Virus record (IMG/VR): IMGVR_UViG_3300009168_000069
Coordinates: 1 to 41,568 of that record
Length of the DNA: 41,568 bases
Reading direction: 5' to 3' (one strand)
From: a virus
Below the pieces are notes generated by a model, which saw only the letters and a program-made list of their open reading frames with translations, was not told the DNA's origin and made no database searches. This document shows, one piece after another, positions 1 through 41,568 of the stretch. How positions within the stretch are numbered: the stretch's first letter is position 1; every line of letters starts with the position of its first letter. A program made the translations under genes and the position numbers.

Positions 1-1097
1 GCAGCTATAAGTGAGGCAGCACCAGAGGTATTCGAGGTACTCATAGAGAAAGCTATACCAGCATCAGTACCAGAGGCTGCTCCTATGAATGCTATTCTAT
101 TACCATCCTGGACTAATGTAATATTATCACTACCAACCAACATAGCTGTACCTGACGATATAAGTATATATCCGGATGCACCACTACTGGTAAGACTTTC
201 CACACCTCCATCAGACAAACTTAACAAGTTACCTGGTTGTGCAGTTAGAGACAATCCATAAGGAATACCATCAGTATGAGATGAAGAACTTGAAAATCCA
301 GAGAAGACATAATTACTTCCATACTCAGTAAACTTCTGAGTAGTAATAAACTTAGGAATGCTTACTGTTAATCCGGAACTATTTCCTGCCAAATAGAAAG
401 TAGAACCTGAAACTGTATTTGAACTTGTATTAGTGCCAATACTAGGTGCAACAGATAATCTTAAGCCATCTGTAGAGGAGTATACCCTGGTTATATTAGT
501 TCCTGCAAAGGTTCCATGTGTATGAGATACACTGGCAGCTGTAGTAAGATAAGGAGGAACTCTGACACTTAATCCATCAGAATTTGCAGTCATTTTAAAT
601 AATGTGCCTGCAGTTGCCCCTACTGTAGTCCCAGTACCCATATAAGTATGAGTATGATCAGACTCTGCAGCAGTTAATAGAAAATCTGGAATACTTAATG
701 ACCACCCAGTATCAGTTATAGTGCCTGCTATATTCCCTGATGCATTAGCAATATTACCATGAGCATGCTCTGATAATGCAGCTGTAGTTAGATAAGCACC
801 TGCAGGTTGTAATCCTGTTACTCCAATGGTTGTACTTATTCCCAGACTCGAAAGTGTAAGATTAGGACCTGTTACATATACAGAATTAGATGCAGCACTT
901 GGATCTCCTACTGATAAAGACAATCCATTACTGGCAGTACTAACCATTGTAATATTAATCCCTGAAAAATTACTTATAGCACCATGGGTATGAGATAATA
1001 AAGCAAATCCTGAAGATGATCCACTTAATACAGTAGGGTCATACCCCAATAAGACTGACGATGAATTGTCAAAATCTATATTTCTAGTCCTTCTCAT
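1..1097 (-). CDS. Tail fibre / adhesin with His-X-His repeats (3' end cut by the window)
   Basis: No stop codon is met before the left edge, so about 365 residues of a longer protein are visible, starting MRRTRNIDFD. Composition is dominated by Ser, Thr, Gly, Ala and Asn with short beta-strand-like repeats. The motifs SHTHG, EHAHG, DHTHT and SHTHG recur at fairly regular spacing. In fibrous phage proteins (T4 gp37 type) His-X-His pairs from three chains bind a metal ion along a trimeric shaft. The protein is therefore probably a receptor-binding fibre or part of it, and the receptor-binding tip would be the missing C-terminus. It is the last visible gene of the leftward late operon. Confidence 0.5.
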   Translation of the reverse strand, partial: MRRTRNIDFDNSSSVLLGYDPTVLSGSSSGFALLSHTHGAISNFSGINITMVSTASNGLSLSVGDPSAASNSVYVTGPNLTLSSLGISTTIGVTGLQPAGAYLTTAALSEHAHGNIANASGNIAGTITDTGWSLSIPDFLLTAAESDHTHTYMGTGTTVGATAGTLFKMTANSDGLSVRVPPYLTTAASVSHTHGTFAGTNITRVYSSTDGLRLSVAPSIGTNTSSNTVSGSTFYLAGNSSGLTVSIPKFITTQKFTEYGSNYVFSGFSSSSSHTDGIPYGLSLTAQPGNLLSLSDGGVESLTSSGASGYILISSGTAMLVGSDNITLVQDGNRIAFIGAASGTDAGIAFSMSTSNTSGAASLIA

Positions 1098-1099
1098 AG

Positions 1100-1417
1100 T
1101 TAATGTGCATCATGATGAGCTGGTATAATAAGACCTTTATACCTATTATGTATATTACGGATCTTATTATATACAGAGTTTAAATAATCAAAATCAGCAT
1201 CTACTAATACTACAGATGCTTCTTCCAAGGCAAATGTAACATTACACATAAAATATAAATCATCAAGATATCCGTCTATAGGCTGACCCAGATCCAATTT
1301 ACGGGCAATAGAAGTTGCTAATATAACTGTCAATGTCTTACAGTTATTTAATAAATCGTATTTAAGAGTTGCTGTCCAGATCATATCCAAGGTAATATTA
1401 AACAGACCAGATTTCAT
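1100..1417 (-). CDS. Hypothetical late protein next to tail fibre
   Basis: About 105 residues from the ATG at 1417 (MKSGLFNITL). Upstream in-frame ATGs extend it to 1468, but that would lengthen the overlap with the preceding 202-residue gene. No recognisable domain: a mixed protein with ALEEASVVLVDAD near the middle and a His-rich end (PAHHDAH). It sits between two virion-type genes and ends 3 bases before the fibre start, so a fibre-assembly or minor virion role is possible. That is inference from position only. Confidence 0.5.
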   Translation of the reverse strand: MKSGLFNITLDMIWTATLKYDLLNNCKTLTVILATSIARKLDLGQPIDGYLDDLYFMCNVTFALEEASVVLVDADFDYLNSVYNKIRNIHNRYKGLIIPAHHDAH

Positions 1418-2006
1418 TAATACTCCTGGCATCCAGGAAGTCATTAACTTTTGTGGTAATTTCTTCAAACTCAGTTTGACGACCTAATTCAGCAGCCCAG
1501 GTAGCTGCACGAAGCATGGCTATACAAAGAAATTGTAGTCTATTCTCCTCATAGTCAAAATTATTTATATCTATTGTAAGAGGAAGCTTTGAAGCCATTA
1601 TATAATTTTCAGCCAGAAATCCCTGATGACTCGTATCAACTGCAGGAGTATCGTATCCTGCATAGGTATGATCAACTGATAAGGTTATCTCATAATATCC
1701 ATCAGGAAAATATGTACTATTTAACTGAGTTGCTCCATCATAGAAATGATCCGGTGTTACAACAAAAGCTGAATTTATTGCTGCTCCACATAGATTTACA
1801 TAAGTAACACCTATACCCATCTCAGCTTTAAGATCAGCTGAAAGATATGTATAGGTAATACTATCATATACTAAGGTAAGGGTAAGAGATGTGATCTTTG
1901 TAGAATCAAATGCATAAGGTGCAGTCCAGACTGTAAGATCATACAAGTTAAAACTAGTGGCTTCTACAGCCTCTACTATCTCTATTGTAAGGGGAATTAC
2001 TGCCAT
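1398..2006 (-). CDS. Putative virion protein of the fibre operon
   Basis: 202 residues. The first 140 or so are rich in beta-type Thr, Tyr and Val stretches (SLTLTLVYDSITYTY; DGYYEITLSVDHTY), followed by a more helical tail (FLCIAMLRAATWAAELGRQ). It is translated in the same unit as the lysozyme and fibre genes and overlaps the next gene. The beta-rich front and helical back suggest a baseplate or fibre-attachment protein. I do not recognise the family. Confidence 0.5.
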   Translation of the reverse strand: MAVIPLTIEIVEAVEATSFNLYDLTVWTAPYAFDSTKITSLTLTLVYDSITYTYLSADLKAEMGIGVTYVNLCGAAINSAFVVTPDHFYDGATQLNSTYFPDGYYEITLSVDHTYAGYDTPAVDTSHQGFLAENYIMASKLPLTIDINNFDYEENRLQFLCIAMLRAATWAAELGRQTEFEEITTKVNDFLDARSINEIWSV

Positions 2007-2017
2007 ATATTTTTATT

Positions 2018-2506
2018 TTAATAAAATCTAGTTTTTTCAACACGCCTAAGCCAACCATTTAAAAAGACTTCAAGCTCTGGTTTTCTGGCTGCAAGATTCA
2101 TATAGAATATCTTTCTTCGCTTTTTGAATATATCATATACAGGAAGCTCTGACTCATTAATTGCCTCCAGAGTCATAGGTCCAATTATTCCATCATCTGA
2201 AACCTTAACTATCCTTTGAAGAACCTTTATAGAGGTTTTTATACCAGCATTTACTCCAAAATCAAATACCTGAAGTACAAGATCTTCATCATGAATTCCT
2301 TCAAGGTTCATAGGAGTCCAGTAGTCTTTGTAGAATATTTCTGTAGCCTGAGCCTTAGTCAGATTCTTTATATCAAGATCTGGATAAAACTTCTTAGCTA
2401 TTCCATAATTAGTCTCACCGCCAGGATCATTTGGGTGATTTATATACCCACCTTCATTCCTGAGTACTATTTTAATACATCTGCAAAAAAGATCTGAATA
2501 GCTCAT
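2018..2506 (-). CDS. Endolysin, GH108 N-acetylmuramidase family
   Basis: 162 residues. The N-terminal NEGGYINHPNDPGG with Glu18 is the catalytic signature of glycoside hydrolase family 108, followed by TNYGIAKKF and the helical body QATEIFYKDYW. The C-terminal half (LQRIVKVSDDGIIGPMTLEAI) matches the peptidoglycan-binding PG_binding_3 type normally paired with GH108. It should cleave the glycan backbone of murein for release, or locally if virion-borne. There is no signal peptide, so access would need a holin or a virion route. It is first in its unit, directly behind a promoter at 2521-2552. Confidence 0.5.
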   Translation of the reverse strand: MSYSDLFCRCIKIVLRNEGGYINHPNDPGGETNYGIAKKFYPDLDIKNLTKAQATEIFYKDYWTPMNLEGIHDEDLVLQVFDFGVNAGIKTSIKVLQRIVKVSDDGIIGPMTLEAINESELPVYDIFKKRRKIFYMNLAARKPELEVFLNGWLRRVEKTRFY

Positions 2507-2520
2507 TATTCAAATTTTTA

Positions 2521-2552
2521 CAAAGATAAAAATTAAATTTGAGATTTCCTAA
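2521..2552 (-). promoter_or_regulatory. Bacteroidota-type promoter for lysozyme-fibre unit
   Basis: On the minus strand TATCTTTG matches the -7 box TAnnTTTG, 20 bases after TTAG (weak -33 box). The spacer starts GGAAATCTCAAA, like the other phage promoters in this window. The lysozyme ATG lies 15 bases downstream, and a terminator hairpin sits just upstream at about 2612-2636. Confidence 0.5.
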
Positions 2553-2611
2553 TACTAGTATAGTAAATTTACTAATATAAAGTAGTAGATGATCTAATAA
2601 TTATTAATAAT

Positions 2612-2636
2612 AAAGGGGAGATTTCTCCCCCCTTCA
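2612..2636 (-). terminator. Intrinsic terminator after 409-residue structural gene
   Basis: On the minus strand GGGGAGA and TCTCCCC form a tight GC hairpin, followed by TTTATTATT. It lies about 45-70 bases past the stop codon at 2681 and before the next promoter, separating the head unit from the lysozyme-fibre unit. Confidence 0.5.
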
Positions 2637-2680
2637 TCAATTCCCCAATCTTTAGGGATAGGGGCATTAAGTTTAAATTA

Positions 2681-3910
2681 CTATGCTGGATTACCAGTCA
2701 TTATACCTGGATTACTCAAAACTGTCAGATATTCTGCAAGTTCAGCAGCTACAGTAGATAATACTGCAATTCTGATCCTATGTCTTGAGAGAGGTCTTTG
2801 TCCTGTCGTAGCATCAAGATAATTAGCTCTTACTACATCAAACGTAAATATATTATAACCTTCACCAGCTACAGCCATTAAATCTCTGACAGTAGGAGGA
2901 TATGCAGAAACTTCACGGGTCTTGTTCTGAAACTGCATATGAGCTTCTTCGTAAGATACTTGTTGATATGTACCTCTTCCAATAAAAGGAGCAGTTGTAT
3001 AAGTAACAGTAGCAGTCGTAAAATCACCTGTCTCTAAAGTAAAAGATGAGACAAAAGGTTCATCAGTTACAGGATTGAAATTAGCATCAGTAACACTTAT
3101 TCCAGTGAATTTTAAACCCCATGCACCCTCAGTTACAGTTTCGCAGGTATCATTGTCAGCATTAGTTGCACCCTGAAACTCCTGATCAAGATAGTAAATA
3201 CGAGCATTACCAGCTCCACCATCATTACCTGTAATCACATAACATGGGTCTGTAAGAGCAAGAGCACCTTCAGGTTCGGAAACACGCAAGACTGACCCAG
3301 TTAAAAGAGTAAGAGTATCATCATCAGTTGATGTGAAACGGCTACTTCCATTAACAAATGCAAGGTTATTATGAACTAAAAGGGTTGCACCAGCATTAAC
3401 ACGTTCGATTTTCAGCGGTTTGAAAGCTTGACGTTTAAATGTAGCAGTTCCTGCGATAGCAAGACCAGCAGCAAGTTCCCTCTGAGTAGCAGTAGCATCT
3501 GTCTTATAAGGAACAGTCACTATCATAGGGCTGTTATTCAACATCCCAAAAGTATGATCCAGGATAATCTTCAGACCATAATAGGTAGAATTAGCAGCAT
3601 CCATAGCACCAGCAACACCATTCCATCCAAGATATGTAATCTGTTCAGTACGAGCTGTGGTAAGCATATAGGTTGCATTAAATATCATCTCCGGGGTAAA
3701 TGCTGGAGATTTTCTAAGGGCACCTCTTGTATCCCTACTGCAGTATTCATACTCAGCCAATGCTGTTAAAGCAGCAACCACAGGAACTGCATTAGTACCA
3801 GTCGCATAAAATCCACCCATTGTACCAGCAGTAAGAGCAGCTCTTAAAGCTGTTGCATTAGCAGCCCTGACTACATGCAGATCGGTTTTAGAATCTTCAA
3901 AAATAGACAT
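2681..3910 (-). CDS. Virion structural protein, possibly tail tube or major tail protein
   Basis: 409 residues, soluble and Ala/Thr-rich, no signal peptide. It alternates helical stretches (ALRAALTAGTMGGFYATG) with beta-rich parts (SSFTLETGDFTTATVTYTT). It is the last gene of the capsid-connector unit, preceding a strong terminator, which is a usual place for an abundant tail component. No family recognised by eye, and a capsid vertex or auxiliary protein is an alternative. Mass spectrometry of virions or a structure-based search would separate these. Confidence 0.5.
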   Translation of the reverse strand: MSIFEDSKTDLHVVRAANATALRAALTAGTMGGFYATGTNAVPVVAALTALAEYEYCSRDTRGALRKSPAFTPEMIFNATYMLTTARTEQITYLGWNGVAGAMDAANSTYYGLKIILDHTFGMLNNSPMIVTVPYKTDATATQRELAAGLAIAGTATFKRQAFKPLKIERVNAGATLLVHNNLAFVNGSSRFTSTDDDTLTLLTGSVLRVSEPEGALALTDPCYVITGNDGGAGNARIYYLDQEFQGATNADNDTCETVTEGAWGLKFTGISVTDANFNPVTDEPFVSSFTLETGDFTTATVTYTTAPFIGRGTYQQVSYEEAHMQFQNKTREVSAYPPTVRDLMAVAGEGYNIFTFDVVRANYLDATTGQRPLSRHRIRIAVLSTVAAELAEYLTVLSNPGIMTGNPA

Positions 3911-3940
3911 CTTATTAAGTTATTAAGTTAAACAAAAAAA

Positions 3941-4780
3941 TTATCTTTCCTGGACTATATATACATAATCCACACTCAAAATCTGTGTACTGACAGCGTC
4001 ACCATTGCGTACCATAAATATTGGTGACAAAGCGGTCATAGTAGCATAAGTAACACTAGTAATGGGGTTACCAGCAACACCGTTAACGTATGGTGTTATT
4101 GTAGCAGCACCAGTAGCACCACCATTAAAGTAAAATCCCAGTCTTATCCAGGTACCTGATGCAATAGTGGTAATTGCCGCAGCACTCACAATATTAGTCC
4201 CGTTATCAGATGATGTCAGGAACACAGTTCCTACACCAGCATCGGTCTTCCTGAACCCTACACCATTAGCTGGCATATTATCTGCAACAGCAGTAAGGTC
4301 CTCAGTCTCTGCAAGACCTACGAAAAAATCCAGGTTGGTGACATCGGCAGCAGCATTATAGACATATACTCTTGCCTCATACCAAAGTTCCTTACCAGCT
4401 ACTAACTGAAAATTCTCTCCAATCTTCTGTATCTGAGATGCAGAATCATCATCTGCTGCACCGTTGGTAAGGGTAATTATTCCTCCGTTACCATCAACAA
4501 TAACCTCTGTATTTCCAGCATCAGTTTCTGTAACTGTCCAACATGCTTCCAGGCCTGCAGCAGCAATTCCTTTGTCAAAATCATCAAGGAAGATGTGCAA
4601 AGTAGAAGGTAATCCACAGAGAGGTAGTCCACTCAGCTGATCACTATCTACCCTACCAAGAGTACCTACATCATTCAATTTATCCACCAATATATTATAC
4701 CAATAGTCATAAACCTTAAATTTAGGTCCGTAGCCAGGTGGTACAAAATTTGCCTTCACGATACGATCCAAAAGTGCCAT
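3941..4780 (-). CDS. Virion decoration-type protein with concanavalin-like beta-sandwich
   Basis: 279 residues. Residues from about 95 onward (LWYEARVYVYNAA, FFVGLAET, GVGFRKTDAG, TWIRLGFYFNGG, ITPYVNGV) read as a jelly-roll or LamG-like beta-sandwich of the kind found in many phage head-decoration and fibre proteins. The first 60 residues (MALLDRIVKANFVPPGYGPKF) look like a virion-anchoring segment. It sits between a smaller beta-rich protein and the 409-residue structural gene. Glycan binding to host or mucus is possible but not shown. Confidence 0.5.
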   Translation of the reverse strand: MALLDRIVKANFVPPGYGPKFKVYDYWYNILVDKLNDVGTLGRVDSDQLSGLPLCGLPSTLHIFLDDFDKGIAAAGLEACWTVTETDAGNTEVIVDGNGGIITLTNGAADDDSASQIQKIGENFQLVAGKELWYEARVYVYNAAADVTNLDFFVGLAETEDLTAVADNMPANGVGFRKTDAGVGTVFLTSSDNGTNIVSAAAITTIASGTWIRLGFYFNGGATGAATITPYVNGVAGNPITSVTYATMTALSPIFMVRNGDAVSTQILSVDYVYIVQER

Positions 4781-4810
4781 AGTTAAATTATATTAAATTA
4801 AGTTAAAAAA

Positions 4811-5446
4811 TTAAATCATCTTAGTCCAGAGTAATACAACTAATCCAGAAGCTGTTAAGTTACCAGTTACTCCAGCTGCCCATCCATCAGCAGCATTTAA
4901 ATATACTGTCTTTGCATCAGCCAACTTATTCAGTGAAATACCAGTTAAAATACCTGCAGTAGCACCAAGAGGGCCTACTTCAGTTACTGCACCATCTAAT
5001 GCAACTGCCCATGTCTGACCTGTTATATAATCCTCAGCCGTTGCCCCCACTCCACTTAGTAAATCCTGTGCACCAGTACCAACAGCACTTCCAATTCCTA
5101 CGTCTGGAGTATCAGTAGTAACTGTACCTATTGTTAATCCTACACTAAACCAGGTTGCCAGATGAACATGCGCACCAGTAGGAAAGGTGTAAATTAATGC
5201 TCCATGTGCCGTATTACCTCCAGCAGTTGGAGTTCCAAGAACAAGATTTGAAAAAACAAGTAAAGTCACATAAGTACCACGATCTGCAGTATTAGTAGAC
5301 TCCTCTACACCTGCACCAGCAGTCCCAACTGTAGTATCAGTTCTACCTCCATACATAGACGCTACAAGCTCAGAAGGTAACATAGCCAGAAGAGTAGCCC
5401 ATTTTTGTTCATTCTTACTATCTTGATATTTACGATGAATAGACAT
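4811..5446 (-). CDS. Virion structural protein, beta-rich
   Basis: 211 residues. A helical N-terminus (RKYQDSKNEQKWATLLAMLP) precedes a long Gly/Thr/Ala/Val-rich stretch typical of capsid or tail surface proteins (GTYVTLLVFSNLVLGTPTAGG). There is no signal peptide, although the C-terminus is hydrophobic (ASGLVVLLWTKMI). It lies between the connector and the decoration-like protein, all co-directional with short AT-rich gaps. The exact role is unknown, with head decoration the likeliest. Confidence 0.5.
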   Translation of the reverse strand: MSIHRKYQDSKNEQKWATLLAMLPSELVASMYGGRTDTTVGTAGAGVEESTNTADRGTYVTLLVFSNLVLGTPTAGGNTAHGALIYTFPTGAHVHLATWFSVGLTIGTVTTDTPDVGIGSAVGTGAQDLLSGVGATAEDYITGQTWAVALDGAVTEVGPLGATAGILTGISLNKLADAKTVYLNAADGWAAGVTGNLTASGLVVLLWTKMI

Positions 5447-5464
5447 AATATTTTATTTATTAAA

Positions 5465-6211
5465 TTATTTATTAAATTCTGCTACTGCCAGTTGATATCC
5501 CTGAGCATCAGTAACTGACATCCTTGCCAAAGTAACAGCTTCCTCCACAATCTTCGGGTGTACACTGGGATTCAACACGCTTGCCTGAGTACCAGTGAAT
5601 CCCACAGGAGGAGGAGGATATGTAACCCCCGAGACTATCGGGTAGTTATCTGGGTGGTATACTCCTATGATATGATAACTTGTTACCGTAGGCTGTCCAT
5701 CAAGACCTCTATTACCTATAATGGTAACTCCATTATTATGTTGAAGTAACCAATAACCATCATCCTCTGTAGGTGTCCTGAACGGATTATCAAGGTTGAT
5801 CCTGTAAAAATCATAAGTTATTCTCTTCACAGGTACCTGAAAATGATTTGTTGCTGGGACCGTTGAAGTATCCATTAGAATGACAAATTCATCCAGGATC
5901 CAGAAGAACTTAGTCTCAAACTGTACAGTGGACTTCAGCCTCAGTGATACCGTCTGTTTGTTAGTCTCCTTGAAGTGAGTATCCCCTTCAAAATCAGTAT
6001 CATAATATATCTGTTCCTGAATCAGAGGACTAATTGCCAGCTGATTAAAAGCATTCTTATTAACCCCCTCTTTTAGGATATTAATAACTACTTTTCTCTG
6101 GGCAATAGTAAAGAGCTGTCCCCATTCTTCCTCTAAAAATCCGGGAGCATTACTGCTGTTGAGAGACTCATACAGCAGTTCCGCTTCCTTCATCATATCA
6201 TTAAACGTCAT
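5465..6211 (-). CDS. Head-to-tail connector (ring-type) protein
   Basis: 248 residues. The N-terminal helices (FNDMMKEAELLYESLNSS, then AQRKVVINILKEGVNK), a central beta region (RLKSTVQFETKFFWILDEF) and a C-terminal HPKIVEEAVTLARMS fit the adaptor or ring proteins that dock under the portal in crAss-like phages, as I recall them. Its ATG overlaps the previous stop (TAATG), implying coupled translation. The connector call is inference from shape and position. Confidence 0.5.
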   Translation of the reverse strand: MTFNDMMKEAELLYESLNSSNAPGFLEEEWGQLFTIAQRKVVINILKEGVNKNAFNQLAISPLIQEQIYYDTDFEGDTHFKETNKQTVSLRLKSTVQFETKFFWILDEFVILMDTSTVPATNHFQVPVKRITYDFYRINLDNPFRTPTEDDGYWLLQHNNGVTIIGNRGLDGQPTVTSYHIIGVYHPDNYPIVSGVTYPPPPVGFTGTQASVLNPSVHPKIVEEAVTLARMSVTDAQGYQLAVAEFNK

Positions 6212-7095
6212 TATTTAGAAACCTTAATTTGAGCTGAAAGTTTTAAGTAAATATCAGCTTTAATCTTTTCAGCCTCATTCAAATAACTAACCAGTTCATC
6301 ATATGTATATGAAGTTCCTTCTCCAGGAATATCATATTTATTTCTTGCTGACTTATTAATAGCCCCTGCACGAAGAGCATCAAGAATAAAGTTTTTGATC
6401 TTGGCATTTTTATCAGATATTATCTGTAATGCCAAATCTATTTCATTATCTATGACTTTTTTAACTTCTTTTCTAAGCCAATCTTTATCAGCATCTTCAG
6501 GAACAAACTTCATCTCTTTTTTCTCCATGTAGTAAACTCCTAGAAAATTTTTCATCTCTCTTACAGAGTTCTGTATACTACCAAGATAAGTATAAGCCTC
6601 AATAGTCTTATTCGTAGAAGTATGTTCAACTTCTTCAGCATATCCCTCATCTACCAAAGCAAAACGATATTCACCTCTGCTATGTTTTTCATCCCACGAT
6701 GGGGCTGTCATAGGTTGAAGCTTCGTTACTCTGTAGCGAAGATTATCCAAAGGATCAGATAGATCGAACACATATCCTTCATGCATAAGGTTGTAATCCT
6801 TTATAACCTTCACAAAGAAGGTATGCCAAAAATTATCTTTCTTCTTGTTAACATTAAGATCTACATCTAATGTCTTCTCAAAGAATTCTTTCTCTTCCTC
6901 ATTAATGAATGGATTAACTAATGCACCCAATTCATTTTTAGGTAATTGAAACCAGTTAGAAGCACCTTCATATTGAAAATACGCAACATGTTCTGGTGCC
7001 GTAATCATCTTTCCACCTCTAACTATTGGTTTTAAAAAAACTTTCTTGTTCTGCAAATACCCCTTTCTTACTGCTTCATCTTTACTAATTGCCAT
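6211..7095 (-). CDS. Putative head-associated or connector protein
   Basis: 294 residues, directly downstream of the capsid gene and its terminator. Mixed alpha/beta front (PEHVAYFQYEGASNWFQLP), a charged centre, then a long helical segment (WLRKEVKKVIDNEIDLALQI) and a Lys-rich end. No enzymatic motif. Its place between capsid and ring-like connector suggests a neck, completion or internal protein. Family not recognised. Confidence 0.5.
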   Translation of the reverse strand: MAISKDEAVRKGYLQNKKVFLKPIVRGGKMITAPEHVAYFQYEGASNWFQLPKNELGALVNPFINEEEKEFFEKTLDVDLNVNKKKDNFWHTFFVKVIKDYNLMHEGYVFDLSDPLDNLRYRVTKLQPMTAPSWDEKHSRGEYRFALVDEGYAEEVEHTSTNKTIEAYTYLGSIQNSVREMKNFLGVYYMEKKEMKFVPEDADKDWLRKEVKKVIDNEIDLALQIISDKNAKIKNFILDALRAGAINKSARNKYDIPGEGTSYTYDELVSYLNEAEKIKADIYLKLSAQIKVSK

Positions 7096-7141
7096 AATAC
7101 TGTAATTAAAATTTACTTTGCTATTGATTTTTAGTAGTTAA

Positions 7142-7162
7142 GGGGTACTGATATAGTACCCC
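7142..7162 (-). terminator. Intrinsic terminator after the major capsid gene
   Basis: GGGGTACT (7142-7149) pairs perfectly with AGTACCCC (7155-7162) around a five-base loop. On the minus strand it is followed only by TTAACTAC, so it may attenuate rather than stop transcription. It lies 17 bases beyond the capsid stop codon, a place that would give more capsid than connector mRNA. Confidence 0.5.
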
Positions 7163-7179
7163 TACTACCATGAATTTAA

Positions 7180-8670
7180 TTATCGAAGAATTGCCGGAAT
7201 AAGACGTGCGGTTTTCTTAGGATTGGTGATTTTAACACCTCCGATGAATCCTTTAAAAACAGAATAACCGTCTACCGAAGTAGCCATCAGCCTGGGTTCT
7301 GGCCTGTTGTTATATGGGGAGAATGGATCCCTAAGTCCAGGGACATAACCAAAAAATTCTTCCTCATCTTTAACGCTTACTTTGGAAATATTGGCATTTC
7401 CACCAGTAGTTCCAACATCATAAATCTCATAGATATACGAACTGGCAAGACCACCATCAGGATGACGTAACGTATTAGGATAGCCATCTTTCATAGGGTC
7501 AATAGTCAGTTTAAATTTAATACCATTAACAGCCACATAGTTGAGGAACTGTCCCTCGTCTAAGGTTAACTTACCTCCTTCTGTCTTAATGTTGACATTA
7601 GTATTCAGATAAGTAATAGCATTAGCTTTATTGACAGCGTCTTTATGGAACTGATAGGCACCATATTCACCTGTATTTACTACAAATTCACGTTTATCCT
7701 CAGGAATCTTACCATAAGACATATCCATGGCAAAATCTGTCAGGATGTCCAAAGAGAATGTATTATATGACAATATGTTACCATATTCCATTTGTTCATA
7801 CAGACCATAGCCTGAACGAATAACATTCCCAGATTCTCCTGAGTGACCAAACGATCCATCAACTAATTTATTAGATTTTCCATATCCAATCAAACGAGCT
7901 TTATCCCTTTTAAATTGTACATAGAAGTCCCAGCCTAACTTGTCAATCCAGCGGGTCTGTGTTTTACCATTCTGATCAATGAATGCAAATGCAAGTGGTT
8001 TATTCTTGCCTTTGGAAATCATATTACCAGGAACATTATAATTCTTACGAATCATTGATAAAACATTCTCCATCTGATAAGGTGCAGTATGATGTACTCC
8101 ACTACCTCTCTTAGAGAGTTCCTGTTCAACCATACCGAACAGTTCTGACCACATTGTATTCCTGGCCAATTCAGCAGCAGGTACCCAAAGTGTATCATCA
8201 CCTGTGAAAAGTTGGACTTTATACCTCCAGGTACTATCAAACTGTATAGGATCTTCAAGAACCCTTAGCTGATATACTTCAGGCTTATTTCCAACAATAT
8301 GTGATGTAGCCTCAAAATACCTTTCAGGAAACCACATATAGAATATTCCCCTGTTAAGACCTAACTGAAGAGCATCAGTTGCAACAGTTGCACCTAATGA
8401 ATCAGTAGTAGCTTTAACCAAAGGAATGCTACGTTCATCCGAACCCTGAAGAAACCATCTGTAAACAACGTCATCGTTAATCCATTCTGTGGGAAGCCTG
8501 TCTACAAATGCCACAAAGTTATCAGACCCTACATTAAGTTCGTAAAGACGATTCATAATAGGACTGATTACTTCAGGCTCCTGCATACCAAGCCAGCCAA
8601 GATGGGCTTCACGAGTGAGTCCACTCCAGTGCTTAGGATCAACAATTTGAAGAGCACTAATTTTATTCAT
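7180..8670 (-). CDS. Major capsid protein
   Basis: 496 residues. Length, position (portal, scaffold, this gene) and the absence of any enzyme motif fit a HK97-fold capsid subunit, and about 500 residues is normal for crAss-like capsids. Segments such as GMVEQELSKRGSG (possible spine helix) and the C-terminal GFIGGVKITNPKKTARL (beta strand ending in basic residues) are compatible. It forms a unit with the scaffold gene behind the promoter at 9970-9999 and is followed by a hairpin. No cleavage site or protease gene is visible nearby. Confidence 0.5.
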   Translation of the reverse strand: MNKISALQIVDPKHWSGLTREAHLGWLGMQEPEVISPIMNRLYELNVGSDNFVAFVDRLPTEWINDDVVYRWFLQGSDERSIPLVKATTDSLGATVATDALQLGLNRGIFYMWFPERYFEATSHIVGNKPEVYQLRVLEDPIQFDSTWRYKVQLFTGDDTLWVPAAELARNTMWSELFGMVEQELSKRGSGVHHTAPYQMENVLSMIRKNYNVPGNMISKGKNKPLAFAFIDQNGKTQTRWIDKLGWDFYVQFKRDKARLIGYGKSNKLVDGSFGHSGESGNVIRSGYGLYEQMEYGNILSYNTFSLDILTDFAMDMSYGKIPEDKREFVVNTGEYGAYQFHKDAVNKANAITYLNTNVNIKTEGGKLTLDEGQFLNYVAVNGIKFKLTIDPMKDGYPNTLRHPDGGLASSYIYEIYDVGTTGGNANISKVSVKDEEEFFGYVPGLRDPFSPYNNRPEPRLMATSVDGYSVFKGFIGGVKITNPKKTARLIPAILR

Positions 8671-8693
8671 ATCATATTTAATTTAAAACGATT

Positions 8694-9959
8694 TTAAGTT
8701 CCAAAAATTCCACGCATGGAATCTATATTATCTTTTACTGTTTTATCAATCTCAGGACTACGAAGTACTGGGGAACCAACTGTTCCTGCAGTATTACTAT
8801 GCTTCTGAAGAGCTTTTTCCAGCTCACTGATATCCTTAGTTATCTTTACCTGAGAAGCCTTAGTCCAGAGCTTACCTTTTTCAAAGAATCCTGTTGCAAA
8901 GAGATAAGACAGTCTTTCATCAAAAAACATTGGATCTTCAGATCTTTTCAGCCAGATTGCATTTGTAGTACGACCTTTGTTATCCTGTACAGGCTTAGTT
9001 ATTGCCTCATACATCTGTACCTTAGTCTGTTTGTTAATAGTAACTCCAGGAATAATCTCACTTAAAGAATTGATATTCTCTTTCAAAGTCTCCCTGCTTC
9101 TACGATTCTCTTCATCAATTAACTTACGCTGATTATCCGCTTCAGTCTTTTCTTCATTAATTTGCTCTGTTACAAGCTCCTTAAGCTTGCTAAGATATTC
9201 TTTAGAATCTTCAATATCATCTCCAAGATCCACAGCACTTTGAACCAGTTTCTCAATCTTCTTATCAGGCATTGATGTAGTCAGCTTATAGTAATCTGTA
9301 ATTACTTTCTTCCTAAGATCTACATTTTCTTCCTTAGCCAGATCATCCGTTTTAACAGAATCAAATCTATTCTTTAATTCAATCAGACTTCCTGCAGATT
9401 CCTGTGGAACACCTTTTCCAATTAAAGACAGATACTCCTGATATCCAGTATCCAAATCTTCCTTAGCAGCTGTTATATTAACCTCTATCTCAGATTTGAT
9501 AAGATTCCTAAGAGCCTCAGCTTCACCAAGATTCTTAGAATCCTCACTAAATTGCTTTTCATCAAAAGACGATAAAAGCCCCTGCGCAGCCAAGTCTCTA
9601 GCAAAGATTACAGTAAAAGGAGCGTCAGAAGAAGTTTCAGTTGGTTGTACGAGGGAGGCAGGGGCTTCACCATCTTTTTTTATATCTTCTTTAATCCCAA
9701 CTTTTTCAGCAACTTTTTCCTTATCCGCTTTTAATTCTGCACTTTGTTCTTCTAGAACCTTGTTAATATCCTTAAGTGATACATCCTTATCACTCTTCTT
9801 CTCTTTCTTACCTTCTTCCCCTTCTTTTTCAACCTCATCGGTCTTCTTTTCAGGTTCAGCTGCCAAGGCTGGGGCAGATGTCAATATCGCATTTACATCC
9901 AGACCCATATCCACCTCAAGCATTTCATCCAGACTCTGATCAAAAACTCCTTTTTCCAT
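8694..9959 (-). CDS. Scaffolding protein candidate
   Basis: 421 residues, highly charged. The first 110 or so residues are low-complexity Glu/Lys (EKEGEEGKKEKKSDKD). The middle is predicted coiled coil (EQINEEKTEADNQRKLIDEE) and the C-terminus is a compact helical region (LKENINSLSEIIPG onward). An acidic, extended, coiled-coil protein placed between portal and capsid is the classic scaffold arrangement. It could instead be a retained internal head protein. Its own promoter at 9970-9999 would allow high co-expression with capsid. Confidence 0.5.
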   Translation of the reverse strand: MEKGVFDQSLDEMLEVDMGLDVNAILTSAPALAAEPEKKTDEVEKEGEEGKKEKKSDKDVSLKDINKVLEEQSAELKADKEKVAEKVGIKEDIKKDGEAPASLVQPTETSSDAPFTVIFARDLAAQGLLSSFDEKQFSEDSKNLGEAEALRNLIKSEIEVNITAAKEDLDTGYQEYLSLIGKGVPQESAGSLIELKNRFDSVKTDDLAKEENVDLRKKVITDYYKLTTSMPDKKIEKLVQSAVDLGDDIEDSKEYLSKLKELVTEQINEEKTEADNQRKLIDEENRRSRETLKENINSLSEIIPGVTINKQTKVQMYEAITKPVQDNKGRTTNAIWLKRSEDPMFFDERLSYLFATGFFEKGKLWTKASQVKITKDISELEKALQKHSNTAGTVGSPVLRSPEIDKTVKDNIDSMRGIFGT

Positions 9960-9969
9960 AACTTCGATG

Positions 9970-9999
9970 CAAATTTACTACTTAATTTATAATATACAA
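9970..9999 (-). promoter_or_regulatory. Promoter for scaffold-capsid unit
   Basis: On the minus strand TTG, a 19-base spacer, then TAAATTTG (match to TAnnTTTG), 11 bases before the scaffold ATG. It lies in the 100-base gap after the portal gene. Confidence 0.5.
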
Positions 10000-10060
10000 T
10001 ACATAATTAACATTTACTAACTCCTGGTATAACGAAATCTATTATTTTTTATTAGATTAA

Positions 10061-12412
10061 CTACTTTTTAGGAGTAGGTTTATTAGCTACTTTACGCTTA
10101 ATTTCAATTTCACGATCTTTTTGTTCTTCTTTTTTACGGTTAGATCTCCTTACTTCATCCTGAGCTTCACGTTTTAAAGCAATTTCCTGAGAATTATCCT
10201 CAGGTTCTTTCATCTCAGCCTGAGGTTGTTCCTCTCCACTTTGGTTAATAAGGGCTACCTGAATTGCAGTTTCACTCTGCTTATCAATTCTATATCTCTC
10301 AAGAGCTTCATCTCTGGCCATTTGTTCAGCTTTCTGATCAATTGCAGCTTTCTGCATAGCAGCAGTTTGCTGAGCAATTTGTTCTTCAAAAGCCTCAAAT
10401 TTTCTTTGCAGTGAAGCAGGATCCTGAGTTCTGTATAATTCCATGACCATAGAAAGAACACCACCATTCTGCATAAAAGGTTGAACTAAAGCTTTTAAGG
10501 TATTCATCATATCCTTATCAACAGCAGAATTTGTTGAATAAATACCATACTCCGTTTCACAAAAAGACTGCCCATCAAAATCCAGGATAGCTTGAGATCC
10601 ATCAGATAATATAAACTGCCTCTTAAATTTCTGGTCTTTCCAGGCAATTTTGGCAGTTTCAATATATGCATTTATAGAACGATTAATGAAATCATCATGT
10701 ATACTGAAATACTTAGCAGTACTAAGACTACTCTGTTTTACTGATCTCTCTATACCTCCAACTGTTTCTCGTGTCTCTATAGAACCTTTACGCTGAGGAG
10801 TAATACCCACTATATCCTGAATCCTATTTTCAAGGAATGTAAGAATACCCATGAGATTAGTAATTACTTGTGCATCACCAATTTCCACTGTACCAGAACC
10901 ACGATTCATATGACCTACCAACTTACCCATAGCTGCACCTTTCTGACCCTCATTAAATTCATCCTCAAAAACAATCTTCATCTGATCAAGATAGAATAGG
11001 AACTGATCCATGGTAAATTGGGAAGGTATCATTGCAGTACTTAATCTTGCTACCTTACCTTTATAAGTCTTAAGTTCTTCCCAAAGCTTATGCATAAAGA
11101 AATTATACATCAACTGGTATGGTTTTCCAAGACTTACAAAAGAGAGAGATCTGGCATCATTAGTATTAAATATATTTCCAACAACTCCTGGAAAACATTT
11201 ACTTGGATTATCCATGGATCGAAATTGTACCGGTCTTGGACCCATCTTAACATATATATCTTCCCCAAGCTTAGTCCCTTCATTCCATTCACTAAGCCAG
11301 ATCCAGGTAACATTTTCACGTTCAACATCGTCCAAAGGATATTCCTCATCAACATAAGTCTTCTGTATATCACCATTCTCATCAACAAAAGGAAGAATAC
11401 CTACCTTCCTCATCCCTTTCCAGAGTAAACGAAGTTTCCGTACATTACCATAGGCATCAAAAGTACCACCAAAGAAAGATGCATCTTTAGCATTAGCAGT
11501 TATAACTACTCCAATTCCACCCTGCTGATTAATCCAGGAAGTTAGATCAATAGGTATATTTTTAAGATTACGATTAAATAATCTCCCTGATGCTCCTGCA
11601 TTTGCAGCATAACCATCCTCAAGTTTCTTAATCTGAGCATCAGTAAGTTCATCATAAGACTCATCAATAACCTGTCCAACAGGAACATAACTTAACTCTA
11701 TAATAAGATCAGAATCCTCTATACGATATGTACCAGATGAACGTAATGTAAATAAATTAAGAGGATTACCTTTACGCATTATTGGTTCCCCACCAACTAT
11801 TTCACAAATTGATATTTCTTCTCCCGGAGTAAGAAGGTCCTCAAAACATTTACTAAATAACTCCTTCATATTCTGGCTGATATAACCATACTGGATGATC
11901 TGAGAAGCCATAAGTTCACGCTTATCACGATAATTAAACTTCATCCATTTTGCCTGTGATTGTATCGCAGCCGCAGCCTGCTCCTCTGAAAAGTCTGCAG
12001 AAACCACTTTAGATAGAATAGACTCGTTGATAAGGGCTGTAACCTCCTCAAGTTTAGCATTTACCAGATCAGGATTACTCATAGTGATCAAAGGATTGAA
12101 TCTGGCCTCCCTCTCTTCACCGAGCAATACCGCCATATAAGAATTAAGAAGAGGATAATTTTTATAACTATTATCAAACTTAGCTTCCAGGCGATATGGA
12201 TTTATAACCGCATCAACTTCTTTTGGGTCTACTATGTTATTTATTAAATTAACATTACTGAGTTTTTCTGCCATACTGGCACGTATGCCATTATCTATAT
12301 CAAAACCTATTATTTCATCAGCAGCATCTATACATTCCTTATAATAAGATTCGGTCTTCTGTCTCCTGGTCCTTTTCTGAAAAGGGAATGCTAATTTATT
12401 TACAGTGGCCAT
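10061..12412 (-). CDS. Portal protein
   Basis: 783 residues. The N-terminal two thirds show the portal pattern: early helices (RQKTESYYKECIDAADEI), YPLLNSYMAVLLGEEREARF, a mixed central domain, and GSIETRETVGGIERSVKQSS, which resembles the long helix of phage portals. The last 110 residues are a charged coiled coil ending in a basic tail (KRKVANKPTPKK), perhaps the crown or barrel. Length agrees with crAss-like portals (about 750-800). It lies between terminase and scaffold, as in most tailed phages. Twelve copies would form the DNA entry ring. Confidence 0.5.
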   Translation of the reverse strand: MATVNKLAFPFQKRTRRQKTESYYKECIDAADEIIGFDIDNGIRASMAEKLSNVNLINNIVDPKEVDAVINPYRLEAKFDNSYKNYPLLNSYMAVLLGEEREARFNPLITMSNPDLVNAKLEEVTALINESILSKVVSADFSEEQAAAAIQSQAKWMKFNYRDKRELMASQIIQYGYISQNMKELFSKCFEDLLTPGEEISICEIVGGEPIMRKGNPLNLFTLRSSGTYRIEDSDLIIELSYVPVGQVIDESYDELTDAQIKKLEDGYAANAGASGRLFNRNLKNIPIDLTSWINQQGGIGVVITANAKDASFFGGTFDAYGNVRKLRLLWKGMRKVGILPFVDENGDIQKTYVDEEYPLDDVERENVTWIWLSEWNEGTKLGEDIYVKMGPRPVQFRSMDNPSKCFPGVVGNIFNTNDARSLSFVSLGKPYQLMYNFFMHKLWEELKTYKGKVARLSTAMIPSQFTMDQFLFYLDQMKIVFEDEFNEGQKGAAMGKLVGHMNRGSGTVEIGDAQVITNLMGILTFLENRIQDIVGITPQRKGSIETRETVGGIERSVKQSSLSTAKYFSIHDDFINRSINAYIETAKIAWKDQKFKRQFILSDGSQAILDFDGQSFCETEYGIYSTNSAVDKDMMNTLKALVQPFMQNGGVLSMVMELYRTQDPASLQRKFEAFEEQIAQQTAAMQKAAIDQKAEQMARDEALERYRIDKQSETAIQVALINQSGEEQPQAEMKEPEDNSQEIALKREAQDEVRRSNRKKEEQKDREIEIKRKVANKPTPKK

Positions 12413-12458
12413 AATTTCAAATTTTCACAAAGATCAGAATTATTAATTAATTTTCCTA

Positions 12459-14756
12459 TTAATTTTTATTCGTGGTATAACGAAATGCTTCAATATTTTT
12501 AGCGGGATTGACAACTTTTGGCTTATTCCCAAACTTACCCCAACGTTTAAACCAGGGGTCATCAAGAACTGTTTTTACTTTATCTTCGTATTTATGCTGT
12601 TCAAACTTCTCTCTGTCAGCACGAAGTATCATAAGCATCCCCATGGCTGAAATTCTGTCAAAGTTATCATCAGGATTCCAGGCAAGAAGTTCTTTCAGAT
12701 AACCTATAGATCTTACTTTATGAAGGTTCATTAACCTTGGCTTTTGTATTATATTACCAGAAGCATCTTTTTCATCCTCTTCAGGAGGAGCATAAGCATC
12801 TTCTATTAACCAATCAGCCTGCAGTTTCCTGCTCCAGGAATTAATTATCTTACTTGCAGTAGTACCTTTGGAACGGTTCCCAAACATATTACCTTTGACA
12901 TACTCCATGTCACGAAGTACCTGAGGAGTATCACAAAGATACTGAAGATTCCTGGTAGAATCAAAATACTGAAATAATCCTTTAAGGTTATTCTCATAAT
13001 TTGCTGTAGCATTATAAAATCTAAGTAGTTTTATACAGACTTCATAGAACTCTGAAGCTAATCTTGGTCGTCCTGTATATTCTGCAACTATCCTGTCAGT
13101 CCAGGTATCAAAGATAAATATTGAACCAAGAGAATTCGTATATGTACTTTCATCAACATCAATCGGGTCAATGCCTGCAATATATCGCCAGAAAGGAATG
13201 CTGTTGTCAGTCATGCGATGAGGCATCTCATATATCTCCACACACCCTACCTTATCCAGTTCATCATGTAATGGATAGTTACGAAGTACGGGATGCATTT
13301 CTTTCTTATCCCAGACTATCTCTCCTGCAGTTGTACTTTTCAGACTACCTACATAATGAGCACTCAGGAACTTATTAATATCAGGAGAAATTTCAGACAT
13401 ATATTCCTTAATATCAACTACAGGGAAAATACTACCCTCTCTCCTCATTATAGCTTCCTGAGGAGTAATACACATTTCAGCCTTATGCTGTACAAGAGTG
13501 TTAGGATCAGTAGAGTTATATTTTATTTCAACCCTTCTCTTTATAATTTCCAGAAGAGCTTTTATAACATCAGAGTTTCCATCCTTATCATAACATCCTA
13601 TCCTGTTCAGATAAGCAGGATAAAACATGGCAAAAGGAGATGTACCATTTACATTCTTATCAAAAACATTAGGAATAGAATATATATTATACCCTTTAGG
13701 ATTATAACACATCTCCTCAGCTCCTGCAAAATCAGCTCCCTCAGTACCTCCTGTACCACCCCCGATCATTGTAGAGTGGGCAAAATCTCCCTCCTCTGTG
13801 GACTCTCTGGCAATACTCCAGGTCTTTAATAAGTTAGGGAATAGTCCCCACTCATCATAATACATAGTACCTCTTTTACCCCTGGCATGCTCAGGATTTC
13901 CCTGAGTTGTAACCCCTATTACGGAATTCTTGGTTCCCTGAGAAAGCCCTTCCTGGTCAGTGTATCCCATTTCCCAAACCATGTTATTCAAGGAATCTTT
14001 GCTTTTGAGCCTTGGCCACGGGGTATGAGATGCACACCAGGATACATTACTATCAAACTTATTCAGGATACCATCCTTTGTAAGATATTCTTTTTCACTT
14101 GCAATAGCAAAGGCTTGAAGATCAGACCAGTTAAGGGAAGTATCACCAATGATAAGAAGACGGGCCAATCCTGATCCTCCAATATAAGAGAATCCAACTC
14201 CCCTTCTCTTAAGTAAGCCAGCATGCTGACCTGCCTCCTTTGCTTGCTGTATGTAATGGAATAAGAGATAATTACCATCATAAACATCAGCAAATTCACG
14301 CTTTCTGATAAGTCTCTTAGTTCCAGGAACTATAATATTTCTAAGAATAGGAGAATAGTTAAGATAGAAGTAGTATGGACCTGGGATCCATTCACCATCT
14401 GAATCACGAGTATACCCATCTCGGCATCTACGTGCTTCTTCCTTCCAGAAACGTACATAGGCTGAATTAGGAGAAACATTAGGATATAAAGTAGTATACT
14501 TCTTGAATTTCTGAAAATGCAGGGCAGCTGGCCTAAAATAGTCCATATCCTCAAGAATATGAGGATTGGTAAGATCAATTTTAATCTTTCCAAACTCATC
14601 TCTCTCAAGATCACGGGCATACTTCCTGTTTATATCTGTAAGATTCTGTATAAATTTTACAGTAGTATAAAACTCCATGATCTCCAGGAAAACCTCACGA
14701 TCTCCGGTTTTAATGGATTCTAAACTAGTTTGTAGCTGATTCAAGCCCATCTTCAA
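12459..14756 (-). CDS. terL: Terminase large subunit (packaging ATPase-nuclease)
   Basis: 765 residues. The ATPase has a divergent Walker A loop, KRRGVGFSY (residues 183-191), of the type I know from crAss-like terminases where the usual GKS/T is altered. Walker B is GTMYYDEW (296-303, Asp301-Glu302). The C-terminal RNase H-like nuclease begins with IAGIDPID (first catalytic Asp about 530) and later holds QYFDSTRN. The enzyme cuts concatemers and pumps DNA through the portal. The start overlaps the preceding gene by about 32 bases. Two in-frame ATGs (14756 and 14750) are equally good. Confidence 0.5.
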   Translation of the reverse strand: MKMGLNQLQTSLESIKTGDREVFLEIMEFYTTVKFIQNLTDINRKYARDLERDEFGKIKIDLTNPHILEDMDYFRPAALHFQKFKKYTTLYPNVSPNSAYVRFWKEEARRCRDGYTRDSDGEWIPGPYYFYLNYSPILRNIIVPGTKRLIRKREFADVYDGNYLLFHYIQQAKEAGQHAGLLKRRGVGFSYIGGSGLARLLIIGDTSLNWSDLQAFAIASEKEYLTKDGILNKFDSNVSWCASHTPWPRLKSKDSLNNMVWEMGYTDQEGLSQGTKNSVIGVTTQGNPEHARGKRGTMYYDEWGLFPNLLKTWSIARESTEEGDFAHSTMIGGGTGGTEGADFAGAEEMCYNPKGYNIYSIPNVFDKNVNGTSPFAMFYPAYLNRIGCYDKDGNSDVIKALLEIIKRRVEIKYNSTDPNTLVQHKAEMCITPQEAIMRREGSIFPVVDIKEYMSEISPDINKFLSAHYVGSLKSTTAGEIVWDKKEMHPVLRNYPLHDELDKVGCVEIYEMPHRMTDNSIPFWRYIAGIDPIDVDESTYTNSLGSIFIFDTWTDRIVAEYTGRPRLASEFYEVCIKLLRFYNATANYENNLKGLFQYFDSTRNLQYLCDTPQVLRDMEYVKGNMFGNRSKGTTASKIINSWSRKLQADWLIEDAYAPPEEDEKDASGNIIQKPRLMNLHKVRSIGYLKELLAWNPDDNFDRISAMGMLMILRADREKFEQHKYEDKVKTVLDDPWFKRWGKFGNKPKVVNPAKNIEAFRYTTNKN

Positions 14757-15291
14757 ATAAAGACTTTGTCCTGGATCCTACCTTATCCTTCTTACTCTGA
14801 ATTTCTTTCTTAACCATATTTTCCAATTTTGTCAGATTCTCCAGGATCCCGGCACTACGTTCTATTGTCCTTGCAACCTTATCAATATCATGCTTACTCT
14901 TCCCATTCTTATCAGTAGCCAGAAAGTCTACCTCTCTGTAAAATGCCCTCATCTTATCTATGACACTTTTAGCATCCCTTAATAATAACAAAGGCAAAAT
15001 TTCTTCGCTCCTTTTACTATAGAACTCTCTGGCTTTCCTGACAACTTCATCCTCTTTCCAAGACTTTGGCAGGGACAAATTCTCGATGATCTCTGCCTCC
15101 CTACTATCCTCATCAGTTATATCAGAGAAGTCTGACTTGAAATCCTCCATAAAATAAATATAGCCCATCTCTGCAAGGGCTTTCTCTTTGGACTTAGTCT
15201 TATCCCTATCCCAGACCACTTTAAAAGGAAGTAATAAATACGCTTCCTCTGATATAGTTACCTGATTATTAGTACAATCAAACAATCTCAT
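14725..15291 (-). CDS. Conserved pre-terminase protein of Bacteroidota phages
   Basis: 188 residues from the ATG at 15291 (MRLFDCTNNQ). An upstream GTG-type extension to 15351 would overlap the previous gene more. Features: LLPFKVVWDRDKTKSKEKAL, then YIYFMEDFKSDF, then a helical second half ending in basic and acidic residues. I remember the pattern of PFK-W-RDKSK and YIYF-DYKS as common just before terL in crAss-like phages. It may be a small-terminase-like or virion protein, and neither is proven. Overlap with terL suggests translational coupling. Confidence 0.5.
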   Translation of the reverse strand: MRLFDCTNNQVTISEEAYLLLPFKVVWDRDKTKSKEKALAEMGYIYFMEDFKSDFSDITDEDSREAEIIENLSLPKSWKEDEVVRKAREFYSKRSEEILPLLLLRDAKSVIDKMRAFYREVDFLATDKNGKSKHDIDKVARTIERSAGILENLTKLENMVKKEIQSKKDKVGSRTKSLFEDGLESATN

Positions 15292-15520
15292 TCTTCTTCC
15301 TCCTTTTCTGCAATCTCTCTTTATTCCAGGGGGGACAATGAAATACACCAAAATATGGTATACGGAGACCTGGAAAAATCATCTTCTCCCTGTCGCATCT
15401 GTATTTCATTACTATTGCGAATAATGCAAAAGGAGCCTCGTAAGCTTTCTCTATCTCCTCCTGGGTTAACTTCATTTCCTTTGATAGGCTAGATATCAAA
15501 GCCTTCACCTCCCTGTTCAT
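15278..15520 (-). CDS. Small conserved phage protein upstream of terminase
   Basis: 80 residues: an N-terminal helical part (LSKEMKLTQEEIEKAYEAPF) and IPYFGVFHCPPWNKERLQKR, an arrangement I recall in Bacteroidota phages as a short conserved ORF before terL (a basic RNFGTF-like motif). A DNA-binding role is plausible from the basic C-terminus (KRRKKNE). It overlaps both neighbours by 13-32 bases. Confidence 0.5.
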   Translation of the reverse strand: MNREVKALISSLSKEMKLTQEEIEKAYEAPFALFAIVMKYRCDREKMIFPGLRIPYFGVFHCPPWNKERLQKRRKKNEIV

Positions 15521-15683
15521 CTTCCTCCTCTTCCTGATCTCTGAATAACATATCCATCTCTACAAGTTCCTGGATACAAACAGAACATAAAGGTATAGAA
15601 CCAGAAGGTCCTGATAGTGTTATTTTTTTACTCTTCTGCTTCCTTTCCAGGGATTCGCATCTTATACATTTTTTACTTGCCAT
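15489..15683 (-). CDS. Small zinc-finger protein
   Basis: 64 residues with CIRC at 6-9 and CSVC at 33-36, a likely four-Cys zinc site, and a very acidic tail (QEEEEDEQGG). Such small Cys-pair proteins are frequent in phages and may bind nucleic acid or a host partner. It overlaps the end of the exonuclease gene by 11 bases. Confidence 0.5.
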   Translation of the reverse strand: MASKKCIRCESLERKQKSKKITLSGPSGSIPLCSVCIQELVEMDMLFRDQEEEEDEQGGEGFDI

Positions 15684-16626
15684 TGCTGACTAATATTGAT
15701 TTACTGTTGGTATAAACCGACTTACGTTCTCTTGCAAGAGCTCCACAACTCTTACATCTGTAATTACGATACTTTCCAGTCTGCGTAAAATAATAGTACC
15801 CAACAAATTCTAGGCTTCGCCCACCACAATTTGGACAGACTGCTTCCTCAGAATCTATAAATAAATTGTAATTAGGGTGTGCTTTAATATAAGGTCTCAT
15901 AATAAGATATACTTCTTCCAGGACACTTACATCCTTACGATTATAAATCTCCATATATTTTAAAGCATCCTCATTACCATCCATACAGGCAGACCATAAG
16001 GTAAAATCAGTTTCATCCTTACCTTCTATTCCAAAGGTTCTTGCAAGACCTTCAAGTTTATTAGATGAAAAACCAAACTCCCTTTTAGCAACTTCCTTAG
16101 TATCAATCTGTTGATAATAAGTAGTGGGAGGGAGTCCATGAAGTAAAAATCTTGATTTTATCTTAGGTATGTCAAAAGACTTACCATTATGTGCTATTAC
16201 TATATCTGCCTGGTTGAGAAGATGCCAAAGAGTCTCAACTATCCTCTTATCATCCTCCTGTAAAATCTCCTTACTATTCAACCTCTGAGAGAAAGTCTCA
16301 GGTTCCAGGAGCCATTTCGCAGCCCAGGTTATCATAAACCAGTCGGAGATCATCTGATCCAGATAGATGTTTTGTCTCCAGGTACGCCAGACATAAGCAC
16401 GAAGAGGAGCAGTTTCTATATCTAAAATTAGAATTTTAGGTAATGTATGCGGATCTAATTTATGAGCAGGTACTTCTCCCAGGAGTCCTTCCCTGTGTAA
16501 TATCTTCTTAGCTTCCCTGACAGACTCAGGAGTCACTTTTAACCAGGAAGCAATTTTATTAGCCCCCATATTAATAACATAAGGTTTTTTATTGATTTTA
16601 TCAATAACTTTTTGTATATCACTCAT
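15673..16626 (-). CDS. DEDDy 3'-5' exonuclease with N-terminal HTH and C-terminal zinc ribbon
   Basis: 317 residues in three parts. Residues 20-50 (ASWLKVTPESVREAKKILHR) look like a helix-turn-helix. An RNase H-like exonuclease of the DnaQ/YprB type follows: LDIETAP (Asp69, Glu71), AHNGKSFD (Asp152), and YNRKD (Tyr228-x3-Asp232), the DEDDy set. At the end are CPNC (264-267) and CKSC (291-294), a zinc ribbon. It is probably a proofreading-like or recombination nuclease. The HTH-exonuclease-ribbon fusion and its place before terL are of interest. All catalytic residues appear intact. Confidence 0.5.
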   Translation of the reverse strand: MSDIQKVIDKINKKPYVINMGANKIASWLKVTPESVREAKKILHREGLLGEVPAHKLDPHTLPKILILDIETAPLRAYVWRTWRQNIYLDQMISDWFMITWAAKWLLEPETFSQRLNSKEILQEDDKRIVETLWHLLNQADIVIAHNGKSFDIPKIKSRFLLHGLPPTTYYQQIDTKEVAKREFGFSSNKLEGLARTFGIEGKDETDFTLWSACMDGNEDALKYMEIYNRKDVSVLEEVYLIMRPYIKAHPNYNLFIDSEEAVCPNCGGRSLEFVGYYYFTQTGKYRNYRCKSCGALARERKSVYTNSKSILVSNGK

Positions 16627-16637
16627 TTAATAATGGA

Positions 16638-16991
16638 TTAGTCTTCATCTTCAAATATAAAAGTTAATTCTGGTACTTTATTTAGAATATATTTAGGTAT
16701 AAGAGTACTTTCATCCAGGAGCTTAATCCTCCTGAGAGTACTCAATATATTATATACCCCCGGCATTTTAATGCCCAATTTGTTAGAGATCTCTATCCGG
16801 GTATCATAGTTGAAGATCAACTTGTTGCGTTCTGCAAACGGGATGTTCCTATACTTATGATTAACCTTAAGCAGGTAAGCATATAGTTCTAACTCTTTAG
16901 GCCTTAATTTGTTGAATGGGGGTATATTATTTAATATAAGTAACAGCTTAAGAAAATATGTATCTTCATTCGTCTTTATCCTTACTTTCAT
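16638..16991 (-). CDS. Winged-helix DNA-binding regulator candidate
   Basis: 117 residues. LRPKELELYAYLLKVNHKY, then RIEISNKLGIKMPGVYNILS and LRRIKLLD read as a winged helix-turn-helix: recognition helix near residues 75-88, wing after it. I recall similar proteins in Bacteroidota phages before the terminase module. It could control late transcription or act in replication. It overlaps its upstream neighbour by 26 bases. Confidence 0.5.
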   Translation of the reverse strand: MKVRIKTNEDTYFLKLLLILNNIPPFNKLRPKELELYAYLLKVNHKYRNIPFAERNKLIFNYDTRIEISNKLGIKMPGVYNILSTLRRIKLLDESTLIPKYILNKVPELTFIFEDED

Positions 16992-17229
16992 GCTTGCGAA
17001 ATTTAGTACGGCTTAATTTCCAAAATAGTTCCAATTGCAGGGGGGTCAGGTCACTCATAGTCTCCCCCTCATTAAGGACAGACTCTACAACTTCCACAAA
17101 ATATACATTATCTTCAACATATACCTTTCTGACACATTTTCCCAGCTCATTATACACTATATCACCAGCTTTTACTTTATCCTCTGACAGGATAATTAAC
17201 GGATCGCTGTATGGTCTGTAATACTTCAT
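16966..17229 (-). CDS. Hypothetical protein at head of regulator-terminase unit
   Basis: 87 residues. The N-terminal part is small and beta-type (AGDIVYNELGKCVRKVYVED), followed by a helical segment (TPLQLELFWKLSRTKFRK) and a charged end. First gene after the promoter at 17246-17277, with its ATG about 17 bases downstream of the -7 box. No family recognised. Confidence 0.5.
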   Translation of the reverse strand: MKYYRPYSDPLIILSEDKVKAGDIVYNELGKCVRKVYVEDNVYFVEVVESVLNEGETMSDLTPLQLELFWKLSRTKFRKHESKDKDE

Positions 17230-17245
17230 TATGCTAGATTTTCTG

Positions 17246-17277
17246 CAAAGTTAAATATTAATTTTGACATTTCCAAA
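17246..17277 (-). promoter_or_regulatory. Strong Bacteroidota-type phage promoter
   Basis: Minus strand: TTTG, a 20-base spacer starting GAAATGTCAAAA, then TAACTTTG. It exactly fits -33 TTTG and -7 TAnnTTTG. It is followed by C and A bases suitable for a start site and lies after a terminator. Confidence 0.5.
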
Positions 17278-17287
17278 TTATTTCAAT

Positions 17288-17309
17288 AAAAAATGTCCTT
17301 TTCAGGACA
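17288..17309 (-). terminator. Intrinsic terminator at the end of the Hsp20 gene
   Basis: On the minus strand TGTCCT and AGGACA form a stem around a GAAA tetraloop, followed by TTTTTTATT. The hairpin overlaps the Hsp20 stop codon. Confidence 0.5.
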
Positions 17310-17646
17310 CTTTTATTGGAATTGCTTTCTGTTTCTTCTGAGATACCTTAGGTATTGTAATTTTAAGTATACCATTTCGATACCCTGCATCTGCCTTACT
17401 GAAATCATATGCAGAAGCATAAAACCTGCTCACAATAGAATAGAGTGTCTGCTTTTTCTCATTATTAATTCTAAGGTACAATCCTCCATCCTCTGAGAAT
17501 AATTCAAAATCCTCCTTCTCATAGCCTGGAACAGCTACAGAAAGAATAAGCTCATCATTTTTTTCTTCCCAATCAGACCACATAGGGATCTTGAAATCAT
17601 CATAATTTGGGAACATCCTGTAAAATTTTAATAAGTCTAATAACAT
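17302..17646 (-). CDS. Small heat shock protein, Hsp20 / alpha-crystallin family
   Basis: 114 residues. The alpha-crystallin core is clear: NDELILSVAVPGYEKEDFEL, then GGLYLRINNE and the conserved C-terminal GYRNGILKITIPK, followed by a basic tail with an IPIKV end like the I-x-I/V motif that docks between dimers. These are ATP-independent holdases that bind unfolding proteins. Hsp20 genes occur in cyanophage T4-like genomes and here could help virion protein folding. The N-terminal arm is short (about 25 residues). It ends in a terminator. Confidence 0.5.
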   Translation of the reverse strand: MLLDLLKFYRMFPNYDDFKIPMWSDWEEKNDELILSVAVPGYEKEDFELFSEDGGLYLRINNEKKQTLYSIVSRFYASAYDFSKADAGYRNGILKITIPKVSQKKQKAIPIKVS

Positions 17647-17648
17647 AT

Positions 17649-17897
17649 CTATTTGTTTTTAAATCCAATTCCTGTTGATGCAGAATCATCTGCATCATGA
17701 TCTATAACCTTAAAAGCATCCAAAACTTTTATTCCTAAAATCCAGCGTTCATCCCTTATAAACTGATCAGCCAGATCCTTGTCTATCTGAGTCCAATAGA
17801 ACCCTTGTGTTATTCTACGCCTTAACAGAGAATGACCTGATAAGAATAATCTAGTACATTCCTGTTTATTGGCTATAAAATCACCTCTTTTTAACAT
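17649..17897 (-). CDS. Hypothetical protein
   Basis: 82 residues, unrecognised. It holds a basic central segment (LLRRRITQGFYW) and an acidic C-terminal part (DHDADDSAS). Spacing to the Hsp20 start is 2 bases and it overlaps the previous gene by 17, so it is co-translated in the operon. Confidence 0.5.
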   Translation of the reverse strand: MLKRGDFIANKQECTRLFLSGHSLLRRRITQGFYWTQIDKDLADQFIRDERWILGIKVLDAFKVIDHDADDSASTGIGFKNK

Positions 17898-18165
17898 ATG
17901 TCTTCCCCTTCTGTATTGGTTTATGTTTCATACCTTTAGTATACTTTTCCCAGACTTCATCACTCACTTTAGATAGGTGAACAATTTGTCCTTTCAAATA
18001 TTGTGCCAGTTCTTTCTTAAGAATATTTCTGACAGCTCTGAAGTCTTCATAGTCCATATTACGGGGACGCATCCCTTTAAATATAGCCTTAAGGTCTTCT
18101 GCAGATACTTCAAATCTGCTTTCATCACTACGAATAAACATCCTACTTTCTTCAAACTTGTCCAT
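17881..18165 (-). CDS. Hypothetical protein
   Basis: 94 residues from MDKFEESRMF. An ATG at 18183 adds six residues but lengthens the overlap with the DUF5664 gene. Predicted helical, charged, with a basic C-terminus (HKPIQKGKTYVKKR). No family recognised. Confidence 0.5.
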   Translation of the reverse strand: MDKFEESRMFIRSDESRFEVSAEDLKAIFKGMRPRNMDYEDFRAVRNILKKELAQYLKGQIVHLSKVSDEVWEKYTKGMKHKPIQKGKTYVKKR

Positions 18166-18466
18166 GTTCTTTATGTTTTTCAAACCATAATAAAAATACT
18201 AAATTACACATTGCATGACTTAAATGGGATAAACCAGATTCACTATCATTTAGCTCTCCTTGTCTACTTGCAGACAAATGCCTCATAAGTGCTGCAAAAT
18301 ATCTATCTTCTGGATTTTCTAATTCTTTCCAAGACTCTGCTTTATAATGAGAAGCACCATAAGTTAATACTTTAACTAAGTCATCTAAACATTCCATAGG
18401 AACTAAATCCCACCTAAGTTTTACTGACTTAGTACCATCTAATCCATCATCTTTTAATCCCTTCAT
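18152..18466 (-). CDS. DUF5664 protein, dATP/dGTP diphosphohydrolase-like
   Basis: 104 residues. KLRWDLVPMECLDDLVKVL, YGASHYKAESWKEL, RYFAALMRHLSASRQGE and SGLSHLSHAMCNLVFLL are the hallmarks of DUF5664, a helical family annotated as dATP/dGTP diphosphohydrolase and related to MazG-like all-alpha NTP pyrophosphatases. A nucleotide-pool or modified-base role would follow, though substrate cannot be read from the sequence. The start is coupled to the upstream gene by ATGA. Confidence 0.5.
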   Translation of the reverse strand: MKGLKDDGLDGTKSVKLRWDLVPMECLDDLVKVLTYGASHYKAESWKELENPEDRYFAALMRHLSASRQGELNDSESGLSHLSHAMCNLVFLLWFEKHKEHGQV

Positions 18467-18936
18467 AATTCTAGGTAATCTTTTATTTTGTTTAAAATTG
18501 TAGGATCTTTTTCAATAACAGCTAAATACCAGTTGCATCTAGCACATAATAATCCACGTACTTTTCCTGTCTTATGACTATGATCAACATGTAGTCCTTT
18601 TTTATGAGGAGGATTACCACAGATATAACAAGTATTATTAGTTTTAGCTATAAGATCACAATGTTCCTTTAAAGATAAATTATACCTTCTTTTCAAATGA
18701 TTTTTAAAGTGAACTTCCTTATCTCGATCTAGATGTAATAAACTTCTTTTCTTTTGATACTCAGCACGTTGATTAATATGTTCTTGATCCCATTTCTTGT
18801 GGTATTCTCTAACTCTCTGTCTATATTCTGGATTACTATTAAGTAGTTGCTTGTCATAACAACTTCGACATAATCCCTTAGCATGTACTATCCTATCTGG
18901 ATGACACTTTGCAAATTTTCTACCCGCTTCTGCCAT
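18463..18936 (-). CDS. Endonuclease VII-family HNH protein
   Basis: 157 residues. An N-terminal zinc knuckle (CHPD, then CRSCYDKQ), a basic helical linker, then the Endonuclease_VII core: CYICGNPPHKKGLHVDHSHK, TGKVRGLLCARCNWYL. The family includes T4 gp49 Holliday-junction resolvase and many free-standing homing endonucleases. The extra zinc knuckle and isolated accessory position favour a homing nuclease. ATG/TAA overlap with the gene before it. Confidence 0.5.
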   Translation of the reverse strand: MAEAGRKFAKCHPDRIVHAKGLCRSCYDKQLLNSNPEYRQRVREYHKKWDQEHINQRAEYQKKRSLLHLDRDKEVHFKNHLKRRYNLSLKEHCDLIAKTNNTCYICGNPPHKKGLHVDHSHKTGKVRGLLCARCNWYLAVIEKDPTILNKIKDYLEL

Positions 18937-19358
18937 TACTTTCTATTTAATATAAGATGATGACCATACTCATCTACACCTTCGGTTGTACTAAATGCTA
19001 TAATCCTCTTAGCATGATCTCCTAATTTAAAATACCTATCCATTCCAGCCAGATCACTAAAAATTGGAATGTTCTTTTTCCAGGCTAATTTCATCTCCTC
19101 TTTAGTGCCTTTAGATTCCTCCCAACCTGGCGTTAAAAAAATAGCATCAGCTACTTCTATCCAGGGTTGACTATTATCAAAATAGTCATGATAATCCGTA
19201 TAGCCAAAGGTTATACCCATCAAAAGATCTATACAAGGTACAAATACACTATACCCCGCTTTTCGTACCTCCTCAGCAGTCTTCATCATTTTATGAACAT
19301 TTAAAAGATAATCTACTGCCATGTCATTTAATTTCCCCGCTACATAAACTCTCTTCAT
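18936..19358 (-). CDS. DUF4406-like, nucleoside 2-deoxyribosyltransferase-fold protein
   Basis: 140 residues. MKRVYVAGKLNDM at the start, DYLLNVHKMMKTAEEV, GYSVFVPCIDLL, and VADAIFLTPGWEESKGTKEE near the middle are the pattern of DUF4406 and the related nucleoside deoxyribosyltransferase fold (nucleotide-binding start strand, then LPGWE-S-G-EEM-A). A nucleotide salvage or sensing role is inferred. First gene after the promoter at 19380-19411. Confidence 0.5.
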   Translation of the reverse strand: MKRVYVAGKLNDMAVDYLLNVHKMMKTAEEVRKAGYSVFVPCIDLLMGITFGYTDYHDYFDNSQPWIEVADAIFLTPGWEESKGTKEEMKLAWKKNIPIFSDLAGMDRYFKLGDHAKRIIAFSTTEGVDEYGHHLILNRK

Positions 19359-19379
19359 ATAAACATTATTAATTCACCA

Positions 19380-19411
19380 CAAAGGTACAGCTACTTTTTA
19401 TAACTACCAAA
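19380..19411 (-). promoter_or_regulatory. Bacteroidota-type phage promoter
   Basis: Minus strand TTTG, 20-base spacer starting GTAGTTATAAAA, then TACCTTTG. The downstream ATG at 19358 is 22 bases away. A terminator (19441-19477) lies just upstream. Confidence 0.5.
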
Positions 19412-19440
19412 TATTTTGGCAACTATTTCTCAAAAATAAT

Positions 19441-19477
19441 TAAAAAAAATCCCCATAGATATTATTCTACAGGGATT
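19441..19477 (-). terminator. Intrinsic terminator of the micro-gene unit
   Basis: Minus strand: AATCCC and TAGA pair with TCTA and GGGATT around ATAATA, followed by TTTTTT. A second perfect hairpin (CCATAAGA with TCTTATGG, 19498-19519) lies upstream of it, after the small membrane gene. Confidence 0.5.
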
Positions 19478-19535
19478 AAACTCAGTACATGAGTCTGCCA
19501 TAAGAGGTCAATCTTATGGGGGGTTGGGGGAAACC

Positions 19536-19703
19536 TTATTTCTTGCTATCTTCAGATTGAATCACCAGGGCAAGTATTCCCATGGCAATAAACTGCAGGA
19601 CTATACCCGGCCAGATCTGTATTAATCCAAAGATAAATGACAACGCTCCAAGTCCGAAGGGATACCAGGGACTACGTGCAACTTTTAAAAGAAATTCTTT
19701 CAT
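19536..19703 (-). CDS. Small membrane protein, 55 residues
   Basis: Starts MKEFLLKVARSPWYPFGLGA, followed by hydrophobic segments SFIFGLIQI and GIVLQFIAMGILALVI and a charged tail (QSEDSKK). It probably forms one or two transmembrane helices with the charged end in the cytoplasm. Placed between micro-ORFs and a terminator. Function unknown. A holin-like or host-membrane role is possible, without further evidence. Confidence 0.5.
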   Translation of the reverse strand: MKEFLLKVARSPWYPFGLGALSFIFGLIQIWPGIVLQFIAMGILALVIQSEDSKK

Positions 19704-19773
19704 ATATATAACTATATTAACTATTACTTACTTACAGAAATCCCCTGTGAGCTGACTTTTTATCAGCATTCCT

Positions 19774-19827
19774 TTATAACCTTACAAGCAACTTTCCTAT
19801 GCCGTACGATACTTTTATTACACCCAT
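19774..19827 (-). CDS. Micro-ORF, 17 residues (tentative)
   Basis: MGVIKVSYGIGKLLVRL, whose ATG overlaps the stop of the preceding 22-residue ORF. It is too short for statistics. The only support is the overlap and its place in a leader behind a promoter. Confidence 0.5.
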   Translation of the reverse strand: MGVIKVSYGIGKLLVRL

Positions 19828-19886
19828 CCCCCTGGCTTTACCTGCCTTTTACGGGGGTCATAGTAATTACTTACCTGAAATTGCAT
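19818..19886 (-). CDS. Micro-ORF, 22 residues (tentative)
   Basis: MQFQVSNYYDPRKRQVKPGG and two more residues, basic. It is the first start codon after the promoter at 19918-19949. Together with the next micro-ORFs it could be a leader peptide or a set of host-directed peptides. Confidence 0.5.
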   Translation of the reverse strand: MQFQVSNYYDPRKRQVKPGGWV

Positions 19887-19917
19887 TTTTACACAAGGTT
19901 CTGTCCTTAAAACTTTG

Positions 19918-19949
19918 CAAATATAAATACTTATTTTAACATTTCCAAA
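19918..19949 (-). promoter_or_regulatory. Bacteroidota-type phage promoter
   Basis: Minus strand TTTG, 20-base spacer starting GAAATGTTAAAA, then TATATTTG followed by C. Nearly the same spacer start as the promoter at 17246-17277. Confidence 0.5.
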
Positions 19950-19989
19950 TAATTCTACTAAAATAATCTAATAATTTTTATTAGATCAA

Positions 19990-20211
19990 TCAAAGTAGAT
20001 TATTGTTACTAAATTCCAGATTATAACCTCCTGTACTACATGTTATTGTTGGATATATCCAGGGATAATATACCGGCTCATCAGAGGATTCAATACTATA
20101 TTTTTCATAATCCTCTCCCAACATCTTCTTTAAATTCTTCAGGAGTCCTACTAAAGGAATCCTTCCTAAAACTTTGATAACCTTGTTATCAGTGTCAATC
20201 TGTATCTTCAT
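19990..20211 (-). CDS. Hypothetical protein
   Basis: 73 residues from the ATG at 20211 (MKIQIDTDNKVIKVLGRIPL). A TTG three codons upstream is less likely. Contains a basic stretch (LLKNLKKMLGEDYEKY) and an aromatic end (YYPWIYPTITC). The start overlaps the stop region of the zinc-ribbon gene. No family recognised. Confidence 0.5.
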   Translation of the reverse strand: MKIQIDTDNKVIKVLGRIPLVGLLKNLKKMLGEDYEKYSIESSDEPVYYPWIYPTITCSTGGYNLEFSNNNLL

Positions 20212-20314
20212 CTTTAACAATATTAACTTTCTTACAATTAGGGCAGGCTAACGCACCTTCCCCCCACTCAACTATTACCTCCCTGCAATCAGGGCAAATT
20301 ACTACATCACTCAT
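20195..20314 (-). CDS. Mini zinc-ribbon protein, 39 residues
   Basis: MSDVVICPDCREVIVEW, then CPNC: two CxxC knuckles 17 residues apart make a minimal zinc ribbon. Coupled by ATGA overlap with the membrane gene before it and overlapping the next start by 17 bases, so it is surely within a translated chain. Confidence 0.5.
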   Translation of the reverse strand: MSDVVICPDCREVIVEWGEGALACPNCKKVNIVKDEDTD

Positions 20315-20454
20315 CTTCTCATAAAATAATCATAGTCATCCTCTATCTCATCATCATCATCCTCATCTTTTCTACTAATTATCCCTAGTAGATATAATAT
20401 ACCTACCGCCATCACAACTGCACAGAATCCTGCTACTACTAAAACTATCATCAT
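20311..20454 (-). CDS. Small membrane protein with acidic tail, 47 residues
   Basis: One transmembrane helix (IVLVVAGFCAVVMAVGILYL), then SRKDEDDDDEIEDDYDY, a strikingly acidic tail likely in the cytoplasm. ATGA overlaps on both sides. Function unknown. Confidence 0.5.
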   Translation of the reverse strand: MMIVLVVAGFCAVVMAVGILYLLGIISRKDEDDDDEIEDDYDYFMRR

Positions 20455-20816
20455 ATCTTATAAAATATTATCTTACCTGATTCAGACCAGATCTTCGATG
20501 CCTCTATGCTCCAGATCGAACTATCGTCCGATGCCATTAAACAATCGTTGACCGACTTAAGCAAATTATCCAAGTCAGGACGACACTGATGTGGCTTGCT
20601 TAACATAAGCTTGCGTTTCCTCTCACTCCAGCTTGCAGGCATAGGCATTAAAAACTCCACCCTATACTTATCTCCCAGCTTAAACTTCTTACTCTTAGCT
20701 AGCTTAAGTAAACTATCCTTAAACCTAAAATAACCTACTACACAAGGTCTCTTAGACCAGATGTCTCTGCGAGTCATCCTTGGTTTAGCTACCGGAATAA
20801 TCTTAAATTCAGTCAT
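20451..20816 (-). CDS. rusA: RusA-family Holliday junction resolvase
   Basis: 121 residues from the ATG at 20816 (MTEFKIIPVAKPRMTRRD). A GTG nine bases upstream is an alternative. KPRMTRRD near the start and CRPDLDNLLKSVNDCL with DDSSIW are the RusA signature: the Asp residues of RPDLDN and the later DD coordinate the catalytic metal. It resolves four-way junctions during recombination-dependent replication or before packaging. Flanked by micro membrane genes joined by overlaps. Confidence 0.5.
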   Translation of the reverse strand: MTEFKIIPVAKPRMTRRDIWSKRPCVVGYFRFKDSLLKLAKSKKFKLGDKYRVEFLMPMPASWSERKRKLMLSKPHQCRPDLDNLLKSVNDCLMASDDSSIWSIEASKIWSESGKIIFYKI

Positions 20817-20895
20817 TATTTGCACATAATGCTACAGCCAACAGTACAACCACTATAGCTACTATTATAATTATTACAGTCTTCATAGTCATCAT
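20809..20895 (-). CDS. Tiny single-helix membrane protein, 28 residues
   Basis: MMTMKTVIIIIVAIVVVLLA then a short polar end (CANND). One transmembrane helix, ATGA-coupled to the gene before it and overlapping the RusA start, so it is likely translated. Confidence 0.5.
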   Translation of the reverse strand: MMTMKTVIIIIVAIVVVLLAVALCANND

Positions 20896-21173
20896 ATCAT
20901 CTTAGTTTTAAAAGCTACATAGAATGTCTCCAATTTAGTCTTAGCCTTCTTATTACTAGCTACAACTAAATTTCTACCATTGAAAGTTAACCATAAGGCA
21001 TCTCCTATATCAGGATCTACTTTCCTGGCCTTCTCTATAAAAGTATCTACCTTTTCATTGATCTCCTGTTCAAATTCCTTAAAGGCTGCTTCATCTAGTT
21101 CAATGAACAAAGTATTAGTCTCTACTTTATCCCAGGGTAATACCCCCATAATCTCCTCCAGTTTACTTAACAT
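20892..21173 (-). CDS. Hypothetical protein, paralog A
   Basis: 93 residues. FIELDEAAFKEFEQEINEKV, VDPDIGDALWLTFNG and a C-terminal FYVAFKTKMI align with the protein at 21452-21727 (FIELDGEKYDEL, VPDIGG, MYVAFKAKVK), so the two are diverged copies. Helical front and beta end. No known family. It overlaps the preceding gene by 11 bases. Confidence 0.5.
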   Translation of the reverse strand: MLSKLEEIMGVLPWDKVETNTLFIELDEAAFKEFEQEINEKVDTFIEKARKVDPDIGDALWLTFNGRNLVVASNKKAKTKLETFYVAFKTKMI

Positions 21174-21384
21174 ATACTAACTCTTTTAACTTCTTAATCT
21201 TATCCCTCATCTTCTGACCTTTTTTAACTACATCATCAGGAGTCTGTATATTATGTGTCCGGAGAAATGCAGCTCCTTTATTAACTTCTTCTCCCAGGAA
21301 TTTTATATACTCATCTTGAGCCCTTATAACCTTCCTAAATAGTTTCTCCCATTCCTCATGTATATCTCCACTACCTATATTCAT
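21163..21384 (-). CDS. Hypothetical helical protein
   Basis: 73 residues, almost wholly helical and charged (EEWEKLFRKVIRAQDEYIKF; MRDKIKKLKELVYVK). It sits between two paralogous genes and has its own promoter (21399-21430). Confidence 0.5.
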   Translation of the reverse strand: MNIGSGDIHEEWEKLFRKVIRAQDEYIKFLGEEVNKGAAFLRTHNIQTPDDVVKKGQKMRDKIKKLKELVYVK

Positions 21385-21398
21385 AATTGATATTTTTG

Positions 21399-21430
21399 CA
21401 AAGGTATGAACTATATAATTCCTATTACAA
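21399..21430 (-). promoter_or_regulatory. Bacteroidota-type promoter
   Basis: Minus strand TTG, a 21-base spacer, then TACCTTTG followed by C. The gene start at 21384 is 15 bases downstream. Confidence 0.5.
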
Positions 21431-21451
21431 TAAGTGCCGTAGTTATTGTTG

Positions 21452-21727
21452 TCATTTTACCTTAGCTTTAAATGCTACATACATGTCTTCCTTACTAGTC
21501 TTAGGATCCTTACTATAAGTAATATATACAGTATACCCCTTGTGACTAACCCTGGTACATCCTCCTATATCAGGAACTACCTGAGCCCCTAAAACAGTTA
21601 TCGCCTTTGTCTCTGCCTCCTTAAGTAATTCATCATATTTCTCGCCATCCAACTCTATAAAGATATTACCTCCCAGAATCTTCTCTGGTTTAAACATTGC
21701 TATCAACTCATCTATACTCTCCCACAT
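21452..21727 (-). CDS. Hypothetical protein, paralog B
   Basis: 91 residues from MWESIDELIA at 21727. Longer in-frame starts fall inside the promoter at 21742-21773 and are rejected. FIELDGEKYDEL, VPDIGG and MYVAFKAKVK match the gene at 20892-21173. Probably an early gene at the start of the leftward arm. No family recognised. Confidence 0.5.
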   Translation of the reverse strand: MWESIDELIAMFKPEKILGGNIFIELDGEKYDELLKEAETKAITVLGAQVVPDIGGCTRVSHKGYTVYITYSKDPKTSKEDMYVAFKAKVK

Positions 21728-21741
21728 ACTTAATTTTTCTG

Positions 21742-21773
21742 CAAAGTTATAAACTATATTTGACATTACCAAA
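21742..21773 (-). promoter_or_regulatory. First promoter of the leftward arm
   Basis: Minus strand TTTG, a 20-base spacer starting GTAATGTCAAA, then TAACTTTG and C. It decides the start of the downstream gene (21727). Confidence 0.5.
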
Positions 21774-21866
21774 TATTTTACCAATTATTTTACTATAATA
21801 TAACCCCCCCTACTTTTATAGAATAGAAGATAGCCCCCGTATGCCTTAATTAACTTTTTAAGATAC

Positions 21867-21960
21867 TTACCGAGTGTGAGTATATATGTATTAGTGAACT
21901 TTTCAAGGTACTTATCGAGTGTGAGTTCCTTAAAATATTGATAGGGGTATCGAGTGTGAG
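21867..21960. repeat. Three copies of CTCACACTCG at the transcription divergence
   Basis: Minus-strand copies at 21951-21960, 21916-21925 and 21871-21880. The second and third extend to a 29-base imperfect repeat (CTCACACTCG, then TAAGTA, CTT and AAAAGTT with a few mismatches). The first shares about 13 bases. A fourth copy with one mismatch lies at 22534-22543 (CTCACACTCT on the plus strand). Spacing of 35 and 45 bases suggests protein-binding sites or iterons. Bases 21968-22062 hold no gene and no clear promoter match. Confidence 0.5.
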
Positions 21961-22062
21961 GTTCCAATCCAAGACACCCCGCCCTTATAAAGTGTTTGGG
22001 GATATGACCCGTAGTAGGGAATACAGTCTCTTTTAGTTCAATTAATTTCTAAATTTATTGCT

Positions 22063-22416
22063 ATGAATTTCTTAACGTACAAACCAGACTCAGCTACTAA
22101 GGTAACTGGATTTTCGTGGAGAATTGATGACTATCTTGGTATAGGACCTTCTCCTTCGGGTATAGGTACAGTACACAACTGGGCAGTTACTAAGCTTGAG
22201 AAAGCCACAGGAGCTGAGATCAGTTCAGGTAAGAAGCTTACTATGACTGAAGGCAATCTGGCTCTTGGTCCTGAAACTCTGCAGGTAGATCCTGATACAG
22301 GGATACTTGATGAGTCAGTCAACAAACTGCAGAGAGTCAATCCCAACGGTGAGCAGAATTATATTGTTCCTGTCGGTATGAGAGCTCCTAAACTGGGTGC
22401 TGAGTACAACTTTTAA
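22063..22416 (+). CDS. Solitary hypothetical protein, first gene of the rightward arm
   Basis: 117 residues, starting MNFLTYKPDSATKVTGFSWR, Gly/Pro-containing and soluble, ending APKLGAEYNF. No motif recognised. The DNA is visibly richer in G and C than its neighbours. It is followed at once by a hairpin terminator and then an almost gene-free 190 bases, so it forms its own transcription unit. An abundant early or virion-injected protein would fit, as inference only. Confidence 0.5.
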   Translation: MNFLTYKPDSATKVTGFSWRIDDYLGIGPSPSGIGTVHNWAVTKLEKATGAEISSGKKLTMTEGNLALGPETLQVDPDTGILDESVNKLQRVNPNGEQNYIVPVGMRAPKLGAEYNF

Positions 22417-22432
22417 CGGTGCTGGCAGAGTG

Positions 22433-22467
22433 AAAGAGTGTTCGGATAGTCTGGACACTCTTTTCAT
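22433..22467 (+). terminator. Intrinsic terminator after the 117-residue gene
   Basis: AAAGAGTGTTC pairs with GGACACTCTTT (one wobble) and is followed by TCATC. The motif ACACTCTTTTCATC recurs at 22537-22550 beside a weaker GAGT/ACTC hairpin. Bases 22468-22582 show no gene. Confidence 0.5.
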
Positions 22468-22582
22468 CAACTTATTCATCTAATCATAGCTCTGAACCAT
22501 CATAACTAATTGATTATCAAGAGTACGGAACTCCTCACACTCTTTTCATCTATCTATCAACAAATGCAAGCACATACATATA

Positions 22583-22601
22583 TAATAATATAACTAAATC
22601 C
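22583..22601 (+). repeat. Leader repeat, copy 1
   Basis: TAATAATATAACTAAATCC, repeated exactly at 24940-24958 before another small gene. Related bases (ATTAAATCCTTA) precede the gene at 22806 and occur at about 23269 in the structured RNA region. Confidence 0.5.
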
Positions 22602-22610
22602 TTATATATT

Positions 22611-22793
22611 ATGAAAGAGTGTAGCTTCTGTCATGGTACAGGTAAGTCAAGATATTTTGATTATGTACTTTGTTATAAAACTTGCCCCGGTAAAGAATGT
22701 CATAAAGGCTTTGATTGCGAAATTGCAGGAGGCATAGATATTTGTCCTGAATGTAAAGGTCTTGGATCAGTAATTGTAAAGATAACTAATTAA
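22611..22793 (+). CDS. Small DnaJ-type zinc-finger protein
   Basis: 60 residues with CSFCHGTG at the start and CPECKGLG near the end, the CxxCxGxG knuckles of the DnaJ central domain, plus CPGKECHKGFDC between them. As a stand-alone mini-protein it may bind host chaperones or nucleic acid. Preceded by the repeated leader. Confidence 0.5.
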   Translation: MKECSFCHGTGKSRYFDYVLCYKTCPGKECHKGFDCEIAGGIDICPECKGLGSVIVKITN

Positions 22794-22805
22794 ATCCTTA
22801 ATATC

Positions 22806-23021
22806 ATGAAAATTCAAAAGATTGTATCTCAACACAGACGTGACTTCACAGCTATTTATGAATGTGAACACTGTGGACATACACAAGAAGGTGATGGATA
22901 TGATGATTCATACTTCCATCAAACTGTTATACCTGGTAAGGTTTGCCCCGAATGTGGGAAGAAGGCAGCTGATGATTACAGACCTTTAGCTACTAAATAC
23001 CCAGATAGTGTAACAATATAG
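22806..23021 (+). CDS. Small zinc-ribbon protein
   Basis: 71 residues with CEHCGHTQEG and CPECGKKA, two CxxC knuckles about 30 residues apart. Typical of small phage zinc ribbons. Last gene before the large gene-free region. Confidence 0.5.
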   Translation: MKIQKIVSQHRRDFTAIYECEHCGHTQEGDGYDDSYFHQTVIPGKVCPECGKKAADDYRPLATKYPDSVTI

Positions 23022-23596
23022 CTATGATAACAATTCAGATGATTGGTCTCACGAATTTTAATTAGTGCATGTGCACAAGGAGGTTATGATGCGTTGAGTA
23101 ACGTATGTTATTTTACTACATGTATCGCTAAGCACCAGCGACTATAAGATTGAGTGCTAATCTTGTCACCGTTCAATAGACTTACTTAGCAATGAATGGA
23201 GAGACTGTTAGTGGCGGTACTGACCTCTTTGAAGCCCACAAAAGTCTGGGCAATATGTATTTGTATTAGTTAAATCCTTGCCTTATTCATAAGGGAATAA
23301 GCTCATTACAGGTAGGTAAAGCCTGTTATTAATATTCACACCTAATGCACTAATTAGTGTGAGGGTGATGATATAATGCATGGAGACTCATAAAGTCAGA
23401 ATCAACTGGTGATAGCATATCAAAGTGCATTGGCAGCTAAGATAAATATAACTAGTCTTTGGGGATAGATAGACATTAAACACTTCCATTCTTAGCCTTC
23501 ATATGCGAAAGCATCTGTCGTATAGTATTATTAAACTAATTGTGCAACTCTGACTTGATAACCAGAGTAATAATAAATAATTAAAATTATATTATT
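23022..23596 (+). ncRNA. Candidate large structured non-coding RNA (about 520 bases)
   Basis: No plausible gene on either strand over 575 bases, but dense helices. Hairpins: 23126-23140 (CGCT/AGCG), 23146-23164 (AAGATT/AATCTT), 23234-23251 (GCCCA/TGGGC), 23282-23301 (CTTATTC/GAATAAG), 23308-23326 (ACAGG/CCTGT), 23336-23362 (ten pairs, one bulge), 23436-23442 with 23490-23496 (GCTAAGA/TCTTAGC), 23503-23514 (ATGC-GAAA-GCAT, a GNRA loop), 23547-23568 (ACTCTG/CAGAGT). Kissing loops: AGCAC (23131-23135) with GTGCT (23154-23158), and loop GCACTA (23347-23352) with TAGTGC (23063-23068). TGCACAA (23072-23078) pairs with TTGTGCA (23540-23546) to close the whole. Size and style recall ROOL/GOLLD-type phage RNAs, but the class is unproven. 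Confidence 0.5.
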
Positions 23597-23794
23597 ATGA
23601 AAAAATTACTTACTAGACCTAATTTCTTTCTCTGGTCATTTGGTTTAATTGTAGCAATAATTCCTTGGGGTAAATTAATATCCGACCCTTGGATCTGGTT
23701 TCAATGGTTTGGATTAGCAGTAGCTGTATACAATTTGATTTTAATTATTGTATATAGAAATAAATATAATATGTTTGATATACTTGATGAATAA
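23597..23794 (+). CDS. Small two-helix membrane protein
   Basis: 65 residues: FFLWSFGLIVAIIPWGKLI and WFQWFGLAVAVYNLILIIVY are two transmembrane helices, with a short basic N-terminus. AT-rich leader directly before the ATG. Unknown function. It lies between the structured RNA and a lipoprotein. Confidence 0.5.
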   Translation: MKKLLTRPNFFLWSFGLIVAIIPWGKLISDPWIWFQWFGLAVAVYNLILIIVYRNKYNMFDILDE

Positions 23795-23820
23795 GTTTTT
23801 AAATAAATAAAATTACTTTA

Positions 23821-24144
23821 ATGAAAAAATCAACATTCTTAGCTATTCTTATGATAGCTGTTTGTATCACAACTGGTATGCTGATTGGATGCCAGAGTAA
23901 ATCCTCACAACTTGCTGAGTTAAAACAGGTAACTGTTGAGAAGACTAAGCTTGTAAATACAATTATGGTAGCAGATCAGATGAATCTGTTCAAAGTTGTA
24001 TATGATACTTATTCAGGTGTGTTTGTAGATACACTATATGCGGATAGATGTAAATTTGGCAAGGAAGAAGCAGACTTCTACATAAGAGATGAAATCAAGA
24101 CGCATTATAAATTTACAGGCTCATTTGTTATAATTGCATATTAA
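23821..24144 (+). CDS. Lipoprotein
   Basis: 107 residues. Signal MKKSTFLAILMIAVCITTGM followed by the lipobox LIGC at about 21-24, so Cys24 should be lipidated. The mature part (QSKSSQLAELKQVTVEKTKL) is helical at first, then beta. It will be anchored in the inner or outer membrane of the host. Phage lipoproteins often block superinfection at the envelope. That role is inference here. Confidence 0.5.
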   Translation: MKKSTFLAILMIAVCITTGMLIGCQSKSSQLAELKQVTVEKTKLVNTIMVADQMNLFKVVYDTYSGVFVDTLYADRCKFGKEEADFYIRDEIKTHYKFTGSFVIIAY

Positions 24145-24173
24145 TCAGAGTTTTAACCATTAAAAATTATATT

Positions 24174-24581
24174 ATGAAACCTTTAACAACTTTTGGTGGT
24201 CTTAAAAAAGGCCAAAAATTTACAGTTATAAGTAACTGTAATTCTCACAATTATCCACTAAATGTACCTCTTACCCTTGAAAGAGATGGGTTACCAGGGT
24301 CAACTCAAATGGATCAGTGTGCTGGAACTAGATACAACACCCTTGATATAAGGGATGTAGTACTTATTGATTCAAGCATAACTGAACTGAAAGCAAAAAT
24401 TGAAGACCTTCATAAGGAAGAAGCTAAACTTATCCGTAAGATTAAACTCTGTGAAGAGTTTGGAGTTACAACTTTTGATGACAGGGTTCTAGATGTATAT
24501 GAAGCATTGAGAGTTGCAAGTTCTGCTAAGAGTAATAAGGAGAAGGCTATTATTATCAAGGAACAACTTTTTGATAAGTAA
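24174..24581 (+). CDS. Hypothetical protein with beta front and coiled coil
   Basis: 135 residues. The first 60 (FGGLKKGQKFTVISNCNSHN, then DIRDVVLID) look like a small beta-barrel fold. Residues 65-90 (ITELKAKIEDLHKEEAKLIR) form a coiled coil. Not assigned to a family. Confidence 0.5.
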   Translation: MKPLTTFGGLKKGQKFTVISNCNSHNYPLNVPLTLERDGLPGSTQMDQCAGTRYNTLDIRDVVLIDSSITELKAKIEDLHKEEAKLIRKIKLCEEFGVTTFDDRVLDVYEALRVASSAKSNKEKAIIIKEQLFDK

Positions 24582-24587
24582 TACATT

Positions 24588-24749
24588 ATGGCATATAAAA
24601 ATCCAAGGAAGCAACATGCACATGTGTGTGAGCTTCACAAGAATCCAAAGCAGCCTGATATGCAGGTTGTGAAATCTCCTAAGGATGTTGAATCAAAGGT
24701 TCCATTCTTTGCTAAGGTACGTACCTGGTTTAAAATTCTGACATTGTAA
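24588..24749 (+). CDS. Small basic protein, 53 residues
   Basis: MAYKNPRKQHAHVCELHKNP at the start, then PDMQVVKSPKDVESKVPFF and an aromatic-hydrophobic end (RTWFKILTL). Seven bases after the previous stop. Unrecognised. Confidence 0.5.
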   Translation: MAYKNPRKQHAHVCELHKNPKQPDMQVVKSPKDVESKVPFFAKVRTWFKILTL

Positions 24750-24759
24750 TCTATCACAC

Positions 24760-24942
24760 ATGGAAACACCTTTTATGTATAACATGATAGCTTCAAGTAA
24801 TCAAATGATTACAGAGAAGCAGATAGTACGGGAAAAGTTAAGCAGATGCCTCTGTCGTACCTGTAAACGCAATGTAGAACCTGAATGTGTTCTGGTGGAT
24901 CATACAGTCACCGACTGCAATAGTTATGAACATCTCTCTTAA
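24760..24942 (+). CDS. Small Cys-rich protein
   Basis: 60 residues with CLCRTCKRNVEPEC and a later CNSYE, a likely zinc-binding knuckle. Its end overlaps the second copy of the leader repeat (24940-24958). Confidence 0.5.
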   Translation: METPFMYNMIASSNQMITEKQIVREKLSRCLCRTCKRNVEPECVLVDHTVTDCNSYEHLS

Positions 24943-24965
24943 TAATATAACTAAATCCCACTATT

Positions 24966-25124
24966 ATGATAAAAAAGAGTAGTATTACTTCTTTAAAGGA
25001 TATGGTATCCTTTGATCGCCTGTTTCATCCAGAACCTAATTATAATTCTAATCAGCAGTCTCTGGGATACGTTAATAAAAGTATGAATAGAAAAATAGAT
25101 CCTTATGTATTCACACATAACTGA
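24966..25124 (+). CDS. Hypothetical protein, 52 residues
   Basis: MIKKSSITSLKDMVSFDRLF, then HPEPNYNSNQQSLGYVNK. The exact leader repeat lies 8 bases before the ATG, supporting translation. Unrecognised. Confidence 0.5.
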   Translation: MIKKSSITSLKDMVSFDRLFHPEPNYNSNQQSLGYVNKSMNRKIDPYVFTHN

Positions 25125-25230
25125 AGTAGGTCTTGGTCTAATAAGCAAGGATATGATTTTCATGTTCCTTGGTTACCATGTAGGTTCTAAGTTCATACCA
25201 ACCGATGAATTTGTATATTATATGAATTAA
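25105..25230 (+). CDS. Hypothetical protein, 41 residues
   Basis: MYSHITEVGLGLISKDMIFM, then FLGYHVGSKFIPTDEFVYY. Overlaps the preceding ORF by 20 bases and ends 2 bases before the next start. Uncertain but fills the gap with no other candidate. Confidence 0.5.
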   Translation: MYSHITEVGLGLISKDMIFMFLGYHVGSKFIPTDEFVYYMN

Positions 25231-25232
25231 AT

Positions 25233-25685
25233 ATGAAAAAATTATGCTTATTTGTAGCTCTTATTACATTAATAGGAGCTACCTTATTTTCTCAGGATAC
25301 TACTGAGGAGAAATCCACTGCCACAGAAGTGGTTGATAAAATCTTTGACAAGACTACTGAAGCTATTCAGGGTATTGCAAAAGCTCTTCAGGTGCCTGCT
25401 GAGAAGGTATTTACCATCCTGGTAAAACAACAGGTAGTTAACTCTATCACCTGGGGTATTATAGATCTTTTATTCTTGATTTTACTTTTTATATCCGCAC
25501 GCTACATCTGGAGATGGGGTGCTAAATATTGTAATGGCACTGAAGGATTGAGTGTATTTGGGGCTTTTATCTTGCTTGGTGTACCTGTAATAATCATCCT
25601 CTGTACTATTAAAATTGTTGTGATGGGATTTGTTAATCCCGAATATGGTGCAATAAAAGAAATACTATCTGTCTTCTCCTCATAA
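25233..25685 (+). CDS. Exported-then-membrane protein
   Basis: 150 residues. Signal peptide MKKLCLFVALITLIGATLFS with cleavage likely before QDTTEE. A periplasmic amphipathic region follows (DKIFDKTTEAIQGIAKAL), then transmembrane helices IIDLLFLILLFISARYIW and AFILLGVPVIIILCTIKIVV. Envelope topology and early-arm position fit a host-envelope remodelling, exclusion or lysis-control protein. A holin role is possible but holins rarely carry such a signal. Confidence 0.5.
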   Translation: MKKLCLFVALITLIGATLFSQDTTEEKSTATEVVDKIFDKTTEAIQGIAKALQVPAEKVFTILVKQQVVNSITWGIIDLLFLILLFISARYIWRWGAKYCNGTEGLSVFGAFILLGVPVIIILCTIKIVVMGFVNPEYGAIKEILSVFSS

Positions 25686-25763
25686 AATAGATTAGGTTAT
25701 TTAATAAAATAAGATAACTTATCTATTAATTCTTTTATACTAATCTCTTATTTTCCTATATAT

Positions 25764-25837
25764 AAGGCTGGGGCTGAATTTTGCTTAGATGTGAGTTCAA
25801 GGATTAGTAACGTCAGGTTTTTATAGGCTCCAGCCTT
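25764..25837 (+). ncRNA. Candidate small structured RNA between membrane genes
   Basis: AAGGCTGGGGC (25764-25774) pairs over 11 bases, one wobble, with GCTCCAGCCTT (25827-25837), enclosing 52 bases that can form a TGAA/TTCA inner stem. The 3' side is followed by CCTTTTAAAT. It could be a terminator with a large loop, a riboswitch-like leader for the next membrane gene at 25867, or a small RNA. Confidence 0.5.
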
Positions 25838-25866
25838 CCTTTTAAATCACTTAAAAATTAAATATT

Positions 25867-26172
25867 ATGATACTTATTATATTTGGTTTTGTATTTCTGA
25901 TACTAGCACTTGTTTGTGCTTTCAGTTTTGGACACTCGGATTTTGATGATCGTGGATGGCTTGCTCCTCTACTTATTTCATTTATTGGAGGAGTAATGTT
26001 TGTGATGGTAGGATCTGCTCTGACTGCTCAACCCCCTGAAATTATTAAATGCAGAAATTATCGTATAGATACTGAATTGAATATAAACTATCTCAATAAT
26101 GTAGAAGTAAGCAGAGATAGTATATATGTACTGCATATACAGGATTATATTACTAATAAAACTAAAAATTAA
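25867..26172 (+). CDS. Membrane protein
   Basis: 101 residues with two transmembrane helices (IIFGFVFLILALVCAFSF; LLISFIGGVMFVMVGSAL) and a C-terminal soluble beta-like domain (YRIDTELNINYLNNVEVSRD). Leader TTAAAAATTAAATATT directly before ATG, as in several neighbours. Confidence 0.5.
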   Translation: MILIIFGFVFLILALVCAFSFGHSDFDDRGWLAPLLISFIGGVMFVMVGSALTAQPPEIIKCRNYRIDTELNINYLNNVEVSRDSIYVLHIQDYITNKTKN

Positions 26173-26225
26173 ATATTATATGTTTTACAGTAAGAATATT
26201 ATATATCTGATCAAATTATGTTGGC

Positions 26226-26402
26226 ATGATCACACTTGAAATTCGTCACAAGAAAGATAATAAGAAGTTCTCTCTTGAAGAAGGATACTTTATGCCTCTT
26301 GATAAGTTAACTGAACTCGTAAGAGATTTTCAGGTTGATAATCATGATGGCTTTGTATCCAATGACAAAGTATATATTGAATTCTGGCTTAAAACGCATT
26401 AA
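26226..26402 (+). CDS. Hypothetical protein, 58 residues
   Basis: MITLEIRHKKDNKKFSLEEG, then FMPLDKLTELVRDFQ and VYIEFWLKTH. Mixed alpha/beta small protein. The start overlaps a 19-residue ORF ending at 26239 (starting MFYSKNIIYL at 26180), which may be a leader peptide. Confidence 0.5.
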   Translation: MITLEIRHKKDNKKFSLEEGYFMPLDKLTELVRDFQVDNHDGFVSNDKVYIEFWLKTH

Positions 26403-26404
26403 TT

Positions 26405-26482
26405 ATGAAACCCTGGGTTAAACTAATTCTGATATTTCTGGTAGCAGTAATATTAACACTAATAGATATTTTGTTATTATGA
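26405..26482 (+). CDS. Tiny membrane peptide, 25 residues
   Basis: MKPWVKLILIFLVAVILTLI plus five residues, a single transmembrane helix. ATGA overlap with the following gene supports real translation. Confidence 0.5.
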   Translation: MKPWVKLILIFLVAVILTLIDILLL

Positions 26483-26991
26483 ATGAAACTAAGATCTGCA
26501 GAGGTATTTCACATCCAGAGGGTGTAGAATTACCAATTGATAATTTTAGATTAGCATGTTATATACGTACTATTAAAGTCTCCAGACACAAGGGAAATTA
26601 TAATTGTAATAAAGGAGAACTAAAATTATATTATTATTCTGTAAAAATATGCAAAAAATGTGAAGTTGAAAGGTCTTTGAAATACATGAAACTTCACCCT
26701 AAGCAAACTATTAGTAATAGAAGGAAATATCAGAAAGGTAGTTCCTATAGGAGATCACACAATCTATTAAGGAAAGCCTGGAGATTGAAATATCCTGAAA
26801 AGGAGAGGTTATTAAATAAAAAATATAGACATCAACTAACTGATTCTTATGTAAGACGTACATTGATACAGATCGTAAAGGATTCTAAATGTTCAGATTT
26901 CTCTAAAGAGTCTATAAAAGTTAAGAGAGAATTATTGTTATTATATCGTGAAACTAAAAATTATTATCATGGAAAAAATTACAGAACTTAA
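26479..26991 (+). CDS. Zinc-knuckle basic protein, endonuclease-VII-associated type
   Basis: 170 residues. KICKKCEVERSLKYMKLHPK follows an earlier Cys pair, then a very basic Tyr/Arg/Lys linker, then LTDSYVRRTLIQIV and ESIKVKRELLLLYRETKNY. I recall the C-terminal pattern (L-TD-YV, then KR-LL-L-R) as a common phage protein family that pairs an N-terminal zinc knuckle like that of endonuclease VII with a helical tail. No HNH core is present, so catalysis is doubtful. Nucleic-acid binding is likely. Confidence 0.5.
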   Translation: MNETKICRGISHPEGVELPIDNFRLACYIRTIKVSRHKGNYNCNKGELKLYYYSVKICKKCEVERSLKYMKLHPKQTISNRRKYQKGSSYRRSHNLLRKAWRLKYPEKERLLNKKYRHQLTDSYVRRTLIQIVKDSKCSDFSKESIKVKRELLLLYRETKNYYHGKNYRT

Positions 26992-27163
26992 CAAAATCTT
27001 TGATGAATTAACCAAAGATAGACATGATCTTCGTGCTGGAAAACTTCCAGAAAAGAGATCCCAAGCTATTTGTCGTGTTGTAAATACACAACTAAAAGTA
27101 GATCATTACGTTGTACAAAGGCTAAAGTTGCATGCTCGTGTGAATCCTACAGGTAAAAAATGA
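26969..27163 (+). CDS. Hypothetical helical protein
   Basis: 64 residues from the ATG at 26969 (MEKITELNKIFDELTKDRHD). A GTG at 26948 adds seven residues. Charged helices and a basic end. Overlaps its upstream neighbour by 23 bases and its downstream neighbour by ATGA. Confidence 0.5.
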   Translation: MEKITELNKIFDELTKDRHDLRAGKLPEKRSQAICRVVNTQLKVDHYVVQRLKLHARVNPTGKK

Positions 27164-27528
27164 GCCTAAGAAATGCTACTGTAGTCTTAACCTATGAGGT
27201 TGAAGGCTCCTTAGCTGTTCCTGGAAGCTATGAGTACAAAGAACGAACAACCTCTGGAAATATCCTACCGGAGGAACAGAGGTTGTTTATCATCAGGAGA
27301 TCTGAGAACTGCCCCTGTTTTATGAGAGTTAGACTTGGTGAAACTTTTGTAAACTGGGCGATTAGTGAGGATGGAAGACCGAGTAGAAAGGATGGAGGCT
27401 TTAGAGCATATAAGGCTTATACCTTCTGGCTAAAAATGAACGATGTTCAAAAGCTTAATTACCATGTTGGCAAATATGCCTTAGACATGGGTGCTACAAG
27501 TTTTGATTTTATAATTAATGAAGAATAA
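27160..27528 (+). CDS. Hypothetical protein
   Basis: 122 residues, soluble, beta-rich front (ATVVLTYEVEGSLAVPGSYE) and mixed end (AYKAYTFWLKMNDVQKLNYH). ATGA-coupled to the gene before. No family recognised. Confidence 0.5.
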   Translation: MSLRNATVVLTYEVEGSLAVPGSYEYKERTTSGNILPEEQRLFIIRRSENCPCFMRVRLGETFVNWAISEDGRPSRKDGGFRAYKAYTFWLKMNDVQKLNYHVGKYALDMGATSFDFIINEE

Positions 27529-27811
27529 ATTAAAAACTCCCCGTATAGTAGTTATTGACCATCTTAGTGCAGGCCCTCCTAAAAAGAGGGGTCTGTTCAA
27601 TACTACTATAACCTGCGATTATGACTCTCCTGAAGGTACAGTAAGGGAGTATTTTCGTAAGGGTATGAGAACGCCTGAATATAAGCTTCGTAAACCTGGT
27701 ATAAAAAATCTGATTAAGCCCAGGGAGGAAGTAAAAGTATTATTTTCATTCACTGACATCATGGATCTTGAAGAATATTATCATGATATGCAGGGAATAG
27801 GAGATTTATAA
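27518..27811 (+). CDS. Hypothetical protein
   Basis: 97 residues, basic centre (REYFRKGMRTPEYKLRKPGI), acidic C-terminus (DIMDLEEYYHDMQGIGDL). Overlaps the previous gene by 11 bases. It precedes the structured region at 27825-27979. Confidence 0.5.
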   Translation: MKNKLKTPRIVVIDHLSAGPPKKRGLFNTTITCDYDSPEGTVREYFRKGMRTPEYKLRKPGIKNLIKPREEVKVLFSFTDIMDLEEYYHDMQGIGDL

Positions 27812-27824
27812 AATCTAAATGCCC

Positions 27825-27979
27825 AATAAGTGGCAGTAATCCAGTGTTGCGCAAGTAAATAAGTATACTGGATATTACCGAGATAGGTAGCCCGAAAGGC
27901 TGTGCACAAGCTGACATGGGAACTTTAGCCGTTATACAGTAATGGAACGGCATATTAGTGTAGAAACCTGCCACTTATT
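27825..27979 (+). ncRNA. Candidate structured RNA closed by a 12-base perfect helix
   Basis: AATAAGTGGCAG (27825-27836) is exactly complementary to CTGCCACTTATT (27968-27979). Inside are ATCCAGT/ACTGGAT (27839-27845 with 27867-27873), AGCC/GGCT around CGAAA (27889-27901), and GCCGTT/AACGGC (27928-27933 with 27946-27951). This makes a multi-branched domain of about 155 bases with no gene inside. The 3' side runs into TTTTAATAAAAAAT, then the ATG at 27996. It could be a riboswitch-like leader, a ribozyme, or an RNA with terminator. Confidence 0.5.
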
Positions 27980-27995
27980 TTTAATAAAAAATCTT

Positions 27996-28472
27996 ATGAA
28001 AATCGTTGAAAGTATAACAGACCGCAGATTAAAAAATGCTGAACAGAAGCTCCTGGAAGCAGGGCTACTCAAAATAGGGGGAATTTCTAAAACATCTAAG
28101 CTTATTTCTCCCTGGGGTAATAGGGAGTCTCAATTAGGGATAGTTATTAATATTCTTAAGTATTTAAATACCAGAAATACCTATTATGTTCCTAAATCCA
28201 AGAGAGTACAATGTTATAGTAATCACTCCAGATCAATGGGAGATATTTTCAGAATTATGAAATGCTATTACCCTGATCTTACTCTTAAGGAGTTAAGAAG
28301 TCTTATATTTGAACATGTAAATAATTGTAACATATATACAGACTATTGTGATCAGATAAAAAAAAGAGTATTTAGTCTAATAAATAAAGAATTTCATCAG
28401 TTCTCCCACCCTCTTATTTATGGTAATAGGAATAAAGATGAATTTGGTTTTTATTTAAAACTTGAAGAATAA
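27996..28472 (+). CDS. Hypothetical protein downstream of structured RNA
   Basis: 158 residues from the ATG at 27996 (MKIVESITDRRLKNAEQKLL). An in-frame ATG at 27942 lies inside the structured RNA helix region and is rejected. Basic, Tyr/Asn/Ile-rich, one central segment LGIVINILKYLNTRNTYYVP. Possibly nucleic-acid binding. No family recognised. Confidence 0.5.
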   Translation: MKIVESITDRRLKNAEQKLLEAGLLKIGGISKTSKLISPWGNRESQLGIVINILKYLNTRNTYYVPKSKRVQCYSNHSRSMGDIFRIMKCYYPDLTLKELRSLIFEHVNNCNIYTDYCDQIKKRVFSLINKEFHQFSHPLIYGNRNKDEFGFYLKLEE

Positions 28473-28678
28473 TGATTACAGAAACAGTTATTAGTCCTAT
28501 ACTTGATGAAAAAATTAAGGATCATGTCTGTACCAGCAGTATCTGGAAAAATTGCTATAAGCCGGAGGAAATAACAAGTGACCTCTGGAAGTCTCATCCC
28601 ATACTTTATTCTTATCAAATTAAGTTTGAAGGATTAAAGCCGGTACAATGTATTAAAATTGATGTTTGGAAAGAATAA
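28472..28678 (+). CDS. Hypothetical protein, 68 residues
   Basis: MITETVISPILDEKIKDHVC at the start, two Cys in the first half, WKSHPILYSYQIKFEGLKP later. Start overlaps the previous stop by one base. Unrecognised. Confidence 0.5.
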   Translation: MITETVISPILDEKIKDHVCTSSIWKNCYKPEEITSDLWKSHPILYSYQIKFEGLKPVQCIKIDVWKE

Positions 28679-28688
28679 TACTAAAATC

Positions 28689-29753
28689 ATGGCAAAGAAA
28701 AAAGAATTTACTTTAGAGGTACCACCTTCTTCTGTATCTAAAGAGGAACCAATATTAGAGAAAAAAAGAATGTCTTCTGTAATAGGAGTAGAAGAACTTT
28801 ATGATAGTATAACAAATTCTGTATCTGAAGAGGAGCCAACAAACTGGGGAAAAGTTACAGGAAATATTGTTCAAGAGGAGCCAGAGCTTCCAGAGCCTCT
28901 AAATCCTTATGCAAAATCTCCTTTCAAACCTTCATATATACCAAGCTTTAGTATTGGTATAGATCCTTTAGACGATCCAGATGACAGTGAGGAAGTTGAA
29001 AGTAATTATAAGAGATTTAGGGACAGGTTAAAAAAACTATCTATAAAATACTTAGAATCCAAGAATGATTTCTATCTTTACAAAATTATTATATCTAATT
29101 TTAGTCGTCATCTTAATAATGCTATTATGTATAGCACTAAAAGACCGAGAGCTGATTTAGTGGAACGAATAAGAAAGGATCTTAATAATTTACTAAGGGA
29201 TATGGCAGAGAATGATATAATAAACTTGGATAGTAATGGTCTGTTGGTTGCTAAACAATTTATTACTGATATTTACCTTGATGAATCACAAAAAAAGATA
29301 GTGAATCTTAAGCTTTTTTCAGCTCAGATGTGTAATAACCTTATTAATAAAGCTATTCAGAAAGGATTTTTTATAGATGAGGAAATAGGAGAAAACATAA
29401 AATCCCTTGATTTTGAAGAACTTTTATATAAGGGAGGCAGTCTTGAAATTTGTTATGCTCATCCCATTAAATCTATTATATATATAGATATACCGGAAGG
29501 ACAGTTTGAATGCTTTAAAAATATAGGTAAAATTCATACTATCCTTAATGATATGCCTACTGTAATACAAAAATCTTCTATTGTTGAAGAGACTATAGAA
29601 ATAGATGGTAAAAAATTCAATAAAAGAATATTTGAATCAATTACAGAGTCTAATTATGATAACTTTATAAGTAATCTTGAACTTGAAACTATATTAGATA
29701 ACAAAGATATTGCCGAAGAGGATGTTGTTGGAGGGGAGTTTAAATTACTATAG
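28689..29753 (+). CDS. Hypothetical replication-block protein
   Basis: 354 residues from MAKKKEFTLEVPPSSVSKEE at 28689. Earlier TTG/ATG starts overlap the preceding gene. The first 90 residues are low-complexity, charged and repeat a SxSEEEP-like element (SSVSKEEPILE; SVSEEEPTNWG; VQEEPELPEP). The rest is mainly helical (RFRDRLKKLSIKYLESKNDF) with a beta end. It stands directly before the initiator-like and helicase genes, so a role in replication or recombination is likely by position only. Confidence 0.5.
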   Translation: MAKKKEFTLEVPPSSVSKEEPILEKKRMSSVIGVEELYDSITNSVSEEEPTNWGKVTGNIVQEEPELPEPLNPYAKSPFKPSYIPSFSIGIDPLDDPDDSEEVESNYKRFRDRLKKLSIKYLESKNDFYLYKIIISNFSRHLNNAIMYSTKRPRADLVERIRKDLNNLLRDMAENDIINLDSNGLLVAKQFITDIYLDESQKKIVNLKLFSAQMCNNLINKAIQKGFFIDEEIGENIKSLDFEELLYKGGSLEICYAHPIKSIIYIDIPEGQFECFKNIGKIHTILNDMPTVIQKSSIVEETIEIDGKKFNKRIFESITESNYDNFISNLELETILDNKDIAEEDVVGGEFKLL

Positions 29754-29770
29754 GTGCAGCCCTATTTTTA

Positions 29771-30343
29771 ATGTTAACAATGGTAGCAATATTTATTACA
29801 TTAAACATTATTGAGATTAGGAAACTCAAATTAAATTTGAATGAGTATTTGACTTTGATGAAATTTCAACATGAGGCTAAAGGAGAATCATTTCCATATG
29901 ATCCTGACCCAAGATTCTTTGAGCGTCTTTTAAGAGATGGCTTTATAGGAATTGAGGTGGACAATGTTAATCATACGGAAAAATATGTCCTTGGTCCTGC
30001 TGGTGAAAAAGTATTCAAAGGTGATGATCTGTTTGAGGAATTTTATAAGACATTTCCAGCTAAAGTCCCAACTGAACAGGGTTTTAGACCTGTATCTACC
30101 GGGGATATTAATGGGGTGTCTGCTAAAGTTACTCGTGGTATCTGGGATAGGGTTACAAAAGATAAACCTTATCTTCAGAGGAAAATTATAGATAACCTGA
30201 AACGTGAGCTTGATCATAGAAAATCTGATGGTTCTCTTGCTTATCTTCAGGGTATTGATACGTGGTTGCGTCAGGCAACTTGGGAGAAATGGGACGATAT
30301 TCCAGACAAAAGAAGTTCAGGAAATAATTATATTAAATTGTAA
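29771..30343 (+). CDS. Replication initiator / helicase loader-like protein
   Basis: 190 residues. The first 75 (ITLNIIEIRKLKLNLNEYL, LLRDGFIGIEV, KYVLGPAGEKVF) look like a winged helix. The C-terminal half (LFEEFYKTFPAKVPTEQGF, then YLQGIDTWLRQATWEKWDDI) matches the pattern at the end of phage replisome organiser proteins: F-F-K-YP-K, then a WL--WE motif. It precedes the DnaB-type helicase, a typical order for initiator and helicase. Domain reading by eye, not by search. Confidence 0.5.
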   Translation: MLTMVAIFITLNIIEIRKLKLNLNEYLTLMKFQHEAKGESFPYDPDPRFFERLLRDGFIGIEVDNVNHTEKYVLGPAGEKVFKGDDLFEEFYKTFPAKVPTEQGFRPVSTGDINGVSAKVTRGIWDRVTKDKPYLQRKIIDNLKRELDHRKSDGSLAYLQGIDTWLRQATWEKWDDIPDKRSSGNNYIKL

Positions 30344-30349
30344 AAAAGT

Positions 30350-30381
30350 TTTGGATTCATCAATTTTAATATGTATCTTTG
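30350..30381 (+). promoter_or_regulatory. Bacteroidota-type promoter, plus strand
   Basis: TTTG, a 20-base spacer starting GATTCATCAATTTT, then TATCTTTG. It starts 6 bases beyond the stop of the initiator-like gene and drives the endonuclease gene. Confidence 0.5.
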
Positions 30382-30406
30382 TACTTAAATAGTAATATAT
30401 TTAAGT

Positions 30407-30874
30407 ATGAAAAAGATATGTAGAGATTGTGGTCTAGAATTAGAATTATCTGAGTTTCCAAAAGCTCCTACTAATAAAGGAGGTCATAGTACTAGATGTA
30501 AGAAATGCCTATCTATCTATCAGATTAAAGGTAGAAGAAAAAAATATCCATTAAAAAAACGTAGACATGAAGGATATCTTACTGGAACTAAAGACTGGAA
30601 AAAGAGTTGTTATTTATTTGCTAAGTTTGGTGTAACACTTAGAGAATATAATGAATTTTTATCCAAACAAAATGGTAAGTGTAAAATTTGTGGTATACCT
30701 ATTGAACAATGTCATAAGATGTTAGCAATAGATCATGACCATACTACCGGACTTATCAGAGGATTATTATGCCAACCTTGTAATTTAGGATTGGGATTAT
30801 TTAAAGATAATGTAGAATTATTAAGAAGTGCAATAAACTATTTAAAAATTTTTCAAAAAAGACTAGAAAGTTAG
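30407..30874 (+). CDS. Endonuclease VII-family homing nuclease candidate
   Basis: 155 residues. N-terminal CRDCG and CKKCLSIYQIK zinc knuckle, a basic linker, then CKICGIPIEQCHKMLAIDHD, TTGLIRGLLCQPCNLGLGLF, the Endonuclease_VII His-Cys core. It is bounded by two promoter-like TATCTTTG boxes and splits the replication block between initiator and helicase. This fits a free-standing homing endonuclease cassette. Confidence 0.5.
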   Translation: MKKICRDCGLELELSEFPKAPTNKGGHSTRCKKCLSIYQIKGRRKKYPLKKRRHEGYLTGTKDWKKSCYLFAKFGVTLREYNEFLSKQNGKCKICGIPIEQCHKMLAIDHDHTTGLIRGLLCQPCNLGLGLFKDNVELLRSAINYLKIFQKRLES

Positions 30875-30894
30875 CATTATTTATAGTATCTTTG
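30863..30894 (+). promoter_or_regulatory. Probable promoter for helicase block
   Basis: TATCTTTG at 30887-30894 matches the -7 box, but no good TTTG lies at -33 (CTAG there). If used, transcription starts near 30900 and excludes the GTG at 30894 as helicase start. Confidence 0.5.
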
Positions 30895-30917
30895 TGAAGT
30901 TGATTAGAGGGGATAAT

Positions 30918-32045
30918 ATGCTATATGAAGATGTATTAGGAGAACTAAGCAGTAATAAAGAACGCAGAATTAGTGGGGATGTAATTGCAATCCCTTGGTC
31001 TTTACCCAGATTATCTGGTGTTCTGCCTGGAATTGAGAAGAGCAGGTATAATCTTATATCAGCCTCTCCGAAGGCAGGGAAGTCCCAATTGACAGACTTC
31101 CTTTATGTGTATCAACCTATTGAGTGGATTCTAAGAAATCCAGGAACAAGTATAACATTAAAGATCTTCTACTTCTCTTTGGAAGTTTCAAAGAGTACTA
31201 AGATCAAAGCTGCTATATGTTATAAACTGTTTACTGACTATCAGATTGTAATCAGCCCTCAAAAGCTGGCATCTATATTTGGTGGTTATATCCTGGATGA
31301 TAAAATTGAAGCTATTCTTAAAAGTGATGCCTTTGCATCCTGGTTTAAAAGCTTTGAATCCATGGTCGTCTATTATGACACTATTCGCAGTCCTAATTCT
31401 ATATTCCATTTAATAAAGTCGTATGCTGAACATCCCAGTAATGGGAAATATACATATAAGACTATAAATTGGCAGAATCTGGACGGTACATATACTCCCA
31501 GGGATAATGTAAGGGATAAGTATATCCCAACCAAACCTAATGAGTATGTAATTGTGATAGTGGATCATATTGGCTTACTTCAGACAGCTCCTGGAGAGAC
31601 TCTCCATCAGACTATTCTGAAGTATAGCAGTGAGTATTGTCTTGAGATGAGGGATCGTTGGAAATATATCCCAACTATAGTCCAGCAACAATCGGCAGAT
31701 TCCTCTCGTGCCCAGTTTAATTATCGTGGTGATACGATTATAGATAAGATCAAACCAGATAGTGAAGGATTGGCGGATAATAAATATACTGCCAGAGATG
31801 TAGATCTCATGGTAAGTTTATTCTATCCTAAACGATATAATATAGAAAAGTATGAGGATGTAGATTTAACAAGAATTGGTGAGAATCATAGGGAATTTAT
31901 GATCAACTTAAACCGAAATGGCATAAGTAATGCCGGTATACAATTATTCTTTTTAGGATCAAGTTCTTACTTTGCCGAATTCCCTCGGACAATGACAGAA
32001 TTTGATTATAACAATTATGAACATATAATAAAGTCGCAGATTTAA
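30918..32045 (+). CDS. DnaB-type replicative helicase (SF4)
   Basis: 375 residues from the ATG at 30918. A GTG at 30894 overlaps the promoter. Walker A is ASPKAGKSQL near residue 50. FYFSLEVSK is the usual helix after it, and VIVDHIGLLQTAPGET is Walker B-like (compare D-Y-L-Q in DnaB), followed by PTIVQQQSADSSRAQF (the sensor Gln region) and AGIQLFFLG near the end. There is no DnaB N-terminal domain, so it is the C-terminal RecA-like motor only, as in several phages. It unwinds DNA at the fork and pairs with the primase at 39577. Confidence 0.5.
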   Translation: MLYEDVLGELSSNKERRISGDVIAIPWSLPRLSGVLPGIEKSRYNLISASPKAGKSQLTDFLYVYQPIEWILRNPGTSITLKIFYFSLEVSKSTKIKAAICYKLFTDYQIVISPQKLASIFGGYILDDKIEAILKSDAFASWFKSFESMVVYYDTIRSPNSIFHLIKSYAEHPSNGKYTYKTINWQNLDGTYTPRDNVRDKYIPTKPNEYVIVIVDHIGLLQTAPGETLHQTILKYSSEYCLEMRDRWKYIPTIVQQQSADSSRAQFNYRGDTIIDKIKPDSEGLADNKYTARDVDLMVSLFYPKRYNIEKYEDVDLTRIGENHREFMINLNRNGISNAGIQLFFLGSSSYFAEFPRTMTEFDYNNYEHIIKSQI

Positions 32046-32755
32046 TGAACAGTACATTAGTTGGAATTGTGGGGAGTGCTGGGACAGGAAAGAGTACATC
32101 GTTTTTTCCAGAGCCAGCCTTGGGAATTACTGGTTTAGATCCTGCAAAGACTTTTGTGATCAATGTATCAGGGAAACCATTTCCATTACGTGGCTGGAGA
32201 AATATATATCTCCCGTTTGGCCCTAGTGGTGGAAATTATAAGAATACAGAAGATCCAACTGCTATTTGCAAGATCATGAGTTTTGTAAGTGAGAATCGTC
32301 CGGAGATTACTAATATTGTCATAGACGATTTTCAATATCTCCTGGCTTTTGAATTTGTAGAAAAAGCTATGGTAAAAGGATTTGACAAATTTAGTGAAAT
32401 TGCAATGCATACAATGCAAGTTTTAAACACTGGTCGTAGGCTTCGTGATAATATAAAGACTTTCATCCTTGCTCATTCTGAGGATGTAGAAGTAGGCTTT
32501 GTAGCTACCAAGAAGATAAAGACCATAGGTAGGTTTCTAGATGAAAAAATAGAGCTGCCGGGATTGTTTACAGTCCTTTTATATACTAAATGTACCTGGA
32601 ATGATACTGATAAGAAAACAACCTATCAATTTGTTACAAACCGTGACAATGAGTATCCTGCCAAGAGTCCATATGGTATGTTTAAGGATTTATATATCCC
32701 CAATGATTTAGGAATTGTAGTGAAGTGCATTGATGAGTATGAAACAAGTAAATAG
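32045..32755 (+). CDS. Sak4-like RecA/AAA ATPase
   Basis: 236 residues. GIVGSAGTGKSTSFFPEP is Walker A (residues about 7-17), TNIVIDDFQYLL is Walker B, and FILAHSEDVEV may be sensor I. The domain resembles the compact phage RecA-like ATPases of the Sak4/AAA_24 type used for single-strand annealing or recombination-dependent replication. It is followed by an SSB-like gene, the common Sak4-SSB pairing. Start overlaps the helicase stop by one base. Confidence 0.5.
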   Translation: MNSTLVGIVGSAGTGKSTSFFPEPALGITGLDPAKTFVINVSGKPFPLRGWRNIYLPFGPSGGNYKNTEDPTAICKIMSFVSENRPEITNIVIDDFQYLLAFEFVEKAMVKGFDKFSEIAMHTMQVLNTGRRLRDNIKTFILAHSEDVEVGFVATKKIKTIGRFLDEKIELPGLFTVLLYTKCTWNDTDKKTTYQFVTNRDNEYPAKSPYGMFKDLYIPNDLGIVVKCIDEYETSK

Positions 32756-32764
32756 TAAATAATT

Positions 32765-33361
32765 ATGTCAGAAATTAATTTAAACAAAAGTGAAGATTTC
32801 GTTAAAGAATTTAAAGTATTTAACGATGGGATTGCAGGAGTGGTTGAGAATGTTAAAATTAGGATTGAAAAAAAAGCATCCTCTGACACCGATGATAAAA
32901 AACCTGTGTATAAGTTGATCGCAACTGATTCACAAGGTGCTGAAGTAAATGAAGGATTCTATTATCACAAAGATGCCGAAGAGAAGGGATTTAAGAATTA
33001 TCAGGCTCAGAGATTGATCCTGCTTGCCCGTGGAGTATTTGGTGATGATATTAAGTTCCCAGTCTGGAGTAATCCAGTTGAAGTTCTTGATGGAGTTATG
33101 AAAATGGTAGCTCCTGCACTTTCTAAAGGTGCCTGGAGAGTAGCTATTGCTTATGGTACCACTAAGAGAAAAGAATCTTATCTTGGATTCAAATCTTTTG
33201 GAAGTTTTATCCAGCCTATGTCAGCAGAAAACAAGTTGGCATTAGACAGAACTGATAATACTGAGAGAAAACCATTACCTGAAGCAACAGCAGCTTCAGA
33301 ATTGATCAGTGATGTAACTAAAGGAGGTAATCCAGGAAATCTTGACTGGATGAACTCGTAA
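32765..33361 (+). CDS. Single-stranded DNA-binding protein candidate
   Basis: 198 residues. The central part (VVENVKIRIEKKASS, YKLIATDSQGAEV, GAWRVAIAYGTTKRKESYLG) is compatible with an OB fold. The C-terminal 50 residues are low complexity and end in NLDWMNS, unlike the acidic DxPF tip of cellular SSB. Its position after the Sak4-like gene supports an SSB role. The unit ends at a perfect terminator. Confidence 0.5.
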   Translation: MSEINLNKSEDFVKEFKVFNDGIAGVVENVKIRIEKKASSDTDDKKPVYKLIATDSQGAEVNEGFYYHKDAEEKGFKNYQAQRLILLARGVFGDDIKFPVWSNPVEVLDGVMKMVAPALSKGAWRVAIAYGTTKRKESYLGFKSFGSFIQPMSAENKLALDRTDNTERKPLPEATAASELISDVTKGGNPGNLDWMNS

Positions 33362-33369
33362 CAAATCAT

Positions 33370-33393
33370 GGAGCCTAGAAATAGGCTCCTTTA
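33370..33393 (+). terminator. Intrinsic terminator of replication unit
   Basis: GGAGCCTA pairs perfectly with TAGGCTCC around a GAAA tetraloop, then TTTA. It lies 9 bases past the SSB stop. Confidence 0.5.
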
Positions 33394-33394
33394 C

Positions 33395-33488
33395 GTGCAG
33401 GCTGATAATGGGAATCTTAAGCGTGGGAATAGTCCCTGGCCGAGACAGTGAAAAAGATGTCGTGGAGGTTCGAATCCTTCCCTGCACA
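33395..33488 (+). tRNA. tRNA-like element with intact acceptor and T arms, no clear anticodon arm
   Basis: 94 bases. GTGCAGG (33395-33401) pairs with CCTGCAC (33481-33487), a full 7-base acceptor stem plus discriminator A. GGAGG-TTCGAAT-CCTTC is a perfect T arm with one wobble. A short D-type stem GAT/ATC surrounds AATGGGA. The remaining 46 or so bases allow GGGA/TCCC and GACA/TGTC stems but no five-base stem with a seven-base U33-anticodon loop that I can find. CCA is not encoded. It may be an unusual tRNA, a decayed one, or a tRNA mimic. Confidence 0.5.
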
Positions 33489-33508
33489 CTAATTAAAACT
33501 TTTAAAAT

Positions 33509-33898
33509 ATGAAAATAGTAGATTTTAATCAACTTAAAGGAAAAATTCTTAAAAGTATTTCCTTACTTAAAGAGGAAGATGGAAATGATTGTGATAAGCT
33601 TATATTTATCTTATCTAATAATATGAGATACGAAATGTTTCACAGTCAAGATTGTTGTGAAAGCGTTAGTATTGATGATATAGAAGGTGATCTCAACGAT
33701 CTTCTGAATACTCCTATTATCAGTGCTGAGGAAACAACTAATTCGGATGATAAATTTGGAAAGGATATATCTGAATATGATAGCTTTACCTGGACTTTCT
33801 ATAAGCTTGCTACTACTAAAGGATATGTTACTATAAAATGGCTTGGTACATCTAATGGATGTTATTCTGAAACTGCAAATCTTTATATATTAGATTAA
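33509..33898 (+). CDS. Conserved phage protein (DUF7448-like)
   Basis: 129 residues. LIFILSNNMRYEMFHSQDCC, then SVSIDDIEGDLNDLLNTPI, SFTWTFYKLATTKGYVTIKW and GCYSETANL follow a pattern I know from widespread small phage proteins (MFHxQDCCExV and TWTFYK-AT). Function unknown. Overlaps the rtcB remnant start (TAATG). Confidence 0.5.
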   Translation: MKIVDFNQLKGKILKSISLLKEEDGNDCDKLIFILSNNMRYEMFHSQDCCESVSIDDIEGDLNDLLNTPIISAEETTNSDDKFGKDISEYDSFTWTFYKLATTKGYVTIKWLGTSNGCYSETANLYILD

Positions 33899-34015
33899 TG
33901 AATAAAGTAATCTCAACTGAAAAACTACCAATTAAACTTTGGTTGGAAGATATAGAAGGCTGACCTTGTTAAGATTTTAGTTGAGTTAAAACCATTGGCA
34001 GTAATTAAAGGTTAA
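33898..34015 (+). pseudogene. rtcB: rtcB (RNA ligase) remnant with large internal deletion
   Basis: The ATG at 33898 opens a 21-residue frame containing VISTEKLPIKLWLEDIEG, the characteristic RtcB N-terminus, ended by TGA at 33961-33963. From 33962, in another frame, DLVKILVELKPLAVIKG and a stop (34013-34015) give the typical RtcB C-terminus. So the first 60 or so and last 50 or so bases of an RtcB gene remain, fused out of frame, with roughly 1 kb or more of the catalytic core missing. RtcB normally seals 3'-phosphate and 5'-hydroxyl RNA ends in tRNA repair. Confidence 0.5.
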
Positions 34016-34017
34016 AT

Positions 34018-34269
34018 ATGAAAATACATGTATTTACAACAATAGATGAGTCTTGGGACTCTGGAGATTTAAACTCTAGTCATAAGAAATATTTTTCTAC
34101 TAAAGAACTAAGAGATGATTATTTTAAAAATGTCTTAAGGTTAAATTATTCTGAGAATGAATATCTTGAGGAATACGAACCAAATGGTTTTCATACGAAA
34201 CCTGGATGGGCATACAGTATTAGCAAGGATGAGGAAGACCTAGAGATAGTTGAATCTAAAATATGGTAA
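34018..34269 (+). CDS. Hypothetical protein
   Basis: 83 residues, acidic, Asp/Glu/Ser/Tyr-rich (TTIDESWDSGDLNSSHKKYF). It starts two bases after the rtcB scar and ends one base before the radical SAM gene. Similar short proteins occur in Bacteroides phages, as I recall. No function. Confidence 0.5.
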   Translation: MKIHVFTTIDESWDSGDLNSSHKKYFSTKELRDDYFKNVLRLNYSENEYLEEYEPNGFHTKPGWAYSISKDEEDLEIVESKIW

Positions 34270-34270
34270 T

Positions 34271-35068
34271 ATGAAAGCAAACAATCTAACCATTTGTATA
34301 GATGCAAAATGTACTAAAGATTGTCCATACTGCATTTCTAAAATGACCTGGGCTCCTAAAGCTAATGATAAACTTTTTTATAGGAATTTAAATAAGGCTG
34401 TTAAATTAGCAGAACTAGCTTCGGTTAATAGTGTACTTATAACTTCTAAAGGAGAGCCATTAAATAATCTAGCTACTATTAATTATTGTAGTCGTTGGTT
34501 TAGAGAATTTCCCCTTGAATTACAAACTAATGGTACTCTTTTAGATGAGTCTATAATAGATAATCTTTACGATCACGGAATCAATACTATAGCCATATCT
34601 ATAGACACAAAAGAAGATATTAACAAGTTTGAAGATATATACTATCATTGTAATGAATTGGAAATTAATATCAGGCTTACAATAGTATTAACTAATCTCT
34701 GGACTTTAGATGCAGATACTCTGCTAAAATACTGTAAGTTTTATGGAATAAAACAAATTACATTTAGAATAGCTACTATACCGTCTAATTCATTATCTAA
34801 AGAAACGTCATCCTGGATTTATACAAGTGTTAACCATGAAAAAATCAGTTCTTTTCTAAATTATTTTCACAGAAATAATGAACCTAAGAATCTTGTAAGA
34901 AGTTTACCATTTGGCGTCAATGTTTATGATTGTGCAGGAATTGCAGTTACTACCATGTCTTATTGTATTCAGGAGTCTAATAATTCTGAGGATATACGGT
35001 CATTGATATACCATCAAGACGGTCATCTTTACACGAGTTGGGATAAACCATCATCAATACTATTCTAA
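34271..35068 (+). CDS. Radical SAM protein
   Basis: 265 residues from the ATG at 34271. The iron-sulfur signature is CTKDCPYC (Cys14, Cys18, Cys21), a proper CxxxCxxC. TSKGEPLNNL (59-68) matches the GGEPL motif for SAM binding with one change, and ELQTNGTLL (83-91) is the usual next strand. A partial TIM barrel continues (NTIAISIDTK, NIRLTIVLTN). The C-terminal part carries two more Cys (YDCAG, SYCIQ), perhaps an auxiliary site. Substrate unknown: a nucleotide, RNA or peptide modifier are all possible. Confidence 0.5.
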   Translation: MKANNLTICIDAKCTKDCPYCISKMTWAPKANDKLFYRNLNKAVKLAELASVNSVLITSKGEPLNNLATINYCSRWFREFPLELQTNGTLLDESIIDNLYDHGINTIAISIDTKEDINKFEDIYYHCNELEINIRLTIVLTNLWTLDADTLLKYCKFYGIKQITFRIATIPSNSLSKETSSWIYTSVNHEKISSFLNYFHRNNEPKNLVRSLPFGVNVYDCAGIAVTTMSYCIQESNNSEDIRSLIYHQDGHLYTSWDKPSSILF

Positions 35069-35214
35069 TGAAATTGTTAAAAGATATCTTATATATTCAT
35101 TACTACCATAAAAAAGTAGTAAATAGAATGCTTGTAGTAGGACTCCTTAGAGGAGTTTTTGGATTTAGACTATTTTTATATATTAATTGGTATCCAAGTG
35201 AAACTAATAAATGA
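35068..35214 (+). CDS. Small basic-hydrophobic protein, 48 residues
   Basis: MKLLKDILYIHYYHKKVVNR, then MLVVGLLRGVFGFRLFLYI, one membrane-seeking helix. TAATG coupling with the radical SAM gene. Confidence 0.5.
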   Translation: MKLLKDILYIHYYHKKVVNRMLVVGLLRGVFGFRLFLYINWYPSETNK

Positions 35215-35416
35215 TCCTTGTGAATGTGGTTATACTGATCAGGAACCTAACTGGAGGGATACACACTGTAGACATCCAAGAACAGACGGGACTCTACTTT
35301 GTGACAATCCTACAAAATTTCCTATTAATTGTCCTTTAGAGGATGGTAAACCTTTAAATTTCTTAGTAATTAAGAAAGATAGACCTACTGGTATTATACA
35401 ACCTAAAAGAAAGTAA
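35198..35416 (+). CDS. Small Cys-rich (zinc-binding) protein
   Basis: 72 residues if the GTG at 35198 is used. A TTG at 35159 would overlap the previous gene more. CECGYTDQEPNWRDTHC, CDNPTKFPINC and a basic tail suggest one or two zinc sites. Start uncertain. Confidence 0.5.
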   Translation: MKLINDPCECGYTDQEPNWRDTHCRHPRTDGTLLCDNPTKFPINCPLEDGKPLNFLVIKKDRPTGIIQPKRK

Positions 35417-35418
35417 TT

Positions 35419-35790
35419 ATGATAGATCAATTAATCTCATTTGAGACAGCTAAATTAGCTAAAGAAAAAGGATTTGATATCATTCCCAGATTTGGTCATG
35501 AAGCATCCCTTTATGATAAAAAAAGTAATCATGTATACTATAGCAACTACGGTTTTATGTACTCTGGACTAAACGAAGGATATATTAGTGCCCCTACTCA
35601 ATCACTACTTCAAAAATGGTTAAGGGAAATATATGGAATACATATTCAAATAGTGAAACATGGTAATATGTGGGATTATATTATTGAAGAAGATAAAACA
35701 CCAATAAATCATAATGATTATATGTCTATTTCATATGAAAAAGCACTTGAGCTTAGTTTACAAGAGGCGTTAAAACTTATAAAAATATAA
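35419..35790 (+). CDS. Conserved Bacteroides-phage protein
   Basis: 123 residues. LISFETAKLAKEKGFDI at the start, APTQSLLQKWLREIYGIHI in the middle and YEKALELSLQEALKLI at the end form a pattern I know from many Bacteroidota phages and prophages. Role unknown. Two bases after the previous stop. Confidence 0.5.
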   Translation: MIDQLISFETAKLAKEKGFDIIPRFGHEASLYDKKSNHVYYSNYGFMYSGLNEGYISAPTQSLLQKWLREIYGIHIQIVKHGNMWDYIIEEDKTPINHNDYMSISYEKALELSLQEALKLIKI

Positions 35791-35793
35791 TTC

Positions 35794-36162
35794 ATGGAAA
35801 TAAAATGTATCTTAAATGAATATCCAAAAGTACATGAGATAAGAGATAATTCTGGTACTATAATTATTCTAAACGTATCTCCATTTAGTAATTGTCAAAC
35901 TGCATCATTAGGTCATGCAGGAGCAATAAAACATTTTTCCCCTGCAGAAGTTTATGAATTTATAAAATTAATACAGGATACAATAAGAAAGACTCAATAT
36001 GTTGTAGATTTACTGGAGTGTGATCAATCTCGTGTTATGGATAAATTAAATCCTTATATAGAATGGGAGAAGTCTATAGAATATGTTAATTCTAATACAG
36101 GTTCTCCCATGATTTTATCTTTAATAAAATTTAAAGACCTAATTAACAATAATGGAACCTGA
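35794..36162 (+). CDS. Hypothetical protein
   Basis: 122 residues. IIILNVSPFSNCQTASLGHA, then SPAEVYEFIKLIQDTIRK and a long acidic-helical end. Its TGA at 36160-36162 is followed in the same frame by another 65 codons with normal codon use (see 36163-36360). Confidence 0.5.
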   Translation: MEIKCILNEYPKVHEIRDNSGTIIILNVSPFSNCQTASLGHAGAIKHFSPAEVYEFIKLIQDTIRKTQYVVDLLECDQSRVMDKLNPYIEWEKSIEYVNSNTGSPMILSLIKFKDLINNNGT

Positions 36163-36360
36163 AACGAAAGCCATAAAGCAGACGTTAGCTTATTCGGAGA
36201 AGGACAATATAGAGAAACTCTTTCCCGATTTAAAGATAGTGGACGCTACGGACGAGATGATTGGAAAGACCTCTCTGTTTACGTGGATAAAGCCTTCGGC
36301 AAACTCGAAGGAAAAGAAGTATCCCCCGCAAAAGAATTAATTAATAATGATAAGAGATGA
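36163..36360 (+). pseudogene. Headless reading frame, 65 codons, likely decayed or recoded gene
   Basis: Directly after the TGA of the preceding gene, in the same frame, runs NESHKADVSLFGEGQYRETL then SRFKDSGRYGRDDWKDLSVY then VDKAFGKLEGKEVS to a TGA that overlaps the next ATG (ATGA), the usual junction here. Codon use is ordinary. The competing frame from ATG 36152 to 36340 (MEPETKAIKQ) has an unusual excess of G at third positions. The frame has no early start codon, so it is a 5'-truncated gene, a readthrough extension, or reached by a -1 shift from 36152. Confidence 0.5.
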
Positions 36361-36602
36361 AAACACTTTATTTATTGACAATTAAAAAAGGATGTGATTT
36401 TTATGTTTTAGCGAACACTCCAAGCGATGCTAAAGACGAACTCGAAAGGTTACTTAATAAAGCTGAATGGTGGTTTTCTAGTGATAGAGAAGTTGTGAAT
36501 ATTAAGATTCTTTCAAAAGAATATCATTGCTTTCCTGAAAATCATCCGGTATTTGGTGAACGTGGAGGTGATTTGATAATAATTAATGATAATAAGAGAT
36601 GA
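36357..36602 (+). CDS. Hypothetical protein
   Basis: 81 residues: MKTLYLLTIKKGCDFYVLAN, then TPSDAKDELERLLNKAEWWF and ending LIIINDNKR. Small alpha/beta protein of Bacteroides-phage type. Coupled by ATGA on both sides. Confidence 0.5.
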   Translation: MKTLYLLTIKKGCDFYVLANTPSDAKDELERLLNKAEWWFSSDREVVNIKILSKEYHCFPENHPVFGERGGDLIIINDNKR

Positions 36603-36994
36603 AAGCAACAGAATTGAGAATTGGAAATGCATTACAGCGACTTGATGGTTCTATTTTTAATGTAACAATTCATGATTTGGGGATAATTCATAATTGGACA
36701 GCAAGTGAAAGATTATTACCAAGTGGTATTCCCCTCACTGAAGAATGGCTATTGAAGTTTGGATTACTAAAAAGTATACTTGATGATCATACATTTGATC
36801 TTGATGATTGGTATTCACTTAAATATCAACCTAAAGATGAATGGACTAAAGTTGCCGGATGGTATTTATACGTTAATTGTTTATACGTTAATTGTATGGA
36901 GTATGAAACTAATACGGTAATTCAATATGTTCATCAGCTGCAGAATCTTTATTTTGCAATAACAGGAGAAGAATTAATTGTGAATAATAAGTAA
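36599..36994 (+). CDS. Conserved Bacteroides-phage protein (ELRIGN family)
   Basis: 131 residues. ELRIGNALQRLDGSIFNVT, GIPLTEEWLLKFGL and YVHQLQNLYFAITGEEL are a pattern I know from many Bacteroidota prophage proteins. Function unknown. It carries a 15-base tandem duplication at 36865-36894 giving LYVNCLYVNC. Confidence 0.5.
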   Translation: MKATELRIGNALQRLDGSIFNVTIHDLGIIHNWTASERLLPSGIPLTEEWLLKFGLLKSILDDHTFDLDDWYSLKYQPKDEWTKVAGWYLYVNCLYVNCMEYETNTVIQYVHQLQNLYFAITGEELIVNNK

Positions 36995-37004
36995 TAATAC
37001 GACA

Positions 37005-37277
37005 ATGGAAGAGATTAAGAGTGCTGAAGAAATCTTGGAAGATAATATGAATGAGAGTTTATGGACTTTCATTAATACTTATCCTGTTGCTTGTAAATCT
37101 GATAAGATGCTAAAAGACTGGATTATTGATGCCATGCAAGCCTATCACAGCCAGTTCGTAATTTCGGACGAGGAGATAAAGAAAGAATCTCGGCAACAAT
37201 TTATTGAAGGCTATAGTGATATATTTGTCAGTGGTGCAGATTGGTATCGTGCAGAACTGGAAAGGAGGGGAAAATGA
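37005..37277 (+). CDS. Conserved Bacteroides-phage protein
   Basis: 90 residues: IKSAEEILEDNMNESLWTF, then AMQAYHSQFVIS and SGADWYRAELERRGK. The SAEEIL start and AMQ-YHSQ motif are common in Bacteroidota phage genes. The gene at 38169 shares the SAEEL start. ATGA coupling to the next gene. Confidence 0.5.
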   Translation: MEEIKSAEEILEDNMNESLWTFINTYPVACKSDKMLKDWIIDAMQAYHSQFVISDEEIKKESRQQFIEGYSDIFVSGADWYRAELERRGK

Positions 37278-37606
37278 GCGAATTATTCAAAAAGGTTTAC
37301 ATTGACGGCAAGGAAGAGAATTTGCCGAAAAAAGATGATGTATTTTTTTGCCATTTTAAAGAAGGTTATTTAGGAATTTTATTCTATTATAAATCTTATC
37401 ATAAATGTAGTTATGAAGATAATACTTATGATGAGATTTGGATTTTAGAAAATATTGACTGGTATCTCATTCCTGTACAATCCGCAGAGCAACCGAGTGA
37501 CCTGAGAGAGGAATTAATTAAATTCAATCATTATTTACGAAAAGAGGGATATGGAATTTATGATGATGAAGTTGACGACTATATTAAATCACAATCTAAA
37601 CAATAG
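37274..37606 (+). CDS. Hypothetical protein
   Basis: 110 residues from the ATG at 37274 (MSELFKKVYIDGKEENLPKK), coupled by ATGA. Acidic and aromatic. W-LIPVQ followed by DLREELIKFNHYL is of the Bacteroides-phage type. Confidence 0.5.
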   Translation: MSELFKKVYIDGKEENLPKKDDVFFCHFKEGYLGILFYYKSYHKCSYEDNTYDEIWILENIDWYLIPVQSAEQPSDLREELIKFNHYLRKEGYGIYDDEVDDYIKSQSKQ

Positions 37607-37611
37607 AAGCT

Positions 37612-37941
37612 ATGGAAAATAAGAATTGGCCTGATAGTGTAAGATTGCACATGATTGAGAAATCAGAATTTTATCCTGGTGATGAGCGAGTCTATCAATA
37701 TGGCTTTTATGATGGATACCAATACGCTTTACAGAAAGCCGAGCCAGAGATTAATCTGCGTGAGGAGTTGATACCAACAATGAAAATGGTGGTTGATAAA
37801 TGTAATAAGGATATAGAAATGTATTCTTATCCTGAAGAGTTACAAAGCAAATTAATGAATAGGAAAGATTTGCAGGAAGCCGCTTATACTAATGGTTTTA
37901 TGAATTGCTATTATTGGATTAAAAAACAAGGTGAATTATAA
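37612..37941 (+). CDS. Hypothetical protein
   Basis: 109 residues: NWPDSVRLHMIEKSEFYPGD, then YGFYDGYQYALQKAEPEINL and AAYTNGFMNCYYWIKKQGEL. Repeated G-x-Y/F-D-GY-like segments are typical of Bacteroides-phage small proteins. Function unknown. Confidence 0.5.
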   Translation: MENKNWPDSVRLHMIEKSEFYPGDERVYQYGFYDGYQYALQKAEPEINLREELIPTMKMVVDKCNKDIEMYSYPEELQSKLMNRKDLQEAAYTNGFMNCYYWIKKQGEL

Positions 37942-37959
37942 CCGCTAAACACAGACAAG

Positions 37960-38172
37960 ATGAAATGGTATGATTATTTGATTTTAGAGTTCCAATCCTA
38001 TAAATGGATTCTGTTTATTCTGTTGGCTATGCCCTTTGGTGCGGCTGTGGCTTGTAAGTTTTTAGGACTAAGCGTTAAGGTGCCCACGTTTATTTTGGTA
38101 GGCTTATTTGTAGCTTGGTGTATCTTCTGGCTTATTGCAAGTTATCTCCATCGTAAAAACATAAAGAAATGA
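37960..38172 (+). CDS. Two-helix membrane protein
   Basis: 70 residues with WILFILLAMPFGAAVACKFL and VPTFILVGLFVAWCIFWLIA as transmembrane helices and a basic end (HRKNIKK). ATGA with the next ORF. Confidence 0.5.
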   Translation: MKWYDYLILEFQSYKWILFILLAMPFGAAVACKFLGLSVKVPTFILVGLFVAWCIFWLIASYLHRKNIKK

Positions 38173-38321
38173 AATCTGCTGAAGAACTATATAATGATAG
38201 AACTACCATTAAAACAGGTTTTTACAAAGGAGCTCGTATAACATTATCTAAAGCTAGTATAATTCAACTTATAAAAGACTATCGTAGTCAATTTCCAAAA
38301 AATATTAACAATGGAAGATAA
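38169..38321 (+). CDS. Small protein of SAEEL type, 50 residues
   Basis: MKSAEELYNDRTTIKTGFYK, then GARITLSKASIIQLIKDYRS. Start coupled by ATGA, end overlaps the next start. Shares its N-terminal pattern with the gene at 37005. Confidence 0.5.
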   Translation: MKSAEELYNDRTTIKTGFYKGARITLSKASIIQLIKDYRSQFPKNINNGR

Positions 38322-38625
38322 TGTTATAAAAGATGGTAATAGATTAATTGCTAACTTCCTTAACCCTGATTATGCTGGCGAATTTGAATATGCTCTTCAA
38401 TGGCATAGAAACTGGGAATGGTTAATGCCTCTTGTAGAGAAAATTGAAAAGATTGATACTGGATATGAAATATCAATTATTGACAAGGAGTGTGAGATTG
38501 GTACTATGGGTTATCAATATACTTGTGTGGCTAGAGGAAAAGAAGATACTAAAATTCTAGCTGTCTGGAGAGCCTGTGTTGAATTTATAAAATGGTATAA
38601 TGATGAACAGAAGAAAATTCTTTAA
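38311..38625 (+). CDS. Conserved Bacteroides-phage protein (WLMPLVEKIE family)
   Basis: 104 residues. RLIANFLNPDYAGEFEYALQ, WEWLMPLVEKIEKIDTGYEI and LAVWRACVEFIKWYNDEQKK are a familiar Bacteroidota phage pattern. Function unknown. Confidence 0.5.
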   Translation: MEDNVIKDGNRLIANFLNPDYAGEFEYALQWHRNWEWLMPLVEKIEKIDTGYEISIIDKECEIGTMGYQYTCVARGKEDTKILAVWRACVEFIKWYNDEQKKIL

Positions 38626-38971
38626 ATCGTTAGTTATTGGAGCCGCTGCTATAGTAGTAACTCCGAAGCTGTTAATCTCCAAACCTAGGCTAGATGGGTA
38701 CTCTGTACCTAAACCTATGATTGGTAATATACTGCCTAACGGAACTAAATTCATAACCTATACAGATCCTATCAGTGGAGTAAGTATAAGTATAGTTCCT
38801 GATCCTCACTATGATTATGTACCAGAATATAAATGCCGTAACCAGTTGTCTATGATAAGGAAAGTTTACGTATTTGATGAGAGATATGACAGTGCCAGAC
38901 AATCCTTAATAGGACATATGAAAAAATATCATGACAGTTATAATTATTCTATGATAAACCTGGGAATATGA
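38603..38971 (+). CDS. Protein with Tat-like signal sequence
   Basis: 122 residues from MNRRKFFKSLVIGAAAIVV (an ATG one codon upstream is equal). Twin arginine followed by KFF and a hydrophobic stretch is close to the twin-arginine export consensus used by Bacteroidota. The mature part is beta-type (TKFITYTDPISGVSISIVPD). A folded, exported phage protein would act in the periplasm or at the surface. Confidence 0.5.
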   Translation: MNRRKFFKSLVIGAAAIVVTPKLLISKPRLDGYSVPKPMIGNILPNGTKFITYTDPISGVSISIVPDPHYDYVPEYKCRNQLSMIRKVYVFDERYDSARQSLIGHMKKYHDSYNYSMINLGI

Positions 38972-39378
38972 AAAATGTAAAAAAGTTAAATAAGAACCAT
39001 CTAAGAAGGGACCAGATAATATTTGGAGATAAGACACCAGAATATCTTGGTGGAGTTGCATCTTTTACTGGTCTTACTGTTAAAAAACTAGGGGAATTGT
39101 TAAGAAGAAATTTTGCAGATCCTGAAGATTGTCAAAACGATTCTCCTTCTATTAAGGAATTTTATGAGTTTGCAAAGAAGTATTCTCATTTATCTATTGG
39201 ATTTCATGGGTATGTTGTTAGTCCTGAGAGAGATGATTATAGAGTTTCCATAGAAGGTTTGGAATATATGGGTCATTTGACTACTGAGTTAGCAGTAGAC
39301 TTTACTAATCTTTGTAGAGATGCAGATGACTTCTCAGTTGATACACAACAAGGATTTTTATACTGTTGGTATGATTAA
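38968..39378 (+). CDS. Hypothetical protein
   Basis: 136 residues. YLGGVASFTGLTVKKLGELL suggests a small helical region, and GFHGYVVSPERDDYRVSIEG is beta. Acidic end. ATGA coupling to the gene before it. Unrecognised. Confidence 0.5.
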   Translation: MKNVKKLNKNHLRRDQIIFGDKTPEYLGGVASFTGLTVKKLGELLRRNFADPEDCQNDSPSIKEFYEFAKKYSHLSIGFHGYVVSPERDDYRVSIEGLEYMGHLTTELAVDFTNLCRDADDFSVDTQQGFLYCWYD

Positions 39379-39580
39379 CTTAAATGACCCTGAGTATCTT
39401 GCATGGCTTTTACTTAGGAAGAAGTCTAAAGATAAATATGGAGAGAAAATTTGCTATTGTGGGCATACTCATAAATGCTCATGTGCAGATCCTGACTTTG
39501 AAATGTTCAAAGTAGCTGTGGCAGCTGGTATCATAAAGTTAAACGACCCCGAGAATGGCTGGAAAACTTTAAAGATATGA
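39371..39580 (+). CDS. Small Cys/His protein
   Basis: 69 residues from the ATG at 39371. CYCGHTHKCSC is a dense metal-binding knuckle. LNDPEYLAWLL at the start and LNDPENGW near the end repeat. ATGA junction with the primase start. Confidence 0.5.
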   Translation: MINLNDPEYLAWLLLRKKSKDKYGEKICYCGHTHKCSCADPDFEMFKVAVAAGIIKLNDPENGWKTLKI

Positions 39581-40572
39581 TAGACTTAAACAGTCCTGGA
39601 TACCTTCCCGAGGAAAGGATAACCAAAGAGTCTCTTCTTAAGAAATTTTCTGAGGAAGAGATTTTTAAGCATTATATAGGGGACTTTGATCTGGGAGTAC
39701 CTATGAAGTCTCCTATTCGTGCAGGAGATGATACTCCAAGTTTTAATGTATTTCATTCTAAGAGATATAACTGTCTATTATTTAAAGACTTTGCTGGTAA
39801 AAGAGGCGATTTTGTTAAATTGGTTCAGGAACTTCTTGGTATAAGTACTTATCAAAAAGCTCTTGATCAAATTGCTAAGGACATGAATTTTAAAAGTGGT
39901 GAAATAAGAAAAGCTTCCAAGAGAGAACTTCACAAAAGTAAAGAGTCCTGTAATATTGCTGTTGTAGCTAAAGACTGGGAAGATAAAGAAACATTGTACT
40001 GGGCTAAATATGCAATAACATTGCCTACCTTGAGACTGTATAACGTCTATCCCATATCCGGATATTATCATAATGGTTATTATGTTGAAACACCAGACTT
40101 GGCATTTGCATATCTTGAATACAAGGATAATGTTCTTACCTATAAGATATATCGTCCTAATGCTAATAAACTTGCCAAGTGGAGAAATAATAATCCTTAT
40201 GGTGTACATCAGGGGTATATGCAATTGCCTTTAACAGGGGATTTACTTATCATTACCAAATCCTTAAAAGATGTAATGTCTTTATATGATGCCCCTGCCA
40301 TTCCTATACCGGCAGTGGGAATACAATCTGAGACCTGTTTCATTAAAGATACAGTTATTGATGAATACAAAAATAGATTTACTAAAGTGGTAACTTTATT
40401 TGATAATGGAGTACACGATCAGCAAGGAATAGAATTAGCTAAACAGTATCAGAAAATGTATAATCTCAGTCCCATTTTTATCCCTGAAAAGTTTGGAGTA
40501 AAAGATTTTAGTGATCTTGTAGAACTCCTTGGAGAGTGGAATGCAGTAGAAACTTTAACTAAACTATTATGA
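39577..40572 (+). CDS. Primase, divergent DnaG type
   Basis: 331 residues. The front (FKHYIGDFDLG, SPIRAGDDTPSFNVFHSKRY, FKDFAGKRGDFVKLVQ) corresponds to the zinc-ribbon domain of DnaG, but the zinc Cys residues are not visible. A TOPRIM-like region follows: GDLLIITKSLKDVMSLYDAP (221-240), where the usual Glu is not evident, and VVTLFDNGVHDQQG (271-284) replacing the D-x-D motif with FDNGVHD. It makes RNA primers for the SF4 helicase at 30918, if active. Overlaps both neighbours by ATGA. Confidence 0.5.
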   Translation: MIDLNSPGYLPEERITKESLLKKFSEEEIFKHYIGDFDLGVPMKSPIRAGDDTPSFNVFHSKRYNCLLFKDFAGKRGDFVKLVQELLGISTYQKALDQIAKDMNFKSGEIRKASKRELHKSKESCNIAVVAKDWEDKETLYWAKYAITLPTLRLYNVYPISGYYHNGYYVETPDLAFAYLEYKDNVLTYKIYRPNANKLAKWRNNNPYGVHQGYMQLPLTGDLLIITKSLKDVMSLYDAPAIPIPAVGIQSETCFIKDTVIDEYKNRFTKVVTLFDNGVHDQQGIELAKQYQKMYNLSPIFIPEKFGVKDFSDLVELLGEWNAVETLTKLL

Positions 40573-40730
40573 CAAAAGAACAGATTAAACAGGCTATAGT
40601 TGAAATACTATTTGATCTACATTCATTCAATAAATTGGATGCAAGAGTACTTAACAGTATAGGTAAAAATTTTGATATTGATATTTATGAAATGTGTGAA
40701 GACAACGGCATAACTTATAATATTGAATAA
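40569..40730 (+). CDS. Small acidic protein, 53 residues
   Basis: MTKEQIKQAIVEILFDLHSF, then VLNSIGKNFDIDIYEMCEDN. Helical. ATGA coupling to primase. Unrecognised. Confidence 0.5.
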   Translation: MTKEQIKQAIVEILFDLHSFNKLDARVLNSIGKNFDIDIYEMCEDNGITYNIE

Positions 40731-40746
40731 TTAAAAATTAAATTTT

Positions 40747-41121
40747 ATGGATAATGTATTATTTTATCATGGTAAAACTGTAGATGGTAGAAGATTTACT
40801 GTCTCCGGCATGTTTACTACTAAAGGTAGAATATTTAAAAGAAATATTTTATCACTAGGGGCTTCTCTATGCAGTAAGACTGATTGTTTTGTTAAAAAAG
40901 TAGGCAGATATAAAGCAGAGGGAAGAATGAATTCAAAACATTCTAAAGGTAAGGTAATTACTCTGGTACCGGAGTCTTTTACTTTAAACCCTGTTGGTGT
41001 ATTCCTGGATAATGTATTAAAATATACTACCCTGGACTCAACCACTTTTCAAAAACACTTTAATCTTTATACTCCCAATTCACATGAAAAAAATCATAAT
41101 CTTTCTACTGCTATTCAGTAA
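40747..41121 (+). CDS. Hypothetical basic protein
   Basis: 124 residues, basic and beta-type (HGKTVDGRRFTVSGMFTTKG, RMNSKHSKGKVITLVPESF), a possible RNA- or DNA-binding protein. Leader TTAAAAATTAAATTTT directly before ATG. Its last 38 bases overlap the next gene. Confidence 0.5.
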   Translation: MDNVLFYHGKTVDGRRFTVSGMFTTKGRIFKRNILSLGASLCSKTDCFVKKVGRYKAEGRMNSKHSKGKVITLVPESFTLNPVGVFLDNVLKYTTLDSTTFQKHFNLYTPNSHEKNHNLSTAIQ

Positions 41122-41557
41122 TTTACTTTTAGTCTCAGGACAAAAAGGTGCAATTTATACTTCATTTCAACCAGCTGATCTTGGTGTAGGTATACGTGGT
41201 AACTACCATTTTCAGGGAATAGGGGTATATGGATCTGTTTCTTATGGTAACGGGGGATTATATAGCCAACATTGTCTGATCCATCATGTTAAGTCTTCTC
41301 TTGGTATTATGTTACCAATGTTTCGTTATGTTCCTGAGAATATTTTATATGGAAATAAATTCTTTTTTACTACAGCCATTAATTATCATTCTATAGGTAA
41401 TTCTACCTGTAATAATAATTATCTGGATTCTAGAATATTTAATCCCTGGTCATTTGAACTTGGTATAACTACCTATACTACAAATCGGTTTACTTTAGGG
41501 GTAAGAACAGATATATTACGATGGGAACCTTGTATTGATATTGGCATAAAATTTTAA
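41084..41557 (+). CDS. Putative outer-membrane beta-barrel protein
   Basis: 157 residues. Signal peptide MKKIIIFLLLFSNLLLVSG with cleavage before Q or K. The mature part alternates amphipathic strands (ADLGVGIRGNYHF, IGVYGSVSYGNGG, FFTTAINYHS, WSFELGITTY, FTLGVRTDIL) and ends CIDIGIKF, with the terminal Phe used by outer-membrane barrels for BAM assembly. About eight strands would fit. A phage-encoded surface protein could mask receptors or exclude other phages. The barrel call is from pattern only. Confidence 0.5.
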   Translation: MKKIIIFLLLFSNLLLVSGQKGAIYTSFQPADLGVGIRGNYHFQGIGVYGSVSYGNGGLYSQHCLIHHVKSSLGIMLPMFRYVPENILYGNKFFFTTAINYHSIGNSTCNNNYLDSRIFNPWSFELGITTYTTNRFTLGVRTDILRWEPCIDIGIKF

Positions 41558-41568
41558 TTTATGGAATA

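Follow-up and report, generated by a model that had tools for sequence, protein, structure and literature searches.

The question raised by this locus is whether a gene-free gap between two phage genes encodes a structured RNA and, if so, of which kind. The window, i.e., the whole stretch of DNA analysed here, is a viral record of 41,568 bases, in which the gap (23022-23596) is bounded by the open reading frames (ORFs) 22806-23021 and 23597-23794. A first-pass annotation had described the gap as free of genes, which was confirmed, with no ORF of at least 35 aa on either strand (the longest has at most 34 aa), and had proposed from its many perfect helices a large structured phage RNA. The folding energy was unremarkable, with z -1.63 over the whole 575 nt (6 of 100 shuffles did as well), -1.05 on the opposite strand of the same 575 nt, and -0.39 for the conserved core of 253 nt (61 of 200 did as well), so that perfect helices, however many, are no evidence by themselves in a single AT-rich sequence. 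Folding energy is uninformative on this RNA, and it is the comparative evidence that decides.

A DNA search of the whole records of relatives returned order-preserving matches in two contigs (G007 and G005), mutually identical over the region, and strings common to the window and these first matches were used to make two search patterns, TTAGCCTTCAN{6,36}GTCGTATAG and CTAATTGTGCRAN{3,12}TTGATA. These patterns added nine members, resulting in 11 distinct sequences, i.e., the window and ten homologues (L091, L108, L110, L111, L112, L115, L132, L142, L166, and L167); pattern matches without the remaining conserved strings were considered false and dropped. For another pattern, AGCCTTCA..GTCGTATAG, every new match was false. 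In a pairwise search, L091 and the window shared 61% identity over 263 aligned positions (E 5.7e-11). The core measures approximately 190-390 nt among members and about 250 bases in the window, where the region comprises the following features:

23022-23267, + strand: 5' gene-free part, for which no homologue was found
23268-23327, + strand: 5' shoulder, common to L091 only, with AAAUCCUUGCC, a hairpin at 23282-23301, and the hairpin CAGGUAGGUAAAGCCUG at 23309-23325
23328-23575, + strand: conserved core, a full-length cmsearch match of models R1 (E 1.5e-25) and R2 (E 7.6e-26), the window being a training sequence and the independent test being the held-out L111, L167, and L132
23339-23367, + strand: hp1, CACC 23339-23342 with GGTG 23364-23367, 100% paired in the 11 sequences
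23374-23432, + strand: P2, 23377-23384 with 23422-23429, extended by 23374-23375 with 23431-23432; two-sided changes in 8 of 10 pairs
23397-23408, + strand: P2b, hairpin CAG-AAUCAA-CUG within the P2 arm, with the loop AUCAA at 23401-23405
23433-23545, + strand: closing helix, GCA 23433-23435 with UGC 23543-23545, given by RNAalifold and invariant in the 11 sequences
23436-23496, + strand: P3, GCUAA 23436-23440 with UUAGC 23492-23496, extended by 23441-23442 with 23490-23491
23500-23517, + strand: P4, hairpin CAUAUGC-GAAA-GCAUCUG with a GNRA tetraloop; two-sided changes in 7 of 7 pairs
23523-23538, + strand: P5, UAGU 23523-23526 with ACUA 23535-23538; 93.9% paired, two pairs covarying
23536-23546, + strand: near-invariant strand CUAAUUGUGCR, in which CUAAUUGUGC is identical in 11 of 11
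23547-23568, + strand: P6, terminal hairpin ACUCUG-ACUUGAUAAC-CAGAGU, with the conserved loop UUGAUA

Of the extent proposed earlier, conservation covers the core, at approximately 23328-23575; from 23022 to approximately 23270, the window has no detectable homologue in the ten loci, the best comparison being equalled by 40 of 200 shuffles. Homology with L091 extends 5' to approximately 23272. In L111 and L166, the core begins almost immediately past the upstream stop codon and, therefore, the 5' part is not needed. L142 (G022) carries approximately 700 more gene-free bases 5' of its core, partly common to L110, which may represent an enlarged 5' region in one clade. As a separate observation, further copies of the shoulder hairpin CAGGTAGGTWAAGCCTG of L091 and the window (23309-23325), which may be due to chance, lie in gaps free of genes in three other contigs, at L096:13635-13651, L100:4391-4407, and L101:1937-1953 (- strand); the one in L096 lies just 5' of an HNH-like ORF, with eight further common bases upstream.

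Concerning the fold, the patterns constrain only TTAGCCTTCA, GTCGTATAG, CTAATTGTGC, and TTGATA, leaving the stems of hp1, P2, P4, and P6 unselected. In an alignment of the 11 sequences with variable inserts trimmed (A2), a 44-pair structure was 92.7% paired, with two-sided changes in 27 of the 44 pairs (96 cells). The covariation score was 0.514 against a shuffle mean of 0.149, and none of 500 shuffles scored as high, statistics that ignore kinship (L110, L142, and L115 are related); controls with slid partner strands reached at most 0.114. Compensatory changes were found in nearly all pairs of P2, P4, and P6 (in the latter, 6 of 7 pairs, and 7 of 7 after model-based alignment), and in hp1, where CACC is replaced by CUCC with GGAG in L111 and by CAUC with GAUG in L167. 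P3, P5, and the GCA/UGC closing helix are mostly invariant and speak neither for nor against pairing; in P3, five pairs are invariant and two covary strongly. Moreover, RNAalifold yielded the same helices without an input structure, and untrimmed sequences aligned to the model were 93.9% paired with a score of 0.583, in an alignment fitted to the structure. Furthermore, the R2 model, made from eight members, recovered the three left out (L111, E 1.7e-13; L132, E 1.3e-9; L167, E 6.8e-11), and its best match outside the members had an E-value of 0.098. Judged by sequence comparison, covariation and held-out recovery indicate a real structured RNA, and a conserved fold in this region of the window can be considered next to certain.

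The structured RNA read from the window alone is, in this way, borne out by covariation in 11 homologues and not by folding energy, and the covariation that the first-pass annotation had suggested seeking is strong in the 44-pair structure, but most of the helices it listed are not conserved. Its GAAA tetraloop hairpin is real (P4), the loop being GAAA in 9 of 11 aligned sequences. The helix proposed between 23072-23078 and 23540-23546 is present in the window, but TGCACAA occurs within 700 bases upstream only in L132 among the homologues; UGC 23543-23545 more likely pairs with GCA 23433-23435, a helix that is invariant in the 11 sequences and was placed independently by RNAalifold. Neither of the kissing pairs formerly suggested was sustained: AGCAC/GTGCT occurs in none of the ten homologues, and GCACTA/TAGTGC, which relies on variable sequence (the 5' part or the loop of hp1), is not conserved. 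The 11-base switch pairing and its competing local hairpin (23336-23362) were lost on the same grounds, as the 5' part and the hp1 loop vary.

The closing helix encloses P3, P4, and P5; P2 is contiguous with it and P6 lies one nucleotide past it, and therefore stacking of the three is plausible. Variable material is found inside P3 and in the loop of P5, which among homologues has as few as about 5 nt (L111) and as many as about 100 nt. The fixed unpaired strands are AUAYYUACACC, GAUAAUAU, UUCA, GUCGUA, and AUUGUGCRA, with the conserved GAUGAUAU / GAUAAUAU 3' of hp1; CUAAUUGUGC, in the CUAAUUGUGCR strand, belonged to the pattern by which four members were found.

A different loop-loop contact emerged from the homologues. 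The P6 loop, UUGAUA in ten members and UUGAUUA in L111, complements a stretch within P2 that in most members belongs to or borders a hairpin loop, over 8 bp (L110 and L142), 7 bp (L091, L112, and L115), 6 bp (L108, L132, and the window), or 5 bp (L111 and L167); L166 offers only a 5-bp non-loop match, its kissing being weak or absent. Summed over the 11 sequences, the complementarity amounts to 70, compared with a mean of 52.9 (sd 2.8, maximum 63) in dinucleotide shuffles. In L111, the loop (UUGAUUA) and its partner (UAAUC) are altered together. These data support a likely kissing of the P6 loop with the inner loop of P2 over 5-8 bp, within one molecule or between molecules. In the window, the partner is probably the P2b loop AUCAA (23401-23405), with some ambiguity from a second candidate, UAUCAA near 23417-23422, that overlaps P2.

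Regarding the source, crAss-like phages belong to the most abundant viruses in human guts and the environment. The capsid protein of the window is approximately 31-36% identical to those of crAss001, phi14:2, DAC15, cr111_1, and many uncultured crAss genomes, and families of phage head and packaging proteins, portal and terminase, are also present. The crAss-like capsid and terminase by which Crassvirales membership was tested were thus both found, and these protein matches identify the window as part of an environmental crAss-like phage. Its near relatives by capsid sequence are numerous contigs, mostly at 74-89%, two of them of about 100 kb. Gene 22806-23021 encodes a Cys-rich protein of 71 aa (phrog_14808) with a weak Lar-like restriction-alleviation match; its DNA is approximately 70% identical to that of genes from phages of Streptococcus, Yersinia, and Acinetobacter, and the gene appears to have been widely exchanged between phages. 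On the - strand, that of the structural arm, an extended motif (TTTGGWAATGTYAAA...TTTAWCTTTG) is repeated at 2521-2552, 17246-17277, 19918-19949, and 21742-21773 (four matches with at most three mismatches, against none expected from shuffles), and this promoter-like motif is a candidate Bacteroidota-type or phage-specific promoter.

Searches beyond these members were unproductive. In genome contigs, a first exact-pattern scan gave no matches and a second pattern scan gave false ones only; DNA similarity search of the RNA region against the phage collection gave nothing above noise. With gene 22806-23021 as bait, the relatives recovered were in other phages, which lack the RNA. Staphylococcus phages gave a 96% match that lies antisense within a transposase gene and was due to chance. 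In 18 genomes of Flavobacterium phages and of crAss-like phages, cultured or from the gut (including crAss001, crAss002, phi14:2, DAC15, uncultured crAss genomes, an Azobacteroides phage, and two Flavobacterium phages), matches were weak, at most 18 bits, and those displayed were without the conserved strings. No RNA match was found in 296 Bacteroidota genomes, under stricter filters and in a set without a positive control, and in G006, a 101-kb relative with a 79% identical capsid protein, the RNA is absent or undetected. Either the RNA family is patchy, or divergence exceeds the reach of the model.

Among the RNA-bearing records, nine of 11 carry the crAss-like capsid and terminase (phrog_11589 and phrog_6681), and neither was present in the remaining two, which are fragments (34.7 and 43.1 kb). 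Throughout the nine, the RNA lies on the strand opposite to capsid and terminase, 5-16 kb from the terminase, and points away from the structural block. In five long genomes, it is found inside the co-oriented arm, 1.4-14 kb downstream of the divergence point (1-6 kb past it in four, 14 kb in G018). Neighbour genes and their proteins are common only to the L110/L115/L142 clade and otherwise differ; this setting argues for a position-conserved element with exchangeable neighbours. Some observations apart from the RNA were also made in these records. Terminase matches in G018:C1:30666-33962 and G006:C1:17927-20995 are split by approximately 1.1-1.2 kb with no stop codon (open frames of 1148 and 1125 aa, respectively), probably by inteins. 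In a 155-kb phage contig, approximately 700 bases at L101:970-1660 (- strand), from a small ORF to a tRNA-Met, are apparently gene-free and possibly another large RNA.

How such an element works can be proposed with less assurance. The reading we put forward, to which we would give roughly even chances, is that of a new structured non-coding RNA family of environmental crAss-like phages, with P6-P2 kissing, acting in trans. The RNA would be transcribed with the early or replication-arm transcript, or from a promoter of its own, and would fold around the P6-P2b contact, which, if intramolecular, would lock the fold. It may then serve a factor of the phage or the host as scaffold or binding platform, with a protein, or other copies of the RNA, recognizing it through the fixed unpaired strands. 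Action in trans is inferred because the sequence-specific unpaired strands are constant from phage to phage and the neighbour genes are not. Points against it are the same-strand genes on either side and the lack of a convincing promoter or terminator of its own; further limits are a family of only 11 members and a closing GCA/UGC helix that, like most of P3, never varies.

Same-strand neighbours and the lack of such signals would suit a cis-acting element of the rightward operon, i.e., a put/EAR-like antiterminator, an attenuator, or an RNA-processing site acting on its own transcript. The RNA sits inside a same-strand operon and, in four of the five long genomes compared, soon past the point of divergence; neither a promoter nor a terminator of its own was convincingly recognized, and most members have a start codon a short way past P6. 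However, its size, large optional insertions, and long-range kissing exceed those of known put/EAR elements, and it is unlikely to be the leader of any given gene, since what lies downstream is not conserved. In the same context, a cis-regulatory leader of one particular gene was rejected, the downstream gene being common only to the L110/L115/L142 clade. We consider a cis role a tentative second choice. More doubtful is a new crAss-like RNA class whose UUGAUA/UAUCAA loops would, early in infection, assemble it into a particle of RNA only or of RNA and protein.

A ribozyme, self-cleaving or the remnant of a self-splicing intron, would account for the compact junction, the near-invariant unpaired strands, the GNRA loop, and the variable peripheral inserts, as in large ribozymes; it is improbable, as no intron or ribozyme of Rfam was matched, the gene upstream is full-length (it covers phrog_14808 over positions 1-71 of 71), and no split gene was seen. 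A group I intron reading of UAUAGU/ACUAGU was also rejected, ACUAGU not being conserved. Slightly more improbable still is an origin-linked RNA, a replication primer or regulator, suggested by the cumulative GC-skew minimum of the window at about 22-23 kb, beside the RNA; members lie at distances of about 1.4 to 14 kb from the divergence point, and in the linearised records the skew minima did not fall consistently at the RNA. Chance helices in an AT-rich intergenic gap, with which a folding energy that is not unusual would agree, are refuted by covariation and held-out recovery and retain practically no probability.

In practice, the RNA of these trans-acting or cis-acting readings offers a secondary structure fixed by covariation and a specific loop-loop contact to mutate, and the covariance model lets its range and function be tested directly.

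Compared with known families, the covariance search suggested by the first-pass annotation matched no family: the window gave no match against 4227 models of Rfam 15 at the gathering threshold, the ten homologous loci gave tRNAs only, and the RNA of the window and of L091 had no match at E<=5. ROOL, GOLLD, and OLE, as well as group I and group II introns, were rejected for want of a match, as were HEARO and OMEGA guide RNAs, which would call for an adjacent IscB/IsrB/TnpB gene; the five genes that surround the RNA in the window matched no Pfam family. In the papers searched on crAss-like phages, no structured or conserved non-coding RNA was described. The put and EAR antitermination elements, of about 65-120 nt, resemble the new RNA in being structured, early in a long operon, and with little regard to downstream genes, but they are smaller, and antitermination is a hypothesis here. 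The pRNA of phi29 is a phage RNA with complementary hairpin loops that could assemble into a ring; the likeness in hairpin loops is an analogy only, whereas the new RNA has no Rfam match, belongs to another phage family and fold, and would be linked to packaging only hypothetically. Thousands of candidate structured RNAs have been reported from human microbiomes (PMC8040213), and the best reading is a new family of structured phage RNA, "new" being relative to Rfam 15. The idea of a large structured phage RNA, possibly of a new class, is upheld by strong covariation, the absence of an Rfam match, and a conserved genomic setting, and the assignment to ROOL or GOLLD is not, for neither covariance model was matched. 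GOLLD is a large structured phage RNA of unknown function, studied by cryo-EM; both ROOL and GOLLD often lie near tRNA islands and form homo-oligomeric RNA cages (PMC12286853). The new RNA differs from GOLLD in its core of 190-390 nt, against more than 800 nt, and from ROOL in its smaller core. As to tRNA islands, the window has no tRNA, and within 1 kb of the RNA, a tRNA occurs in at most two of 11 members (L108 and L111). With GOLLD it shares a large phage RNA with kissing loops, a conserved 3' region, and a less conserved 5' part, and with ROOL a structured phage RNA with kissing loops and a variable disordered insert (PMC12286853), a likeness of style rather than of membership.
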